DNA of 64,000 nt from Flavobacterium haoranii (GTDB lineage: Bacteria > Bacteroidota > Bacteroidia > Flavobacteriales > Flavobacteriaceae): positions 62,001 through 126,000 of the forward strand of contig QKBC01000025.1 of assembly GCA_003246205.1 (NCBI GenBank). The letters run 5' to 3'. The stretch's first letter is position 1. Each line of letters opens with the position of its first letter. The translations under genes and the position numbers were made by a program. Of the stretch, positions 1 to 64,000 are shown piece by piece. The notes under the pieces were generated by a model. The model had not been told where the DNA came from, did no database searches, and worked only from the letters and a program-made list of their open reading frames with translations.

Positions 1-254
1 CTGATATAAGAGCTAAATCCCTCATCAATACCCGCAACGTCTCCCTGTCCGGCAGGTCCTTGTTGACCAGTCGTTGCAAGACCAGCGTAAAGTTTAGCTA
101 AAAAGCTTTTATATGAGCTTGGGTCTGCAAATAATTCATCTGCTGTTTGTTCAGTTCCTTCAGGTTTAGTGTTTAATTCGTCAGTACAAGAAACAGTAAG
201 GAATATGAATAACAAAGAAGATAAGCTTAATAGTTTTAATTTTAAATTCTTCAT
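1..254 (-). CDS. SusD/RagB-family outer-membrane starch-binding lipoprotein (N-terminal part, runs off window)
   Basis: Reverse-strand ATG at 254 gives MKNLKLKLLSLSSLLFIFLTVSCTDELNTKPEGTEQTADELFADPSSYKSFLAKLYAGL..., with lipobox TVSC, directly downstream of SusC. Confidence 0.88.
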   Translation of the reverse strand, partial: MKNLKLKLLSLSSLLFIFLTVSCTDELNTKPEGTEQTADELFADPSSYKSFLAKLYAGLATTGQQGPAGQGDVAGIDEGFSSYI

Positions 255-264
255 AGTAATTTTT

Positions 265-3171
265 TTAAAAGTTTACATTTAAACCGAATGTGTACATTCT
301 AGGTCTTGGGTAAATTGTATTGTCAATTCCTCCATTTACCTCTGGGTCAATCCCTTTATAATTTGTGATTAAGATCAGATTTTGTCCTGCTAATGATAAT
401 CTTGCATTCGCCTTTGAACCTAAGAAATTTTGGAAATTATAAGCAATAGTCAGGTTATCCATTCTTATAAATGAAGCATCTCGTATGTAATAATCTGATA
501 AATAACGTTCTGATCCTGAGTAGCTAAAATTAGTATTCAGTACTTCTGTCGTAGCATTTCCTAAGTCGGTGTCTCTGATAAGAATTTGGTTGCTCCACCC
601 TAAGTTTGAATCAACATTATAATAATTATAATTACCCCAACTTCCTCTCCAAGACATAGCTAAATCCCAGTTTTTGTAGCTTAAATTAGTATAGAAGCCG
701 TAGTATACATCAGCTTGTGGTTTTTTATAGAAATAACGGTCATCAGTAGTTATTTGTCCGTCGCCGTTTCGGTCTACAAATACACCGTCAATTGGTTGTC
801 CATTTGAATCATAAGCTTGTTCATACACATAATAAGCATTTGGAGCGTAGTCAACCTGTATTCTTTGTACCTGGTTGTCAATACCTCCCGTAATACCTCC
901 GGTTGAGATTCCAAAGTCAGGAGCTCCGTCAATTAAACCAGTTACTTTAGAGTTTTGTAGCGTCATGTTACCTCCTACAGTAAAGTTCCAATCATCGGTG
1001 CTAACAACTATAGCTTCTAAAGCCATTTCAATACCTTGATTCTTTGTTTTACCTATATTGTAATAATCATAGTTAGAAAAACCATAGAATGCAGGGTTAG
1101 GAACATATGCAATTAAGTCTTTTGTTCTTTTTTCATAGAGGTCTACACTACCCGTAATTCTGTTTCTGAATAAACCAAAATCAAGACCAATATTTCTGGT
1201 TTCAGTTTGTTCCCATTTCAAATTAGAATTGTAGGCTTGTGGTCTTACTGTTGTGTAAAAAGTGTCTCCTATTTGGTACTGAGCTTGGTTATCAGAGCTA
1301 AGGTAAGTAGGTAATGAAGGGTACAATTTTCCTATGTCTTGCTGTCCGGTAATACCCCAACCTATACGAAGTTTTAGTGAAGAGATAGCAGAAACATTTT
1401 CTAAGAACTTTTCTTTATCAATTTTCCAAGCTAAAGCTGCTGATGGGAAATTACTCCATCTGTATGCAGGAGCAAATCTTGAAGTACCGTCTCTACGTAT
1501 AGTAGCTGTTAATACATATTTATCATAAAAGTTGAAAATACCTCTAGCAAAGTAAGATTGTAGATTATAACCGGTTTTAGTAGCTGGTGTAACAGATTCA
1601 ACTCCGGCAATATTTACGGAGTAACCACCGTTGTTAATGTAATCAAAATTTTGATAGTTATATCCGGCAGTTAACTCTACAGAACCTTTAATTGCATTAA
1701 TATCTTTATGATAGTTTAAGTATAGATCCATTAATCTATTTTTACTATCATTTGTGTAATCATATTCAGCTGAAGCATTAGTATAATAATAGTTACTGTC
1801 ATATCCATAACCACCGTAGCTTCTACCTGTTGTATAGTCATAGCCAAAATTGGCAACAGCTTTTAAGTCTGGAAAGAAATGTAATTTGTATTCAGCTTGA
1901 ATATTTCCTAAACTTCTGAATGCTGTTCCGTAATTATGTGATTGATTAATTAAAGCTACAGGGTTTCTACTGGCTAGTTGTTGATTCCATTCGAAATAAG
2001 AACCATCTGTATTATAGATATTTTGTGTCGGGTCGAAAGCTAATGAAGATCCGATCGCACTTCTTTCACTGTAGTTATTACGCATGGAAGAAGTTTTATT
2101 ATTAGCTTCAATTTTTAAATGCTCGTTAAAGAAGTTACCTACTAAAGAAGCACTGGTTGTTGCTCTTGTGAAATTGTCTTCCTTTAAGATACCATCCATA
2201 TCCGTAAAACCGGCTGAAGCTCTGTACGTGATATTGTCACTGCCTCCTGATAAAGAGATGCTGTGATCAGTACCAATTGCATCATGGTAAATTTCTTTCT
2301 GCCAATCAGTGTTAGCTGTACCTAAAAGAGCTTGTTGGTTAGTGTTACCATAAGTATTAACATAATTTCTTAATTGGTCACCACTTAAAACATCTACTTT
2401 TTTTGCAATGCTACTATAAGAAACGTTTCCACTATAATTAATTTTCAATTCTCCACTCTTCCCTTTTTTAGTAGTAATGATGATTACACCATTTGAGGCT
2501 CTTGAACCATAGATAGCAGTAGCTGATGCGTCTTTTAAAACGGTAACACTTTCAATATCGTTTTGGTTGATAGAAGCTAAAGGGTTTCGGCCTCCTGTAT
2601 TGTCTGCCGCAACCGGGACTCCGTCAATTACAAATAAAGGGTCATTATTTCCACTTAAAGAAGATCCCTGACGAATTCTGATTGTTGAACCCTCACCTGG
2701 TGCACCGCCGCCATTGGTGATCTGAACCCCGGCAACTTTCCCTTGTATCATTTGGTCAGCAGCAACTACCGGTCCTTTAACAAAGTTTTTTTCAGTAACG
2801 GTGCTTACAGAACCTGTAGCATCTTCTTTCTTAACAGTACCATAACCTATAACAACTACATCTTGAAGTTGTTGAAGGTCTTCTGTCATGGTAATAGTAA
2901 CATTATTTTGACCTGTATAAGTATAAGTTACTTCTTTAAAGCCAATGTACTTCAAAATTAAAATGTCATTTTTTTTCAGATTGTTTAAGGTAAAGTTTCC
3001 GTCAAAGTCAGTTGTAGTACCATTTGACGTTCCTTTTACTAAAATGTTTACACCGGGTAATGGCTGTTGCGAACCACTATCTAAAACAACCCCTTTTAAG
3101 GTGTTCTGTGCAAACATACTTATGGGTAAAATAAGTAATAAAAGTAATAACTTTTTTTGCAGTGTTTTCAT
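265..3171 (-). CDS. SusC/RagA-family TonB-linked outer membrane protein
   Basis: 968 aa; signal peptide, carboxypeptidase-like domain (LKGVVLDSGSQQPLPGVNI), plug motif (VVVIGYGTVKKEDATGSV), C-terminal beta-barrel ending YTFGLNVNF. Confidence 0.96.
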   Translation of the reverse strand: MKTLQKKLLLLLLILPISMFAQNTLKGVVLDSGSQQPLPGVNILVKGTSNGTTTDFDGNFTLNNLKKNDILILKYIGFKEVTYTYTGQNNVTITMTEDLQQLQDVVVIGYGTVKKEDATGSVSTVTEKNFVKGPVVAADQMIQGKVAGVQITNGGGAPGEGSTIRIRQGSSLSGNNDPLFVIDGVPVAADNTGGRNPLASINQNDIESVTVLKDASATAIYGSRASNGVIIITTKKGKSGELKINYSGNVSYSSIAKKVDVLSGDQLRNYVNTYGNTNQQALLGTANTDWQKEIYHDAIGTDHSISLSGGSDNITYRASAGFTDMDGILKEDNFTRATTSASLVGNFFNEHLKIEANNKTSSMRNNYSERSAIGSSLAFDPTQNIYNTDGSYFEWNQQLASRNPVALINQSHNYGTAFRSLGNIQAEYKLHFFPDLKAVANFGYDYTTGRSYGGYGYDSNYYYTNASAEYDYTNDSKNRLMDLYLNYHKDINAIKGSVELTAGYNYQNFDYINNGGYSVNIAGVESVTPATKTGYNLQSYFARGIFNFYDKYVLTATIRRDGTSRFAPAYRWSNFPSAALAWKIDKEKFLENVSAISSLKLRIGWGITGQQDIGKLYPSLPTYLSSDNQAQYQIGDTFYTTVRPQAYNSNLKWEQTETRNIGLDFGLFRNRITGSVDLYEKRTKDLIAYVPNPAFYGFSNYDYYNIGKTKNQGIEMALEAIVVSTDDWNFTVGGNMTLQNSKVTGLIDGAPDFGISTGGITGGIDNQVQRIQVDYAPNAYYVYEQAYDSNGQPIDGVFVDRNGDGQITTDDRYFYKKPQADVYYGFYTNLSYKNWDLAMSWRGSWGNYNYYNVDSNLGWSNQILIRDTDLGNATTEVLNTNFSYSGSERYLSDYYIRDASFIRMDNLTIAYNFQNFLGSKANARLSLAGQNLILITNYKGIDPEVNGGIDNTIYPRPRMYTFGLNVNF

Positions 3172-3205
3172 ACAAAAATATTAGGTTAAACGATTGCTTT
3201 TTTTC

Positions 3206-3223
3206 GCTTATATTTCACTTCTA
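3206..3223. repeat. 18-nt motif GCTTATATTTCACTTCTA, copy 1 (upstream of susC)
   Basis: 17/18 identical to 4560-4577. Confidence 0.75.
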
Positions 3224-3242
3224 GTGTTAAAATTATGTAAAA

Positions 3243-3252
3243 AAAACGTTTT
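3243..3252. promoter_or_regulatory. Candidate LacI-family operator (AAAACGTTTT)
   Basis: Palindrome centred 40 bp from the stronger operator at 3281-3294. Confidence 0.5.
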
Positions 3253-3280
3253 GTCAAGTGAAATTCGATTAACAACCTTT

Positions 3281-3294
3281 CGAAAACGTTTTCG
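3281..3294. promoter_or_regulatory. Candidate LacI-family operator (CGAAAACGTTTTCG)
   Basis: Perfect 14-bp palindrome with central CG in the susC/lacI divergent intergenic region. Confidence 0.75.
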
Positions 3295-3398
3295 TGTTGA
3301 AAACTTTAATAAAAAGCTTGATTTTTGTGTGTAAAATTGTGATAGTGAAAAATATAGATTACATTTATTCAAAATTTATTACTTGTCAATAAAAAACC

Positions 3399-4442
3399 AT
3401 GAGACGAAAAGTTACCCTAAAACAAATCGCTAAAGAATTAGATGTTTCAGTATCAACGGTTTCAAAATCTTTGCGAAACAGTCCTGAAATAAGTGAAGAT
3501 ACTCGTCTGAAAGTTCAGGCTTTCGCAAAACTATATAATTATAAACCTAATAACATTGCTTTAAGTTTAAAAAATAAAAAAACTAAAACTATAGGTGTAG
3601 TAATTCCTGAAATAGTACATCACTTTTTTGCGACAGTTATTACAGGTATTGAACAAGTAGCCAATGAACAGGGATATAATGTTATTATCTGTATGTCTAA
3701 TGAGTCTTTTGACAAGGAAGTGATTAACCTTGAAATGTTGGCTAATGGAAGTATTGATGGTTTTATTATGTCACTTTCTAAAGAAACGCAACAAAAAGCA
3801 GATTACCATCATATAATGGAGGTGATGAATCAAGGTATGCCGGTAGTGATGTTTGATAGGGTGACCAATGAGATTTTTACAGATAAAGTAATTATTGATG
3901 ATTTTTCGGCAGCTTTTGATGCAGTTTCGTTTTTGATTGAAGGTGGTGCTAAAAAAATAGCATTACTTACAACGGTAGATTATGTTAGTGTCGGGAAGTT
4001 GAGGACAGATGGCTATGTGAAAGCATTACAAACTCACGGAATTGAAGTTGAGGATAAATATATTGTTAAGATTGAAGATATTGATAATTGCGATGCTAAA
4101 ATTCATTACCTATTAAATAATGAGGAAGTAGATGCTGTTTTTGCTGTTAATGAATTATTCGCAGTTGTAGCTATAAAAATAGCAAAAAGCTTAGCCATTA
4201 ATGTACCGGAAGATTTGGAAGTAATAGCATTCACAGATGGAATTATTTCTAAGTATTCAACACCAACAATCACAACAGTCAGTCAGAACGGCATTAAGAT
4301 GGGAAGAAAAGCAGCTCAAATGTTGATAGAAAGGCTGGAAAATGAAGAAAATTATGACGTTGAAGAAGAAATTATAGAACAATACAAGACTGAAATTATT
4401 GAAACCAATTTAATTTTACGAGATTCTACGAAAACGAAATAG
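3399..4442 (+). CDS. LacI-family transcriptional regulator
   Basis: N-terminal HTH TLKQIAKELDVSVSTVSKSLRNSPEISEDTR plus periplasmic-binding-like domain. Confidence 0.95.
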   Translation: MRRKVTLKQIAKELDVSVSTVSKSLRNSPEISEDTRLKVQAFAKLYNYKPNNIALSLKNKKTKTIGVVIPEIVHHFFATVITGIEQVANEQGYNVIICMSNESFDKEVINLEMLANGSIDGFIMSLSKETQQKADYHHIMEVMNQGMPVVMFDRVTNEIFTDKVIIDDFSAAFDAVSFLIEGGAKKIALLTTVDYVSVGKLRTDGYVKALQTHGIEVEDKYIVKIEDIDNCDAKIHYLLNNEEVDAVFAVNELFAVVAIKIAKSLAINVPEDLEVIAFTDGIISKYSTPTITTVSQNGIKMGRKAAQMLIERLENEENYDVEEEIIEQYKTEIIETNLILRDSTKTK

Positions 4443-4559
4443 TTTTTGTAAATATCAGTTTTTCAGTATTTTACGTTTATTTTGGTTTCGTGTAATTGAA
4501 ATATTTTATCTTAATACTAGTTTAGCAATGAGCTAAAAAAATAAATTTGTGACATCAAA

Positions 4560-4577
4560 GCTTATACTTCACTTCTA
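4560..4577. repeat. 18-nt motif GCTTATACTTCACTTCTA, copy 2 (upstream of MFS transporter)
   Basis: 17/18 identical to 3206-3223. Confidence 0.75.
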
Positions 4578-4590
4578 TATTTTAAGTTTT

Positions 4591-4642
4591 GATAAGCATT
4601 TATAACGCTTATCGTATTGAACCGATAAATTATTTACGATAA
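4591..4642 (+). promoter_or_regulatory. Overlapping inverted repeats immediately upstream of the MFS start codon
   Basis: GATAAGC(4591-4597)/GCTTATC(4607-4613) and TTATCGTA(4609-4616)/TACGATAA(4635-4642). Confidence 0.5.
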
Positions 4643-5991
4643 TGGAAAAGCGTAAGTTAAGTTTCTGGGAAATTTGGAACATGAGTTTCGGTTTCTTAGG
4701 AATTCAAATGGGGTTTGCTTTGCAAAATGCAAATGCCAGCAGAATACTTCAGATTTTTGGTGCCGATGTCCATGAGTTATCATGGTTTTGGATTATTGCT
4801 CCTTTGATGGGATTAATTGTTCAGCCTGTGATTGGTCACTATAGTGACAATACTTGGTCGAAGTTCGGACGAAGAAAACCTTATTTTTTGACAGGAGCGT
4901 TGTTAGCTTCAATAGGACTTGTGTTAATGCCGCAAGCTGAAATTTTTATTGCATTTATGCCGGCCCTATGGGTAGGAGCAGGAATGTTGATGATAATGGA
5001 TGCTTCATTCAATATTGCCATGGAACCTTTTAGGGCATTGGTTGGAGATAATCTTCGAGCAGACCAACATACATTAGGGTTTAGTGTTCAAACTGCCTTA
5101 ATAGGTGTAGGAGCTGTAATTGGATCTTTGTTGCCTTATGTTTTACACAATTGGTTTGGTGTTAGTAATCAATCAACAGAATCGACAGGAGTGCCTTTAA
5201 ATTTGATTTATTCTTTTGTCATTGGTGCAATTGTTTTAGTCGTAACAATTTTAATTACAATTTTTACAACTAAAGAGTATTCACCGAAAGAATTGATGCA
5301 GTTTCAAGACGAACAAGAACATCAAAATGCATTGGAGGAAGATGTAAAAGAAGCTAAACTTTCTGATATTTTTTCTGATTTTGCTAAAATGCCGGAGACA
5401 ATGCGCCAACTAAGTTGGGTGCAATTCTTTTCTTGGTTCGGGCTATTCGGAATGTGGGTCTTTTCCACGCCGGCTATTGCTCAACACATTTACGGATTAG
5501 CACCTGAAGATACAAAAAGTGCTGATTTTCAAAATGCAGGAGACTGGGTAGGGATCATATTCGGTGTTTATAATGCGGTTTCAGCGGTTATTGCTTTTGC
5601 ACTCCCACTTATAGCGAATAAAATAGGTAGAAAAAAGACTCATGCTGTATCTCTTGTTTTAGGAGGTATCGGGTTGATATCCATGTATTTTATGCCTAAT
5701 AAAGAATCACTTGTTTTTTCAATGGTCTTGGTAGGAGTAGCTTGGGCTAGTATTTTGGCTATGCCTTATGCTATTTTAGCAGGATCAATTAAACCTAAAA
5801 AGATGGGGGTTTATATGGGGATTTTTAATTTTTTCATTGTTATTCCTCAAATTATTAATGCTTTAATCGGAGGACCGTTAGTTAAATATGTTTACCACGA
5901 TCATGCAATTTTTGCTATTGTCATGAGTGGTGTAAGTTTTTTGATAGCAGCGGTTTTAGTTTTGAAAGTTAAAGATATTAAAGGCGTTTAA
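4642..5991 (+). CDS. MFS sugar transporter (maltose/maltodextrin type)
   Basis: 449 aa polytopic; GHYSDNTWSKFGRRKPYFL motif of GPH/MFS sugar carriers; in the maltose operon. Confidence 0.9.
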   Translation: MEKRKLSFWEIWNMSFGFLGIQMGFALQNANASRILQIFGADVHELSWFWIIAPLMGLIVQPVIGHYSDNTWSKFGRRKPYFLTGALLASIGLVLMPQAEIFIAFMPALWVGAGMLMIMDASFNIAMEPFRALVGDNLRADQHTLGFSVQTALIGVGAVIGSLLPYVLHNWFGVSNQSTESTGVPLNLIYSFVIGAIVLVVTILITIFTTKEYSPKELMQFQDEQEHQNALEEDVKEAKLSDIFSDFAKMPETMRQLSWVQFFSWFGLFGMWVFSTPAIAQHIYGLAPEDTKSADFQNAGDWVGIIFGVYNAVSAVIAFALPLIANKIGRKKTHAVSLVLGGIGLISMYFMPNKESLVFSMVLVGVAWASILAMPYAILAGSIKPKKMGVYMGIFNFFIVIPQIINALIGGPLVKYVYHDHAIFAIVMSGVSFLIAAVLVLKVKDIKGV

Positions 5992-5992
5992 A

Positions 5993-6649
5993 ATGAAACA
6001 AAAAACATTCATATTTGACCTAGATGGAGTTATAGTTGATACTGCTAAATACCATTTTATAGCTTGGCAAAACTTAGCCAAAAGTATTGGAATTCAGTTT
6101 ACGCATGAAGACAACGAACAATTAAAAGGAGTTAGTCGAGTGCGTTCATTGGAATTGATACTGGAATGGGGAAATGTTCAGGCAAACCAGGAACAGAAAG
6201 AACTTTGGCTGGTACAAAAAAACGAAGAATATTTAGCCTTCATTGAAAAAATGGATGAAACAGAAGTGCTGAAAGGCGTGGTCAACGTATTGGATTTTTT
6301 AAAACAAAATCAGCAAAATATTGTATTAGGATCGGCGAGTAAAAATGCTAAACCCATTTTGGAAAAAACCAACCTGCTACACTATTTTGATGCTATTGTA
6401 GACGGAAATGATGTGACCAATGCTAAACCGGATCCCGAAGTGTTTTTGCAGGGAGCCAAAAAAATGAATGCGGTTCCGACAGATTGTATTGTGTTTGAAG
6501 ATTCAGTTGCCGGAATTCAGGCTGCTAATATTGCGCAAATGACCAGCATAGGAATCGGAGAGGTAAATGTCTTGAATGAAGCACAATATTGCTTTCAGGA
6601 TTTTACACAAATAAGTGAAGATTTTTTAAAAGAACTAATTAAAAAATAA
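5993..6649 (+). CDS. pgmB: beta-phosphoglucomutase
   Basis: HAD motifs FDLDGVIVDTAKYH and FEDSVAGIQAA; adjacent to GH65 phosphorylase. Confidence 0.93.
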   Translation: MKQKTFIFDLDGVIVDTAKYHFIAWQNLAKSIGIQFTHEDNEQLKGVSRVRSLELILEWGNVQANQEQKELWLVQKNEEYLAFIEKMDETEVLKGVVNVLDFLKQNQQNIVLGSASKNAKPILEKTNLLHYFDAIVDGNDVTNAKPDPEVFLQGAKKMNAVPTDCIVFEDSVAGIQAANIAQMTSIGIGEVNVLNEAQYCFQDFTQISEDFLKELIKK

Positions 6650-6669
6650 TGCTTTTGTTCTAAAAGCAT
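6649..6669 (+). other. Intra-operonic hairpin ATGCTTTT-gttct-AAAAGCAT
   Basis: Perfect 8-bp inverted repeat between pgmB and GH65, without a following T-tract. Confidence 0.5.
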
Positions 6670-6678
6670 AGTAATAAT

Positions 6679-8982
6679 ATGAATCAAGATTATATAGTAC
6701 CGGATAATTGGTCGGTTATAGAAGAAGGATTTGAGCCGGCTCATGTACGTTCCTCAGAGAGTTTATTCAGTTTAGGAAACGGAGCAATGGGGCAACGCGC
6801 TAATTTTGAAGAAGATTATTCAGGAAGTACTTTTCAAGGAAGTTATATTGCCGGAGTGTATTATCCTGATAAAACCAAAGTGGGTTGGTGGAAGAACGGT
6901 TATCCCGAATATTTTGCCAAAGTCTTAAACGCACCCAATTGGATTGGAATACAAATAGAAATTGACGGAGAAAATTTGGATTTGAAAACTTGTAAATCAG
7001 TTGCCAACTTCCGTCGCGAATTGAATATGAAAGAAGGTTGGTACAAACGTTCTTTTCAGGCAGTTTTACCAAACGACGTAGAAATTCAGGTTAATGTTTT
7101 GCGTTTCTTGTCTTTAGAATGGAATGAAGTCGGAGCGATTCGTTACCAAATTACGCCACTGAACAAGTCGGTTAATGTAACTTGGAAACCGTATGTAGAT
7201 TCAGGAATTGAAAATGAAGATACTAACTGGGAAGAAAAATTCTGGAAAGTTGATGCTATAAAACAATATGAAAATGCAGGTTTTATCCAGTCACATACTT
7301 TGAAAACTAAATTTGAAGTAGTCACTTTTATGGACAACCAGGTTTTTCTTGATGGCGAAAATCTGAACTTGCAACCTGTTGCAGTTACTCAGGAAGAAGC
7401 AAAAGTGCAGTTGAGTTATAATGTTTCGGTCGGGCAAAACCAAACGGTTGTTTTGCAGAAATTCGGAGGTTATGTGACGTCTATGAATCATGCGGTTGAA
7501 AATTTATTTGCTGCGGCGCAAAACGCTATTGATAAAGCCAACGAATTAGGTTTTGAAACTCTTTTGTCAACTCAAATTCAAGATTGGGATAAAATTTGGC
7601 AAATGAGTGACATTACCATTGAAGGCGATGTGAAAGCCCAGCAAGGTATTCGTTTCAATATTTTCCATTTGAACCAAACGTATTCAGGGAAAGATTCGCG
7701 TTTGAATATTGGTCCAAAAGGTTTTACTGGTGAAAAATACGGTGGTTCAACCTATTGGGATACGGAAGCCTATTGTATTCCGTTTTATATGGCAACCAAA
7801 GATCAAAATGTAGCTAGAAATTTATTGGCCTATCGTTACGATCAATTGGATAAAGCGATTGAAAATGCTGAGAAATTAGGTTTTTCAAATGGAGCAGCTT
7901 TGTATCCGATGGTAACCATGAATGGAGAAGAATGTCATAACGAATGGGAAATTACATTCGAAGAAATCCATAGAAACGGAGCTATAGCTTTTGCTATTTT
8001 CAATTACACGCGTTACACGGAAGACGAAACGTATATTCCGGAAAAAGGATTAGAAGTTTTAATTGGAATTGCACGTTTTTGGCATCAAAGAGCAACGTAT
8101 TCTACCCATAAAAATAAGTATGTGATTTTGGGCGTAACTGGTCCAAATGAATACGAAAATAACGTAAACAACAATTGGTATACCAATTATATTGCGAAAT
8201 GGTGTATTGATTACGCTGTGGAACAAATTGAAAATGTTGCTGGTAAATTCGGAACCGATTATACCCGAATTATGAATAAGGCAAAATTGTCGCAAACTGA
8301 AATTTCAGAATGGAAAAAAGTGGCCGACAATATGTATTTTCCTTATTCGGAAGAATATGGTGTGTTTTTACAACAAGATGGTTTCTTAGATAAAGAATTG
8401 GTTACTGTTGCTAATTTAGATAAAGCGCAACGACCAATTAACCAAAAATGGTCTTGGGATAGAATTTTACGTTCGCCTTACATCAAACAAGCCGATACAT
8501 TGCAAGGGTTCTATTTCTTTGAAGATCATTTTACCAAAGACGAATTGAAAAAGCATTTCGATTTTTACGAACCATTTACGGTTCATGAAAGTTCGCTTTC
8601 GCCTTGTGTGCATTCCATTCAGGCTGCCGTTTTGGACAGAATGGAACAAGCCTACACGTTTTATTTACGAACATCTCGTTTGGATTTGGACGATTACAAC
8701 AAAGAAGTACACGAAGGTTTACACATTACATCAATGGCAGGAACATGGATGAGTATTGTAGAAGGTTTTGGAGGAATGCGCGTGAAAAACGGAACGCTTT
8801 CTTTTGAACCAAAAATTCCTTCGGAATGGCAATCGTATTCTTTTAAAGTTAACTTCAGAAATCGTATCTTTAAAGTTCAAGTCACTCAATCGGGAACCGA
8901 AATTTTTGTGGATGGAAACCAAAATGTTGCTATTCAATTAAACGGAAAATCTTTTGAGGCTAAATCTCTTTTAAATACTTAA
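6679..8982 (+). CDS. GH65 family maltose phosphorylase
   Basis: 767 aa; SLGNGAMGQRANFEE, GEECHNEWEITFEEIHRNG, GVTGPNEYENNVNNNWYTNYIA. Confidence 0.93.
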   Translation: MNQDYIVPDNWSVIEEGFEPAHVRSSESLFSLGNGAMGQRANFEEDYSGSTFQGSYIAGVYYPDKTKVGWWKNGYPEYFAKVLNAPNWIGIQIEIDGENLDLKTCKSVANFRRELNMKEGWYKRSFQAVLPNDVEIQVNVLRFLSLEWNEVGAIRYQITPLNKSVNVTWKPYVDSGIENEDTNWEEKFWKVDAIKQYENAGFIQSHTLKTKFEVVTFMDNQVFLDGENLNLQPVAVTQEEAKVQLSYNVSVGQNQTVVLQKFGGYVTSMNHAVENLFAAAQNAIDKANELGFETLLSTQIQDWDKIWQMSDITIEGDVKAQQGIRFNIFHLNQTYSGKDSRLNIGPKGFTGEKYGGSTYWDTEAYCIPFYMATKDQNVARNLLAYRYDQLDKAIENAEKLGFSNGAALYPMVTMNGEECHNEWEITFEEIHRNGAIAFAIFNYTRYTEDETYIPEKGLEVLIGIARFWHQRATYSTHKNKYVILGVTGPNEYENNVNNNWYTNYIAKWCIDYAVEQIENVAGKFGTDYTRIMNKAKLSQTEISEWKKVADNMYFPYSEEYGVFLQQDGFLDKELVTVANLDKAQRPINQKWSWDRILRSPYIKQADTLQGFYFFEDHFTKDELKKHFDFYEPFTVHESSLSPCVHSIQAAVLDRMEQAYTFYLRTSRLDLDDYNKEVHEGLHITSMAGTWMSIVEGFGGMRVKNGTLSFEPKIPSEWQSYSFKVNFRNRIFKVQVTQSGTEIFVDGNQNVAIQLNGKSFEAKSLLNT

Positions 8983-11097
<2,115 letters not shown>

Positions 11098-11111
11098 AAC
11101 TAAAAACAAGT

Positions 11112-11145
11112 AAAAGCGGTTGGGACATCTCAACTGCTTTTTTTT
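11112..11145 (+). terminator. Rho-independent terminator-like hairpin after GH97
   Basis: AAAAGCGGTTG-gg acatct-CAACTGCTTTT (one G:U) followed by T-run. Confidence 0.75.
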
Positions 11146-11157
11146 ATCAAAAATAAG

Positions 11158-13020
11158 ATGAAAACCAATCAGAAAAAATACCAAATGGGATTTTGGATAG
11201 CGACTCTTTTGATGCTGAGTTTTCAAAATTTGTCTGCCCAAATCGAAAAAATGGAGCCGCCTTTTTGGTACGAAGGAATGAATTATAATCAAGTTCAAAT
11301 TCTTTTCTACGGAAAAAACATAGCTCAAAATCAAGTTTCGGTTTCTAATAATGTAGTGATTACAAATGTAACCAAAACAGAAAATCCAAACTATGTATTT
11401 GTAACTGTCGATACAAAAAATATTACGAGTCAGACATTGCACTTTACCTTTAAAAACGGAAAAAAAGCGTTTGTTCAGGATTTTGAAATCAAAAAGAGAA
11501 AGCCTAATTCCGCTTTGCGTAAAAGTTTTGATTCGTCTGACGTAATCTATTTGTTAATGCCAGACCGATTTGCAAACGGAAATCCGGATAATGATTCGGT
11601 TAAAACATTACAGGAAAAAGGAAGCAGAAGTTTGCCAGGCGGAAGACATGGAGGCGATATTCAGGGAATTATCGATCATTTAGATTATGTGCAAGAATTA
11701 GGAGCAACAGCAATTTGGTCAACGCCGCTTTGTGAAGACAACGATAAAGGCTATTCGTATCATACTTATGGGCAATCAGATGTGTATAAAATTGATGCAC
11801 GTTACGGAACGAATGAAGATTACAAGCGTTTAGCAGCCGAAATGCACAAGCGTGACATGAAATTAATTATGGATTACGTGACCAATCACTGGGGGGCAGA
11901 ACATTGGATGTTTAAAGATATGCCAACGTATGATTGGTTTCATCAGTTTCCGGGTTATGCCCAAAGTAATTATCGCATGACGACACAATTCGATTCCAAT
12001 GCTTCTCAACGCGATGCTAAATATTGTATGGACGGATGGTTTGTGCCAAGTATGCCTGATTTGAATCAGTCGAATCCGTTAGTGTTGAATTACCTTATTC
12101 AAAATGCGATTTGGTGGATTGAATATGCTGATTTAGATGGTTTCCGTGTCGATACGTATTCGTATAACGACAAAGAAGGAATTGCTAAATGGACAAAAGC
12201 CATTACTGATGAATATCCATATTTTAATATTGTGGGTGAAGTTTGGATGCATGACCAAGCGCAAATGTCGTATTGGCAAAAAGATAGTCCGATTGCCAAA
12301 ATCCAAAGTTATAATTCGTATTTGCCAAGTGTAATGGATTTTACGTTACACGATGCTTTTGGTAATGTTTTTAATGAAGATAACGCAGGTTGGAATGATG
12401 GTGTAATCAAATTCTATGATAATTTTACCAATGACTTTTTATACGCTAATCCGAATAATTTATTGATTTTCTTGGAGAATCACGATACAGGTCGTTTCAA
12501 TCAAAATTACCAAAAGGATTTTAAAAAGTATCAGTTAGGAATGACGTTATTAGCAACTATGCGTGGGATTCCGCAATTGTATTATGGAACCGAAATAGCA
12601 ATGGCAGGCGATAAAGGAAAAGGTGATGCAGATATTCGTCAAGATTTTCCCGGCGGCTGGAAAGGCGATTCAAATAATGCGTTTACCAGTTCAGGACGAA
12701 CAGCAGAGCAGAAGCAGTTTTTCGACTTTATCAAAAAAGTATTGAATTGGAGAAAGAATAAAACAGTAATTCATTCCGGGAAATTAACACACTACATTCC
12801 GGAAAATAACGTGTATGTGTATTTCCGTCATAACGATAAAGAAAGTGTAATGGTGATATTGAATAATTCATTGGAAAATCAAAAAGTGAATTTGAATCGA
12901 TTCCAAGAAAATTTGAATGGATTTAAATCAGGTAAAGACGTTTTATCAGATAAAGTATTTCAATTAGAAAATGAAATTACCATTGAAGGAAAATCAAGTT
13001 TAATTTTAGAATTAAAATAA
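11158..13020 (+). CDS. GH13 alpha-amylase family protein (neopullulanase/cyclomaltodextrinase, SusA-like)
   Basis: Signal peptide; GH13 motifs DYVTNH, DGFRVDTYSY, GEVWMHDQ, FLENHDTGRF. Confidence 0.93.
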   Translation: MKTNQKKYQMGFWIATLLMLSFQNLSAQIEKMEPPFWYEGMNYNQVQILFYGKNIAQNQVSVSNNVVITNVTKTENPNYVFVTVDTKNITSQTLHFTFKNGKKAFVQDFEIKKRKPNSALRKSFDSSDVIYLLMPDRFANGNPDNDSVKTLQEKGSRSLPGGRHGGDIQGIIDHLDYVQELGATAIWSTPLCEDNDKGYSYHTYGQSDVYKIDARYGTNEDYKRLAAEMHKRDMKLIMDYVTNHWGAEHWMFKDMPTYDWFHQFPGYAQSNYRMTTQFDSNASQRDAKYCMDGWFVPSMPDLNQSNPLVLNYLIQNAIWWIEYADLDGFRVDTYSYNDKEGIAKWTKAITDEYPYFNIVGEVWMHDQAQMSYWQKDSPIAKIQSYNSYLPSVMDFTLHDAFGNVFNEDNAGWNDGVIKFYDNFTNDFLYANPNNLLIFLENHDTGRFNQNYQKDFKKYQLGMTLLATMRGIPQLYYGTEIAMAGDKGKGDADIRQDFPGGWKGDSNNAFTSSGRTAEQKQFFDFIKKVLNWRKNKTVIHSGKLTHYIPENNVYVYFRHNDKESVMVILNNSLENQKVNLNRFQENLNGFKSGKDVLSDKVFQLENEITIEGKSSLILELK

Positions 13021-13090
13021 TGATGCATTGTCATTTCGAGCGTTAGCGAGAAACGCAAGTTCAGCGTAGCTAAATCTCATAAAGCATATT
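13021..13090. repeat. Candidate dispersed intergenic repeat (TGTCATTTCGAGCGTTAGCGAGAAACGC...AAATCTCAT)
   Basis: Non-coding; resembles the GTCATTTCGA...GAGAAATCTC repeats common between flavobacterial genes; only one copy in this window. Confidence 0.45.
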
Positions 13091-13111
13091 TTTTAAAATA
13101 ACTAAAGCACA

Positions 13112-14548
13112 ATGAAGAAAATAATTGTATCAGTTTTAACCATTCTGATTTTGTTTAGCTGTAAAAAAGAACAGCCAACAGAAATTCAACCCGAAGAACC
13201 GAAATTAGAAGCCATAAACGAAACAACAGCAGATAACGCTGTGATATATGAAGCTAATATTCGTCAATATTCACCAGAAGGAAAATTTAACGCGTTTACT
13301 AAAGATATTCCGCAGTTAAAAGAATTGGGCGTGAAGATTATTTGGGTAATGCCAATTTTTCCAATTTCTCAAACCAAAAGAAAAGCAACAGGTGGCGATG
13401 ATAGCAAATTTGCGTCTGAAATGCCAGAAGCGGAACAATACAAATATTTAGGGAGTTACTATGCTGTTACTGATTTCAAAAAAGTAAATCCTGAGTTTGG
13501 AACTATTGAAGATTTTAGAAATTTAGTCAAAACGGCTCATGAAAACGGGATGTATGTTATTTTGGATTGGGTTCCAAATCACACAGGATGGGATCATGTT
13601 TGGATAAAAGAACATCCGGAATTTTATACTCAAAATGAAAAAGGTGAAATCATAGACCCGATTAATCCGGAAACTGGTGAATCTTGGGGCTGGACAGATG
13701 TTGCCGATTTGAATTACGACAATAAAGAATTGCGAAAAGAAATGACTTCCGATATGTTGCATTGGATTAAAAACGAAAATATTGATGGTTTCCGTTGCGA
13801 TGTGGCAAGTAATGTTCCAACGGATTTTTGGCAAGAAGCCATTCCGCAGTTACGAAAAGAGAAAAACATTTTTATGTTAGCAGAAGCTTGGCAACCAGAG
13901 TTATTGAAAAAAGATTTGTTCGATATGTGTTATGCTTGGGACGGTCATCATTTGATGAATGATATTGCACAAGAGAAAAAGGCGGTTGCAGATTGGGATA
14001 AATACATGGAAAAAGTTTCCAAAGATTATGAAGCAAATGACATATTAATGAACTTTGTAGATAATCATGATGAAAATTCGTGGAATGGAACCATAAACTC
14101 AAGATTAGGTGAAGCTAGAGAAGCAATGGTAGCTTTGTCTTATTTGACTCCAGGAATGCCTTTAATTTATAGTGGAGATGAGTATGGATTAGATCATAGT
14201 TTGAAATTTTTTGAAAAAGATTCTATTCCTAAAACAAAAGGAAAAGAATGGGATTTGTTAGCTAAATTGGGAGAATTAAAAAAAGATAACTCAGCTTTAG
14301 CAGGAGGGAAACAAAAAGCTTCGTACAAAAGGATTTCAGCTTCCAATGATAATTCGGTTTTGGTTTTTGAAAGAGAAAAAGAAGGTAGGAAAGTCGTTTT
14401 TGTGGCCAATTTGACAAAGGAAGAGCAAAATGTTGTTTTCGAATTAGATCAAAAATATACGGATTACAATACCGGAAAACCATTTGAATTCCAAAAAGGG
14501 AAAGGGTTGAAATTACAACCTTGGCGGTATTACATTTTAGTAAATTAA
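13112..14548 (+). CDS. GH13 alpha-amylase lipoprotein
   Basis: Lipobox ILFSC; GH13 motifs DWVPNHTGWDH, DGFRCDVASN, AEAWQP, NFVDNHDENSW. Confidence 0.93.
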   Translation: MKKIIVSVLTILILFSCKKEQPTEIQPEEPKLEAINETTADNAVIYEANIRQYSPEGKFNAFTKDIPQLKELGVKIIWVMPIFPISQTKRKATGGDDSKFASEMPEAEQYKYLGSYYAVTDFKKVNPEFGTIEDFRNLVKTAHENGMYVILDWVPNHTGWDHVWIKEHPEFYTQNEKGEIIDPINPETGESWGWTDVADLNYDNKELRKEMTSDMLHWIKNENIDGFRCDVASNVPTDFWQEAIPQLRKEKNIFMLAEAWQPELLKKDLFDMCYAWDGHHLMNDIAQEKKAVADWDKYMEKVSKDYEANDILMNFVDNHDENSWNGTINSRLGEAREAMVALSYLTPGMPLIYSGDEYGLDHSLKFFEKDSIPKTKGKEWDLLAKLGELKKDNSALAGGKQKASYKRISASNDNSVLVFEREKEGRKVVFVANLTKEEQNVVFELDQKYTDYNTGKPFEFQKGKGLKLQPWRYYILVN

Positions 14549-14570
14549 AGATTAATTATGGTTAAAGAAT

Positions 14571-14597
14571 AAAGGCAATCCGGAAAGGATTGCCTTT
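14571..14597 (+). terminator. Terminator hairpin closing the starch operon
   Basis: AAAGGCAATCC-ggaaa-GGATTGCCTTT, perfect 11-bp stem. Confidence 0.8.
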
Positions 14598-14636
14598 ATG
14601 TTTTAGTAATCTTCTTGAAAATTAAAGATTTAAGAT

Positions 14637-14666
14637 TTGGATTATAAAAAATAATTTCTACCTTTG
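14637..14666 (+). promoter_or_regulatory. Flavobacterial-type promoter for rpsL
   Basis: TTG (14637-14639), 19 nt spacer, TACCTTTG (14659-14666) matching TTG/TAnnTTTG. Confidence 0.7.
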
Positions 14667-14670
14667 CATC

Positions 14671-14683
14671 CCCTAAAATAGGG
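14671..14683 (+). other. Small 5' leader hairpin CCCTA-aaa-TAGGG
   Basis: Perfect inverted repeat immediately downstream of the rpsL promoter. Confidence 0.4.
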
Positions 14684-14715
14684 TAGTTAAAACAAGTATT
14701 AATTTATTAGTAATT

Positions 14716-15096
14716 ATGCCAACAATTCAACAATTAGTAAGAACTGGAAGAGCCAAAATAACTAAGAAGAGTAAATCGGCTGCTTTAGATTCTTGTCCTC
14801 AAAGAAGAGGGGTTTGTACGCGTGTTTACACTACAACGCCAAAAAAACCAAACTCGGCAATGCGTAAAGTTGCCCGTGTTCGTTTAACAAATGGTAATGA
14901 GGTGAATGCATACATCCCGGGAGAAGGACACAATCTACAAGAGCACTCGATAGTATTAGTTAGAGGTGGAAGGGTAAAAGATTTACCAGGAGTTAGATAC
15001 CACATCGTGCGTGGTGCTTTGGATACAGCCGGAGTTAACGGTCGTTTACAAAGAAGATCTAAATATGGTGCTAAACGCCCTAAAGACAAAAAGTAA
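14716..15096 (+). CDS. rpsL: 30S ribosomal protein S12
   Basis: [12 protein letters not shown]...[17 protein letters not shown]. Confidence 0.99.
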
Positions 15097-15121
15097 TTTT
15101 AAAAACTTTTAAAGAAAAGAC

Positions 15122-15598
15122 ATGAGAAAAAGACAGGCCAAAAAAAGACCTCTTTTACCGGATCCGAAGTTTAACGATCAATTGGTGACTCGTTTTGTAA
15201 ACAACTTAATGTGGGATGGTAAGAAATCAGTTGCTTTTAAAGTATTTTATGATGCATTAGACATCGTTGAGTCTAAAAAGCAAGACGCAGAGAAAACGTC
15301 ATTAGAGATTTGGAAAGACGCTTTAACAAATGTTATGCCTCACGTAGAAGTTCGTTCTCGTCGTGTAGGTGGTGCTTCATTCCAAATTCCGATGCAAATT
15401 CGTCCGGATAGAAAAATTTCTATGGCGATGAAATGGTTAATTCTTTATGCTAGAAAAAGAAATGAGAAATCAATGGCTGGGAAATTAGCTTCTGAAATTT
15501 TGGCTGCGGCTAAAGAAGAAGGTGCTGCAGTTAAGAAAAGAATGGATACTCACAAAATGGCTGAGGCAAATAAAGCATTCTCTCACTTTAGATTTTAA
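15122..15598 (+). CDS. rpsG: 30S ribosomal protein S7
   Basis: [17 protein letters not shown]... Confidence 0.99.
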
Positions 15599-15621
15599 TT
15601 CATAAAGAACACAACAATAAA

Positions 15622-17757
15622 ATGGCAAGAGATTTAAAATATACTAGAAATATCGGTATTGCAGCTCACATTGATGCTGGTAAAACAACAACAACAGAGC
15701 GTATTTTGTTCTATACCGGTAAAACTCATAAAATTGGTGAGGTTCACGAAGGTGCTGCAACCATGGACTGGATGGAGCAAGAGGCTGAAAGAGGTATTAC
15801 AATTACTTCTGCGGCTACTACTTGTGAGTGGAATTTCCCAACTGAGCAAGGTAAACCTGTTGCAGATACTCACGAATATCATTTTAATATCATTGATACT
15901 CCGGGCCACGTTGACTTTACTGTTGAGGTGAATCGTTCGTTGCGTGTATTAGATGGTTTGGTGTTCTTGTTTTCTGCTGTTGATGGTGTAGAGCCTCAAT
16001 CGGAAACTAACTGGAGACTAGCTGATAATTATAAAGTGCCTCGTATGGGGTTTGTTAACAAAATGGACCGTCAAGGTTCAAACTTCTTAGCGGTTTGTCA
16101 GCAAGTTAAAGATATGTTGAAATCAAACGCATTGCCTTTAGTATTGCCTATTGGTGAAGAAGCTGATTTCAAAGGAGTGGTTGACTTGATTAAAAATCAA
16201 GCAATCATTTGGCACGATGAAACACAAGGTGCTACTTTTGATGTTGTTTCTATTCCTGAGGATATGATTGACGATGCAAAACAATATAGAGCGCAGTTAA
16301 TCGAAGAAGTTGCAGCATATGATGAAAACCTTTTAGAAAAATTCATGGAAGATGAAGATTCTATTACTGAGGAAGAAATCAACAATGCATTGAGAAGAGC
16401 AACTATCGATATGGCTATCATTCCTATGTTGTGTGGATCTTCATTCAAAAACAAAGGGGTTCAGTTCATGTTAGATGCGGTTTGTAAATTCTTACCTTCT
16501 CCGTTAGATAAAGAAGCTATTGAAGGAACAAATCCAGATACAGATGCTCCTGTTTTAAGAAGACCTTCTGTAAATGAACCTTTCTCGGCTTTAGCATTTA
16601 AAATTGCTACAGATCCTTATGTAGGACGTTTGGCATTCTTTCGTGCTTATTCAGGTCGTTTAGATGCAGGTTCTTATGTGTTGAACAATCGTTCAGGAAA
16701 CAAAGAGCGTATTTCTCGTATTTACCAAATGCATGCTAACAAGCAAAATGCAATTGAATATATTGAAGCTGGAGATATTGGGGCAGCTGTAGGATTTAAA
16801 GATATCAAAACTGGAGATACTTTATCAGATGAGAAACACCCAATCGTGTTAGAATCAATGGTATTCCCTGATCCGGTAATTGGTATCGCAGTTGAGCCTA
16901 AAACAAAAGCTGACGTTGATAAAATGGGTATGGCTTTAGCTAAATTAGCTGAAGAAGATCCTACTTTTACAGTAAGAACCGACCATGCTTCAGGACAAAC
17001 TATCATCTCTGGTATGGGTGAGCTTCACTTAGATATCATTGTTGACCGTATGAAACGTGAGTTTAAAGTTGAGGTTAACCAAGGTGAGCCACAAGTAGAG
17101 TATAAAGAAGCATTCACTAGAAAAGCTAACCATAGAGAGGTTTATAAAAAACAATCTGGTGGTCGTGGTAAATTTGGTGATATCGTATTCGAGATCGGGC
17201 CAGCTGATGAAGTTGACGGAAAAGTACCGGTAGGATTACAATTCGTTAATGAAGTAAAAGGGGGTAACGTACCGAAAGAATATATTCCGGCTGTAGAAAA
17301 AGGTTTCAAAGAAGCTATGAAATCAGGACCTTTAGCAGGTTATGAAGTAGATAGTTTAAAAGTAACTTTATTAGATGGTTCATTCCACCCGGTGGATTCA
17401 GATGCACTTTCTTTTGAATTGGCTGCTAAATTAGGTTATAAAGAATCAGCAAAAGCTGCTGGGGCTGTTATCCTTGAGCCAATTATGAAATTGGAAGTTC
17501 TAACTCCTGAAGAAAACATGGGGGATATTGTAGGTGACTTAAATAGAAGAAGAGGTCAAATCAATAGTATGGATGATAGAGCGGGTTCTAAAGTGGTTAA
17601 AGCTTCGGTTCCTCTTTCTGAAATGTTTGGTTATGTAACTACTTTAAGAACTTTGTCTTCTGGTAGAGCTACATCAACAATGGAATTCTCTCACTATGCT
17701 GAAACACCTTCTAATATTTCAGAAGAGGTTATTAAGAAAGCTAAAGGTAACGCTTAA
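15622..17757 (+). CDS. fusA: Elongation factor G
   Basis: [33 protein letters not shown]; 711 aa. Confidence 0.99.
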
Positions 17758-17768
17758 TTATTAAGAAA

Positions 17769-18074
17769 ATGAGTCAAAAAATCAGAATAAAATTAAAATC
17801 ATACGATCACAGTTTAGTAGACAAGTCTGCTGAAAAAATCGTAAAAACTGTAAAAAGTACAGGTGCGGTAGTGACAGGTCCTATTCCTTTGCCTACCAAT
17901 AAAAAGATTTTTACTGTATTACGTTCTCCACACGTAAACAAAAAATCAAGAGAGCAATTCGAATTAAGTTCTTATAAGAGATTGTTAGACATTTATTCAT
18001 CTTCATCTAAGACAATTGATGCTTTAATGAAGTTAGAATTGCCTAGTGGTGTTGAAGTAGAGATCAAAGTTTGA
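17769..18074 (+). CDS. rpsJ: 30S ribosomal protein S10
   Basis: [25 protein letters not shown]. Confidence 0.99.
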
Positions 18075-18091
18075 TAGACTTTTAAATTTAC

Positions 18092-18129
18092 ATAAAAAGC
18101 CGTCTGGACTATGTTCAGCGGTTTTTTTT
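18092..18129 (+). terminator. Terminator after rpsJ
   Basis: AAAAAGCCG-t-CTGGA / TTCAG-CGGTTTTTT hairpin followed by T-run. Confidence 0.7.
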
Positions 18130-18191
18130 ATATTTTAATATCAATTGATTAGTAGGTGTTTTCGTTATAAAAAATACTTAACTAATTAAAT

Positions 18192-18222
18192 TTGCGTGAA
18201 TTAAAATAAAATTATATATTTG
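18192..18222 (+). promoter_or_regulatory. Flavobacterial-type promoter for the rplC operon
   Basis: TTG 18192-18194, 20 nt spacer, TATATTTG 18215-18222. Confidence 0.75.
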
Positions 18223-18228
18223 CACCCT

Positions 18229-18253
18229 CAAAAAGGAGGAGTGTGCCTTTTTG
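18229..18253 (+). other. Leader hairpin CAAAAAGG-aggagtgtg-CCTTTTTG
   Basis: Perfect 8-bp stem, 9-nt loop, just downstream of the promoter. Confidence 0.6.
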
Positions 18254-18296
18254 TGAATGTTTTTTTAAAGAATTGTAAATTAATAAATTGTTAAAT

Positions 18297-18914
18297 ATGT
18301 CTGGGTTAATCGGAAGAAAAATTGGCATGACTAGCATTTTCGATGAAAATGGGAAAAATATCCCATGTACAGTTATCGAAGCAGGTCCATGCGTAGTTAC
18401 CCAAGTCAGAACCGCTGAGGTTGACGGGTATGAAGCTCTTCAACTTGGTTTCGATGACAAGACTGACAAGCATACAGTGAAAGCTGAAGAAGGTCACTTC
18501 AAAAAAGCAGGTACTGATGCTAAGAAGAAAGTCGTTGAATTCAAGTATTTTGAAGAAAAACACAATCTGGGAGATGTGTTAACTGTTGATTTATTCAACG
18601 AAGGTGAATTTGTAGATGTACAAGGTGTGTCTAAAGGTAAAGGTTTTCAAGGGGTTGTTAAACGTCACGGATTTGGTGGTGTTGGACAGTCAACTCACGG
18701 TCAACATAACCGTTTAAGAGCGCCAGGTTCTGTGGGTGCATCGTCTTACCCTTCAAGAGTGTTCAAAGGAATGCGTATGGCGGGTAGAACAGGAGGAGAA
18801 AATGTAACAGTTCAAAACCTTAGAGTTTTAAAAGTTGTGGCAGAGAAAAATCTTTTAGTAGTTAAAGGATGTGTTCCGGGACACAAAAACTCTTACGTAA
18901 TCATTCAGAAGTAA
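18297..18914 (+). CDS. rplC: 50S ribosomal protein L3
   Basis: [15 protein letters not shown]; start at 18297 preferred over the ORF-track 18288. Confidence 0.98.
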
Positions 18915-19543
18915 TGGAAGTAAAAGTATTAGATATCAACGGAAAAGATACAGGTCGTAAAGTGCAACTTTCTGATTCTGTATTTGCAATTGAGCCTAAT
19001 AACCATGCTGTATACCTTGATGTTAAACAATATTTAGCAAATCAAAGACAAGGTACACATAAGTCTAAAGAGAGAGGTGAAATTGCTGGAAGTACTCGTA
19101 AAATTAAAAAACAAAAGGGTACAGGTACTGCTCGTGCAGGTAGTGTAAAATCTCCTGTATTTGTAGGTGGTGGTAGAATCTTTGGGCCAAAACCAAGAAA
19201 TTATTCATTCAAATTGAATAAAAACTTGAAAAGATTAGCTCGTAAATCTGCTTTATCTTTAAAAGCTCAGGAGTCTAATTTGGTGGTTGTGGAAGATTTT
19301 GCATTTGAAGCGCCAAGCACTAAAAATTTCATTAACGTATTGAAAGCTTTAGGGTTAGATAATAAAAAATCGTTATTCGTGTTGGGTGATACAAATAAAA
19401 ATGTATATTTGTCGTCACGTAATTTACAATCAACTTCTGTTGTAACTACTTCAGAATTAAACACTTATGCTGTTTTAAATGCTAAAAGTTTAGTTCTTAC
19501 TGAAGGTTCAGTTAGCGGAATTGAAGCTAATTTAAGTAAATAA
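18914..19543 (+). CDS. rplD: 50S ribosomal protein L4
   Basis: [19 protein letters not shown]...; start overlaps the rplC stop (TAATG). Confidence 0.98.
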
Positions 19544-19551
19544 TTAAGGTT

Positions 19552-19842
19552 ATGAGTATCATTATTAAACCGATTATAACTGAAAAAATAACCAAAGAAG
19601 GTGAAGTTTTTAACCGTTTTGGTTTTGTAGTTGAAAAAACTGCTAATAAAATTCAAATCAAAAATGCTGTTGAGGCTGCTTATGGTGTGAATGTAGTTGC
19701 GGTAAATACAATGAACTATAGAGCTGATAGAAGTGTTAAATATACCAAAAATGGTTTGATCAGTGGAAAAACAAATGCTTATAAAAAAGCAGTTGTTCAA
19801 GTTCAAGAAGGTGAAACAATAGATTTTTATAATAATATCTAA
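19552..19842 (+). CDS. rplW: 50S ribosomal protein L23
   Basis: MSIIIKPIITEKITKEGE. Confidence 0.98.
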   Translation: MSIIIKPIITEKITKEGEVFNRFGFVVEKTANKIQIKNAVEAAYGVNVVAVNTMNYRADRSVKYTKNGLISGKTNAYKKAVVQVQEGETIDFYNNI

Positions 19843-19848
19843 TAGAAA

Positions 19849-20673
19849 ATGTCAGTTAGAAAATTAAAACCTATTACCCCGGGTCAGCGTTTTAGAGTTG
19901 TGAATAGCTTTGACACTATTACAACTGATAAGCCGGAAAAGTCATTGTTGGCTCCGAAAAAAAACTCTGGAGGTAGAAATAGTCAAGGAAAAATGACCAT
20001 GCGCTATACAGGTGGTGGTCATAAACAAAAGTATCGTATCATAGATTTTAAAAGAACTAAAGCTGGAGTTCCGGCTACTGTTAAAACTATTGAGTATGAT
20101 CCGAATCGTTCGGCTTTCATTTCATTGATTGCTTATGCTGATGGTGCTAAATCATACATCATTGCACAAAATGGTTTGCAAGTTGGACAAACTGTAGTAT
20201 CTGGTGAAGATGCAGCTCCGGAAATCGGAAATGCATTGCCTTTAAGTAAAATTCCTCTAGGTACTGTTATTTCTTGTATTGAGTTAAGACCTGGACAAGG
20301 TGCAGTGATTGCTCGTTCTGCGGGAACTTTTGCTCAATTGATGGCGAGAGATGGTAAATATGCAACAATAAAAATGCCTTCTGGTGAAACAAGATTAATT
20401 TTGTTGACTTGTATGGCAACTATTGGAGCGGTATCTAACTCAGACCACCAATTAGTAGTGTCAGGTAAAGCTGGTAGATCAAGATGGTTGGGTAGAAGAC
20501 CAAGAACTAGACCAGTAGCAATGAACCCTGTTGATCATCCAATGGGTGGTGGTGAAGGACGTTCTTCTGGAGGTCACCCACGTTCAAGAAAAGGTTTACC
20601 TGCTAAAGGTTATAGAACTCGTTCTAAGGTTAACCCGAGTAATAAGTATATTGTAGAACGTAGAAAGAAATAA
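19849..20673 (+). CDS. rplB: 50S ribosomal protein L2
   Basis: 274 aa; [22 protein letters not shown]. Confidence 0.99.
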
Positions 20674-20683
20674 TTAGATAGAC

Positions 20684-20962
20684 ATGGCACGTTCATTAAA
20701 AAAAGGACCTTACGTACACTATAAATTAGAGAAAAAAGTTTTAGAAAACGTTGAGAAAGGTAATAAAGCAGTGATCAAAACTTGGTCAAGAGCTTCTATG
20801 ATAACACCTGACTTCGTTGGACAAACTATCGCAGTACATAATGGTCGTCAATTTGTTCCGGTTTATGTAACTGAGAACATGGTAGGTCATAAATTAGGAG
20901 AATTTTCGCCAACAAGATCATTCCGTGGTCACGCTGGTGCAAAAAATAAAGGTAAAAAATAA
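20684..20962 (+). CDS. rpsS: 30S ribosomal protein S19
   Basis: [19 protein letters not shown]. Confidence 0.99.
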
Positions 20963-20971
20963 TAAGAAGCT

Positions 20972-21382
20972 ATGGGAGTTCGTAAAAAAGAAAGAGCAGA
21001 GCAGATTAAAGAAGCTAAAGCACAAGTGGCTTTTGCTAAATTAAATAACTGCCCTACTTCGCCAAGAAAAATGCGTTTAGTAGCTGATTTGGTAAGAGGT
21101 AAGAAAGTAGAATTAGCTCTTAATATATTAAGATTTAGTCAAAAAGAAGCTTCTAGAAAATTAGAAAAACTATTGTTATCAGCTATTGCTAACTGGCAGG
21201 CAAAAAATAGTGAAGCAAGTTTAGAAGAAGCAGGCTTATTTGTTAAAGAGATCCGTGTAGATGGTGGTATGATGTTGAAAAGACTTCGTCCGGCTCCACA
21301 AGGTCGCGCACACAGAATCAGAAAACGTTCTAACCACGTAACAATCGTGTTAGGAGAAAATAATAACACACAAAGTAATTAA
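20972..21382 (+). CDS. rplV: 50S ribosomal protein L22
   Basis: [38 protein letters not shown]. Confidence 0.99.
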
Positions 21383-21390
21383 TAAACAGT

Positions 21391-22110
21391 ATGGGACAAA
21401 AGACAAATCCAATCGGAAATAGACTTGGTATCATCAGAGGATGGGACTCAAACTGGTACGGTGGAAATGACTACGGAGATAAAATCGCTGAAGATTATAA
21501 AATCCGTAAGTATATCCATGCTCGTTTATCTAAAGCTAGTGTTTCTAAGATAATTATCGAGAGAACTTTGAAACTTGTAACCGTTACTATCACTACGGCT
21601 CGTCCAGGTATCATTATTGGTAAAGGAGGTCAAGAGGTAGACAAGTTAAAAGAAGAACTTAAGAAAATTACTGACAAAGAAGTTCAAATCAACATCTTTG
21701 AAATTAAAAGACCTGAGTTAGATGCTTATTTGGTAGCTAACAGTATTGCTCGTCAAATTGAAAGCAGAATTTCTTATAGAAGAGCTATTAAAATGGCTAT
21801 TGCGGCTGCAATGAGAATGAATGCAGAAGGAATCAAAGTTATGATTTCTGGTCGTTTGAACGGTGCTGAAATGGCGCGTTCTGAGCATTTCAAAGAAGGT
21901 AGAATTCCATTGTCAACTTTCAGAGCAGACATTGATTATGCTTTAGCAGAAGCTCATACTACTTACGGTAGAATGGGTATTAAAGTATGGATCATGAAAG
22001 GTGAGGTTTACGGAAAAAGAGATCTTTCTCCATTAGTAGGTATGGATAAAAAACAATCCAAATCATCTTCTTCAGGAAAAGGTAAACCAAACGCACGCAA
22101 AAGAAAGTAA
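21391..22110 (+). CDS. rpsC: 30S ribosomal protein S3
   Basis: [23 protein letters not shown]. Confidence 0.99.
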
Positions 22111-22130
22111 TTATTTTAAATTAAAGAAAA

Positions 22131-22556
22131 ATGTTACAGCCTAAAAGAACAAAATACCGTAAGGTACAGAAAGGTAGAATGAAAGGTGTTTCTCAAAGAG
22201 GACACGAACTTTCAAATGGTATGTTTGGGATTAAATCTGTTCATGAAACAGGGATGTTTATTACATCACGTCAAATTGAAGCAGCTCGTATCGCAGCTAC
22301 TCGTTTTATGAAAAGAGAGGGTCAATTATGGATCAAAATTTTCCCGGATAAACCAATTACTAAGAAACCTCTTGAAGTACGTATGGGTAAAGGTAAAGGT
22401 GCAGTTGAATATTGGGCTGCAGTTGTGAAACCAGGGAAAATTATGTTTGAAGTAGGTGGTGTGCCACTTGCTGTGGCAAAAGAGGCTTTACGTCTTGCTG
22501 CTCAAAAACTTCCTGTAAAAACTAAGTTTGTTGTTGCTAGAGATTTCGAAGCATAA
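22131..22556 (+). CDS. rplP: 50S ribosomal protein L16
   Basis: [19 protein letters not shown]. Confidence 0.99.
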
Positions 22557-22569
22557 TTAAAAAAGTATT

Positions 22570-22761
22570 ATGAAACAATCAGAAATAAAAGATCTATCTG
22601 CAGCTGAGTTACAAGAGAAACTTAGTCAGTTAAAGAAAACTTATACCGACCTAAAAACAGCTCATACAATTTCTCCAATTGACAATCCGTTACAATTAAG
22701 AAATGTAAGAAGAGCGGTTGCGAGAATTGAAACTGAGTTAACTAAAAGAGAGTTACAATAA
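22570..22761 (+). CDS. rpmC: 50S ribosomal protein L29
   Basis: MKQSEIKDLSAAELQEKLSQLKK. Confidence 0.98.
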   Translation: MKQSEIKDLSAAELQEKLSQLKKTYTDLKTAHTISPIDNPLQLRNVRRAVARIETELTKRELQ

Positions 22762-22778
22762 TTGTATTCTGCTGAAAG

Positions 22779-23036
22779 ATGGAAAAAAGAAATTTAAGAA
22801 AAGAAAGAGTTGGTGTTGTTACTAGCAACAAAATGGAGAAATCTATTGTTGTTTCAGAAACAAGAAGAGTAAAACACCCTTTATATGGTAAGTTCGTGTT
22901 GAAAACTAAAAAATATGTTGCTCACGACGAAACAAACGATTGTAACATTGGAGATACTGTAAGAATCATGGAGACTCGTCCATTAAGTAAATCTAAATGT
23001 TGGAGACTAGTTGAAATCATTGAAAGAGCGAAGTAA
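22779..23036 (+). CDS. rpsQ: 30S ribosomal protein S17
   Basis: [25 protein letters not shown]. Confidence 0.98.
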
Positions 23037-23038
23037 TT

Positions 23039-23407
23039 ATGGTACAACAAGAATCAAGATTAAAAGTAGCAGATAACACGGGAGCTAAAGAAGTTTTAAC
23101 TATTCGTGTTTTAGGAGGAACGAAACGTCGTTATGCCTCTGTTGGTGATAAAATTGTAGTTTCTATTAAAGATGCTACTCCTAACGGAAACGTAAAAAAA
23201 GGAGCTGTATCAACTGCAGTTGTTGTACGTACTAAAAAAGAAGTGAGAAGAGCTGATGGATCTTACATCCGTTTTGACGATAACGCATGTGTATTGTTAA
23301 ACGCTGCAGGTGAAATGAGAGGTACTCGTGTTTTTGGTCCGGTAGCCAGAGAACTTCGTGAAAAACAATTCATGAAAATTGTATCATTAGCACCAGAGGT
23401 GCTTTAA
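23039..23407 (+). CDS. rplN: 50S ribosomal protein L14
   Basis: [19 protein letters not shown]. Confidence 0.99.
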
Positions 23408-23415
23408 TTCTTAAG

Positions 23416-23733
23416 ATGATGGCAAAGCTAAAAATTAAATCAGGAGACGTAGTAAAAGTTATCGCTGGGGACCATAAAGGTGCAGAAGGTACAGTTTTAC
23501 GCGTTATCCGTGAAGCAAATAAAGCGGTAGTTGAAGGAGTTAACATGGTTTCTAAACATACGAAACCAAGTGCTAAAAACCCTCAAGGTGGTATCGTTAA
23601 GAAGGAAGCTCCTATTCATATTTCTAACTTATCTTTAATTGACCCAAAATCTAAGTCAGTTACTAAAGTAGGTTTCAAAGTTGAAGGAGACAAGAAAGTG
23701 AGATTTTCAAAAAAATCTAATCAAGTATTATAG
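23416..23733 (+). CDS. rplX: 50S ribosomal protein L24
   Basis: [22 protein letters not shown] (KOW motif). Confidence 0.98.
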
Positions 23734-23735
23734 TT

Positions 23736-24287
23736 ATGTCTTATATACCTAGATTAAAAGAAGAATATAAGAGCAGAGTAATTACTGCTCTTAAAGAGGA
23801 ATTCGGTTACAAAAATATCATGCAAGTTCCTAAACTTGAGAAAATTGTTGTAAGCCGTGGAGTTGGAGCAGCTGTATCTGATAAAAAATTAGTAGACTAC
23901 GCTGTTGAAGAAATTACTAAAATTACTGGTCAAAAAGCAGTATCTACAATCTCTAAGAAAGACGTTGCTTCTTTCAAATTGAGAAAAGGTATGCCAATTG
24001 GTGCTAAAGTAACTTTACGTGGAGATAGAATGTATGAATTCTTAGATAGATTGATTACTTCTTCTTTACCACGTGTAAGAGACTTTGGTGGAATCAAATC
24101 GACTGGTTTTGATGGTAGAGGTAACTATAACTTAGGGGTTTTAGAGCAAATTATCTTCCCTGAGATTGATATTGATAAAGTAAACAAAATCGCTGGTTTT
24201 GATATAACTTTTGTAACTTCAGCTCAAACTGATAAAGAAGCAAAATCATTACTAACAGAATTAGGATTACCTTTTAAAAAGAATTAA
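23736..24287 (+). CDS. rplE: 50S ribosomal protein L5
   Basis: [15 protein letters not shown]... Confidence 0.99.
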
Positions 24288-24290
24288 GAC

Positions 24291-24560
24291 ATGGCTAAAG
24301 AATCTATGAAAGCCCGTGAGGCTAAAAGAGAAGCGTTAGTAGCTAAATATGCTGAAAAAAGAAAAGCTTTGAAAGAAGCTGGTGATTATGAAGCATTGCA
24401 AAAATTACCAAAAAATGCATCTCCTGTACGTGTACACAATCGTTGTAAATTAACAGGAAGACCAAGAGGCTACATGCGTCAATTCGGAATTTCACGTGTA
24501 ACATTCCGTGAAATGGCTAACCAAGGATTAATTCCAGGTGTTAAAAAATCTAGTTGGTAA
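24291..24560 (+). CDS. rpsN: 30S ribosomal protein S14
   Basis: 89 aa long-form S14: [14 protein letters not shown]...[19 protein letters not shown]. Confidence 0.99.
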
Positions 24561-24567
24561 TATAAAT

Positions 24568-24598
24568 TTGTTTTAAAAAATAAAAAAGTGTACATTTG
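24568..24598 (+). promoter_or_regulatory. Internal promoter between rpsN and rpsH
   Basis: TTG 24568-24570, 20 nt spacer, TACATTTG 24591-24598. Confidence 0.6.
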
Positions 24599-24610
24599 CG
24601 CACTTTTTTA
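24581..24610 (+). terminator. Terminator-like hairpin whose loop contains the internal promoter -7 element
   Basis: TAAAAAAGTG-tacatttgcg-CACTTTTTTA, perfect 10-bp stem with U-rich 3' arm. Confidence 0.6.
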
Positions 24611-24626
24611 TTGAAAATAAGATTTT

Positions 24627-24675
24627 TATAAGTCGCAATAGTACTTTTTGAAAATAGGTACTATTGCGGCTTATA
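24627..24675 (+). ncRNA. Candidate structured leader element upstream of rpsH
   Basis: TATAAGTCGCAATAGTAC / GTACTATTGCGGCTTATA, 18-bp stem with one G:U, 13-nt loop. Confidence 0.6.
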
Positions 24676-24761
24676 GGAGTTAATTAGAGTTTTAAAATTA
24701 ATTGGTTTTAGGTTCAAGGAGTGGGTTGCCTCTTGAAAACCGAAACCGCAAATTGTTTTAT

Positions 24762-25160
24762 ATGTATACAGATCCAATTGCAGATTTTCTGACAAGAATT
24801 AGAAATGCGGTGAGAGCTAATCACAAAGTGGTTGAAATTCCAGCATCTAATTTGAAAAAAGAAATCACAAAAATTTTATTTGACCAAGGGTATATCTTGA
24901 GTTACAAATTTGAAGATAATACTGTTCAAGGTACTATCAAAATCGCTCTTAAGTATGATAAAGAAACTAAGGAGCCGGTAATTAGAGATATCCAAAGAAT
25001 TAGTAAACCAGGTTTGCGTAAGTATGCCGGCTCTGCTAACTTACCTAGAATTTTAAACGGTTTAGGTGTAGCGATAGTTTCTACATCTAAAGGAGTTATG
25101 ACAGGTAAACAAGCGAAACAACTTAATGTTGGTGGAGAGGTAATTTGTTACGTATATTAA
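24762..25160 (+). CDS. rpsH: 30S ribosomal protein S8
   Basis: [20 protein letters not shown], 132 aa; ORF-track TTG start at 24702 is an over-extension. Confidence 0.98.
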
Positions 25161-25175
25161 TAAAAAGACGAAAGC

Positions 25176-25718
25176 ATGTCAAGAATAGGTAAAAATCCAA
25201 TTGCAATTCCAGCAGGAGTAACTGTAGAAGTGAAAGATGCTGTAGTTACAGTAAAAGGAAAATTAGGCGAGCTTTCTCAAGAGTTTTCTGATGTAACTGT
25301 GAAAGTTGAAGACAACAATGTGGTTGTTGAGCGTTCATCAGATGACAAAAATGAGAGAGCGAAACATGGTTTATATCGTGCTCTTATCAATAATATGATT
25401 GTAGGAGTTTCAGAAGGTTTTACTAAAGAATTAGAACTAGTAGGTGTTGGTTACCGTGCTTCAAATCAAGGTCAAAGACTTGATTTAGCTTTAGGGTATT
25501 CACATAACATCGTTTTAGAAGTAGTTCCTGAAGTAAAAGTTGAAACCGTTTCTGAAAAAGGTAAAAATCCAGTAGTGAAATTATCATCATTTGACAAACA
25601 ATTATTAGGTCAAGTATCTGCAAAAATCAGATCTTTCCGTAAACCTGAGCCTTACAAAGGAAAAGGTATTAAGTTTGTAGGTGAAGTATTAAGAAGAAAA
25701 GCAGGTAAATCAGCTTAA
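25176..25718 (+). CDS. rplF: 50S ribosomal protein L6
   Basis: [29 protein letters not shown]. Confidence 0.99.
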
Positions 25719-25729
25719 AAATTAAGGCT

Positions 25730-26080
25730 ATGTCATTAACAAAAACTGAAAGAAGACAAAGAATTAAGTTCAGAATTAGAAAGATTGTAAGCGGTACTGC
25801 TGCACAACCTAGACTTTCTGTCTTTAGATCTAATAAAGAAATCTATGCGCAAATCATAGATGATGTAAATGGAGTTACATTAGTTGCTGCATCTTCTCGT
25901 GATAAAGAAGTAGTAAAAGGTACAAAAATTGAAACTGCAAATGCAGTAGGGAAATTAGTTGCTGAAAAAGCACTTAAAGCTGGTATTGAAAATATTTCTT
26001 TTGATAGAGGTGGATATTTATACCATGGACGTGTTAAATCATTAGCTGACGGAGCTAGAGAAGCAGGACTTAAATTCTAA
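25730..26080 (+). CDS. rplR: 50S ribosomal protein L18
   Basis: [42 protein letters not shown]. Confidence 0.99.
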
Positions 26081-26086
26081 GAAATT

Positions 26087-26611
26087 ATGTATCAAAATTA
26101 TAAAAATGTAGAACTAGTGAAACCAGGAGGTCTTGAATTAAAAGATCGTTTGGTTAGTGTAAATCGTGTTACTAAAGTTACTAAAGGTGGTAGAGCATTT
26201 GGTTTCTCTGCTATTGTAGTAGTTGGTGATGAGAATGGTGTTGTAGGACATGGATTAGGAAAATCTAAGGATGTATCTGAAGCTATTGCTAAAGCAGTAG
26301 AAGATGCAAAGAAAAACTTAGTAAGAATTCCTTTAAGTAGTGCTACTGTACCTCATGAGCAAAAAGGTAAGTTTGGTGGAGCTAGAGTTTATTTAATGCC
26401 AGCTTCTCACGGTACCGGAGTAATTGCCGGTGGTGCTGTGCGTGCGGTATTAGAATCTGTTGGTATTCATGATGTATTATCAAAATCTCAAGGTTCATCA
26501 AATCCTCATAACGTTGTTAAAGCTACTTTTGATGCTTTGTTACAAATGAGAAGTGCTGCAACTGTTGCTAAACAAAGAGGCGTATCTCTTGATAAAGTAT
26601 TTAAAGGATAA
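26087..26611 (+). CDS. rpsE: 30S ribosomal protein S5
   Basis: [31 protein letters not shown]. Confidence 0.99.
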
Positions 26612-26625
26612 AAAATTCAAGGAAA

Positions 26626-26808
26626 ATGACAAAAATTTTAGTAAAACAAGTTAAAAGTAGAATCAACTGTCCTGAAACTCAAAAAAGAACATTAGATTCT
26701 TTAGGTTTGAGAAAAATCGGACAAGTTGTTGAGCATGACGCAAGTCCTGCTGTCCTTGGAATGGTAAATAAAGTTAAACACCTGGTTTCTGTTGAAGAAG
26801 CCAAATAA
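26626..26808 (+). CDS. rpmD: 50S ribosomal protein L30
   Basis: ILVKQVKSRINCPETQKRTLDSLGLRKIGQ. Confidence 0.98.
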   Translation: MTKILVKQVKSRINCPETQKRTLDSLGLRKIGQVVEHDASPAVLGMVNKVKHLVSVEEAK

Positions 26809-26819
26809 TAATTTTCGTT

Positions 26820-27272
26820 ATGAATTTAAGTAACTTACAGCCAGCTGAAGGTTCAGTTCACAACCAAAATAAAAGAGTAGGTAGAGGACAAGGTTCTGGG
26901 AAAGGTGGTACTTCAACAAGAGGTCACAAAGGAGCTAAGTCACGTTCTGGTTATTCTAAGAAAATTGGTTTTGAAGGAGGTCAAATGCCACTTCAAAGAC
27001 GTGTGCCTAAGTTTGGATTTAAAAATATTAACAGAGTTGAATATCAAGGTGTAAACCTAGATACAATTCAATCTTTAGTAGATAATGGTCTTGTTACTGA
27101 TGCTGTTGATTTTGACGTATTAGTGGAAAATCGTTTAGCTACAAAAAATAGCTTAGTAAAGATTTTAGGAAGAGGTGAGCTAAAAGCTAAACTTAAAGTA
27201 AGTGCTCACAAATTTACTGCCTCTGCAAAAGCTGCTATTGAAGCCGCTGGTGGAGAAGCTGTAACTTTATAA
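26820..27272 (+). CDS. rplO: 50S ribosomal protein L15
   Basis: MNLSNLQPAEGSVHNQNKRVGRGQGSGKGGTSTRGHKG. Confidence 0.99.
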   Translation: MNLSNLQPAEGSVHNQNKRVGRGQGSGKGGTSTRGHKGAKSRSGYSKKIGFEGGQMPLQRRVPKFGFKNINRVEYQGVNLDTIQSLVDNGLVTDAVDFDVLVENRLATKNSLVKILGRGELKAKLKVSAHKFTASAKAAIEAAGGEAVTL

Positions 27273-27285
27273 TCCTTTTAGTAAC

Positions 27286-28635
27286 ATGAAGAAATTTATA
27301 GATTCTTTTATCAATGTTTGGAAAATTGAAGAGTTAAAAAATAGAATTTTATTAACTCTAGGATTGTTATTGGTGTACCGTTTTGGTGCTCAGGTAACCC
27401 TTCCAGGTATTGATGCTACTAAATTAGGAAATCTTACGAACCAAACAGATCAAGGTATTGGTTGGTTAATCAATGTATTTACAGGAGGCGCGTTTTCGCA
27501 GGCTTCTGTATTTGCATTAGGTATTATGCCTTATATCTCTGCTTCCATCGTAGTTCAGTTGATGGGGATTGCTATTCCTTATCTGCAAAAATTACAAAGT
27601 GATGGAGAAAGCGGAAGAAAAAAGATTAACCAGATCACAAGATGGCTAACAATTATAATCACTTTGGTACAAGGTCCGGGTTATATTTATAACTTATACA
27701 GAACCTTGCCTTCTGATGCATTTTTGTTAGGGGTGAGTTCATTCTCATTCTTGTTCTCATCTGTTCTAATCATGGTGACAGGAACAATATTTGCAATGTG
27801 GTTAGGTGAAAAAATCACGGATAAAGGAATCGGAAACGGTATTTCTTTATTAATTATGGTGGGTATTATCGCCAGAATGCCACAAGCATTTATTCAGGAA
27901 TTCATGTCTCGTACTTCACAAGAATCGAGTGGAAGCATTATGATGATTGTAATCGAGGTAATTTTATGGTTCTTGGTTATTATTGCCAGTATCTTATTGG
28001 TTATGGCAGTTAGAAAAATTCCTGTACAATATGCAAGAAGAACTGTAGCTGGTGAATTTGAGCAAGATATGATGGGGTCTAGACAATTTATACCATTGAA
28101 GTTAAATGCTTCAGGTGTAATGCCAATCATTTTTGCACAAGCTATTATGTTTATTCCAGCTGCAATTTCCGGATTAGCAAAAGAATCTGATACAGCACAA
28201 TCGTTAGCCACTATGTTTAAAGATCCGTTCGGATTGGTTTATAATGTGGTATTTGCTTTGTTAATTATAATTTTTACGTATTTTTACACTGCAATTACCG
28301 TACCTACAAACAAAATGGCTGATGATTTGAAGAGAAGCGGAGGTTTTATACCAGGAGTTAGACCAGGTATCGAAACCAGCGATTATCTAGATAAGATTAT
28401 GTCATTGATAACCTTTCCTGGTTCAATTTTCTTAGCATTGATTGCCATTTTACCGGCATTTGTGGTGAGTTTATTGAGTGTTCAAGGAGCATGGGGTTAT
28501 TTTTACGGAGGTACATCTTTGCTAATTATGGTCGGGGTTGCGATTGATACTATTCAGCAAATTAACACTTATTTATTGAATAGACATTATGATGGTTTGA
28601 TGAAAAGTGGTAAAAATAGAAAAGCAGTAGCTTAA
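27286..28635 (+). CDS. secY: Protein translocase subunit SecY
   Basis: 449 aa polytopic; [16 protein letters not shown]; conserved position. Confidence 0.99.
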
Positions 28636-28640
28636 TATTT

Positions 28641-28856
28641 ATGGCAAAACAATCAGCAATAGAACAAGACGGAACAATTGTAGAAGCATTGTCAAATGCA
28701 ATGTTCCGAGTAGAATTAGAAAACGGACATGTTGTAATTGCTCATATTTCTGGTAAAATGCGTATGCATTACATTAAATTATTACCGGGAGATAAGGTAA
28801 AACTTGAAATGAGCCCTTACGATTTATCAAAAGCAAGAATTACATATAGATACTAA
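28641..28856 (+). CDS. infA: Translation initiation factor IF-1
   Basis: [41 protein letters not shown]. Confidence 0.99.
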
Positions 28857-28867
28857 AGGCTATTAAA

Positions 28868-28984
28868 ATGAAAGTAAGAGCATCAGTAAAAAAGAGAAGT
28901 GCCGAGTGCATTATAGTGCGTAGAAAAGGAAGATTATACGTGATTAATAAAAAGAATCCTAGATTTAAACAAAGACAAGGATAA
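28868..28984 (+). CDS. rpmJ: 50S ribosomal protein L36 (zinc-ligand-depleted form)
   Basis: [38 protein letters not shown], 38 aa, absent from the ORF track. Confidence 0.97.
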
Positions 28985-28986
28985 TT

Positions 28987-29361
28987 ATGGCAAGAATTGC
29001 AGGGGTTGATATACCTAAACAAAAAAGAGGAGTTATTGCTTTAACATACATTTTTGGTATTGGTCAAAGCAGAGCTAAAGATATCTTAGCAAAAGCTCAA
29101 GTGAGCGAGGACAAAAAAGTTCAAGATTGGAATGATGATGAAATCAGTGCTATTCGTGAAGCTGTTTCATATTTCAAAATTGAAGGTGAATTGCGTTCTG
29201 AAATTCAATTAAACATCAAACGTTTAATGGATATCGGATGTCAAAGAGGTATTCGTCACAGAGCTGGACTTCCATTAAGAGGTCAAAGAACTAAGAATAA
29301 TTCTAGAACTAGAAAAGGTAAGAGAAAAACTGTTGCAAACAAGAAAAAAGCAACTAAATAA
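28987..29361 (+). CDS. rpsM: 30S ribosomal protein S13
   Basis: [26 protein letters not shown]. Confidence 0.99.
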
Positions 29362-29373
29362 TAAGTAAGTAAT

Positions 29374-29757
29374 ATGGCTAAGACAACAGCAAAAAAACGT
29401 AAAGTTATCGTTGAATCTTCTGGAGAAGCACATATTAATGCTACTTTTAACAACATTATTATTTCATTAACTAATAAAAAAGGTGAAGTAATCTCTTGGT
29501 CTTCAGCTGGTAAAATGGGCTTCAGAGGTTCTAAAAAGAACACTCCTTATGCAGCTCAAATGGCAGCAGAAGATTGCGCTAAAGTAGCACTAGAGGCAGG
29601 GCTTAAAAAAGTAAAAGTTTACGTTAAAGGTCCAGGAAACGGTAGAGAATCAGCTATTCGTTCTATCCACAATGGTGGAATAGAAGTTACTGAGATTATC
29701 GACGTTACTCCAATTCCTCATAACGGATGTCGCCCTCCGAAAAGAAGAAGAGTTTAA
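29374..29757 (+). CDS. rpsK: 30S ribosomal protein S11
   Basis: [17 protein letters not shown]. Confidence 0.99.
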
Positions 29758-29776
29758 TTATTTTTTTAGTATAACC

Positions 29777-29835
29777 AAGGTAGGTTTACGATTATCGAAG
29801 GATAAAATTAGACCTGAATTCATAATCCCTACCTT
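29777..29835 (+). ncRNA. Candidate structured mRNA leader upstream of rpsD
   Basis: AAGGTAGG(29777-29784)/CCTACCTT(29828-29835) enclosing GATTAT(29790-29795)/ATAATC(29822-29827), with a 5-nt one-sided bulge TTTAC. Confidence 0.65.
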
Positions 29836-29850
29836 AATTTATTTTTTAAA

Positions 29851-30456
29851 ATGGCAAGATATACTGGTCCTAAAACAAAAATCGCTCGTAAATTCGGCGA
29901 AGCTATATTCGGAGAAGACAAAGCCTTCGAAAAAAGAAATTACCCTCCGGGACAACACGGTTTGGCTCGTAAAAGAGGTAAAAAATCTGAATATGCTATC
30001 CAGTTAATGGAAAAACAAAAAGCTAAATATACTTACGGTATCTTAGAAAAGCAATTCAGAAACTTATATGAAAAAGCATCTGCAGCTTCTGGAGTAACAG
30101 GTGAAATCTTATTACAATTATGTGAATCTCGTTTAGATAACGTAGTATTCCGTATGGGAGTTGCTCCATCTCGTAGAGCGGCTCGTCAAATTGTATCTCA
30201 CCGTCATATTACAGTAAATGGAGAGGTTGTTAATATTCCTTCTTATCAATTAAAACCTGGTGATAAAGTAGCTATACGTGAAAAATCAAAATCTCTTGAT
30301 GCAATCGAACGTTCTTTATCAAATTCTGCTCATGTTTACGAGTGGATCACTTGGAATAACGACACTAAAGAAGGTACTTTTGTTGCCGTTCCACAAAGAT
30401 TACAAATTCCAGAAAACATCAAAGAACAACTAATCGTTGAGTTGTATAACAAATAA
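29851..30456 (+). CDS. rpsD: 30S ribosomal protein S4
   Basis: [21 protein letters not shown]. Confidence 0.99.
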
Positions 30457-30476
30457 TAATTGACTTTAGTCGAGAT

Positions 30477-31469
30477 ATGGCATTATTTAATTTTCAAAAG
30501 CCCGATAAAGTTATCATGATCGATTCAACCGATTTTGAAGGTAAATTTGAATTTAGACCTTTGGAACCGGGATATGGATTGACTGTTGGTAATGCATTAA
30601 GAAGAGTTTTACTTTCTTCATTAGAAGGTTACGCAATTACATCTGTTAGAATTGAAGGTGTTGAACACGAATTTTCAACAATTTCAGGCGTAGTTGAAGA
30701 TGTTACAGAAATTATCTTAAGCTTAAAACAAGTACGTTTCAAAAGACAAATTGAAGACGTTGATAATGAATCTGTATCGATTTCACTTTCTGGTAAAGAA
30801 CAAATTACTGCTGGAGATTTCCAAAAATTTATCTCTGGATTCCAAGTGTTAAATCCGGATTTAGTAATCTGTACTTTAGATAGTAAAACAACTATCAACA
30901 TGGAACTAACTATCGAAAAAGGTAGAGGTTATGTTCCTGCTGAAGAAAACAAAAAAGCAAACGCGCCTATTGGAACTATTTTTACAGATTCTATCTATAC
31001 ACCGGTAAAAAATGTAAAATATTCAATTGAAAACTACCGTGTAGAGCAAAAAACTGACTACGAAAAATTAGTTTTTGAAATCGTTACTGACGGATCAATT
31101 CATCCAAAAGACGCTTTAACTGAAGCAGCTAAAACGTTGATTCACCACTTTATGTTGTTTTCTGATGAGAGAATTACATTGGAGGCTGATGAAATTGCTC
31201 AAACAGAATCATACGACGAGGAATCTTTACACATGCGTCAGCTGTTAAAGACTAAATTGGTAGATATGGATTTGTCTGTAAGAGCATTAAATTGTTTGAA
31301 AGCGGCTGAAGTAGATACATTAGGAGACTTAGTTTCTTTCAATAAAAACGACTTAATGAAGTTTCGTAACTTTGGTAAAAAATCTTTAACTGAGCTAGAC
31401 GAATTGGTAGCTTCTAAAGGTTTAAACTTCGGTATGGATTTAAGTAAATATAAATTAGATAAAGAATAA
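30477..31469 (+). CDS. rpoA: DNA-directed RNA polymerase alpha subunit
   Basis: [32 protein letters not shown]. Confidence 0.99.
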
Positions 31470-31473
31470 ATTA

Positions 31474-31515
31474 CTTCATATTTTGCTCTCCAGAGCGGAT
31501 TGTAGCAAGATGAAG
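31474..31515 (+). ncRNA. Candidate structured leader upstream of rplQ
   Basis: CTTCAT(31474-31479)/ATGAAG(31510-31515) enclosing TTGCT(31483-31487)/AGCAA(31504-31508). Confidence 0.5.
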
Positions 31516-31531
31516 GTTAAATAACAACGTC

Positions 31532-32020
31532 ATGAGACACGGAAAAAAAGTAAATCACTTAAGTAGACAAACAGGACATAGAAAAGCTATGTTAGCTAAT
31601 ATGGCATGTTCGTTAATTGAGCATAAGCGAATTAACACTACTGTTGCTAAAGCTAAAGCTTTAAAGCAATTTGTTGAGCCGTTAGTAACTAAATCTAAAG
31701 AAGATACTACACATAACAGACGTATTGTTTTCTCTTACTTAAGAAATAAATATGCTGTTACTGAATTATTCAGAGAAGTAGCTGCTAAAGTTGGTGATCG
31801 TCCGGGAGGATATACGCGTATTATCAAATTAGGTAATCGTTTAGGGGATAATGCTGATATGGCGATGATCGAATTAGTAGATTTTAATGAAATCTACAAC
31901 GGTGGTAAAAAAGAAGTTAAAAAATCTACTCGTCGTGGTAGAAGTAAAAAAGCAGATGCAGCTCCGGCAGCAGAAGCTCCGACTACAGAAACTTCTGAAA
32001 ATACTGAAGCAACTGAATAA
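31532..32020 (+). CDS. rplQ: 50S ribosomal protein L17
   Basis: [25 protein letters not shown]. Confidence 0.99.
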
Positions 32021-32044
32021 TCATGAAAGAATGATTGATAAAAG

Positions 32045-32078
32045 AAGGATAAGCTATTTTAGTTTATCCTTTTTTTTA
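32045..32078 (+). terminator. Terminator after rplQ
   Basis: AAGGATAAGCTA-ttt-TAGTTTATCCTT (one G:U) followed by T-run. Confidence 0.85.
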
Positions 32079-32139
32079 TGTTTTAATTTTAAAATAGGGC
32101 GAATAGATTTAACTTTGCAAAAAAAACAACACAAAAAGA

Positions 32140-33249
32140 ATGAAATACACAAATCGTAAAAAAGCTGTATTGTTATTAAAAGACGGTACTATTTTCTATG
32201 GGAAATCAATTGGTATTGAAGGAAAAACTTTTGGAGAAGTAGCGTTTAACACCGGAACAACTGGATATCAGGAAATTTTTACCGACCCGTCTTATTTCGG
32301 ACAAATTATGGTGACTACTAATGCTCATATTGGAAATTATGGGGTAAGCGAGGAAGAAGTAGAGTCTAATGGAGTAAAAATTGCCGGATTAGTTTGCAAA
32401 AACTTTAGCTTTAATTATTCAAGAGTTGGTGCTACAGAAAGTTTGTTTGATTATTTTCAGAAACAAAATTTAATTGCTATTTCAGATGTAGATACCAGAG
32501 CATTGGTGAGTTATATTCGAGATAATGGAGCTATGAATGCCGTAATTTGTACAGATGATACACCTATCGAAGAGTTGAAAACATTATTGGCTGATATTCC
32601 GGATATGAATGGATTAGAATTAGCGTCCGTAGTTTCAACAAAAGAACCTTATTTCTTTGGAGACGAAAATGCTAAGTACAAAGTTTCAGCTTTAGATTTA
32701 GGTATTAAAACTAATATTTTACGAAACTTGGCCGCTAGAGATTGCTATATTAAAGTATATCCTTTTGACGCAACTTATGCTGACTTAAAATCATTTAATC
32801 CTGATGGTTATTTCTTGTCGAATGGACCAGGTGATCCGGAGCCTTTAGCTTCTGCTCAGCAAGTAGCCAGAGATATTCTTGAGGAAAACCAACCTTTATT
32901 CGGAATTTGTTTAGGACATCAAGTAATTGCGTTAGCAAACGGAATTTCTACGTATAAAATGTTTAACGGTCACAGAGGAATTAATCATCCGGTTAAAAAT
33001 TTAATTACCGGGAAAGGTGAAATTACTTCACAAAACCATGGTTTTGCGGTTTCAAAAGAAGATTTAGAAAAAAATGCAGATTTTGAGTTAACTCATGTTC
33101 ACTTAAATGATGGAACTGTAGCAGGAATGCGTATGAAGTCTAAAAACTGTTTTTCAGTGCAATACCACCCGGAAGCAAGTCCGGGACCACACGATTCAGC
33201 GTATCTTTTTGATCAATTTATTGAGAATATAAAGGCTTCAAAGAACTAA
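32140..33249 (+). CDS. carA: Carbamoyl-phosphate synthase small subunit
   Basis: TTGYQEIFTDPSYFGQI; GICLGHQ; QYHPEASPGPHD. Confidence 0.98.
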   Translation: MKYTNRKKAVLLLKDGTIFYGKSIGIEGKTFGEVAFNTGTTGYQEIFTDPSYFGQIMVTTNAHIGNYGVSEEEVESNGVKIAGLVCKNFSFNYSRVGATESLFDYFQKQNLIAISDVDTRALVSYIRDNGAMNAVICTDDTPIEELKTLLADIPDMNGLELASVVSTKEPYFFGDENAKYKVSALDLGIKTNILRNLAARDCYIKVYPFDATYADLKSFNPDGYFLSNGPGDPEPLASAQQVARDILEENQPLFGICLGHQVIALANGISTYKMFNGHRGINHPVKNLITGKGEITSQNHGFAVSKEDLEKNADFELTHVHLNDGTVAGMRMKSKNCFSVQYHPEASPGPHDSAYLFDQFIENIKASKN

Positions 33250-33329
33250 ATCGTTATCGTTTATAAGTTTTTTTAGAAATGTGTATTATTAATTTTAATA
33301 GTTATATTTTTGTTTAATACACAAAATAA

Positions 33330-34643
<1,314 letters not shown>

Positions 34644-34662
34644 TAAATAGCAAAATTTTATC

Positions 34663-34703
34663 AAAATCCCGATTCTGTTAACAAAGCTTTATCGGGATTT
34701 TTT
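34663..34703 (+). terminator. Terminator after eno
   Basis: AAAATCCCGAT ... ATCGGGATTTT perfect 11-bp stem plus T-run. Confidence 0.88.
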
Positions 34704-34811
34704 GTGTATAATAAATAAACATAAAATATTTTGAAATTCTTTAGAATTCGAATATAATTCGCTAAATTCGCATGATTCTTAAAATTTTACATATAAAAAA
34801 CTATATACACG

Positions 34812-36095
34812 ATGTCAAAAACTGCAATATTAGAGATCGATGGCAATAAATATGAGTTTCCTGTAATTGTAGGAACTGAAAATGAAGCTGCTATCGATAT
34901 AGAAAAGTTGCGTGCCGTAACTGGCGCTATAACTATCGATCCTGGCTATAAAAATACAGGTTCTTGTAAAAGTGAAATTACATTCTTAGACGGAGAGGAA
35001 GGAATTTTACGTTACAGAGGATACACTATTGAAGATTTAGCTGAAAAAGCATCTTTTCTAGAAGTATCATATTTATTGATTTTTGGTGAGTTGCCAACAA
35101 CAGCTCAGCTTGAAAAGTTTGAAAATGACATTAGAAAATATACACTAGTAAGTGAGGAAATGAAAAGCATCATCGATGGTTTTCCAAGAACAGCTCACCC
35201 AATGGGGGTTTTATCATCCTTGACAAGCGCTTTAACAGCATTCAATCCAAAATCAGTGAATGTTGAAAATGAAAAAGAACTATACAATGCGGTTTGTAAG
35301 ACAATAGGTAAATTTTTAGTGATTGCCACTTGGACTTTCAGAAAAAGAATGGGATATCCTTTAAATTACTATGATAACACAAAAGGATATGTAGAAAACT
35401 TCATGCGTTTAATGTTTGAATTACCAACTGGTCCATACAAAGCAGATCAAAAAGTAATAACAGCTTTAGATAAATTGTTTATTCTACATGCTGATCACGA
35501 ACAAAACTGCTCTACTTCAACAGTAAGAATTGTTGGTTCTTCTCATGCAGGTTTATTTGCGTCAATTTCTGCAGGTGTTTCTGCTCTTTGGGGACCATTA
35601 CATGGTGGTGCTAACCAAGCGGTATTAGAAATGCTTCAGGAAATCCATGATAATGGTGGTGATGTTGCTAAATTTGTATTAAAGGCAAAAGATAAGAATG
35701 ATCCGTTCCGTTTAATGGGATTCGGACACCGAGTGTATAAAAACTTTGACCCTAGAGCAACTATTATCAAAAAAGCAGCTGATGACGTATTAGGAGCATT
35801 AGGAGTTGATGATCCATTATTAGATATCGCTAAACAATTAGAAAAAGTAGCTTTAGAGGACGAATATTTCAAATCAAGAAACTTATATCCGAATGTAGAT
35901 TTCTATTCAGGAATCATTTACCGAGCTATGGGAATCCCTGTAGAAATGTTCACAGTATTGTTTGCTATTGGTCGTCTGCCGGGATGGATTGCACAATGGA
36001 AAGAAATGCGTTTAAACAAAGAACCTATCGGACGTCCGCGTCAGGTATATACCGGTTCTCCGCTTAGAGCTTTTAAAGAAGTAAAAGATAGATAA
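34812..36095 (+). CDS. gltA: Citrate synthase
   Basis: LHADHEQNCSTSTVRIVGSSHAG; GFGHRVYKNFDPRA. Confidence 0.98.
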   Translation: MSKTAILEIDGNKYEFPVIVGTENEAAIDIEKLRAVTGAITIDPGYKNTGSCKSEITFLDGEEGILRYRGYTIEDLAEKASFLEVSYLLIFGELPTTAQLEKFENDIRKYTLVSEEMKSIIDGFPRTAHPMGVLSSLTSALTAFNPKSVNVENEKELYNAVCKTIGKFLVIATWTFRKRMGYPLNYYDNTKGYVENFMRLMFELPTGPYKADQKVITALDKLFILHADHEQNCSTSTVRIVGSSHAGLFASISAGVSALWGPLHGGANQAVLEMLQEIHDNGGDVAKFVLKAKDKNDPFRLMGFGHRVYKNFDPRATIIKKAADDVLGALGVDDPLLDIAKQLEKVALEDEYFKSRNLYPNVDFYSGIIYRAMGIPVEMFTVLFAIGRLPGWIAQWKEMRLNKEPIGRPRQVYTGSPLRAFKEVKDR

Positions 36096-36096
36096 T

Positions 36097-36124
36097 AAAA
36101 ATCCCGAGAAATCGGGATTTTTTA
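36097..36124 (+). terminator. Terminator after gltA
   Basis: AAAAATCCCGA-gaaa-TCGGGATTTTT. Confidence 0.88.
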
Positions 36125-36138
36125 TTTTTAAGCAGTTT

Positions 36139-36167
36139 TTGGCGCAAAGGTCTTTTTTCTATATTTG
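36139..36167 (+). promoter_or_regulatory. Flavobacterial-type promoter for the amidinotransferase gene
   Basis: TTG 36139-36141, 18 nt spacer, TATATTTG 36160-36167. Confidence 0.55.
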
Positions 36168-36186
36168 TGCAAACCAAAAACAAACT

Positions 36187-37101
36187 ATGCTAAAACTGAA
36201 CATTAAAAATGAAACTTCTCGTTTGAGGGCTGTAATTCTAGGAACAGCTCAAAGTAACGGACCTACGCCTGAAGCTAGTGAAGCCTATGACCCCAAATCA
36301 TTAGAACACATTTTAGCAGGTACTTATCCGGTTGAAGAGGATATGATTAAAGAAATGGAAGCTTTTAACGAAGTATTTCAAAAATATGAAGTGCAAGTTT
36401 TTCGTCCTGAAATCATCGAAAATTACAACCAGATTTTCACTCGGGATATAGGATTCGTAATTGATGATTTTTTTATTAAGGCCAATATACTACCCGATAG
36501 AGAACGAGAATTAGATGCGATTCAATATGTTATTGACCAAATAGATCCGGCTAAAGTAATAAGACCGCCGGAAGAAGTACATATTGAAGGAGGAGATGTA
36601 ATGCCTTGGAATGAACATATTTTTATCGGAACCTATAAAGGTAGTGATTATAAAGATTACATTACGGCTAGAACCAATATGCAAGGGGTGAATTTTATCA
36701 AGGAAATGTTCCCTAATAAAATTGTAAAAGAGTTCGATCTGGTAAAATCAAGAATTGAACCCAGAGACAATGCCTTGCATTTAGATTGTTGTTTTCAGCC
36801 GGTAGGAACGGATAAAGGAATTATCTATAAGAGCGGTTTTCGCGAAGAAGCCGATTATTTATATCTGGTAGATCTTTTCGGAAGAGAAAATTTGTTTCAC
36901 ATCGAAAGAGAAGAAATGTATTACATGAATTCCAATGTTTTTTCAATTGCTCCTGATGTTGTGGTTTCTGAAAAAAAATTTACAAGATTGAATAATTGGT
37001 TGAGAGAAAACGGATTTACAGTTGAAGAAATTCCGTATGCTGAAATTTCAAAACAAGAAGGTTTATTAAGGTGCTCAACCTTGCCACTGATTAGAGATTA
37101 A
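36187..37101 (+). CDS. Amidinotransferase/arginine deiminase-fold (dimethylargininase-related) protein
   Basis: HIEGGDVMPWNEH, ALHLDCCFQPVG, C-terminal Cys GLLRCSTLPLIRD; ATG at 36187 follows the promoter, so the ORF-track 36139 start is too early. Confidence 0.85.
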   Translation: MLKLNIKNETSRLRAVILGTAQSNGPTPEASEAYDPKSLEHILAGTYPVEEDMIKEMEAFNEVFQKYEVQVFRPEIIENYNQIFTRDIGFVIDDFFIKANILPDRERELDAIQYVIDQIDPAKVIRPPEEVHIEGGDVMPWNEHIFIGTYKGSDYKDYITARTNMQGVNFIKEMFPNKIVKEFDLVKSRIEPRDNALHLDCCFQPVGTDKGIIYKSGFREEADYLYLVDLFGRENLFHIEREEMYYMNSNVFSIAPDVVVSEKKFTRLNNWLRENGFTVEEIPYAEISKQEGLLRCSTLPLIRD

Positions 37102-37263
37102 ATGAAAACTTTCTATTTTGTAATTGTTTTTCCGATAATTGTTATAAGTGCAATCATTTATATTGTTAAAAACACAAAAAATCCCAATGAAAAAAATGTT
37201 GTAACTAAGGAATATGATTTTTCAGTAAAAGATAAAGAAGAAAAAAATGAATCAAACAACTAA
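37102..37263 (+). CDS. Small single-pass membrane protein (53 aa)
   Basis: MKTFYFVIVFPIIVISAIIYIVKNTKNPNEKNVVTKEYDFSVKDKEEKNESNN; starts at the preceding stop and overlaps the ctlX start by 17 nt. Confidence 0.55.
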   Translation: MKTFYFVIVFPIIVISAIIYIVKNTKNPNEKNVVTKEYDFSVKDKEEKNESNN

Positions 37264-38182
37264 TACAATAGTAATGATTCGTCCTGTGGCTTTTCGCATG
37301 AACGAACAAACTGCTGTGAATAATTATTACCAAAAAGTTTTGGATAATTTATTGCCGGCAACAGTAAATACAAAAGCGCAAGAAGAATTTGACGCTTATG
37401 TTGAAAAATTAAGAACTATAGGTGTCAATGTAATTGTGATAGATGATACTATTGACCCGGATACACCGGATAGCATTTTTCCGAATAACTGGATTTCTTT
37501 TCATGAAAATGGCGATGTTGTTTTGTATCCTATGTTTGCTGAAAATCGTCGTTTAGAACGCCGCGAAGATATTTTAGATATTCTCGAAGAAAAAGGCTTT
37601 GTAATCAATGATATCATGGATTACACTTCTGCAGAAGAAGACAATATTTTTTTAGAAGGAACAGGAAGTATTATTTTAGATAGAGCTAATGAAATAGCTT
37701 ATTGTGCTTTATCGCCAAGAGCCGATGAAGAGCTTTTCATTGAATTTTGTGAAGATTTTGAATATACTCCGGTTATTTTTGAAGCTTATCAAACAGTTAA
37801 CGGAGAAAGAAAGCATATTTATCACACAAATGTAATGATGTGCATTGCAGAAACTTTTGCAGTTATCTGTGCAGATTGTATAGACGATAAAGCTGAACGT
37901 AAAATGGTTTTGGAAGCCTTGAAAAAATCAGGAAAAGAAGTTATCTTTATTACCGAAGACCAAGTCAATAATTTTGCCGGAAATATGTTGCAGGTTCGCG
38001 GTGCTAACGATGAACGATTTTTAGTAATGAGTAATGCGGCTTATCAGTCTTTAACGAAAGATCAGATTGCTAAAATCGAGAAGCACTGCAAAATTGTCTA
38101 TGCAAGTTTAGATATTATTGAGGCTTGCGGTGGAGGAAGCGCACGTTGCATGATGGCTGAAGTATTTTTACCAATAGAATAG
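37247..38182 (+). CDS. ctlX: Amidinotransferase-fold citrulline utilisation hydrolase-type protein (CtlX)
   Basis: DSIFPNNWISFHENG; C-terminal catalytic Cys CGGGSARCMMAEVFLP. Confidence 0.85.
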   Translation: MNQTTNTIVMIRPVAFRMNEQTAVNNYYQKVLDNLLPATVNTKAQEEFDAYVEKLRTIGVNVIVIDDTIDPDTPDSIFPNNWISFHENGDVVLYPMFAENRRLERREDILDILEEKGFVINDIMDYTSAEEDNIFLEGTGSIILDRANEIAYCALSPRADEELFIEFCEDFEYTPVIFEAYQTVNGERKHIYHTNVMMCIAETFAVICADCIDDKAERKMVLEALKKSGKEVIFITEDQVNNFAGNMLQVRGANDERFLVMSNAAYQSLTKDQIAKIEKHCKIVYASLDIIEACGGGSARCMMAEVFLPIE

Positions 38183-38184
38183 AA

Positions 38185-38598
38185 ATGTTATCAAGAAAAA
38201 CAAAATACGGGTTAAAAGCACTGATTTATATTGCTAAGCAAGATAAATCAGTACCCGTATTGATTTCTGAAATTGCTGAAAAAGAGCATATTTCTAAAAA
38301 GTTTTTAGAAACTATATTACTAGATTTGAAGAAATTCGGTATTCTAGGTTCTAAAATGGGAAAAGGAGGAGGCTACTATTTGCTTAAAGATCCTAAAGAA
38401 ATAAAAGTTGCCAGTATCATCAGGGTTCTGGATGGACCAATTGCACTTTTGCCTTGTGTAAGTCTTAATTTTTATGAGAAATGCGATGATTGCCCAAGTG
38501 AAGAAACCTGTGCTTTGAATAAACTGATGATTCAGGTAAGAGATAATGCTTTGTCTATCTTAGAAAAGCAGTCATTATATGATTTGGCAAGTTTTTAA
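38185..38598 (+). CDS. Rrf2-family transcriptional regulator
   Basis: MLSRKTKYGLKALIYIAK...ISEIAEKEHISKKFLETILLDLKK; Cys cluster PCVSLNFYEKCDDCPSEETC. Confidence 0.95.
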   Translation: MLSRKTKYGLKALIYIAKQDKSVPVLISEIAEKEHISKKFLETILLDLKKFGILGSKMGKGGGYYLLKDPKEIKVASIIRVLDGPIALLPCVSLNFYEKCDDCPSEETCALNKLMIQVRDNALSILEKQSLYDLASF

Positions 38599-38616
38599 AA
38601 AAATTTAATCAAATAA

Positions 38617-38648
38617 TCTATTAATTCTATAGACTAATTGTATATTTG
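38617..38648 (+). promoter_or_regulatory. Promoter/operator region of DUF2061-cysH
   Basis: TCTAT-taattct-ATAGA inverted repeat (38617-38633) just upstream of TATATTTG (38641-38648). Confidence 0.45.
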
Positions 38649-38667
38649 AAAACTGAAACTGAAAGTT

Positions 38668-38904
38668 ATGTTTTTAGATTTATTAAGAACCAAAAAAACA
38701 GGAGAAATTGTAAGTAGGGATACTAAGATTTCGGCTTGTAAAGCTATAACATGGCGATTGTTAGGAACGATAGATACCATGATTATTTCCTTCATTATGA
38801 CGGGTAATGTAAAAATTGCTTTTTCTATAGGAAGTTTTGAAGTATTTACTAAAATGGTATTGTATTTTATTCACGAAAGAGTTTGGGCAAAATGGACAAA
38901 ATAA
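38668..38904 (+). CDS. DUF2061 membrane protein (single domain)
   Basis: SACKAITWRLLGTIDTMIISFIMTGNVKIAFSIGSFEVFTKMVLYFIHERVWAKW. Confidence 0.9.
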   Translation: MFLDLLRTKKTGEIVSRDTKISACKAITWRLLGTIDTMIISFIMTGNVKIAFSIGSFEVFTKMVLYFIHERVWAKWTK

Positions 38905-39620
38905 CACAAGAGACATTGAACGATTGGAACGAGCAAATCAATCAATTGTCATTGGAAGAAAGTATAGCATTAGTTTTAAAACATGCCGAAGGAAAAATAG
39001 TCTTTTCGACTTCTTTCGGAATAGAAGATCAGGTTATAACGCATTATCTTAATCCTCATTATGATAAAGTTGAATTTTTTACATTAGATACCGGGCGGCA
39101 GTTTAATGAAACTTATGAAGTTTTTCAAAAAACACAAAGCAAATATTCAAAGTTGAAAATAAAAACGTACTACCCGGAAGAGGCTGATATACAAGAATAT
39201 TATCAAAAATCGGGAGTTAATGGTTTTTACAACAGTATAGAAGAGCGTAAGCAATGTTGTTTTATTCGGAAAGTAAAACCCTTGAATAAGGCTTTACAAG
39301 GAGCTTCAGTATGGATTACCGGTTTACGGGCAGAACAATCTGCTAATAGGGAAAGTATGCGGTTTTTAGAATGGGATGCCGATCATCAATTAATTAAGTT
39401 CAATCCGCTGCTTCATTTTACTTTAAAAGAAGTAGAAGCAGAAGTGGAACAATATAATATTCCAATTAATAGTTTGTATAAAAAAGGCTTTTTAAGTATC
39501 GGTTGTGCACCATGTACCAGGGCTTTAGAACTAGGAGAAGAGTTTAGAGCTGGGCGTTGGTGGTGGGAAAACGGTAAAAAAGAATGTGGATTACATATCC
39601 ACATTGATCAAAATAGTTAG
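38883..39620 (+). CDS. cysH: Assimilatory phosphoadenylyl/adenylyl-sulfate reductase (APS-reductase type, Fe-S ligand cysteines present)
   Basis: ERKQCCFIRKVKPLNKAL and IGCAPCTRALELGEEFRAGRWWWE...KKECGLH; overlaps the DUF2061 stop by 22 nt. Confidence 0.92.
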   Translation: MGKMDKITQETLNDWNEQINQLSLEESIALVLKHAEGKIVFSTSFGIEDQVITHYLNPHYDKVEFFTLDTGRQFNETYEVFQKTQSKYSKLKIKTYYPEEADIQEYYQKSGVNGFYNSIEERKQCCFIRKVKPLNKALQGASVWITGLRAEQSANRESMRFLEWDADHQLIKFNPLLHFTLKEVEAEVEQYNIPINSLYKKGFLSIGCAPCTRALELGEEFRAGRWWWENGKKECGLHIHIDQNS

Positions 39621-39714
39621 CAATGCTTTTCTATATAAGAATAGTGTTAATTTAGTTTCTGAACTTATGCTTACCACAAATAACGCTTCTAATTAGGATA
39701 ATGATTTATCTATG

Positions 39715-40338
39715 TTATATTCCTTTGTAAATATTGATAATTGCACTAATAATGTACTGGATACCAATTGCAATTACAATAAAACCGATAATTCGGGAAA
39801 TAGCAACAATACCCGACGCTCCTAAAATGCGTGATAAATAATTGGCACTTCTTAAGATTAAGAAAATTACTAATGCTACAGCTAAAACAGCAGCACAACA
39901 AATAAGTTTAGAAACTATAGTGGTATGTTCTTGATATAATGCAATTAGTAAAGAAATAGATCCGGGCCCGGCAAGCATAGGAATCGCTAAAGGGCTTAAG
40001 GCTATGTCATTTCTGTTTCTGGCGTCATTTGCTACTTTTTTGTTAACACCTCTTTTTTTGCTAAAGTTGCCATTTAGTAAGGAAAAACCGGAAGTTAGGA
40101 TTAAAATACCGCCGGCAATACGTAGCGAGTCAATGCTGATGCCAAAAAACTTTAAAACATATTCTCCGGCAAAATAAGAAATCAGCAAAATGATAGTTAC
40201 ATTGATAGCTGCCCAAAGAGAAATTCGAGAACGCTCTTGTTTTGAATCATCTTGGGTTAATCCCACAAAAATAGGTATAGCTCCTAAGGGATTTAAAACT
40301 GAAAATAAAGCAGCAAAAATGTAAATGAATTGTTCCAT
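39715..40338 (-). CDS. MarC-family membrane protein
   Basis: FAALFSVLNPLGAIPIFVGLT; LAIPMLAGPGSISLLIAL. Confidence 0.9.
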   Translation of the reverse strand: MEQFIYIFAALFSVLNPLGAIPIFVGLTQDDSKQERSRISLWAAINVTIILLISYFAGEYVLKFFGISIDSLRIAGGILILTSGFSLLNGNFSKKRGVNKKVANDARNRNDIALSPLAIPMLAGPGSISLLIALYQEHTTIVSKLICCAAVLAVALVIFLILRSANYLSRILGASGIVAISRIIGFIVIAIGIQYIISAIINIYKGI

Positions 40339-40447
40339 GTTTTTTTGGCAAAAATACTGTGGGTTATTGTGTGTGGAAATTAAAATAATGTTATTTCAAA
40401 GTTATGATTAAAATTTAATTTTGCTAACTTTATGAAAAATATTCTGC

Positions 40448-40804
40448 ATGAAAACTTTAGTTATCGGTGCTACTACAAATAAAGAACGTTATGCTTATCG
40501 AGCTATCAATAGTTTGATTGATAAAAGTCACCAAGTAGTAGCCATCGGTGTAAAACCGGGAATGGCTTTAGATGTTACTATTGAAACCGAAAAAATCCCT
40601 TTTAAAAGCATAGACACAGTTACCCTTTATATAAATCCTACAATACAAAAGGAGTATTATGATTATGTGATTTCTCTCAAACCAAGACGAGTTATCTTTA
40701 ATCCCGGAACTGAAAATACGGAATTTGTACAACTTCTGGAGCAAAACGGTATTGAGTCAGAAATAGCTTGTACTTTAGTATTACTTGCGACGAACCAATA
40801 TTAA
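40448..40804 (+). CDS. CoA-binding domain protein
   Basis: MKTLVIGATTNKERYAYRAINSL...FNPGTENTEF. Confidence 0.85.
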   Translation: MKTLVIGATTNKERYAYRAINSLIDKSHQVVAIGVKPGMALDVTIETEKIPFKSIDTVTLYINPTIQKEYYDYVISLKPRRVIFNPGTENTEFVQLLEQNGIESEIACTLVLLATNQY

Positions 40805-42223
40805 GCCTAAAAAGGTTAACAATCCATTTATAATTAGAATTTCAAACCCAAAATTGAAAGGCAGTAAATACTGGCTGGTGCTGTCCAGAAATAAAGAGAT
40901 GAAAACGGCCGAAAGAGCAATAATAGGCGTGTTGTAATCTTTTATTTTCCATTTGGTAAATAGACCAAAACTGAACAAGCCCAAGAGAGGTCCGTAAGTA
41001 AATCCGGCAAACTTAAAAACCTTGTCAATTAAACTGGAATCGTGGAAAGCATATTTAAAAAAGAGAATAATAAAGATTGAAATAAAAACAAATACAAGAT
41101 GAATCCTTTTTCGGAGCTTTATTTGTTGTGTTTCAGAGTATTTGTTTTCAATGTCCAAAATGTCAATACAAAAAGTTGTTGTTAAAGAAGTTAAAGAGCT
41201 GTCAGCGCTGGAAAAAGCTGCGGCAATAAGCCCTAATAGAAAACTGAATGCGACTGTAATGCCTAAATAATGATTAGCTAAAATAGGAAATAGTTGATCG
41301 CCATGTGCCTCAATATTGTATTTTAAAGCATATTCTGTAAACAATAAACCTAATACCAGAAAGAAGAAATTAACAACAGTTAATACTATTGTGAACCAAA
41401 ACATATTCTTTTGAGCATCTTTTAAACTGCGGCAAGTTAAGTTTTTCTGCATCATATCCTGATCAAGTCCGGTCATAACAATTGCAATGAAAGCACCGGA
41501 TAAGAATTGTTTCCAAAAGTAATTCGGGAGTTTCGGGTTCTCAAAAAAGAAAGTTTTAGAAAAATTACTTTCCGCAATAAAATCAGCAAAATTGGAAATG
41601 TTCAATCCTAAATCAGAGGAAACAACATAAATACATATCCCAACAGATAATAACATGAAAAATGTCTGCAAGGTATCCGTGAAGATAATAGTTTTGATTC
41701 CTGATTTAAAAGTATAAAGCCAGATTAAGATAATAGTTGCAGTAACAGTAACCCAGTAAGGTATTCCCAGTGGTTCAAAAACTAAAGTTTGCAGTACGTC
41801 TGCAACAAGTAGTAATCGAAGATTGGCTCCTACAGTTCTGGAAATGATAAAGAACCATGACCCTGTTTTATACGTTTGATTACCAAACCTATCTTTTAGA
41901 TAAGTGTAAATAGTAGTAAGATTCAGTTTGTAATATAACGGAAGCAAAACTACTCCAATAGTGAAATAACCTAATATATAGCCTAAGACCAACTGAAAAT
42001 AAGTGAATTGAGAAGCTTCTACTTTTCCCGGGACTGAAATAAAAGTGACTCCGGAAAGAGAAGCTCCGATCATACCAAAAGCAACTAAATACCACGGAGA
42101 TTGTTTGTTGGCTTTGAAAAAGGTATTATTACTTTCGTTATCGTTTCGGGTAGTAAGAAAAGAAATAAGAATTAAAACGGCAAAATAGGCTAATATTAAA
42201 AAAAGAATGGAAATAGGTTGCAT
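40781..42223 (-). CDS. Sodium:solute symporter family protein
   Basis: 480 aa polytopic; GMIGASLSGVTFISVPG; AAAFSSADSSLTSLTTTF. Confidence 0.92.
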   Translation of the reverse strand: MQPISILFLILAYFAVLILISFLTTRNDNESNNTFFKANKQSPWYLVAFGMIGASLSGVTFISVPGKVEASQFTYFQLVLGYILGYFTIGVVLLPLYYKLNLTTIYTYLKDRFGNQTYKTGSWFFIISRTVGANLRLLLVADVLQTLVFEPLGIPYWVTVTATIILIWLYTFKSGIKTIIFTDTLQTFFMLLSVGICIYVVSSDLGLNISNFADFIAESNFSKTFFFENPKLPNYFWKQFLSGAFIAIVMTGLDQDMMQKNLTCRSLKDAQKNMFWFTIVLTVVNFFFLVLGLLFTEYALKYNIEAHGDQLFPILANHYLGITVAFSFLLGLIAAAFSSADSSLTSLTTTFCIDILDIENKYSETQQIKLRKRIHLVFVFISIFIILFFKYAFHDSSLIDKVFKFAGFTYGPLLGLFSFGLFTKWKIKDYNTPIIALSAVFISLFLDSTSQYLLPFNFGFEILIINGLLTFLGLILVRRK

Positions 42224-42297
42224 AATTTTTGATCTTTAAGCAAAGATAGAAGTTTTTAAGAGATTTAATTCCGGGATACTTTCGTATTTTTGTAACC

Positions 42298-42918
42298 ATG
42301 GAATTGCCTTCAAAATTATTAGAAAATGCAGTGAATGAAATTTCACAATTGCCGGGAATAGGAAAACGGACTGCCTTGCGTTTGGTGTTGCATTTATTGC
42401 GTCAGCCGATAGAACAAACCGGGGATTTGGCAAATGCATTACTCAAAGTACGAGAAGAAATAATGTATTGTTCTAATTGTCATAACATTTCAGACAAGGA
42501 AGTTTGTCAAATTTGCGAAAATCCAAGTCGTGATACTTCATTAGTTTGCGTGGTAGAAGATGTACGTGATGTTATGGCTATTGAAAATACCGGTACTTAT
42601 AAAGGAATTTATCATGTTTTGGGTGGTAAGATTAATCCTATTGAAGGAATTGGGCCAAGTCAGTTGAATATTGTCTCATTGGTCGAAAAAGTGAAAAGCA
42701 ATGATGTGAAAGAAGTGATTTTTGCCTTGAGTTCAACAATGGAAGGAGATACAACAATTTTTTACATCTATAAACAAATAAAAGATTATAACGTAAAAAC
42801 ATCTACAATTGCACGTGGAATAGCCGTTGGAGATGAGTTAGAGTATGCAGATGAAGTTACTTTAGGAAGAAGCTTACAACATCGGATTCCTTATGAGCAA
42901 TCGTTAAATCAATTATAG
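42298..42918 (+). CDS. recR: Recombination protein RecR
   Basis: [17 protein letters not shown]; zinc finger [16 protein letters not shown]; Toprim domain. Confidence 0.98.
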
Positions 42919-42995
42919 TGCTTTTTTCAATAAAAAAGTGATTTATTTTTAGAAAATTTAATAGTAAAAACTATATTTGTTTCCACAAAAATAAG

Positions 42996-43799
42996 ATGAT
43001 GAAGTGTAAACGTTTTTTACAATTGGTGTTGGTTTTGACTTTCTTTACTTCTTGTATATCAAATAAGCAGTTGGTGTATTTGCAGGATGATGGGAAATCA
43101 AATGAATCTATTGAAATAAAATCGACCCAGACAAAACCTTACAGGGTACAAACAAATGATATCTTAAGTATCAATATAAAAGCACTTGATCAAAAATTGG
43201 TCGAGATGTTTAATCCTTCTACAAATACAGGGAATGCCCAACAGCAAAATTCGCCTCAGAATTTATATTTCAATGGTTTTGTGGTAGACGATCATGGAAA
43301 CATAAGAGTTCCGGTTTTGGGAGAAGTTAATGTAATGGGGTATACTTTGGAAGAGATTAGGTCAACTATTGAAAAGAGGCTTCTGGATGAGTATTTCAGA
43401 ACCCAGTCAAGACTTTTTGTGAATGTGAAATTAGCAGGTTTGCGTTACACCGTTAATGGTGAGATCGGTTCTCCGGGAACAAATGTACTTTATCAGGATA
43501 AAGCTAATATAATGGAAGCTATCGCTAATTCCGGAGATATAACGATGACCGGTGACCGTAAAAATGTACAAGTGATCCGAAAATATCCTTATGGATTTCA
43601 AACATATTATATTGATTTAACAAGTTCTAAAGCTGTAGAATCACCGGTTTTTTATTTGCAGCCTAATGATTACATCTATATTAAACCTTTGAAACAAAAA
43701 TCTTGGGGGACCGGAACAACAGGTATGCAAACAGTCAGTACTATTATAACAGCACTTTCACTGGTGACCACAACTATTTTATTAACTAGAAACCTATAA
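42996..43799 (+). CDS. Polysaccharide export outer-membrane lipoprotein (Wza-like)
   Basis: Lipobox FTSC; YRVQTNDILSINIKALD; SLBB-type domain. Confidence 0.93.
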   Translation: MMKCKRFLQLVLVLTFFTSCISNKQLVYLQDDGKSNESIEIKSTQTKPYRVQTNDILSINIKALDQKLVEMFNPSTNTGNAQQQNSPQNLYFNGFVVDDHGNIRVPVLGEVNVMGYTLEEIRSTIEKRLLDEYFRTQSRLFVNVKLAGLRYTVNGEIGSPGTNVLYQDKANIMEAIANSGDITMTGDRKNVQVIRKYPYGFQTYYIDLTSSKAVESPVFYLQPNDYIYIKPLKQKSWGTGTTGMQTVSTIITALSLVTTTILLTRNL

Positions 43800-43806
43800 A
43801 AAGAAG

Positions 43807-46278
43807 ATGTTAGATACCAAAGATTTTTCTTTTTTTGAAACACAAAGCAGCTTTGATTTTAAAGGTTTTTTAATTAGGCTTCTAAGCTATTGGAAATGGT
43901 TCTTACTGAGTTTGATCATTACATTTTTGGTTGCTTATAATGTAAATATTCGCAAGCCTAAAGTTTATGGATTAGAATCCTTGATCGTAATTAAAGATGA
44001 AAATAATTCATTTTTTACATCAAATACCAGTTTAGTCTTTAATTGGGGAGGAGTATCAGAGAAAGTACAAACCATTATTACAACGTTAAAATCAAGATCC
44101 CATAACGAGCTTGTTGTAGATAAGCTTCAATATTATATTCAGTATCTGAAAAAGGGGAAATATTATTTTGAAGACGTTTATGGAGCGACACCTTTTAAAG
44201 TTGCTATTGATAAAAATAAAGGGCAGTTAACATTAGCTCCGATAAAAATTAAATTTTTATCGCCGACAGAATTTCAATTGTCAGTCGATTTTAAGGAAAA
44301 TGGTTCCAGAACGCTAATTCATTATGTAGATAATTCCAGAAGCAAATTCTCATTCGGAGAAGTTGAATTCTCTAAAAAATTCAAAGTAGGTGAAAATATC
44401 AATCTACCTTTTTTACATTTAAGACTTTATATTCTGCCGGAAGCAGGTCAATATGTGGGAAAAGAATATTTTATACGTTTTGATGATTTTAACAATACGG
44501 TAGCACGCTACAAAGGTATCGATGTGAATGCAGATACTAAGGCTCAATCCGTTGTGTCATTACAATTGCAAGGAGCAAACAAATATCGTTTAGTAGAATA
44601 TTTGAACGAAACGATAAATGTATTGCGTAAAAACCAATTGGAGAGTAAAAATAAATTTGCGACAAACACGATTAATTTCATTGATAGTACATTAATCATG
44701 ATGGAAGCTCAGATAAAAGATGCTGAAAATGAGCTAAAAGATTTCAGGAAAGGGAAAAACGTATTTGAGTTAGAATCAGGTGGGCAAAAATTAACGGAAC
44801 GATTAACAGAATTTGATACCCAAAAAGATTTGATTCAACGTAAAATGGAATATTTAAACCATTTGAAATCTTATTTGGAAAAAAGTACAGATTTTTCAAA
44901 ATTACCGGCGCCATCCGTTGCCGGAATAGATGATCCTAATATTTTAGCTAATGTTTCAAAATTGATACAACTTTCAGCTGAAAGAGAAGAATTAGGATAT
45001 GCAGTTAAGAGTAATGATATCTTTACAGAATTTGATGTAGAAATGGAAGCTCTTAAAAAAGTATTACTGGAAAATATTTCAAGTGCTAAAGGAGCTTTAC
45101 AGCTTGATTTACAGCTTATAAATAGAAATATAGCAATTGCTGAAGGAGAGATTGGGCAGTTGCCGGAACTGAAGCAAGAACATATCAAAATAACACGCAA
45201 ATACAATCTTAAAGATAATATCTACAATACATTTCTTCAAAAAAGAAGTGAAGCCGAGATCATTAGGGCAGCTAACAGCTCGGATGTAGAATTTATTGAC
45301 ACAGCTAAAGATGTAGGAGGAGGTTTAAAAGGACCAAAAACGAGTGTCAATTATATTTTAGCTGCATTTTTAGGTTTTATAATTCCTTTTGTGATAGTGT
45401 TGCTAATTACCTTGTTAGATAATAATATTAACTCGGTTGAAGATATTCAAAAATTGACAAAAATTCCGGTTATCGGAATAATTGGAAAGAAAAATACAGA
45501 AAACAATTTATCTGTTTTTGAAAAACCGAAATCGCCACTAGCAGAGTCGTTCAGAGCTATCCGTTCTTCACTTCAGTTTCTGTATAAAAAACAAAAAGAT
45601 GATGGAACAAAAATTCTGATGCTAACATCATCTGTTAGTGGAGAAGGAAAAACATTTTGTTCGATCAATCTAGCAACTGTTTTTGCACTAAGTGAGAAGA
45701 AAACGGTAATTGTCGGATTAGATCTGAGAAAGCCTAAGATATTCGGTGACTTTAATATAGACAATGTTACCGGTGTTGTAAATTATCTGATTGGACAAAA
45801 AACGTTAGACGAAGTTACACAAAGTACACATATTCCTCATTTAGATTTGATTACATCAGGACCTATTCCTCCTAATCCTGCAGAATTATTGATGGGAGAT
45901 TCTATGAGAGATATGATAGAAGAACTGAAAGCAAAGTATGATTATGTTATTTTGGATACTCCGCCGGTAGGACTTGTTTCAGATGCTCTGGAATTAGCAC
46001 GTTATTGCGATGCAACACTTTATGTTACACGTCAGGGATATACGAAAAAAGGAATGCTGGGAGTAGTTAATGAAAAACATAAAAGAGGAGAATTACATAA
46101 TATTAGCATTTTATTTAACGGTTTCCAAAATAAAGCAAAATACGGTTATGGCTATGGTTATGGTTACGGTTATGGCTACGGTTACGGAGCTTATGGAGAA
46201 GCTTATATGGAACGTGATACATCTGCGTCAGGTTGGAAGAAGAGGTTAAACAAATGGTTGAGAAAATTAAAATTCTAA
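43807..46278 (+). CDS. Wzc-like polysaccharide co-polymerase / BY-type tyrosine kinase
   Basis: Wzz domain; Walker A LTSSVSGEGKTFCSINLATVFAL; VILDTPPVGLVSDA; C-terminal Tyr cluster (YG)8. Confidence 0.95.
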   Translation: MLDTKDFSFFETQSSFDFKGFLIRLLSYWKWFLLSLIITFLVAYNVNIRKPKVYGLESLIVIKDENNSFFTSNTSLVFNWGGVSEKVQTIITTLKSRSHNELVVDKLQYYIQYLKKGKYYFEDVYGATPFKVAIDKNKGQLTLAPIKIKFLSPTEFQLSVDFKENGSRTLIHYVDNSRSKFSFGEVEFSKKFKVGENINLPFLHLRLYILPEAGQYVGKEYFIRFDDFNNTVARYKGIDVNADTKAQSVVSLQLQGANKYRLVEYLNETINVLRKNQLESKNKFATNTINFIDSTLIMMEAQIKDAENELKDFRKGKNVFELESGGQKLTERLTEFDTQKDLIQRKMEYLNHLKSYLEKSTDFSKLPAPSVAGIDDPNILANVSKLIQLSAEREELGYAVKSNDIFTEFDVEMEALKKVLLENISSAKGALQLDLQLINRNIAIAEGEIGQLPELKQEHIKITRKYNLKDNIYNTFLQKRSEAEIIRAANSSDVEFIDTAKDVGGGLKGPKTSVNYILAAFLGFIIPFVIVLLITLLDNNINSVEDIQKLTKIPVIGIIGKKNTENNLSVFEKPKSPLAESFRAIRSSLQFLYKKQKDDGTKILMLTSSVSGEGKTFCSINLATVFALSEKKTVIVGLDLRKPKIFGDFNIDNVTGVVNYLIGQKTLDEVTQSTHIPHLDLITSGPIPPNPAELLMGDSMRDMIEELKAKYDYVILDTPPVGLVSDALELARYCDATLYVTRQGYTKKGMLGVVNEKHKRGELHNISILFNGFQNKAKYGYGYGYGYGYGYGYGAYGEAYMERDTSASGWKKRLNKWLRKLKF
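46141..46188 (+). repeat. Hexanucleotide tandem array coding (Tyr-Gly)8 at the Wzc C-terminus
   Basis: TACGGT TATGGC TATGGT TATGGT TACGGT TATGGC TACGGT TACGGA. Confidence 0.95.
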
Positions 46279-47234
46279 TAACAGGAGGAGCCGGTTTTAT
46301 CGGTTCAAATCTTTGCGAATATTTTTTAGCTAAAAACTATAAAGTTGTTTGCTTGGATAATTTCAGTACAGGAAAGAGAGAAAATTTACATGACTTCTTT
46401 TCTAATCCTGATTTTGAATTAATTGAAGGTGATATTCGTGATCTGCAAACGTGTCATCGTGCCGTTAAAGATGTTACTTATGTCTTACATCAGGCAGCGC
46501 TAGGAAGTGTTCCCAGATCAATTAAAGATCCTGTTACAACTAATGACGTAAATATTTCAGGCTTTTTGAATATGCTGATCGCAGCTAGAGATGCCAATGT
46601 AAAACGCTTTATATATGCAGCCAGTTCTTCTACCTATGGAGATTCTGAATCTTTGCCTAAAGTTGAAGACAAAATCGGAAGACCCTTATCTCCTTATGCA
46701 GTAACCAAGTATGTAAATGAACTATATGCAGATGTTTTTGCTAAAACGTATGGAATAGAAGTTATTGGTTTGCGCTATTTCAATGTTTTCGGACGTAGAC
46801 AAGATCCTAATGGTGCTTATGCTGCGGTAATCCCGAAATTTGTTTTACAGCTAATGCAGCATGAATCTCCTGTTATTAATGGCAACGGTGAATTTTCAAG
46901 AGACTTTACCTATATTGACAATGTTATTCAAATGAATGAACTGGCAATGCAGACACAAAATGAGAAAGCTGTAAATACAGTGTACAATACGGCTTTCGGA
47001 GAGCGTACAACTCTTAATGATTTGGTTACTATTCTAAAAGAGGAATTAACTAAATTTGATCCCGAAATTGAGAAAGTTGAGATTATTCATGGACCAAATC
47101 GTTTAGGCGATATTCCACATTCGTTAGCTAGTATTGATAGAGCAAAAAAATACCTGAATTATAATCCCCAATTTTCAATGAAATCCGGATTAAAAAAATC
47201 GGTAGCATGGTATTGGGAAAATTTAAAAAAGTAA
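46254..47234 (+). CDS. NAD-dependent epimerase (UDP-GlcNAc/UDP-GlcNAcA 4-epimerase, WbpP/TviC-like)
   Basis: [42 protein letters not shown]; start could be 46233 or 46254, both overlapping wzc. Confidence 0.88.
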
Positions 47235-47241
47235 GCTTATA

Positions 47242-48636
47242 ATGAAAATATCTAAAATTTGTTGTATTGGAGCCGGATACGTAGGAGGTCCCACTATGGC
47301 AGTAATAGCACAAAAGTGTCCTCAAATTCAAGTTACAGTTGTTGATTTAAATGAAGCCAGAATAGCAGCATGGAATGATAATGATTTAACTAAATTACCG
47401 GTTTACGAACCAGGTTTGGCAGATGTTGTAGCGGAAGCCAGAGGTCGAAATTTGTTCTTTTCAACAGAAGTAGATAAAGCTATTGATGAAGCTGAAATGA
47501 TTTTTATATCCGTTAACACACCTACTAAAACCTATGGGATAGGCAAAGGGATGGCAGCTGATTTAAAATATATAGAATTGTGTGCCCGTCAAATTGCCCG
47601 TGTAGCTAAAGATAGTAAAATAGTAGTAGAAAAATCTACATTGCCTGTAAGAACGGCAAGTGCTATAAAAAGTATTTTAGATCATACCGGAAATGGGGTG
47701 CAGTTCCAGATTTTGTCAAACCCCGAGTTTTTAGCAGAAGGAACAGCTATAGAAGATTTATTTACTCCGGACAGAGTTCTGATTGGAGGAGAAACAGCAA
47801 CTTCTGAAGGACAAAAAGCTGTAAATGCCTTAGTTGACGTTTATGCAAATTGGGTTCCGAAAGATAAAATATTGACAACTAATGTATGGTCTTCTGAACT
47901 TTCAAAACTGACGGCTAATGCTTTCTTGGCGCAGCGTGTATCTTCGATAAATTCCATTAGTGAATTGTGTGAAAGGACAGGTGCAAATGTGAATGAAGTA
48001 GCCAAAGCTATTGGTTTGGATTCCAGAATTGGGGCTAAATTTTTGAAAGCTTCTGTTGGATTTGGAGGTTCATGTTTTCAAAAAGATATTCTGAATTTAG
48101 TTTATATAGCTAAAAGTTACGGATTGGATGAAGTAGCAGATTATTGGGAACAGGTTATTATTATGAATGATCATCAAAAGAGAAGGTTCGCAGATAACAT
48201 TATTAAGACCTTATACAATACGGTTTCCGGTAAAAAGATCACATTTTTAGGTTGGGCCTTCAAAAAGGATACAAATGATACGCGTGAATCAGCAGCTATC
48301 TATGTGGCAGATTATCTTTTGAACGAACAGGCAAATATTGCTGTTTTTGATCCAAAAGTACAAGAGCAGCAAATTTTAACGGATTTAGATTATTTAAATA
48401 CACGTAGCTCTGAAGAAAATAAAAATAATGTTGATATAACTAATGATCCATATCAGGCATGTAAAGATTCTCATGCTATTGCCGTGTTAACAGAATGGGA
48501 TGAATTTAAAACATATGATTGGCAAAAGATATATGATAGAATGTTAAAACCGGCTTTTATTTTTGATGGTAGAAATATTTTAAACAAAGAAGAATTAGAA
48601 AAAATAGGTTTCATTTACAAAGCTATTGGGTCTTAA
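47242..48636 (+). CDS. UDP-glucose 6-dehydrogenase
   Basis: [58 protein letters not shown]. Confidence 0.93.
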
Positions 48637-48646
48637 AAAAATAAAG

Positions 48647-49924
48647 ATGAGTATTAAAATAGGGATCATAGGTTTAGGTTATGTAGGTTTGCCTTTGGCA
48701 CGTTTGTTTGCAACCAAATATCCGGTTGTTGGTTTTGATATCAATCAAAATAGAATCAAAGAATTGCGACAAGGGAAAGATACAACTTTAGAAGTTGAAG
48801 ATGACGAACTGCAGGCTGTTTTAAAGGAGAAGAATGACAATGAGATTGGATTGTATTGTTCTGATCAGATGGAAGATATAGAAGGTTGTAATTACTATAT
48901 TGTAACAGTACCTACTCCTGTTGATAAGCACAACAGGCCTGATTTGACTCCACTTTATAAAGCCAGTGAAACAGTAGGGAAGGTTTTGAGAAAAGGAGAT
49001 GTTGTAATTTATGAATCAACTGTTTACCCTGGAGTTACGGAAGAAGAATGTATCCCCGTTTTGGAAAAAGTATCGGGATTGAAGTTCAATGAAGATTTCT
49101 TTGCAGGATATTCGCCGGAAAGAATAAATCCGGGAGATAAAGAACATACCGTTGAAAAGATATTGAAAGTTACTTCGGGTTCAACACCTGAAATCGGTCA
49201 AAGAGTAAACGAACTTTATAAAAGTGTTATTATAGCCGGAACGCATTTGGCTCCAACCATAAAAGTGGCTGAAGCTGCAAAAGTGATTGAAAACTCACAG
49301 CGTGATATTAATATTGCTTTTGTTAATGAACTAGCTAAGATATTTAACTTGTTGGATATTAATACACATGCAGTTTTAGAAGCAGCCGGTACAAAATGGA
49401 ATTTTCTTCCGTTTAAACCAGGATTAGTTGGCGGGCATTGTATAGGTGTAGATCCGTATTATCTGGCACAAAAAGCACAAGAAAAAGGATATCATCCGGA
49501 AATTATTCTGGCAGGAAGAAGATTGAATGACAGTATGGGGGAATATGTAGCGTCACAAGTAGTGAAGCACATGATTAAAAAAGGAATTAATGTCAATAAT
49601 GCTTCTGTATTATTACTGGGAATCACTTTTAAAGAAAATTGTCCGGATGTTCGCAATACTAAAATTGTAGATGTTATTCAAGCTCTGGAGGAATATGGAA
49701 TGAAAGTAACTACTTTTGATCCTTGGGCAGACCCTAAAGAAGTAAAACATGAATATGGTGTTGAGAGTGTTAAAGTAAAACCAGACGAACAGTTTGATGC
49801 TGTAGTTTTAGGAGTTGCTCATAAAGAATTCAGACAGATGGATTTACAGCAATTTTGTAAAACGCAATCGGTTATTTATGATGTAAAAGGAGTTTTAAGT
49901 GATAACGTTGACGGTAGATTATAA
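48647..49924 (+). CDS. Nucleotide-sugar dehydrogenase (UDP-GlcNAc/UDP-GalNAc 6-dehydrogenase type, WbpO/TviB-like)
   Basis: IGIIGLGYVGLPLARLFATKYPVVGFDI; GLVGGHCIGVDPYYLA; 48626 is an alternative upstream start. Confidence 0.9.
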   Translation: MSIKIGIIGLGYVGLPLARLFATKYPVVGFDINQNRIKELRQGKDTTLEVEDDELQAVLKEKNDNEIGLYCSDQMEDIEGCNYYIVTVPTPVDKHNRPDLTPLYKASETVGKVLRKGDVVIYESTVYPGVTEEECIPVLEKVSGLKFNEDFFAGYSPERINPGDKEHTVEKILKVTSGSTPEIGQRVNELYKSVIIAGTHLAPTIKVAEAAKVIENSQRDINIAFVNELAKIFNLLDINTHAVLEAAGTKWNFLPFKPGLVGGHCIGVDPYYLAQKAQEKGYHPEIILAGRRLNDSMGEYVASQVVKHMIKKGINVNNASVLLLGITFKENCPDVRNTKIVDVIQALEEYGMKVTTFDPWADPKEVKHEYGVESVKVKPDEQFDAVVLGVAHKEFRQMDLQQFCKTQSVIYDVKGVLSDNVDGRL

Positions 49925-49927
49925 TAA

Positions 49928-50731
49928 ATGATGTTGAATAAAAATTTTGAAATAGCGATACAAGCTGCTGTAAAAGCCGGAGAAAAAGTAAACGAGATCT
50001 ATAATAATTTTGACGGAGAGGTTATTGTAAAAGAGGATGATTCACCTTTAACTATCGCTGATAAAGAATCAAATGAGATCATAAAAAACTTTTTGACAGC
50101 AACAGATATTCCCATTATAAGTGAGGAAATCAAAAATGCAGATTATTCTTTGCGAAAAACTTGGAATATCTGTTGGTTAGTTGATCCGTTAGACGGGACA
50201 AAAGAGTTTATAAAAAGGAACGGACAATTTACGGTGAATATTGCATTGATTGAACAAGGACGCCCTGTTTTCGGAGTGATTTATGTACCTGTTTCAAAAG
50301 AACTTTATGTTGGTTTTGTGAATGAAAAAGCAAGCTATTACTATAAGAATGTAAACAAAGTTTTTTCATTAGAGGATTATATAAAGAATGCTGTAGAATT
50401 ACAACCGGTTTTGCCTTCATCTGAAATTACGGTGGTTTGTAGCAATTCACATTTGAATGAAGAAACAGAACAGTTCATTAAAGAATTGGGAAAAAAATTT
50501 ACACAAGTAAATAAAGTAAATGCAGGAAGCTCATTAAAATTTTGCTTAGTCGCTAGTGGTAAGGCTCATGTTTATCCCAGATTAGCGCCAACGATGGAAT
50601 GGGATACAGCGGCCGGACAAGCAATCTGTAATGCTGTTGGAGTAAAGGTTGTAAACCAAGAAACAGGTGGTGAACTACAATATAATAAAGAGAATTTGCT
50701 CAATCCGAGCTTTGTAGTAGAATATGACTAA
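49928..50731 (+). CDS. cysQ: 3'(2'),5'-bisphosphate nucleotidase
   Basis: WLVDPLDGTKEFIKRNGQFTVNIALI; EWDTAAGQAI. Confidence 0.93.
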   Translation: MMLNKNFEIAIQAAVKAGEKVNEIYNNFDGEVIVKEDDSPLTIADKESNEIIKNFLTATDIPIISEEIKNADYSLRKTWNICWLVDPLDGTKEFIKRNGQFTVNIALIEQGRPVFGVIYVPVSKELYVGFVNEKASYYYKNVNKVFSLEDYIKNAVELQPVLPSSEITVVCSNSHLNEETEQFIKELGKKFTQVNKVNAGSSLKFCLVASGKAHVYPRLAPTMEWDTAAGQAICNAVGVKVVNQETGGELQYNKENLLNPSFVVEYD

Positions 50732-51158
50732 AGTTTCGCATATACGACATATTACAAAAGCAATTACATGGCGTATTGTAGGAACATTAGATACCATGTT
50801 ACTTTCATGGTTTGTTACCGGAAACCCGTGGATAGGTTTAAAGGTAGGAGTAGCTGAGCTGATTACTAAAATGACTTTATATTATTTACACGAAAGAATA
50901 TGGTATAGAGTAGATCTTAGTCAGTTAGGTTTGAATGAAGATAGTAGAAAAAGACATTTGCTGAAAGCAATGTCTTGGAGAATAGTAGGTTCGATAGATA
51001 CTTTTATATTAGGATGGCTGATCTCAGGAGATCCGTTTATCGGGATAAAGATCAGTATTTTTGAAGTGGTAACAAAAATGATACTGTACTACTTACATGA
51101 AAGAGTTTGGTATCGTATAAAATTTGGAATAATAAAAACAGTTGACGATGAGTACTAA
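50724..51158 (+). CDS. Tandem-duplicated DUF2061 membrane protein (two domains)
   Basis: KAITWRIVGTLDTMLLSWFVTGNPWIGLKVGVAELITKMTLYYLHERIWYR and KAMSWRIVGSIDTFILGWLISGDPFIGIKISIFEVVTKMILYYLHERVWYR. Confidence 0.92.
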   Translation: MTKVSHIRHITKAITWRIVGTLDTMLLSWFVTGNPWIGLKVGVAELITKMTLYYLHERIWYRVDLSQLGLNEDSRKRHLLKAMSWRIVGSIDTFILGWLISGDPFIGIKISIFEVVTKMILYYLHERVWYRIKFGIIKTVDDEY

Positions 51159-51747
51159 TATTCATGAACATACTTTTGAGATTGATAAAGCCAAACGGCA
51201 AGAGCTTTTAAAACAAAAAGCAGTTTTAGTTTGGTTTACCGGATTATCAGGATCCGGAAAGTCAACAGTTGCAGGAATGTTAGAAAAAAAATTATTCGAT
51301 TTAAATTTCAAAACATACCTATTGGATGGCGATAATGTTAGAGGAGGCCTAAATTCTAACTTAAGTTTTTCTATTGAAGACAGAAAAGAGAATATCCGAA
51401 GAGTAGCCGAGGTAGCTCGTCTTTTTCTAGACTCAGGAATCGTTGTTTTAGCAAGTTTTGTTTCCCCTTTAGAAGAATACAGAAAGCTTGTTAAGGAAAT
51501 TGTAGGGCAAGAAAATTATGTGGAGGTTTTTGTAGATACACCACTTGAAGAATGTGAAAAAAGAGATGTAAAAGGACTATACGAAAAGGCCAGAAAAGGA
51601 ATGATAAAAGATTTTACAGGGATTTCATCTCCTTATGAAAAACCAACTAATCCGGACATTTCTATTGATACCTCTAAGTTAAGTCTTGAAAATTCTGTAA
51701 ATTTGATTTTTGAAAAAATAAAAGATAAGATAACCCATCATGAGTAA
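51142..51747 (+). CDS. cysC: Adenylyl-sulfate kinase
   Basis: VWFTGLSGSGKSTVAGMLEKKL; LDGDNVRGGLN. Confidence 0.97.
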   Translation: MTMSTNIHEHTFEIDKAKRQELLKQKAVLVWFTGLSGSGKSTVAGMLEKKLFDLNFKTYLLDGDNVRGGLNSNLSFSIEDRKENIRRVAEVARLFLDSGIVVLASFVSPLEEYRKLVKEIVGQENYVEVFVDTPLEECEKRDVKGLYEKARKGMIKDFTGISSPYEKPTNPDISIDTSKLSLENSVNLIFEKIKDKITHHE

Positions 51748-52645
51748 ATATTATTTGAATTACTTAGATGAATTAGAAGCTGAAGCAATCTTTATTTTAA
51801 GAGAGGTTTGGGCTCAATTTCAAAACCCTGTAATCCTGTTTTCAGGGGGGAAAGATTCAATTGTAGTAACCCATCTGGCTAAGAAAGCTTTTTACCCGTC
51901 AAGTATTCCTTTTCCGTTAATGCATATTGATACCGGTCATAACTTTCCGGAGACAATGAAGTTTAGAGATGACTTGATAGAAGAGTTAGGAGTAGGATTG
52001 ATCGTAGGTTCTGTTCAAGAATCAATCGATCAAGGAAGAGTAGCAGAAGAAAAAGGAAAAAATGCTTCAAGAAATGCATTACAAACAACAACACTTTTGG
52101 ATGCTATAGAAACAAATAAGATAGATTGTGCTATAGGAGGAGGAAGAAGAGATGAAGAAAAAGCGAGAGCAAAAGAACGATTCTTTTCTCATCGTGATGA
52201 TTTCGGACAATGGGATCCTAAAAATCAACGTCCGGAACTTTGGAATTTACTAAACGGGAAACATTTTCAAGGAGAACATTTCAGAGCCTTTCCGATTAGT
52301 AATTGGACAGAATTAGACGTTTGGAATTATATAAAAAGAGAAAATATAGCGATACCATCTTTGTATTTTGCTCACGAAAGAGAAGTAGTCTGGAGAAATG
52401 ATGCCTGGATTCCGAACTCTGAATTTTTGAAATTAGAAGAGAACGAAAAGATTGAATTCAAAAAAATCCGATTCAGAACATTGGGAGATATTACAATTAC
52501 CGGCGGTATCGAATCAGATGCTGATACGCTGCATAAAATTGTTGAAGAAGTAGCGACAATGAGATTAACGGAACGAGGAAACAGAGCAGATGATAAACGT
52601 TCTGAATCAGCAATGGAAGATAGAAAAAGACAAGGATACTTTTAA
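51740..52645 (+). CDS. cysD: Sulfate adenylyltransferase subunit 2
   Basis: VILFSGGKDSIVVTHLAKKAFYP; GGRRDEEKARAKER. Confidence 0.97.
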   Translation: MSKYYLNYLDELEAEAIFILREVWAQFQNPVILFSGGKDSIVVTHLAKKAFYPSSIPFPLMHIDTGHNFPETMKFRDDLIEELGVGLIVGSVQESIDQGRVAEEKGKNASRNALQTTTLLDAIETNKIDCAIGGGRRDEEKARAKERFFSHRDDFGQWDPKNQRPELWNLLNGKHFQGEHFRAFPISNWTELDVWNYIKRENIAIPSLYFAHEREVVWRNDAWIPNSEFLKLEENEKIEFKKIRFRTLGDITITGGIESDADTLHKIVEEVATMRLTERGNRADDKRSESAMEDRKRQGYF

Positions 52646-52654
52646 AAAAAGAAT

Positions 52655-53911
52655 ATGCAAATAGACAATAATCAGTTATTACGTTTAGCAACCGCAGGTA
52701 GTGTTGATGATGGTAAAAGTACACTTATAGGAAGACTATTATACGATTCAAAATCTATTTTTGAAGACCAGATAGCGGCTATAGAAAATACAAGCAAGAA
52801 GAAAGGATACGACGGAGTAGATTTAGCGTTGTTTACTGACGGACTTCGAGATGAAAGAGAACAAGGAATTACCATTGATGTTGCCTATCGGTATTTTACG
52901 ACTCCTAAAAGAAAATTCATTATAGCCGATACTCCGGGACATATTCAATATACCCGAAATATGGTAACAGGAGCATCAACGGCTAACGTAGCAATCATCT
53001 TGATTGATGCCAGAAAAGGAGTTATAGAACAAACCAAGAGACATTCCTATATAGCGTCACTTTTGCAAATACCGCATGTGATTGTTTGCGTGAATAAAAT
53101 GGATTTAGTAGAGTATTCAGAAGAAGTATTTAATAATATTGTTTCCGATTATGAAAGTTTCTCTTCAAAATTATTGATCAAAGATGTTCGGTTTATTCCG
53201 ATAAGTGCTTTGGTCGGAGATAATGTTGTAAACGCATCAGAGCAAATGCCTTGGTTTAAAGGATCACCGCTTTTAAATACATTAGAAACCATGCATATCA
53301 GTAGTGATAACAATAAAATTGATGCCCGTTTTGCTGTGCAGACTGTTTTACGTCCGCAAAAAGACGAGTTCATTGATTACAGAGGATATGCCGGAAGAAT
53401 ATTAAGCGGAATTTACCGAAAAGGTGATAACGTAACAATTCTTCCTTCAGGTTTTACATCAAAGATAAAAACAATAGATTTCTACGACCAGTCATTGGAG
53501 GAAGCATTCGCACCAATGTCTGTTTCCATTACTCTTGAAGATGATATCGATATCAGCAGAGGGGACATGATTGTGAAAACCAACAATTCACCGGAACCTT
53601 CGCAAGAGTTTGATGCTATGATTTGTTGGCTGAACAATAAACAGGCACAACCTCGTGCAAAATACTCAATTTTACATACTTCCAATGAGCAAAAAGCCAT
53701 GATTAAAGATGTGGTTTATAAAGTGAATATCAATACGTATGAAAGAAATGAAGAAGACAAAGACTTTCAGATGAATGATATTGGAAGAGTGAAACTTAGA
53801 ACAACAAAACCGTTAATGATCGATTCGTATAGAGACAACAGATTAACAGGAAGCTTTATATTAATTGACGAAGGAACAAACGAAACGGTGGCTGCCGGAA
53901 TGATCATATAA
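52655..53911 (+). CDS. cysN: Sulfate adenylyltransferase subunit 1
   Basis: LRLATAGSVDDGKSTLIGRLLYDSK; DTPGHIQYTRNM; NKMDLV. Confidence 0.97.
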   Translation: MQIDNNQLLRLATAGSVDDGKSTLIGRLLYDSKSIFEDQIAAIENTSKKKGYDGVDLALFTDGLRDEREQGITIDVAYRYFTTPKRKFIIADTPGHIQYTRNMVTGASTANVAIILIDARKGVIEQTKRHSYIASLLQIPHVIVCVNKMDLVEYSEEVFNNIVSDYESFSSKLLIKDVRFIPISALVGDNVVNASEQMPWFKGSPLLNTLETMHISSDNNKIDARFAVQTVLRPQKDEFIDYRGYAGRILSGIYRKGDNVTILPSGFTSKIKTIDFYDQSLEEAFAPMSVSITLEDDIDISRGDMIVKTNNSPEPSQEFDAMICWLNNKQAQPRAKYSILHTSNEQKAMIKDVVYKVNINTYERNEEDKDFQMNDIGRVKLRTTKPLMIDSYRDNRLTGSFILIDEGTNETVAAGMII

Positions 53912-53957
53912 ATCATTTCTCGCTTAACATATAATTGAAAAAATCACCGGAACAAAA

Positions 53958-55358
53958 TTGAAGACGTCGGGTAGTTTACTAAGTACAACCATTATTTACA
54001 CAATTGGTAATCTTGCAACTAAAGGACTTAGTTTTGTTCTGGTTTTTTTTACAACGTTCTATTTAACTCAGGCACAAGTAGGTGAGTTAGATTTGTTTCT
54101 GGTAACAGTTAGTTTGCTGACTCCTTTTGTAACTTTTCAGTTGACAGATTCTATTTTACGCTGGCTGATAGAAGACAAATCAGAAGAGAATATCTCCGGG
54201 GTCTTAACAGTTTCTACGGTTTTAGTTTTTTTAGGAGTTCTTTTTCTGGGAATATTAAAAGTGATATTTGATTTTTTTTATCCCGTTCCTTATGCTAATT
54301 ATATTTTTACCCTGCTATTTTTTCAATCTTTTTATTTGTTGTTTCAGCAATTTCAGAGAGCTGTAGGCGATAATAAAGGATATGTGGTTTCTAGTATTGT
54401 ATACACTTTAGTTTATGTCATACTATCCGTCTTTTTTTTAGTTGTACTGAGTTGGAAATTAGAAGGGCTCTTGTTAGCTAATAGCATCGCTGCTTTTATG
54501 TCTTTGTTGTATGTTGTTGCTAAGAACAATATTTTTCAATATTTAAAGAAAAAAAGTTTTAGTTGGTCATTAGCAAAACACTTATTGCAATTCTCATTGC
54601 CTTTAGTTCCTAATAATGTTAGCTGGTGGGCAATTTCTTCGGCAAACCGATACTTAATCTTACTTTTTTTGGGAGCATCGGCAAATGGAATATTCGCCAT
54701 TGCTTACAAATTACCCACAATAGTTCTGTTACTGATCAATGTGTTTTATCTTGCTTGGCAGGAAAAAGCGATTGCCATGTATGCCGATAAAGAACGGGAT
54801 TTATATTATACGCGTATTTTAGGAAAGTATATTGTTTTTTTATTTTCTGTTTCTATTGTAATTGTCGGATGCAATAAAGTATTCCTTACTCATTTTGTAA
54901 GTACAGATTTTTACGATTCTTGGGAATATACAGCTTTGCTGCTTGTAGGGATTGTATTCAATGCTTTGGCAGGGTTTTACGGAACAGGTTATTTGAGCGC
55001 AAAAAAAACATCCGGAGCATTAAGTAGTAGTATTGTGGGAGGTTTAGTAGTTATCGCAATATCATACATAACGATTCCGAGATATGGTTTATATGGAGCT
55101 TCCTTTGCTATTACAATGGGCTATTTGATCTTGTTTTTGATGCGTTTGTGGCAAACAAAATCCTATTTTAATATTCAGTTTCCGATAGCTTCTTTTGTTA
55201 AAATGTTATCGGCATTTATTCTGATTAGCTTAGCTAATTATTGGGAGATAGAAACGATCCAATACTTGCTGCCTGTTGTGTCGTTGCTTTTTGTTTGGTG
55301 GATCAACCGACAAGATGTAAGTTTGCTATACCAAAAGATCAAAGCTAAACTACCATGA
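53958..55358 (+). CDS. Wzx-type polysaccharide flippase (MATE/MOP superfamily)
   Basis: 466 aa polytopic oligosaccharide transporter; probable TTG start. Confidence 0.88.
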   Translation: MKTSGSLLSTTIIYTIGNLATKGLSFVLVFFTTFYLTQAQVGELDLFLVTVSLLTPFVTFQLTDSILRWLIEDKSEENISGVLTVSTVLVFLGVLFLGILKVIFDFFYPVPYANYIFTLLFFQSFYLLFQQFQRAVGDNKGYVVSSIVYTLVYVILSVFFLVVLSWKLEGLLLANSIAAFMSLLYVVAKNNIFQYLKKKSFSWSLAKHLLQFSLPLVPNNVSWWAISSANRYLILLFLGASANGIFAIAYKLPTIVLLLINVFYLAWQEKAIAMYADKERDLYYTRILGKYIVFLFSVSIVIVGCNKVFLTHFVSTDFYDSWEYTALLLVGIVFNALAGFYGTGYLSAKKTSGALSSSIVGGLVVIAISYITIPRYGLYGASFAITMGYLILFLMRLWQTKSYFNIQFPIASFVKMLSAFILISLANYWEIETIQYLLPVVSLLFVWWINRQDVSLLYQKIKAKLP

Positions 55359-56461
55359 AAAAAATACTCTTTATTCATCCTGATCTAAAAGGAGGTGGAG
55401 CAGAAAAAGTTCTGGTAGATTTACTGAATACTCTTACCAAAGAGAAGTATGAAACTACTCTCTTTACCATTTTTGAAGAAGGAATCAATCGAAAGAAACT
55501 TAATCCTGCGGTCAAACAATATAGTGGTTTCAAAAAGGTTTTTAGAGGTTATTCCGTTTTGCAAAAGATAGTTTCGTCTCGCTTTTTGGCTCAATGGATA
55601 GCTAAAGATAAGTATGATATTGTTGTAGCTTATTTAGAGCATGTGCCTACCCGTATAGCTTCTGCATTTCCTAAAGGAACTAAAAAAGTAGCCTGGCTGC
55701 ATACGAATGCCGATGTAAAGCTTTTGTCGCGAACATTCAGGAATTATGCAGAAATGGAAAAAGCATATCAGGCTTTTGATGCTATAGTTTGTGTGTCCGA
55801 CTTGGCGAAAAAATCTTTGTTGCAGGCTATTCCGACTTTAGACGAAACGAAGGTTCAGGTAATAGAAAATGCTTTGGATGTAAATGCAATTTTGGAAAAA
55901 GCTGAGGAAAAACCGAAAATAGAGTTTACAAAAGAAGTTCTCAATTTGGTAACCATCGGCAGATTGGTTGAGGTAAAAGGTTACGATAGATTACTTCGTA
56001 TTGCTTTGCAGTTAAAAAAGAAAGGTTTTCGCTTTAAACTTCACATTTTAGGCGAAGGCGAATTGGGAGGGAAGTTTCAACAATTTATAACAGAAAATGA
56101 GTTAAAGGAAAATGTAGTTTTGCTCGGCTTTCAGGAAAATCCGTATGCAATTTTACAACAGGCAGATTTGTATATTTGTTCCTCATATAATGAAGGCTAC
56201 AATACCGCAATTATAGAAGCTTTATTGTTAGAAGTTCCTGTGATTACTACAGATTGTTCCGGAATGGCTGCTATTTTAGACAACGGACAATTTGGAATTA
56301 TAACTAAAAACAGTGAAGAAGCTTTGTTACAAGCTGTTGAAAAAGTAATACAATCAAAAGAAGAGCTTCAGTATTGGAAGAGCAAAGCGATAGAAAGGAA
56401 GGCTTATTTTATGGCACAAAATTCCGTTCAGAAAGTAGAAAAATTATTCGATTCATTATAG
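55355..56461 (+). CDS. Glycosyltransferase family 4
   Basis: FIHPDLKGGGAEKVLVDLLNTL; TIGRLVEVKGYDRLL; SSYNEGYNTAIIEAL. Confidence 0.92.
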   Translation: MKKILFIHPDLKGGGAEKVLVDLLNTLTKEKYETTLFTIFEEGINRKKLNPAVKQYSGFKKVFRGYSVLQKIVSSRFLAQWIAKDKYDIVVAYLEHVPTRIASAFPKGTKKVAWLHTNADVKLLSRTFRNYAEMEKAYQAFDAIVCVSDLAKKSLLQAIPTLDETKVQVIENALDVNAILEKAEEKPKIEFTKEVLNLVTIGRLVEVKGYDRLLRIALQLKKKGFRFKLHILGEGELGGKFQQFITENELKENVVLLGFQENPYAILQQADLYICSSYNEGYNTAIIEALLLEVPVITTDCSGMAAILDNGQFGIITKNSEEALLQAVEKVIQSKEELQYWKSKAIERKAYFMAQNSVQKVEKLFDSL

Positions 56462-56462
56462 C

Positions 56463-57467
56463 ATGAATAGTCAGCCCAAAATTTCAGTGATTATGCCGGT
56501 TTACAATGTAGAAAAATACATTGAAAAGGCCGTTGCTTCTGTTTTGAAACAAACCTTTACTGATTTTGAACTGTTACTGATTAATGATGGAACGAAAGAT
56601 AATAGCGTAGCCCAAACAGAACGTTTTGTGGCGGATACGCGCGTGCAGTGGTATCATAAAGAAAATGGCGGTTTATCGGATGCTCGGAATTTCGGTTTAC
56701 AAAAAGCAAAAGGAGAATACATCTATTTCATGGATAGTGACGATTGGATCGAACCTGACCTGCTAGAAGTAGCTTTGCAACATATTCGTCAATATGATGT
56801 TTTGGTATTTGGTTACCAATTGGATACTGAAAATGGTGACGGGGAAATGATCCAAACGGAAAAGGTAACAACAGAAGACACTATTTTAGAAAAAGGAAAA
56901 CAACAAACGGCATTTACCGAAAAACAATTAGGCTTATTAGGTTATGCCTGGAATAAACTATACAAACATCAATTTTTAAAAGACAATCAGCTTTTTTTTT
57001 CAAAAGGGATTTCGTTAGTAGAAGACATATTGTTTAATGCTCAGGTTTTAGCTAAAACCGATACAATTGTTTTTTGCGACCAAGCTTTATATCACTATAT
57101 CAATCGTCCGGTGACAACTTTGATAAAAACCTTTCATGCCAATTCATTTGCCCTTTATTTGCAAAAAGACGAAGCTTTGAATCAATTTTTATCAGCTTGG
57201 AATTTTTCTGCAAATGATAAGAAAACAGTTTTAGCGAATAGTTTAATGTTAGGATTGCGTTATTGTGCCAATAATTTATTTGCGTTTAAAAATAATTTGT
57301 CCGCACGAGAAAAATTTAATTATCTGAAAATGATGTTACATAACAACAGAATGCAGGAATTAATAGCGTATTACCAACCTCATACAATCACCGATAAGCT
57401 TTATAAAGACATTGTTTTACACAAAAGAGTTGTATTTTTGTTTGCGTTGTGCAAAATGCTAAAATAA
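56463..57467 (+). CDS. Glycosyltransferase family 2
   Basis: KISVIMPVYNVEKYIEKAVASVLKQTFTDFELLLINDGTKDNS; YFMDSDDWI. Confidence 0.93.
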   Translation: MNSQPKISVIMPVYNVEKYIEKAVASVLKQTFTDFELLLINDGTKDNSVAQTERFVADTRVQWYHKENGGLSDARNFGLQKAKGEYIYFMDSDDWIEPDLLEVALQHIRQYDVLVFGYQLDTENGDGEMIQTEKVTTEDTILEKGKQQTAFTEKQLGLLGYAWNKLYKHQFLKDNQLFFSKGISLVEDILFNAQVLAKTDTIVFCDQALYHYINRPVTTLIKTFHANSFALYLQKDEALNQFLSAWNFSANDKKTVLANSLMLGLRYCANNLFAFKNNLSAREKFNYLKMMLHNNRMQELIAYYQPHTITDKLYKDIVLHKRVVFLFALCKMLK

Positions 57468-58532
57468 ATGTCACTTACCCGATACATCCCCTTTTCATAT
57501 AAAATCAGAATCTTACTGCTTTTACAACAATTAAAACCGCTACACTATTTTAAAGATAGAAATGAAAATAGTTCGGATAAAAAAATAGTTGTCTTTCTAG
57601 CGGCTAATTACAGCAATCTGGGAGATGTGGCTATAACGTATGCACAAAAGAAGTTCATTACCGAATCATGTCCGGATTATAAAGTAATTCCGATTCCTAT
57701 CAGCGAAACCTTAGAAGGAATTGTATGGGTAAAATCTATTCTGAATCCTGAAGATAAGATTACTACTGTAGGAGGAGGAAATTTCGGAGATCTGTACGAT
57801 CAGATCGAAACATTACGTCAGTTGGTTGTAGAAAATTTTCCGAATAATAAAGTTATTTCTTTTCCGCAAACTTTTGATTTTTCGCCTTCCGAAAAAGGAA
57901 AAAAAGCACTGAAAACAGCTCAAAGATGTTATTCAAAACATCCCAATTTGGCATTCTTTCTTAGAGAGCAAAAGTCATTCGGATGGATGCAAAAAGCGTT
58001 TCCCGAAGTGAGCTCCTTTTTGACTCCCGATATTGTTTTAAGTTTGGATCAGTCAGAACCGCAGTTGGAACGAAAAGGAGTTACTCTTAGTTTGAGAAAA
58101 GATGATGAAAAATTGCTAACTAAGAACGATGAAAAACAACTGCTGGATTTTATTTCCAACCGATTTGGGCAAGTTGCTTTTTATGACACACATTTGAATA
58201 AAGGAAATCTTTCTGAAACAGCATGCGATGCCGAACTGGAAAAAATATGGAACCAATACAAAACATCAGAATTGGTGATAACAGACAGGCTTCACGGAAT
58301 GATCTTTAGTTATATAACCAATACGCCTTGTATCGTATTTCTGAATAACAACCATAAAATAGAAGAATCATACAATTGGATCAAAGAGTATGCACCCATT
58401 ATTTTGATGCGTGAATTTTCAGTTTCAGCATTTGAAGCAGCAATACAAGATATTTTTAATAAATTTAGTCAGCGAAAATACCATTCGTTAAAAGAACGAT
58501 TCGAACCACTTAAAGAACAATTAACCTGCTAA
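57468..58532 (+). CDS. Polysaccharide pyruvyl transferase family protein
   Basis: NYSNLGDVAITYAQKKFI; VGGGNFGDLYD; TDRLHGMIFSYITNTPCI. Confidence 0.88.
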   Translation: MSLTRYIPFSYKIRILLLLQQLKPLHYFKDRNENSSDKKIVVFLAANYSNLGDVAITYAQKKFITESCPDYKVIPIPISETLEGIVWVKSILNPEDKITTVGGGNFGDLYDQIETLRQLVVENFPNNKVISFPQTFDFSPSEKGKKALKTAQRCYSKHPNLAFFLREQKSFGWMQKAFPEVSSFLTPDIVLSLDQSEPQLERKGVTLSLRKDDEKLLTKNDEKQLLDFISNRFGQVAFYDTHLNKGNLSETACDAELEKIWNQYKTSELVITDRLHGMIFSYITNTPCIVFLNNNHKIEESYNWIKEYAPIILMREFSVSAFEAAIQDIFNKFSQRKYHSLKERFEPLKEQLTC

Positions 58533-59627
58533 ATGTTTGACTTTGTTCCGATAGAGAGTTATACAACCATTTATTTTCAAATGCTGTTATTCTTTTTAAT
58601 GGCAACATTGCTACACTCTTTTGTGTTGGCAATTGACGATTATAAAAATATTCGTTTTGCAAATTACTTTGGTCATTTTACACTTTTATTTGTTGCATTG
58701 TATATCGGATTACGACCTATTAACGGGGTTTTTGTCGATATGACCATGTACGCTTATTCCTTTGAACGTTTTCAGGAAAACAATCCGCTTATTGTAACAG
58801 AAGATTATGCGTTCTACTGGTTTATGGATTTTTGTTCTCAGATAATGAATGTGGAAACTTTCTTTCTGGTTTGTGCACTTCTTTATATCATTCCATTATA
58901 TATCTTATCTAAAAAATGGTTCGGAAAGTATTGGTACTATTCTTTCTTTATTCTGATTGGGTCATTGTCTTTTTGGGCATACGGAACTAATGGTATTCGT
59001 AACGGAATGGCAACTTCTTTTTTTCTGTTCTCCTTGGTTTATATAGATAAAAGAACAATAATGATTCCGCTACTTATACTTTCCTGTCTTTTTCATAAAA
59101 CAATGGTTTTACCAACAATAGGTTTAGCGTTAACATATTTTAATAACGATTCTCGAAACTATCTGAAGGGCTGGTTGTTGTGTATCCCGATATCACTAAT
59201 ATTGGGAAATTATTTTGTGGAATTTTTTGCGAATATTGGCTTTGACGACCATCGTATTGACCAATATTTTACAGATCAAATTGATGAAGGAATTACACAA
59301 ACCGGTTTTCGCTGGGATTTTTTACTGTATAGTGCCACCGGAGTTTATGCAGGTTGGTATTATTTGTTTAAAAAGAATTTTCAGGATAAACTCTATCAAC
59401 GAATGTTTAATATTTACCTGTTTGCCAATGCTTTTTGGGTTTTAGTGATTAGAGCCAACTTTTCAAATCGCTTTGCATATTTGTCCTGGTTTATGTTAGG
59501 GATTATTATCATCTATCCATTGTTAAAAGGTGATTTTTTAAAAGAAAAAAATAAAACCATCGGATTTGTGCTTTTAGGCTATTATGCTTTTACTTACCTG
59601 TTAACCGTAATCTTAGTAAGGTCATGA
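58533..59627 (+). CDS. EpsG-family putative polysaccharide polymerase (Wzy-like)
   Basis: Polytopic; GTNGIRNGMATSFFLFSLVYI; ANFSNRFAYLSWFM. Confidence 0.82.
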   Translation: MFDFVPIESYTTIYFQMLLFFLMATLLHSFVLAIDDYKNIRFANYFGHFTLLFVALYIGLRPINGVFVDMTMYAYSFERFQENNPLIVTEDYAFYWFMDFCSQIMNVETFFLVCALLYIIPLYILSKKWFGKYWYYSFFILIGSLSFWAYGTNGIRNGMATSFFLFSLVYIDKRTIMIPLLILSCLFHKTMVLPTIGLALTYFNNDSRNYLKGWLLCIPISLILGNYFVEFFANIGFDDHRIDQYFTDQIDEGITQTGFRWDFLLYSATGVYAGWYYLFKKNFQDKLYQRMFNIYLFANAFWVLVIRANFSNRFAYLSWFMLGIIIIYPLLKGDFLKEKNKTIGFVLLGYYAFTYLLTVILVRS

Positions 59628-60598
59628 AAAAGTTAAGTGTTATAATTCCTGTTTATAATGTGGAAGCTTATGTGGAAAAATGTATTCAGTCGATTAAACA
59701 AAACGGTTTAGAGGAATCGCAATATGAAATTATTGTCGTTGATGATGAAAGTCCCGACAAAAGTGTAGAACTAATCCGAAATACTTTTCCAAACGATCCC
59801 GGTATTACCATTATTTCACAAAAGAATAAAGGATTGGGAGGAGCACGTAATACAGGGATTAAAGCGGCGCAAGGAAATTATTTATTGTTTTTAGATTCTG
59901 ATGATGTATTAGTACCGGGTATTTTACAGGAATTGCTTTTGATCGCCGAGAGTCAGGAAACTCAAATTCTGGAATTTGGAGCAAAAGGAGTAGATATGCA
60001 AGGAAAAGAAATATATACAGTTCAAAATACTTCTGATGGAAATGTCTTAAGCGGAATTCAGTACTATAATACTATCCGTTATATGAATTCTGCTTGTAAC
60101 AAGTTGTATAAGAGAACTTTTTTATTGGAAAACGAATTGTTCTTTTTAGAACGTATTTTTATTGAAGATTTTGAGTTCAATACAAGAGCTTTTTACAAAG
60201 CAGATAAAGTTCTTGCAATTCCACAAATAGGAGCCTGTTTTTTACAATCTGAAAATTCCATAACCCGTAATTCAAACAAAGAAAAGAAACAAAAAATGGT
60301 TCAGGACATCAAACAGGTTCTGAACATCACACATACTTTATATCTGACCGGAAACAAGGAGTCTTCTGAAGTAAAAAAGTTTTTTGAAGAACGTTTAAAT
60401 TTTCTGGTTGCAACACTATTTTACCATTTAATCAAAAACAAAGAACCTTTTGAAATAGTAAAAGAAATGAAAAAAGAGCTGCAAAATAAAGGTATGTATT
60501 ATGTAGATCATCCGATCTATCAGAAAAATAAAAACCTGTTTCGGTTATTGGTTTTGAAGAATATTTACTTCTATAGATTTTTTAGCCCTTTTTTATAA
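59624..60598 (+). CDS. Glycosyltransferase family 2
   Basis: KLSVIIPVYNVEAYVEKCIQSIKQ; LFLDSDDVL. Confidence 0.93.
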   Translation: MKKLSVIIPVYNVEAYVEKCIQSIKQNGLEESQYEIIVVDDESPDKSVELIRNTFPNDPGITIISQKNKGLGGARNTGIKAAQGNYLLFLDSDDVLVPGILQELLLIAESQETQILEFGAKGVDMQGKEIYTVQNTSDGNVLSGIQYYNTIRYMNSACNKLYKRTFLLENELFFLERIFIEDFEFNTRAFYKADKVLAIPQIGACFLQSENSITRNSNKEKKQKMVQDIKQVLNITHTLYLTGNKESSEVKKFFEERLNFLVATLFYHLIKNKEPFEIVKEMKKELQNKGMYYVDHPIYQKNKNLFRLLVLKNIYFYRFFSPFL

Positions 60599-60639
60599 AA
60601 TTTATATTCATACATTTGTTGTAACCTACTAATTAGAAC

Positions 60640-61761
60640 ATGAAGAAGATCTGTTTCGTTGTTTCAAGCCCCTTAACGGCTCAAGCCTTTATGCTTAAAC
60701 ATTTTGAGTATCTGTCTCAAGAGTTCGATATTACATTGGTGGCTAACTTTGAAACGGAGGAACAGCATCACATTCCTTTTGTGAAAGAAACTAAGGATAT
60801 AAAGATTGTACGGAATATTAATCTTTTGTCAGATTTAGCGGCGTTGTACCAACTCTATAAATATTTGAAACAACAGCATTTCGATGCTGTACATTCTATA
60901 ACTCCAAAAGCAGGATTAATTGCCACTTCAGCAGCATGGCTGGCAGGAGTAAAACTTCGGATACACATTTTTACAGGACAGGTTTGGCATACACAAACCG
61001 GATTAAAAAAGAAATTGTTACAGTTCTTAGATAAGGTAATGGTCTTTTTTGCTACGGATATATTAGTGGACGGCCAATCGCAACGGGATTTTCTAATTGA
61101 GAATCACATTATCAAAGCCCAAAACTCAAAAGTATTAGGAAAAGGCTCTATCAGTGGTGTCGATGTGTCTAAGTTTATACTGAATCAGACATTAAAGGTA
61201 GAGTTAAGAAAACAATTAGGCTATTCAGATGATGAGGTGGTATTTGTTTTTTTAGGAAGAATGAATCGCGATAAAGGGATTTTAGATTTGGTAGCAGCTT
61301 TTAAAAAATTATATCAGGAATTTCCCCAAACAAAACTTTTATTGATAGGTATGGATGAAGAGAATCTGCGACCGGAAATTGAACAGATGCAAAAAGAAGG
61401 GATTTTCTTTTTCGGGTTAACCCGAAAGCCTCAGGAAACACTACAAGCGGGAGATGTTTTTTGTTTGCCGAGTTACAGAGAAGGTTTCGGAACCAGTGTC
61501 ATTGAAGCTTCGCTTCTGCAAATGCCTGTGATTTGTAGTGATACGTATGGCTTAGCAGAAACAATAGTAGACAATGAAACCGGGTTAAGGCATAAAGTAG
61601 CAGACAGTGAAGATCTTTACAAACAAATGAGAACATTGTTTTTAGATGCTAATCTGAGAAAATCGATGGGAGAAAAAGGAAGGGAATATGTTTTGGAATA
61701 TTTTTCGGCAGATGAAATTTCACGCCATTGGTTAGCATTTTATAAGGAAAAACTAAATTGA
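60640..61761 (+). CDS. Glycosyltransferase family 4
   Basis: [49 protein letters not shown]. Confidence 0.92.
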
Positions 61762-61762
61762 G

Positions 61763-62365
61763 ATGTACGCAAAAGTATTCAAACCTTTATTCGATTTTGT
61801 TTTAGCATTTGTTGCTTTTGTATTGCTTTTGCCATTATTTGTGATAATAACATTTTTGCTGGCCATTGCAAATGAAGGAAAACCATTCTTTTTTCAAAAG
61901 CGTCCCGGAAAAAATGAAAAGATATTTAGCATCATCAAGTTTAAGACTATGAACGATAAAAAAGATGCAAAAGGAAATTTATTATCCGATGCAGATAGGT
62001 TAACAGCAGTTGGGAATTGGGTTCGAAAATTATCATTGGATGAAATCCCGCAATTATTGAATGTTCTTAAAGGAGATATGAGTTTAATAGGGCCACGCCC
62101 GTTATTACCGCAATATCTTCCTTTATATAATGATTTTCAGAGGAGAAGGCACGAAATAAAACCGGGAATTACAGGTTGGGCACAAGTAAACGGGAGAAAC
62201 GCATTAGATTGGCAAACTAAATTCAAATATGATGTGTGGTATGTGGATCATGTTAGTTTTTTTACCGATTTAAAAATAGTATATTTGACAGTCAAAAAAG
62301 TCCTGAAAAAAGAAGGGATTAATCAACAAGGGCAAGCAACAGCAGAAGCCTTTAAAGGAAATTAA
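61763..62365 (+). CDS. Undecaprenyl-phosphate sugar transferase (PglC/WcaJ-type initiating transferase)
   Basis: [77 protein letters not shown]. Confidence 0.95.
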
Positions 62366-62367
62366 AA

Positions 62368-63372
62368 ATGGGAGCAACAATACAAGCTATAGAATACGTT
62401 TTTCCAAAAAATAAAGTAACAAATAAAGATTTGTTACTACAATTCCCGGAGTATGATTTTAAGAAGTTTGACGACAAAGTTGGCATCAGTTGTCGTTATT
62501 ATGTTGATGAGAATGAAACCGGTTTAGATTTAGCCGTGCAGGCTTGTGAAAAGCTGTTTCAAAGAATAGATAGCGCTACAATTGATTATATTTTATATTG
62601 TACACAAAATCCTGATTATATTCTACCTACAACGGCTTGTCTTTTACAAGACAGGTTAGGTTTATCTAAAAATGTTGGAGCTTTAGATATTAATTTAGGT
62701 TGTTCAGCTTATACTTATGTTTTAAGTTTAGCGAAAGCACTGATTAATTCTGGTCAGGCTAAAAATATTTTGGTGGTAACAGCAGAAACATACTCTAAAA
62801 TCCTCAATGAAAGAGATTGTTCTAACAGAGCTATTTTCGGAGATGCAGCTACCGCAACTTTAGTGTCATACACTGAAGAAGAAAATTTCGGTGACTTCTT
62901 GTTCGGAACGGATGGCTCTGGTGTAGAAAAATTGTTTGTGAAAAACGGGGCTTCAAAATATAAATTCGAAAGTAATCCGGAAGTAAAAACATATGGGAGT
63001 GGTAATTTTTATACAGATAATGACTTGTATATGAACGGACCTGAAATTTTCCATTTTACAGGAGAAGTTGTGCCGGGATTTGTAGAAGAATTATTAGAAG
63101 CCAATCAAGTAGAAAAAGATCATATAGACCAATATATTTTTCATCAGGCAAATGCTTTTATGCTGAATTTTTTGAGAAAGCGATTAAAAATAGAAGAAGA
63201 ACGCTTTTTTATTGATTTACGAGATGGAGGAAACACTGTTTCATCAACTATTCCAATCGCATTAAAGAAATACAGCCAAAAAATAACAGAGAAAGAAACT
63301 CTTTTATTGGTTGGTTTCGGAGTAGGGTTATCTTGGTCAGGAGGATTAGTTACCATAAACAATAAATTATAA
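62368..63372 (+). CDS. 3-oxoacyl-ACP synthase III (KASIII) homologue
   Basis: Cys in INLGCSAYTYVLSLAKAL, His in IFHQANAFML, Asn in RDGGNTVSSTIPIAL: Cys-His-Asn triad present. Confidence 0.92.
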   Translation: MGATIQAIEYVFPKNKVTNKDLLLQFPEYDFKKFDDKVGISCRYYVDENETGLDLAVQACEKLFQRIDSATIDYILYCTQNPDYILPTTACLLQDRLGLSKNVGALDINLGCSAYTYVLSLAKALINSGQAKNILVVTAETYSKILNERDCSNRAIFGDAATATLVSYTEEENFGDFLFGTDGSGVEKLFVKNGASKYKFESNPEVKTYGSGNFYTDNDLYMNGPEIFHFTGEVVPGFVEELLEANQVEKDHIDQYIFHQANAFMLNFLRKRLKIEEERFFIDLRDGGNTVSSTIPIALKKYSQKITEKETLLLVGFGVGLSWSGGLVTINNKL

Positions 63373-63378
63373 CTGAAA

Positions 63379-63609
63379 ATGAATAAAGCTGAATTTATCA
63401 AAGGTTTAGAAGAAGAATTAGAGTTAGAGATCACGTTAACAGCAGAAACGGATTTAAAAGGATTAGACGAATGGGATTCTATGGCTGCTATGCTTTTAAT
63501 AGGATATGTCTCTAATGAGTTTGGTTTGACTTTAACAGCAGACGATATTAAGAATATCTCAACAGTACAATCTTTGATCGAGCGTATCGGAGTAGAAAAA
63601 TTCAACTAA
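63379..63609 (+). CDS. Acyl carrier protein
   Basis: 76 aa; phosphopantetheine site GLDEWDSMAAMLLIGYV. Confidence 0.9.
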   Translation: MNKAEFIKGLEEELELEITLTAETDLKGLDEWDSMAAMLLIGYVSNEFGLTLTADDIKNISTVQSLIERIGVEKFN

Positions 63610-63610
63610 A

Positions 63611-64000
63611 ATGCTACAACATTTTAAAGGTATCCATATTACAGCTTTAAAAACCTGTGTTCCGTCTCAGGTTGTGTCCAATGCTTTTTTTGAAGAACTG
63701 CTGAGTCCCAAAGAAATCAAGATCTTTGAAAAAACAGTCGGAATTAAAAACAGACGTTGGGCAACAGATAATATAACGGCTCTTGATTTAGGATATGAAG
63801 CGGCTAATTCATTGTTGAAAGAACATGATGTTGCTCCTTCTGAGGTTGAATGCCTGATCTTCTTAAGTCAAACCCCGGATTATAAGATACCTTTTTCATC
63901 TAATATTTTACAAGCTAAGCTGAATTTGCCACAAAATATTCTGTGCTTGGATGTCAATGCAGGCTGTGCCGGATTTGTTCAGGGATTAGGAACCGCTTTT
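63611..64000 (+). CDS. Second KASIII homologue (partial, runs off window)
   Basis: MLQHFKGIHITALKTCVPSQVVSN...CLDVNAGCAGFVQGLGTAF with nucleophile Cys motif. Confidence 0.88.
   Translation, partial: MLQHFKGIHITALKTCVPSQVVSNAFFEELLSPKEIKIFEKTVGIKNRRWATDNITALDLGYEAANSLLKEHDVAPSEVECLIFLSQTPDYKIPFSSNILQAKLNLPQNILCLDVNAGCAGFVQGLGTAF

Follow-up and report, generated by a model that had tools for sequence, protein, structure and literature searches.

A KASIII-ACP-KASIII cassette in a Flavobacterium haoranii polysaccharide locus and its proposed role in N-acylation of the initiating amino sugar

The 64,000-nucleotide stretch of the Flavobacterium haoranii genome analyzed here, referred to as the window (G000:C14:62001-126000, so that window position 64000 is C14:126000), ends inside a polysaccharide locus, and a further 37 kb of contig sequence read past this edge show that the locus continues. 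An earlier note on the window described a beta-ketoacyl-ACP synthase III (KASIII), an ACP and a partial second KASIII behind a PglC-type transferase, and the open reading frames, Pfam domains and Cys/His/Asn motifs all agree with that description. The genes concerned are the following, with contig (C14) coordinates given for those past the window edge.

60640..61761, plus strand: GT4 glycosyltransferase (Pfam Glycos_transf_1), 1 bp upstream of PGT1
61763..62365, plus strand: PGT1, PglC-type initiating sugar-1-phosphate transferase, WfpB-like (Pfam Bac_transf, 5.8e-62)
62368..63372, plus strand: KASIII-1, WfpC-like beta-ketoacyl-ACP synthase III, 334 aa (Pfam ACP_syn_III, ACP_syn_III_C)
63379..63609, plus strand: ACP, WfpD-like, dedicated, 76 aa (Pfam PP-binding, 2.3e-07)
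63611..64000 (window edge; whole gene C14:125611-126660), plus strand: KASIII-2 (KAS2), WfpE-like, 349 aa
C14:126672-127400: KR, FabG-like SDR with the Ser-Tyr-Lys pattern
C14:127378-128034: AcT, PglD-type N-acyltransferase (TIGR03570)
C14:128041-128595 (L002:5042-5596): second PGT, a shorter bacterial sugar transferase of 184 aa, between AcT and PglE
C14:128592-129734: PglE, DegT-type aminotransferase (nearest PDB matches 1o61/4ztc)
C14:129797-131773: PglF, 658-aa membrane dehydratase (Polysacc_synt_2 family)

The gaps from PGT1 to KASIII-1, ACP and KASIII-2 are only 2, 6, and 1 bp, indicating that these genes form one operon, and the entire run from GT4 (60640) through PglE, with gaps of −23 to +11 bp between successive genes, appears to be spaced as in a single transcription unit. 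Beyond the edge, the remainder of KASIII-2 is followed by KR, AcT, the second PGT, PglE, and PglF, and on the 3' side of PglF lie Wza, Wzc and then a Wzm/Wzt pair. The earlier note proposed that the cassette is a mini acyl assembly line feeding the N-acylation of an amino sugar, a proposal to which downstream genes unrelated to sugar acylation would be contrary. The sequence past 64 kb supports it, since a FabG-like SDR, a PglD-family acyltransferase, a PglE-like aminotransferase, and a PglF-like dehydratase are all found there, and the contrary case of unrelated downstream genes did not arise.

The identities of these proteins can be read directly from their domains and motifs. KASIII-1 and KASIII-2 are both members of the beta-ketoacyl-ACP synthase III family, as each has the two domains (found by Pfam in the complete KASIII-2 at locus L002) and the catalytic Cys/His/Asn motifs, which are LGCSAY / FHQAN / GGNTVS in the former and AGCAGF / LHQSN / FGNTSG in the latter, where Cys119, His267, and Asn297 are invariant in a 17-sequence alignment. 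The phosphopantetheine Ser of the ACP lies within WDSM of the motif LDEWDSMAAM. PGT1 is a PglC monotopic phosphoglycosyl transferase, with the Asp-Glu dyad in SLDEIPQ and a full-length match to its best PDB relatives, 8g1n/8e37 PglC (diNAcBac-1-phosphate transferase; E 5.6e-67). AcT belongs to the PglD/NeuD sugar N-acyltransferases, with the His in a GHD motif and a score of 169.9 bits (TIGR03570 curated cut-off 160.8), and VioB and C. jejuni PglD are among the closest proteins of known structure. The sugar-forming, acyltransferase, and loading enzymes are thus of the same families as those encoded by pglC/D/E/F of the C. jejuni diNAcBac pathway, in which PglD transfers acetyl. No KAS, ACP, or KR is known to be dedicated to PglD in C. 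jejuni.

The protein families of the cassette are identical to those of primary metabolism, and the two KASIIIs and the ACP might accordingly be additional fabH and acpP copies working in ordinary fatty-acid synthesis. They score only 205 and 206 bits, however, against the FabH reference model TIGR00747 (curated cut-off 292.1), well below it, while three of the at least six KASIII genes in the genome lie elsewhere and reach 363-385 bits. A second ACP is located on contig C19, this and the cassette copy being the only two ACP matches; the assembly is only 74.5% complete, and the KASIII and ACP counts are therefore minimum numbers. Moreover, there is no ACP, PglD-type, or PglC-type gene within 1.5 kb on either side of the three FabH genes. 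These results make a role in ordinary fatty-acid synthesis extremely improbable and bear out the view of the earlier note that this is not a housekeeping context. The sixth KASIII (G000:C14:4940-5989; L144), at 189 bits, is also below the FabH cut-off and is situated ~56 kb upstream of the window.

We propose, with a probability of about 85%, that the cassette serves as a small dedicated type II fatty-acid/polyketide line, making a short hydroxyacyl-ACP for the N-4 acylation of UDP-2-acetamido-4-amino-2,4,6-trideoxy-D-glucose (UDP-Qui2NAc4N), the sugar with which the polysaccharide is initiated. In this route PglF and PglE would generate UDP-Qui2NAc4N from UDP-GlcNAc, one KASIII would condense acetyl-CoA with malonyl-ACP to give, after reduction by KR, 3-hydroxybutyryl-ACP, and the other would add a second malonyl unit to give, again via KR, 3,5-dihydroxyhexanoyl-ACP. 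Neither a dehydratase nor an enoyl reductase is among the cassette genes and the hydroxyls would therefore be retained. The PglD-type AcT would then transfer the acyl group to N-4 of the sugar, and a PglC-type transferase would transfer the sugar phosphate to undecaprenyl phosphate, although the second small transferase between AcT and PglE leaves some doubt as to which of the two PGTs handles the acylated sugar. That some short hydroxyacyl group is placed on N-4 is highly probable, and that it is 3,5-dihydroxyhexanoyl, made via two condensations, is the favored but less secure assignment. The gene identities, gene order, catalytic motifs and joint divergence of the acyl genes with AcT are shown here, and from them we infer all of the chemistry, including which KASIII acts before the other and precisely which C6 group is made.

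The hypothesis linking such a cassette to a sugar acyl group is already published for F. psychrophilum, in which wfpC (KAS), wfpD (ACP), wfpE (KAS), wfpF (KR), and wfpG (PglD homologue) are proposed to make the 3,5-dihydroxyhexanoyl substituent of Qui2NAc4N and transfer it to the sugar; wfpB is taken to encode the PglC-like transferase that acts first, and formation of the sugar itself is attributed to pglE/pglF (Cisar et al., 2019, PMC6519341). The glycan structure was solved chemically, the gene roles were assigned by homology, and such N-acyl groups contribute to the differences between serotypes (PMC6519341). In the locus described here KAS, ACP, KAS, KR, and the PglD-like gene are in one run that matches the published C-D-E-F-G lettering, and the PglC-type transferase and pglE/pglF share the locus with the cassette, as in F. 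psychrophilum R1, for which a type II FAS-like route to the N-4 acyl group was likewise proposed. The parallel with F. psychrophilum that was raised in the earlier note therefore extends to the whole gene set, apart from the additional 184-aa PGT between AcT and PglE. The likeness is drawn from the published gene list and adjacency, and the R1 locus was not among the loci from our genus search and named-genome scan. From its position, GT4 is proposed to be the WfpA counterpart that would add sugar 2.

Two further known systems are comparable. The viosamine island of P. syringae has one KASIII (vioS), acp, vioR, and vioB, its glycan bears N-(3-hydroxy-1-oxobutyl)viosamine, and deletion of vioR abolished the modified viosamine, as determined by MS (PMC3927599). 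It resembles the present locus in that KASIII, ACP, KR, and an acyltransferase work together to N-acylate a 4-amino-6-deoxy sugar, but differs in its single KASIII, its use of dTDP-viosamine and its target, a flagellin glycan rather than the initiating sugar of a polysaccharide. In the O-antigen of V. cholerae O3, Qui2N4N carries 3,5-dihydroxyhexanoyl at N-4 (PMC3210612), a likeness at the level of glycan structure to the acyl group and diamino sugar predicted here.

Relatives were obtained by a genus search and a named-genome scan, and BLAST comparison with the proteins of the window served to annotate their loci. The genus search with KASIII-2 gave eight further close copies, a search of 251 genomes across the family (E ≤ 1e-60) matched the window genome alone, and a plasmid search gave only distant KASIIIs, all <60% identical. 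The 80 relatives, chosen by KAS2 similarity and hence not a random sample, include three architectures. Type A, PGT1-KAS1-ACP-KAS2-KR-AcT-(PGT2)-PglE-PglF, is that of the window, a second genome (G420) that is 91-100% identical to it gene by gene, and Lacinutrix algicola. Type B, found in six Flavobacterium genomes, differs by a Rieske oxygenase placed between KAS2 and KR, and type C is PGT1-ACP-KAS-KR-AcT, usually with PglE next, in which the single KAS is ~37% identical to KAS2. Among the 52 of these KAS2-selected loci with full flanks, an ACP is nearby in 50, a KR in 41, and a PglD-type AcT in 35; all 35 with AcT have an ACP, and of these 19 contain a single KAS and 16 at least two. The second PGT of 184 aa occurs likewise in G420 and in a Salinivirgaceae locus (L062).

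If the cassette feeds AcT, then AcT is expected to evolve in step with it, with no such effect on the sugar genes, and the sequence identities agree with this. In a small comparison of three type A, six type B, and 11 type C loci, grouped by their architecture and read as a pattern without a formal test, identities between types A/B and type C are 27-28% for AcT, 25-27% for ACP, 38-39% for KR, and 37-39% for KAS2, compared with 54, 52, 53, and 67%, respectively, within type C. For the sugar genes, PGT1 (60%), PglE (62-65%), and PglF (48-54%), the values between types are about equal to those within type C (61, 61, and 49%). AcT, ACP, KAS, and KR diverge jointly and the sugar genes do not, which connects the enzyme that N-acylates the sugar with the acyl cassette, and we consider this clear pattern in the sequences to be the new evidence that the present analysis would add to the published proposal. 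It also bears on the alternative raised in the earlier note, a lipid or secondary metabolite as the product, in which case the cassette would have no link to the sugar and would lie in the locus by chance. In other Bacteroidota KASIII-ACP pairs do adjoin GT2 and GNAT genes without a PglD-type gene (for example L067, L075, and L076), but here there are no other biosynthetic genes in the vicinity, the operon from PGT1 to AcT is tight, Lacinutrix algicola and Salinivirgaceae keep the same neighborhood, and AcT diverges together with the cassette, so that this alternative is very unlikely. As for the PglC-type transferase, Cisar et al. suggested that the C-terminus of WfpB tracks acyl type (PMC6519341); in our alignment the last columns of PglC show slight type-specificity at most (52 vs. 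45% identity), are comparable to other segments and give no clear support.

In a tree of 126 KASIIIs, with clades delimited by hand, 32 of 33 adjacent KAS pairs come from different clades, and recent tandem duplication therefore does not account for the pairs. The paired enzymes may thus have distinct functions, one in priming and one in extension, whichever of the two takes each role. One KAS with a C4 group in P. syringae and two with a C6 group in F. psychrophilum would fit one condensation per KAS, a rule that is drawn from these two cases. The same cassette and sugar might instead yield another short acyl group, such as 3-hydroxybutyryl, 3-hydroxy-3-methylbutyryl, or a mixture, through an unusual or branched primer or through KASIIIs acting in parallel. 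Qui4N of Shewanella MR-4 carries 3-hydroxybutyrate or 3-hydroxy-3-methylbutyrate depending on the medium (PMC3210612), and single-KAS cassettes are common in the relatives. We nevertheless regard such a product as rather unlikely, as the gene set matches that linked to the C6 dihydroxy group in F. psychrophilum and the nearly invariable cross-clade pairing suggests two different steps.

The Rieske non-heme iron oxygenase of the type B cassettes (PF00355 and PF00848), with visible CxH/CxxH and ExYHxxxxH motifs, is encoded at the following positions and also in L055-L057.

L036:7516-8601: Rieske oxygenase
L037:7102-8175: Rieske oxygenase
L039:11642-12721: Rieske oxygenase

The enzyme may hydroxylate the acyl chain, and no earlier example of a Rieske oxygenase in cassettes of this kind came up in our literature search. 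We tentatively suggest, as an idea that could well prove wrong, an exchangeable acyl code across the Bacteroidota in which the number of KASIIIs would set chain length (C4 for one, C6 for two), the Rieske oxygenase in the six Flavobacterium cassettes would add a hydroxyl, and AcT would be exchanged together with the cassette, leaving the sugar genes in place. Should the acyl group prove to be predictable from KAS number and accessory genes, the side groups of polysaccharides would become readable from genomes, and the two-enzyme line would offer a small system for studying how KASIIIs choose chain length.

Additional acyl genes are present near the first cassette in two relatives, comprising an aminotransferase, a GNAT, an AMP-binding protein, a KASIII, and a KR in G492 (L137:4071-10659) and a KASIII and an ACP in G640 (L138:6925-9475). 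In both cases they adjoin look-alikes of QdtA/FdtA-type sugar isomerases, which points to another acylated sugar, distinct from the first. The start of the F. haoranii locus (window 49928-53911) has an inositol-phosphatase-type gene, an APS kinase, a PAPS_reduct-domain (CysD-type) gene, and a CysN-like GTPase, and two sulfotransferases are found downstream (L002:16765-18554); from this gene content the locus glycan is probably sulfated. A polysaccharide pyruvyl transferase (PF04230) at window 57468-58532 is flanked by glycosyltransferases, and a pyruvate ketal may be present on the repeat unit.
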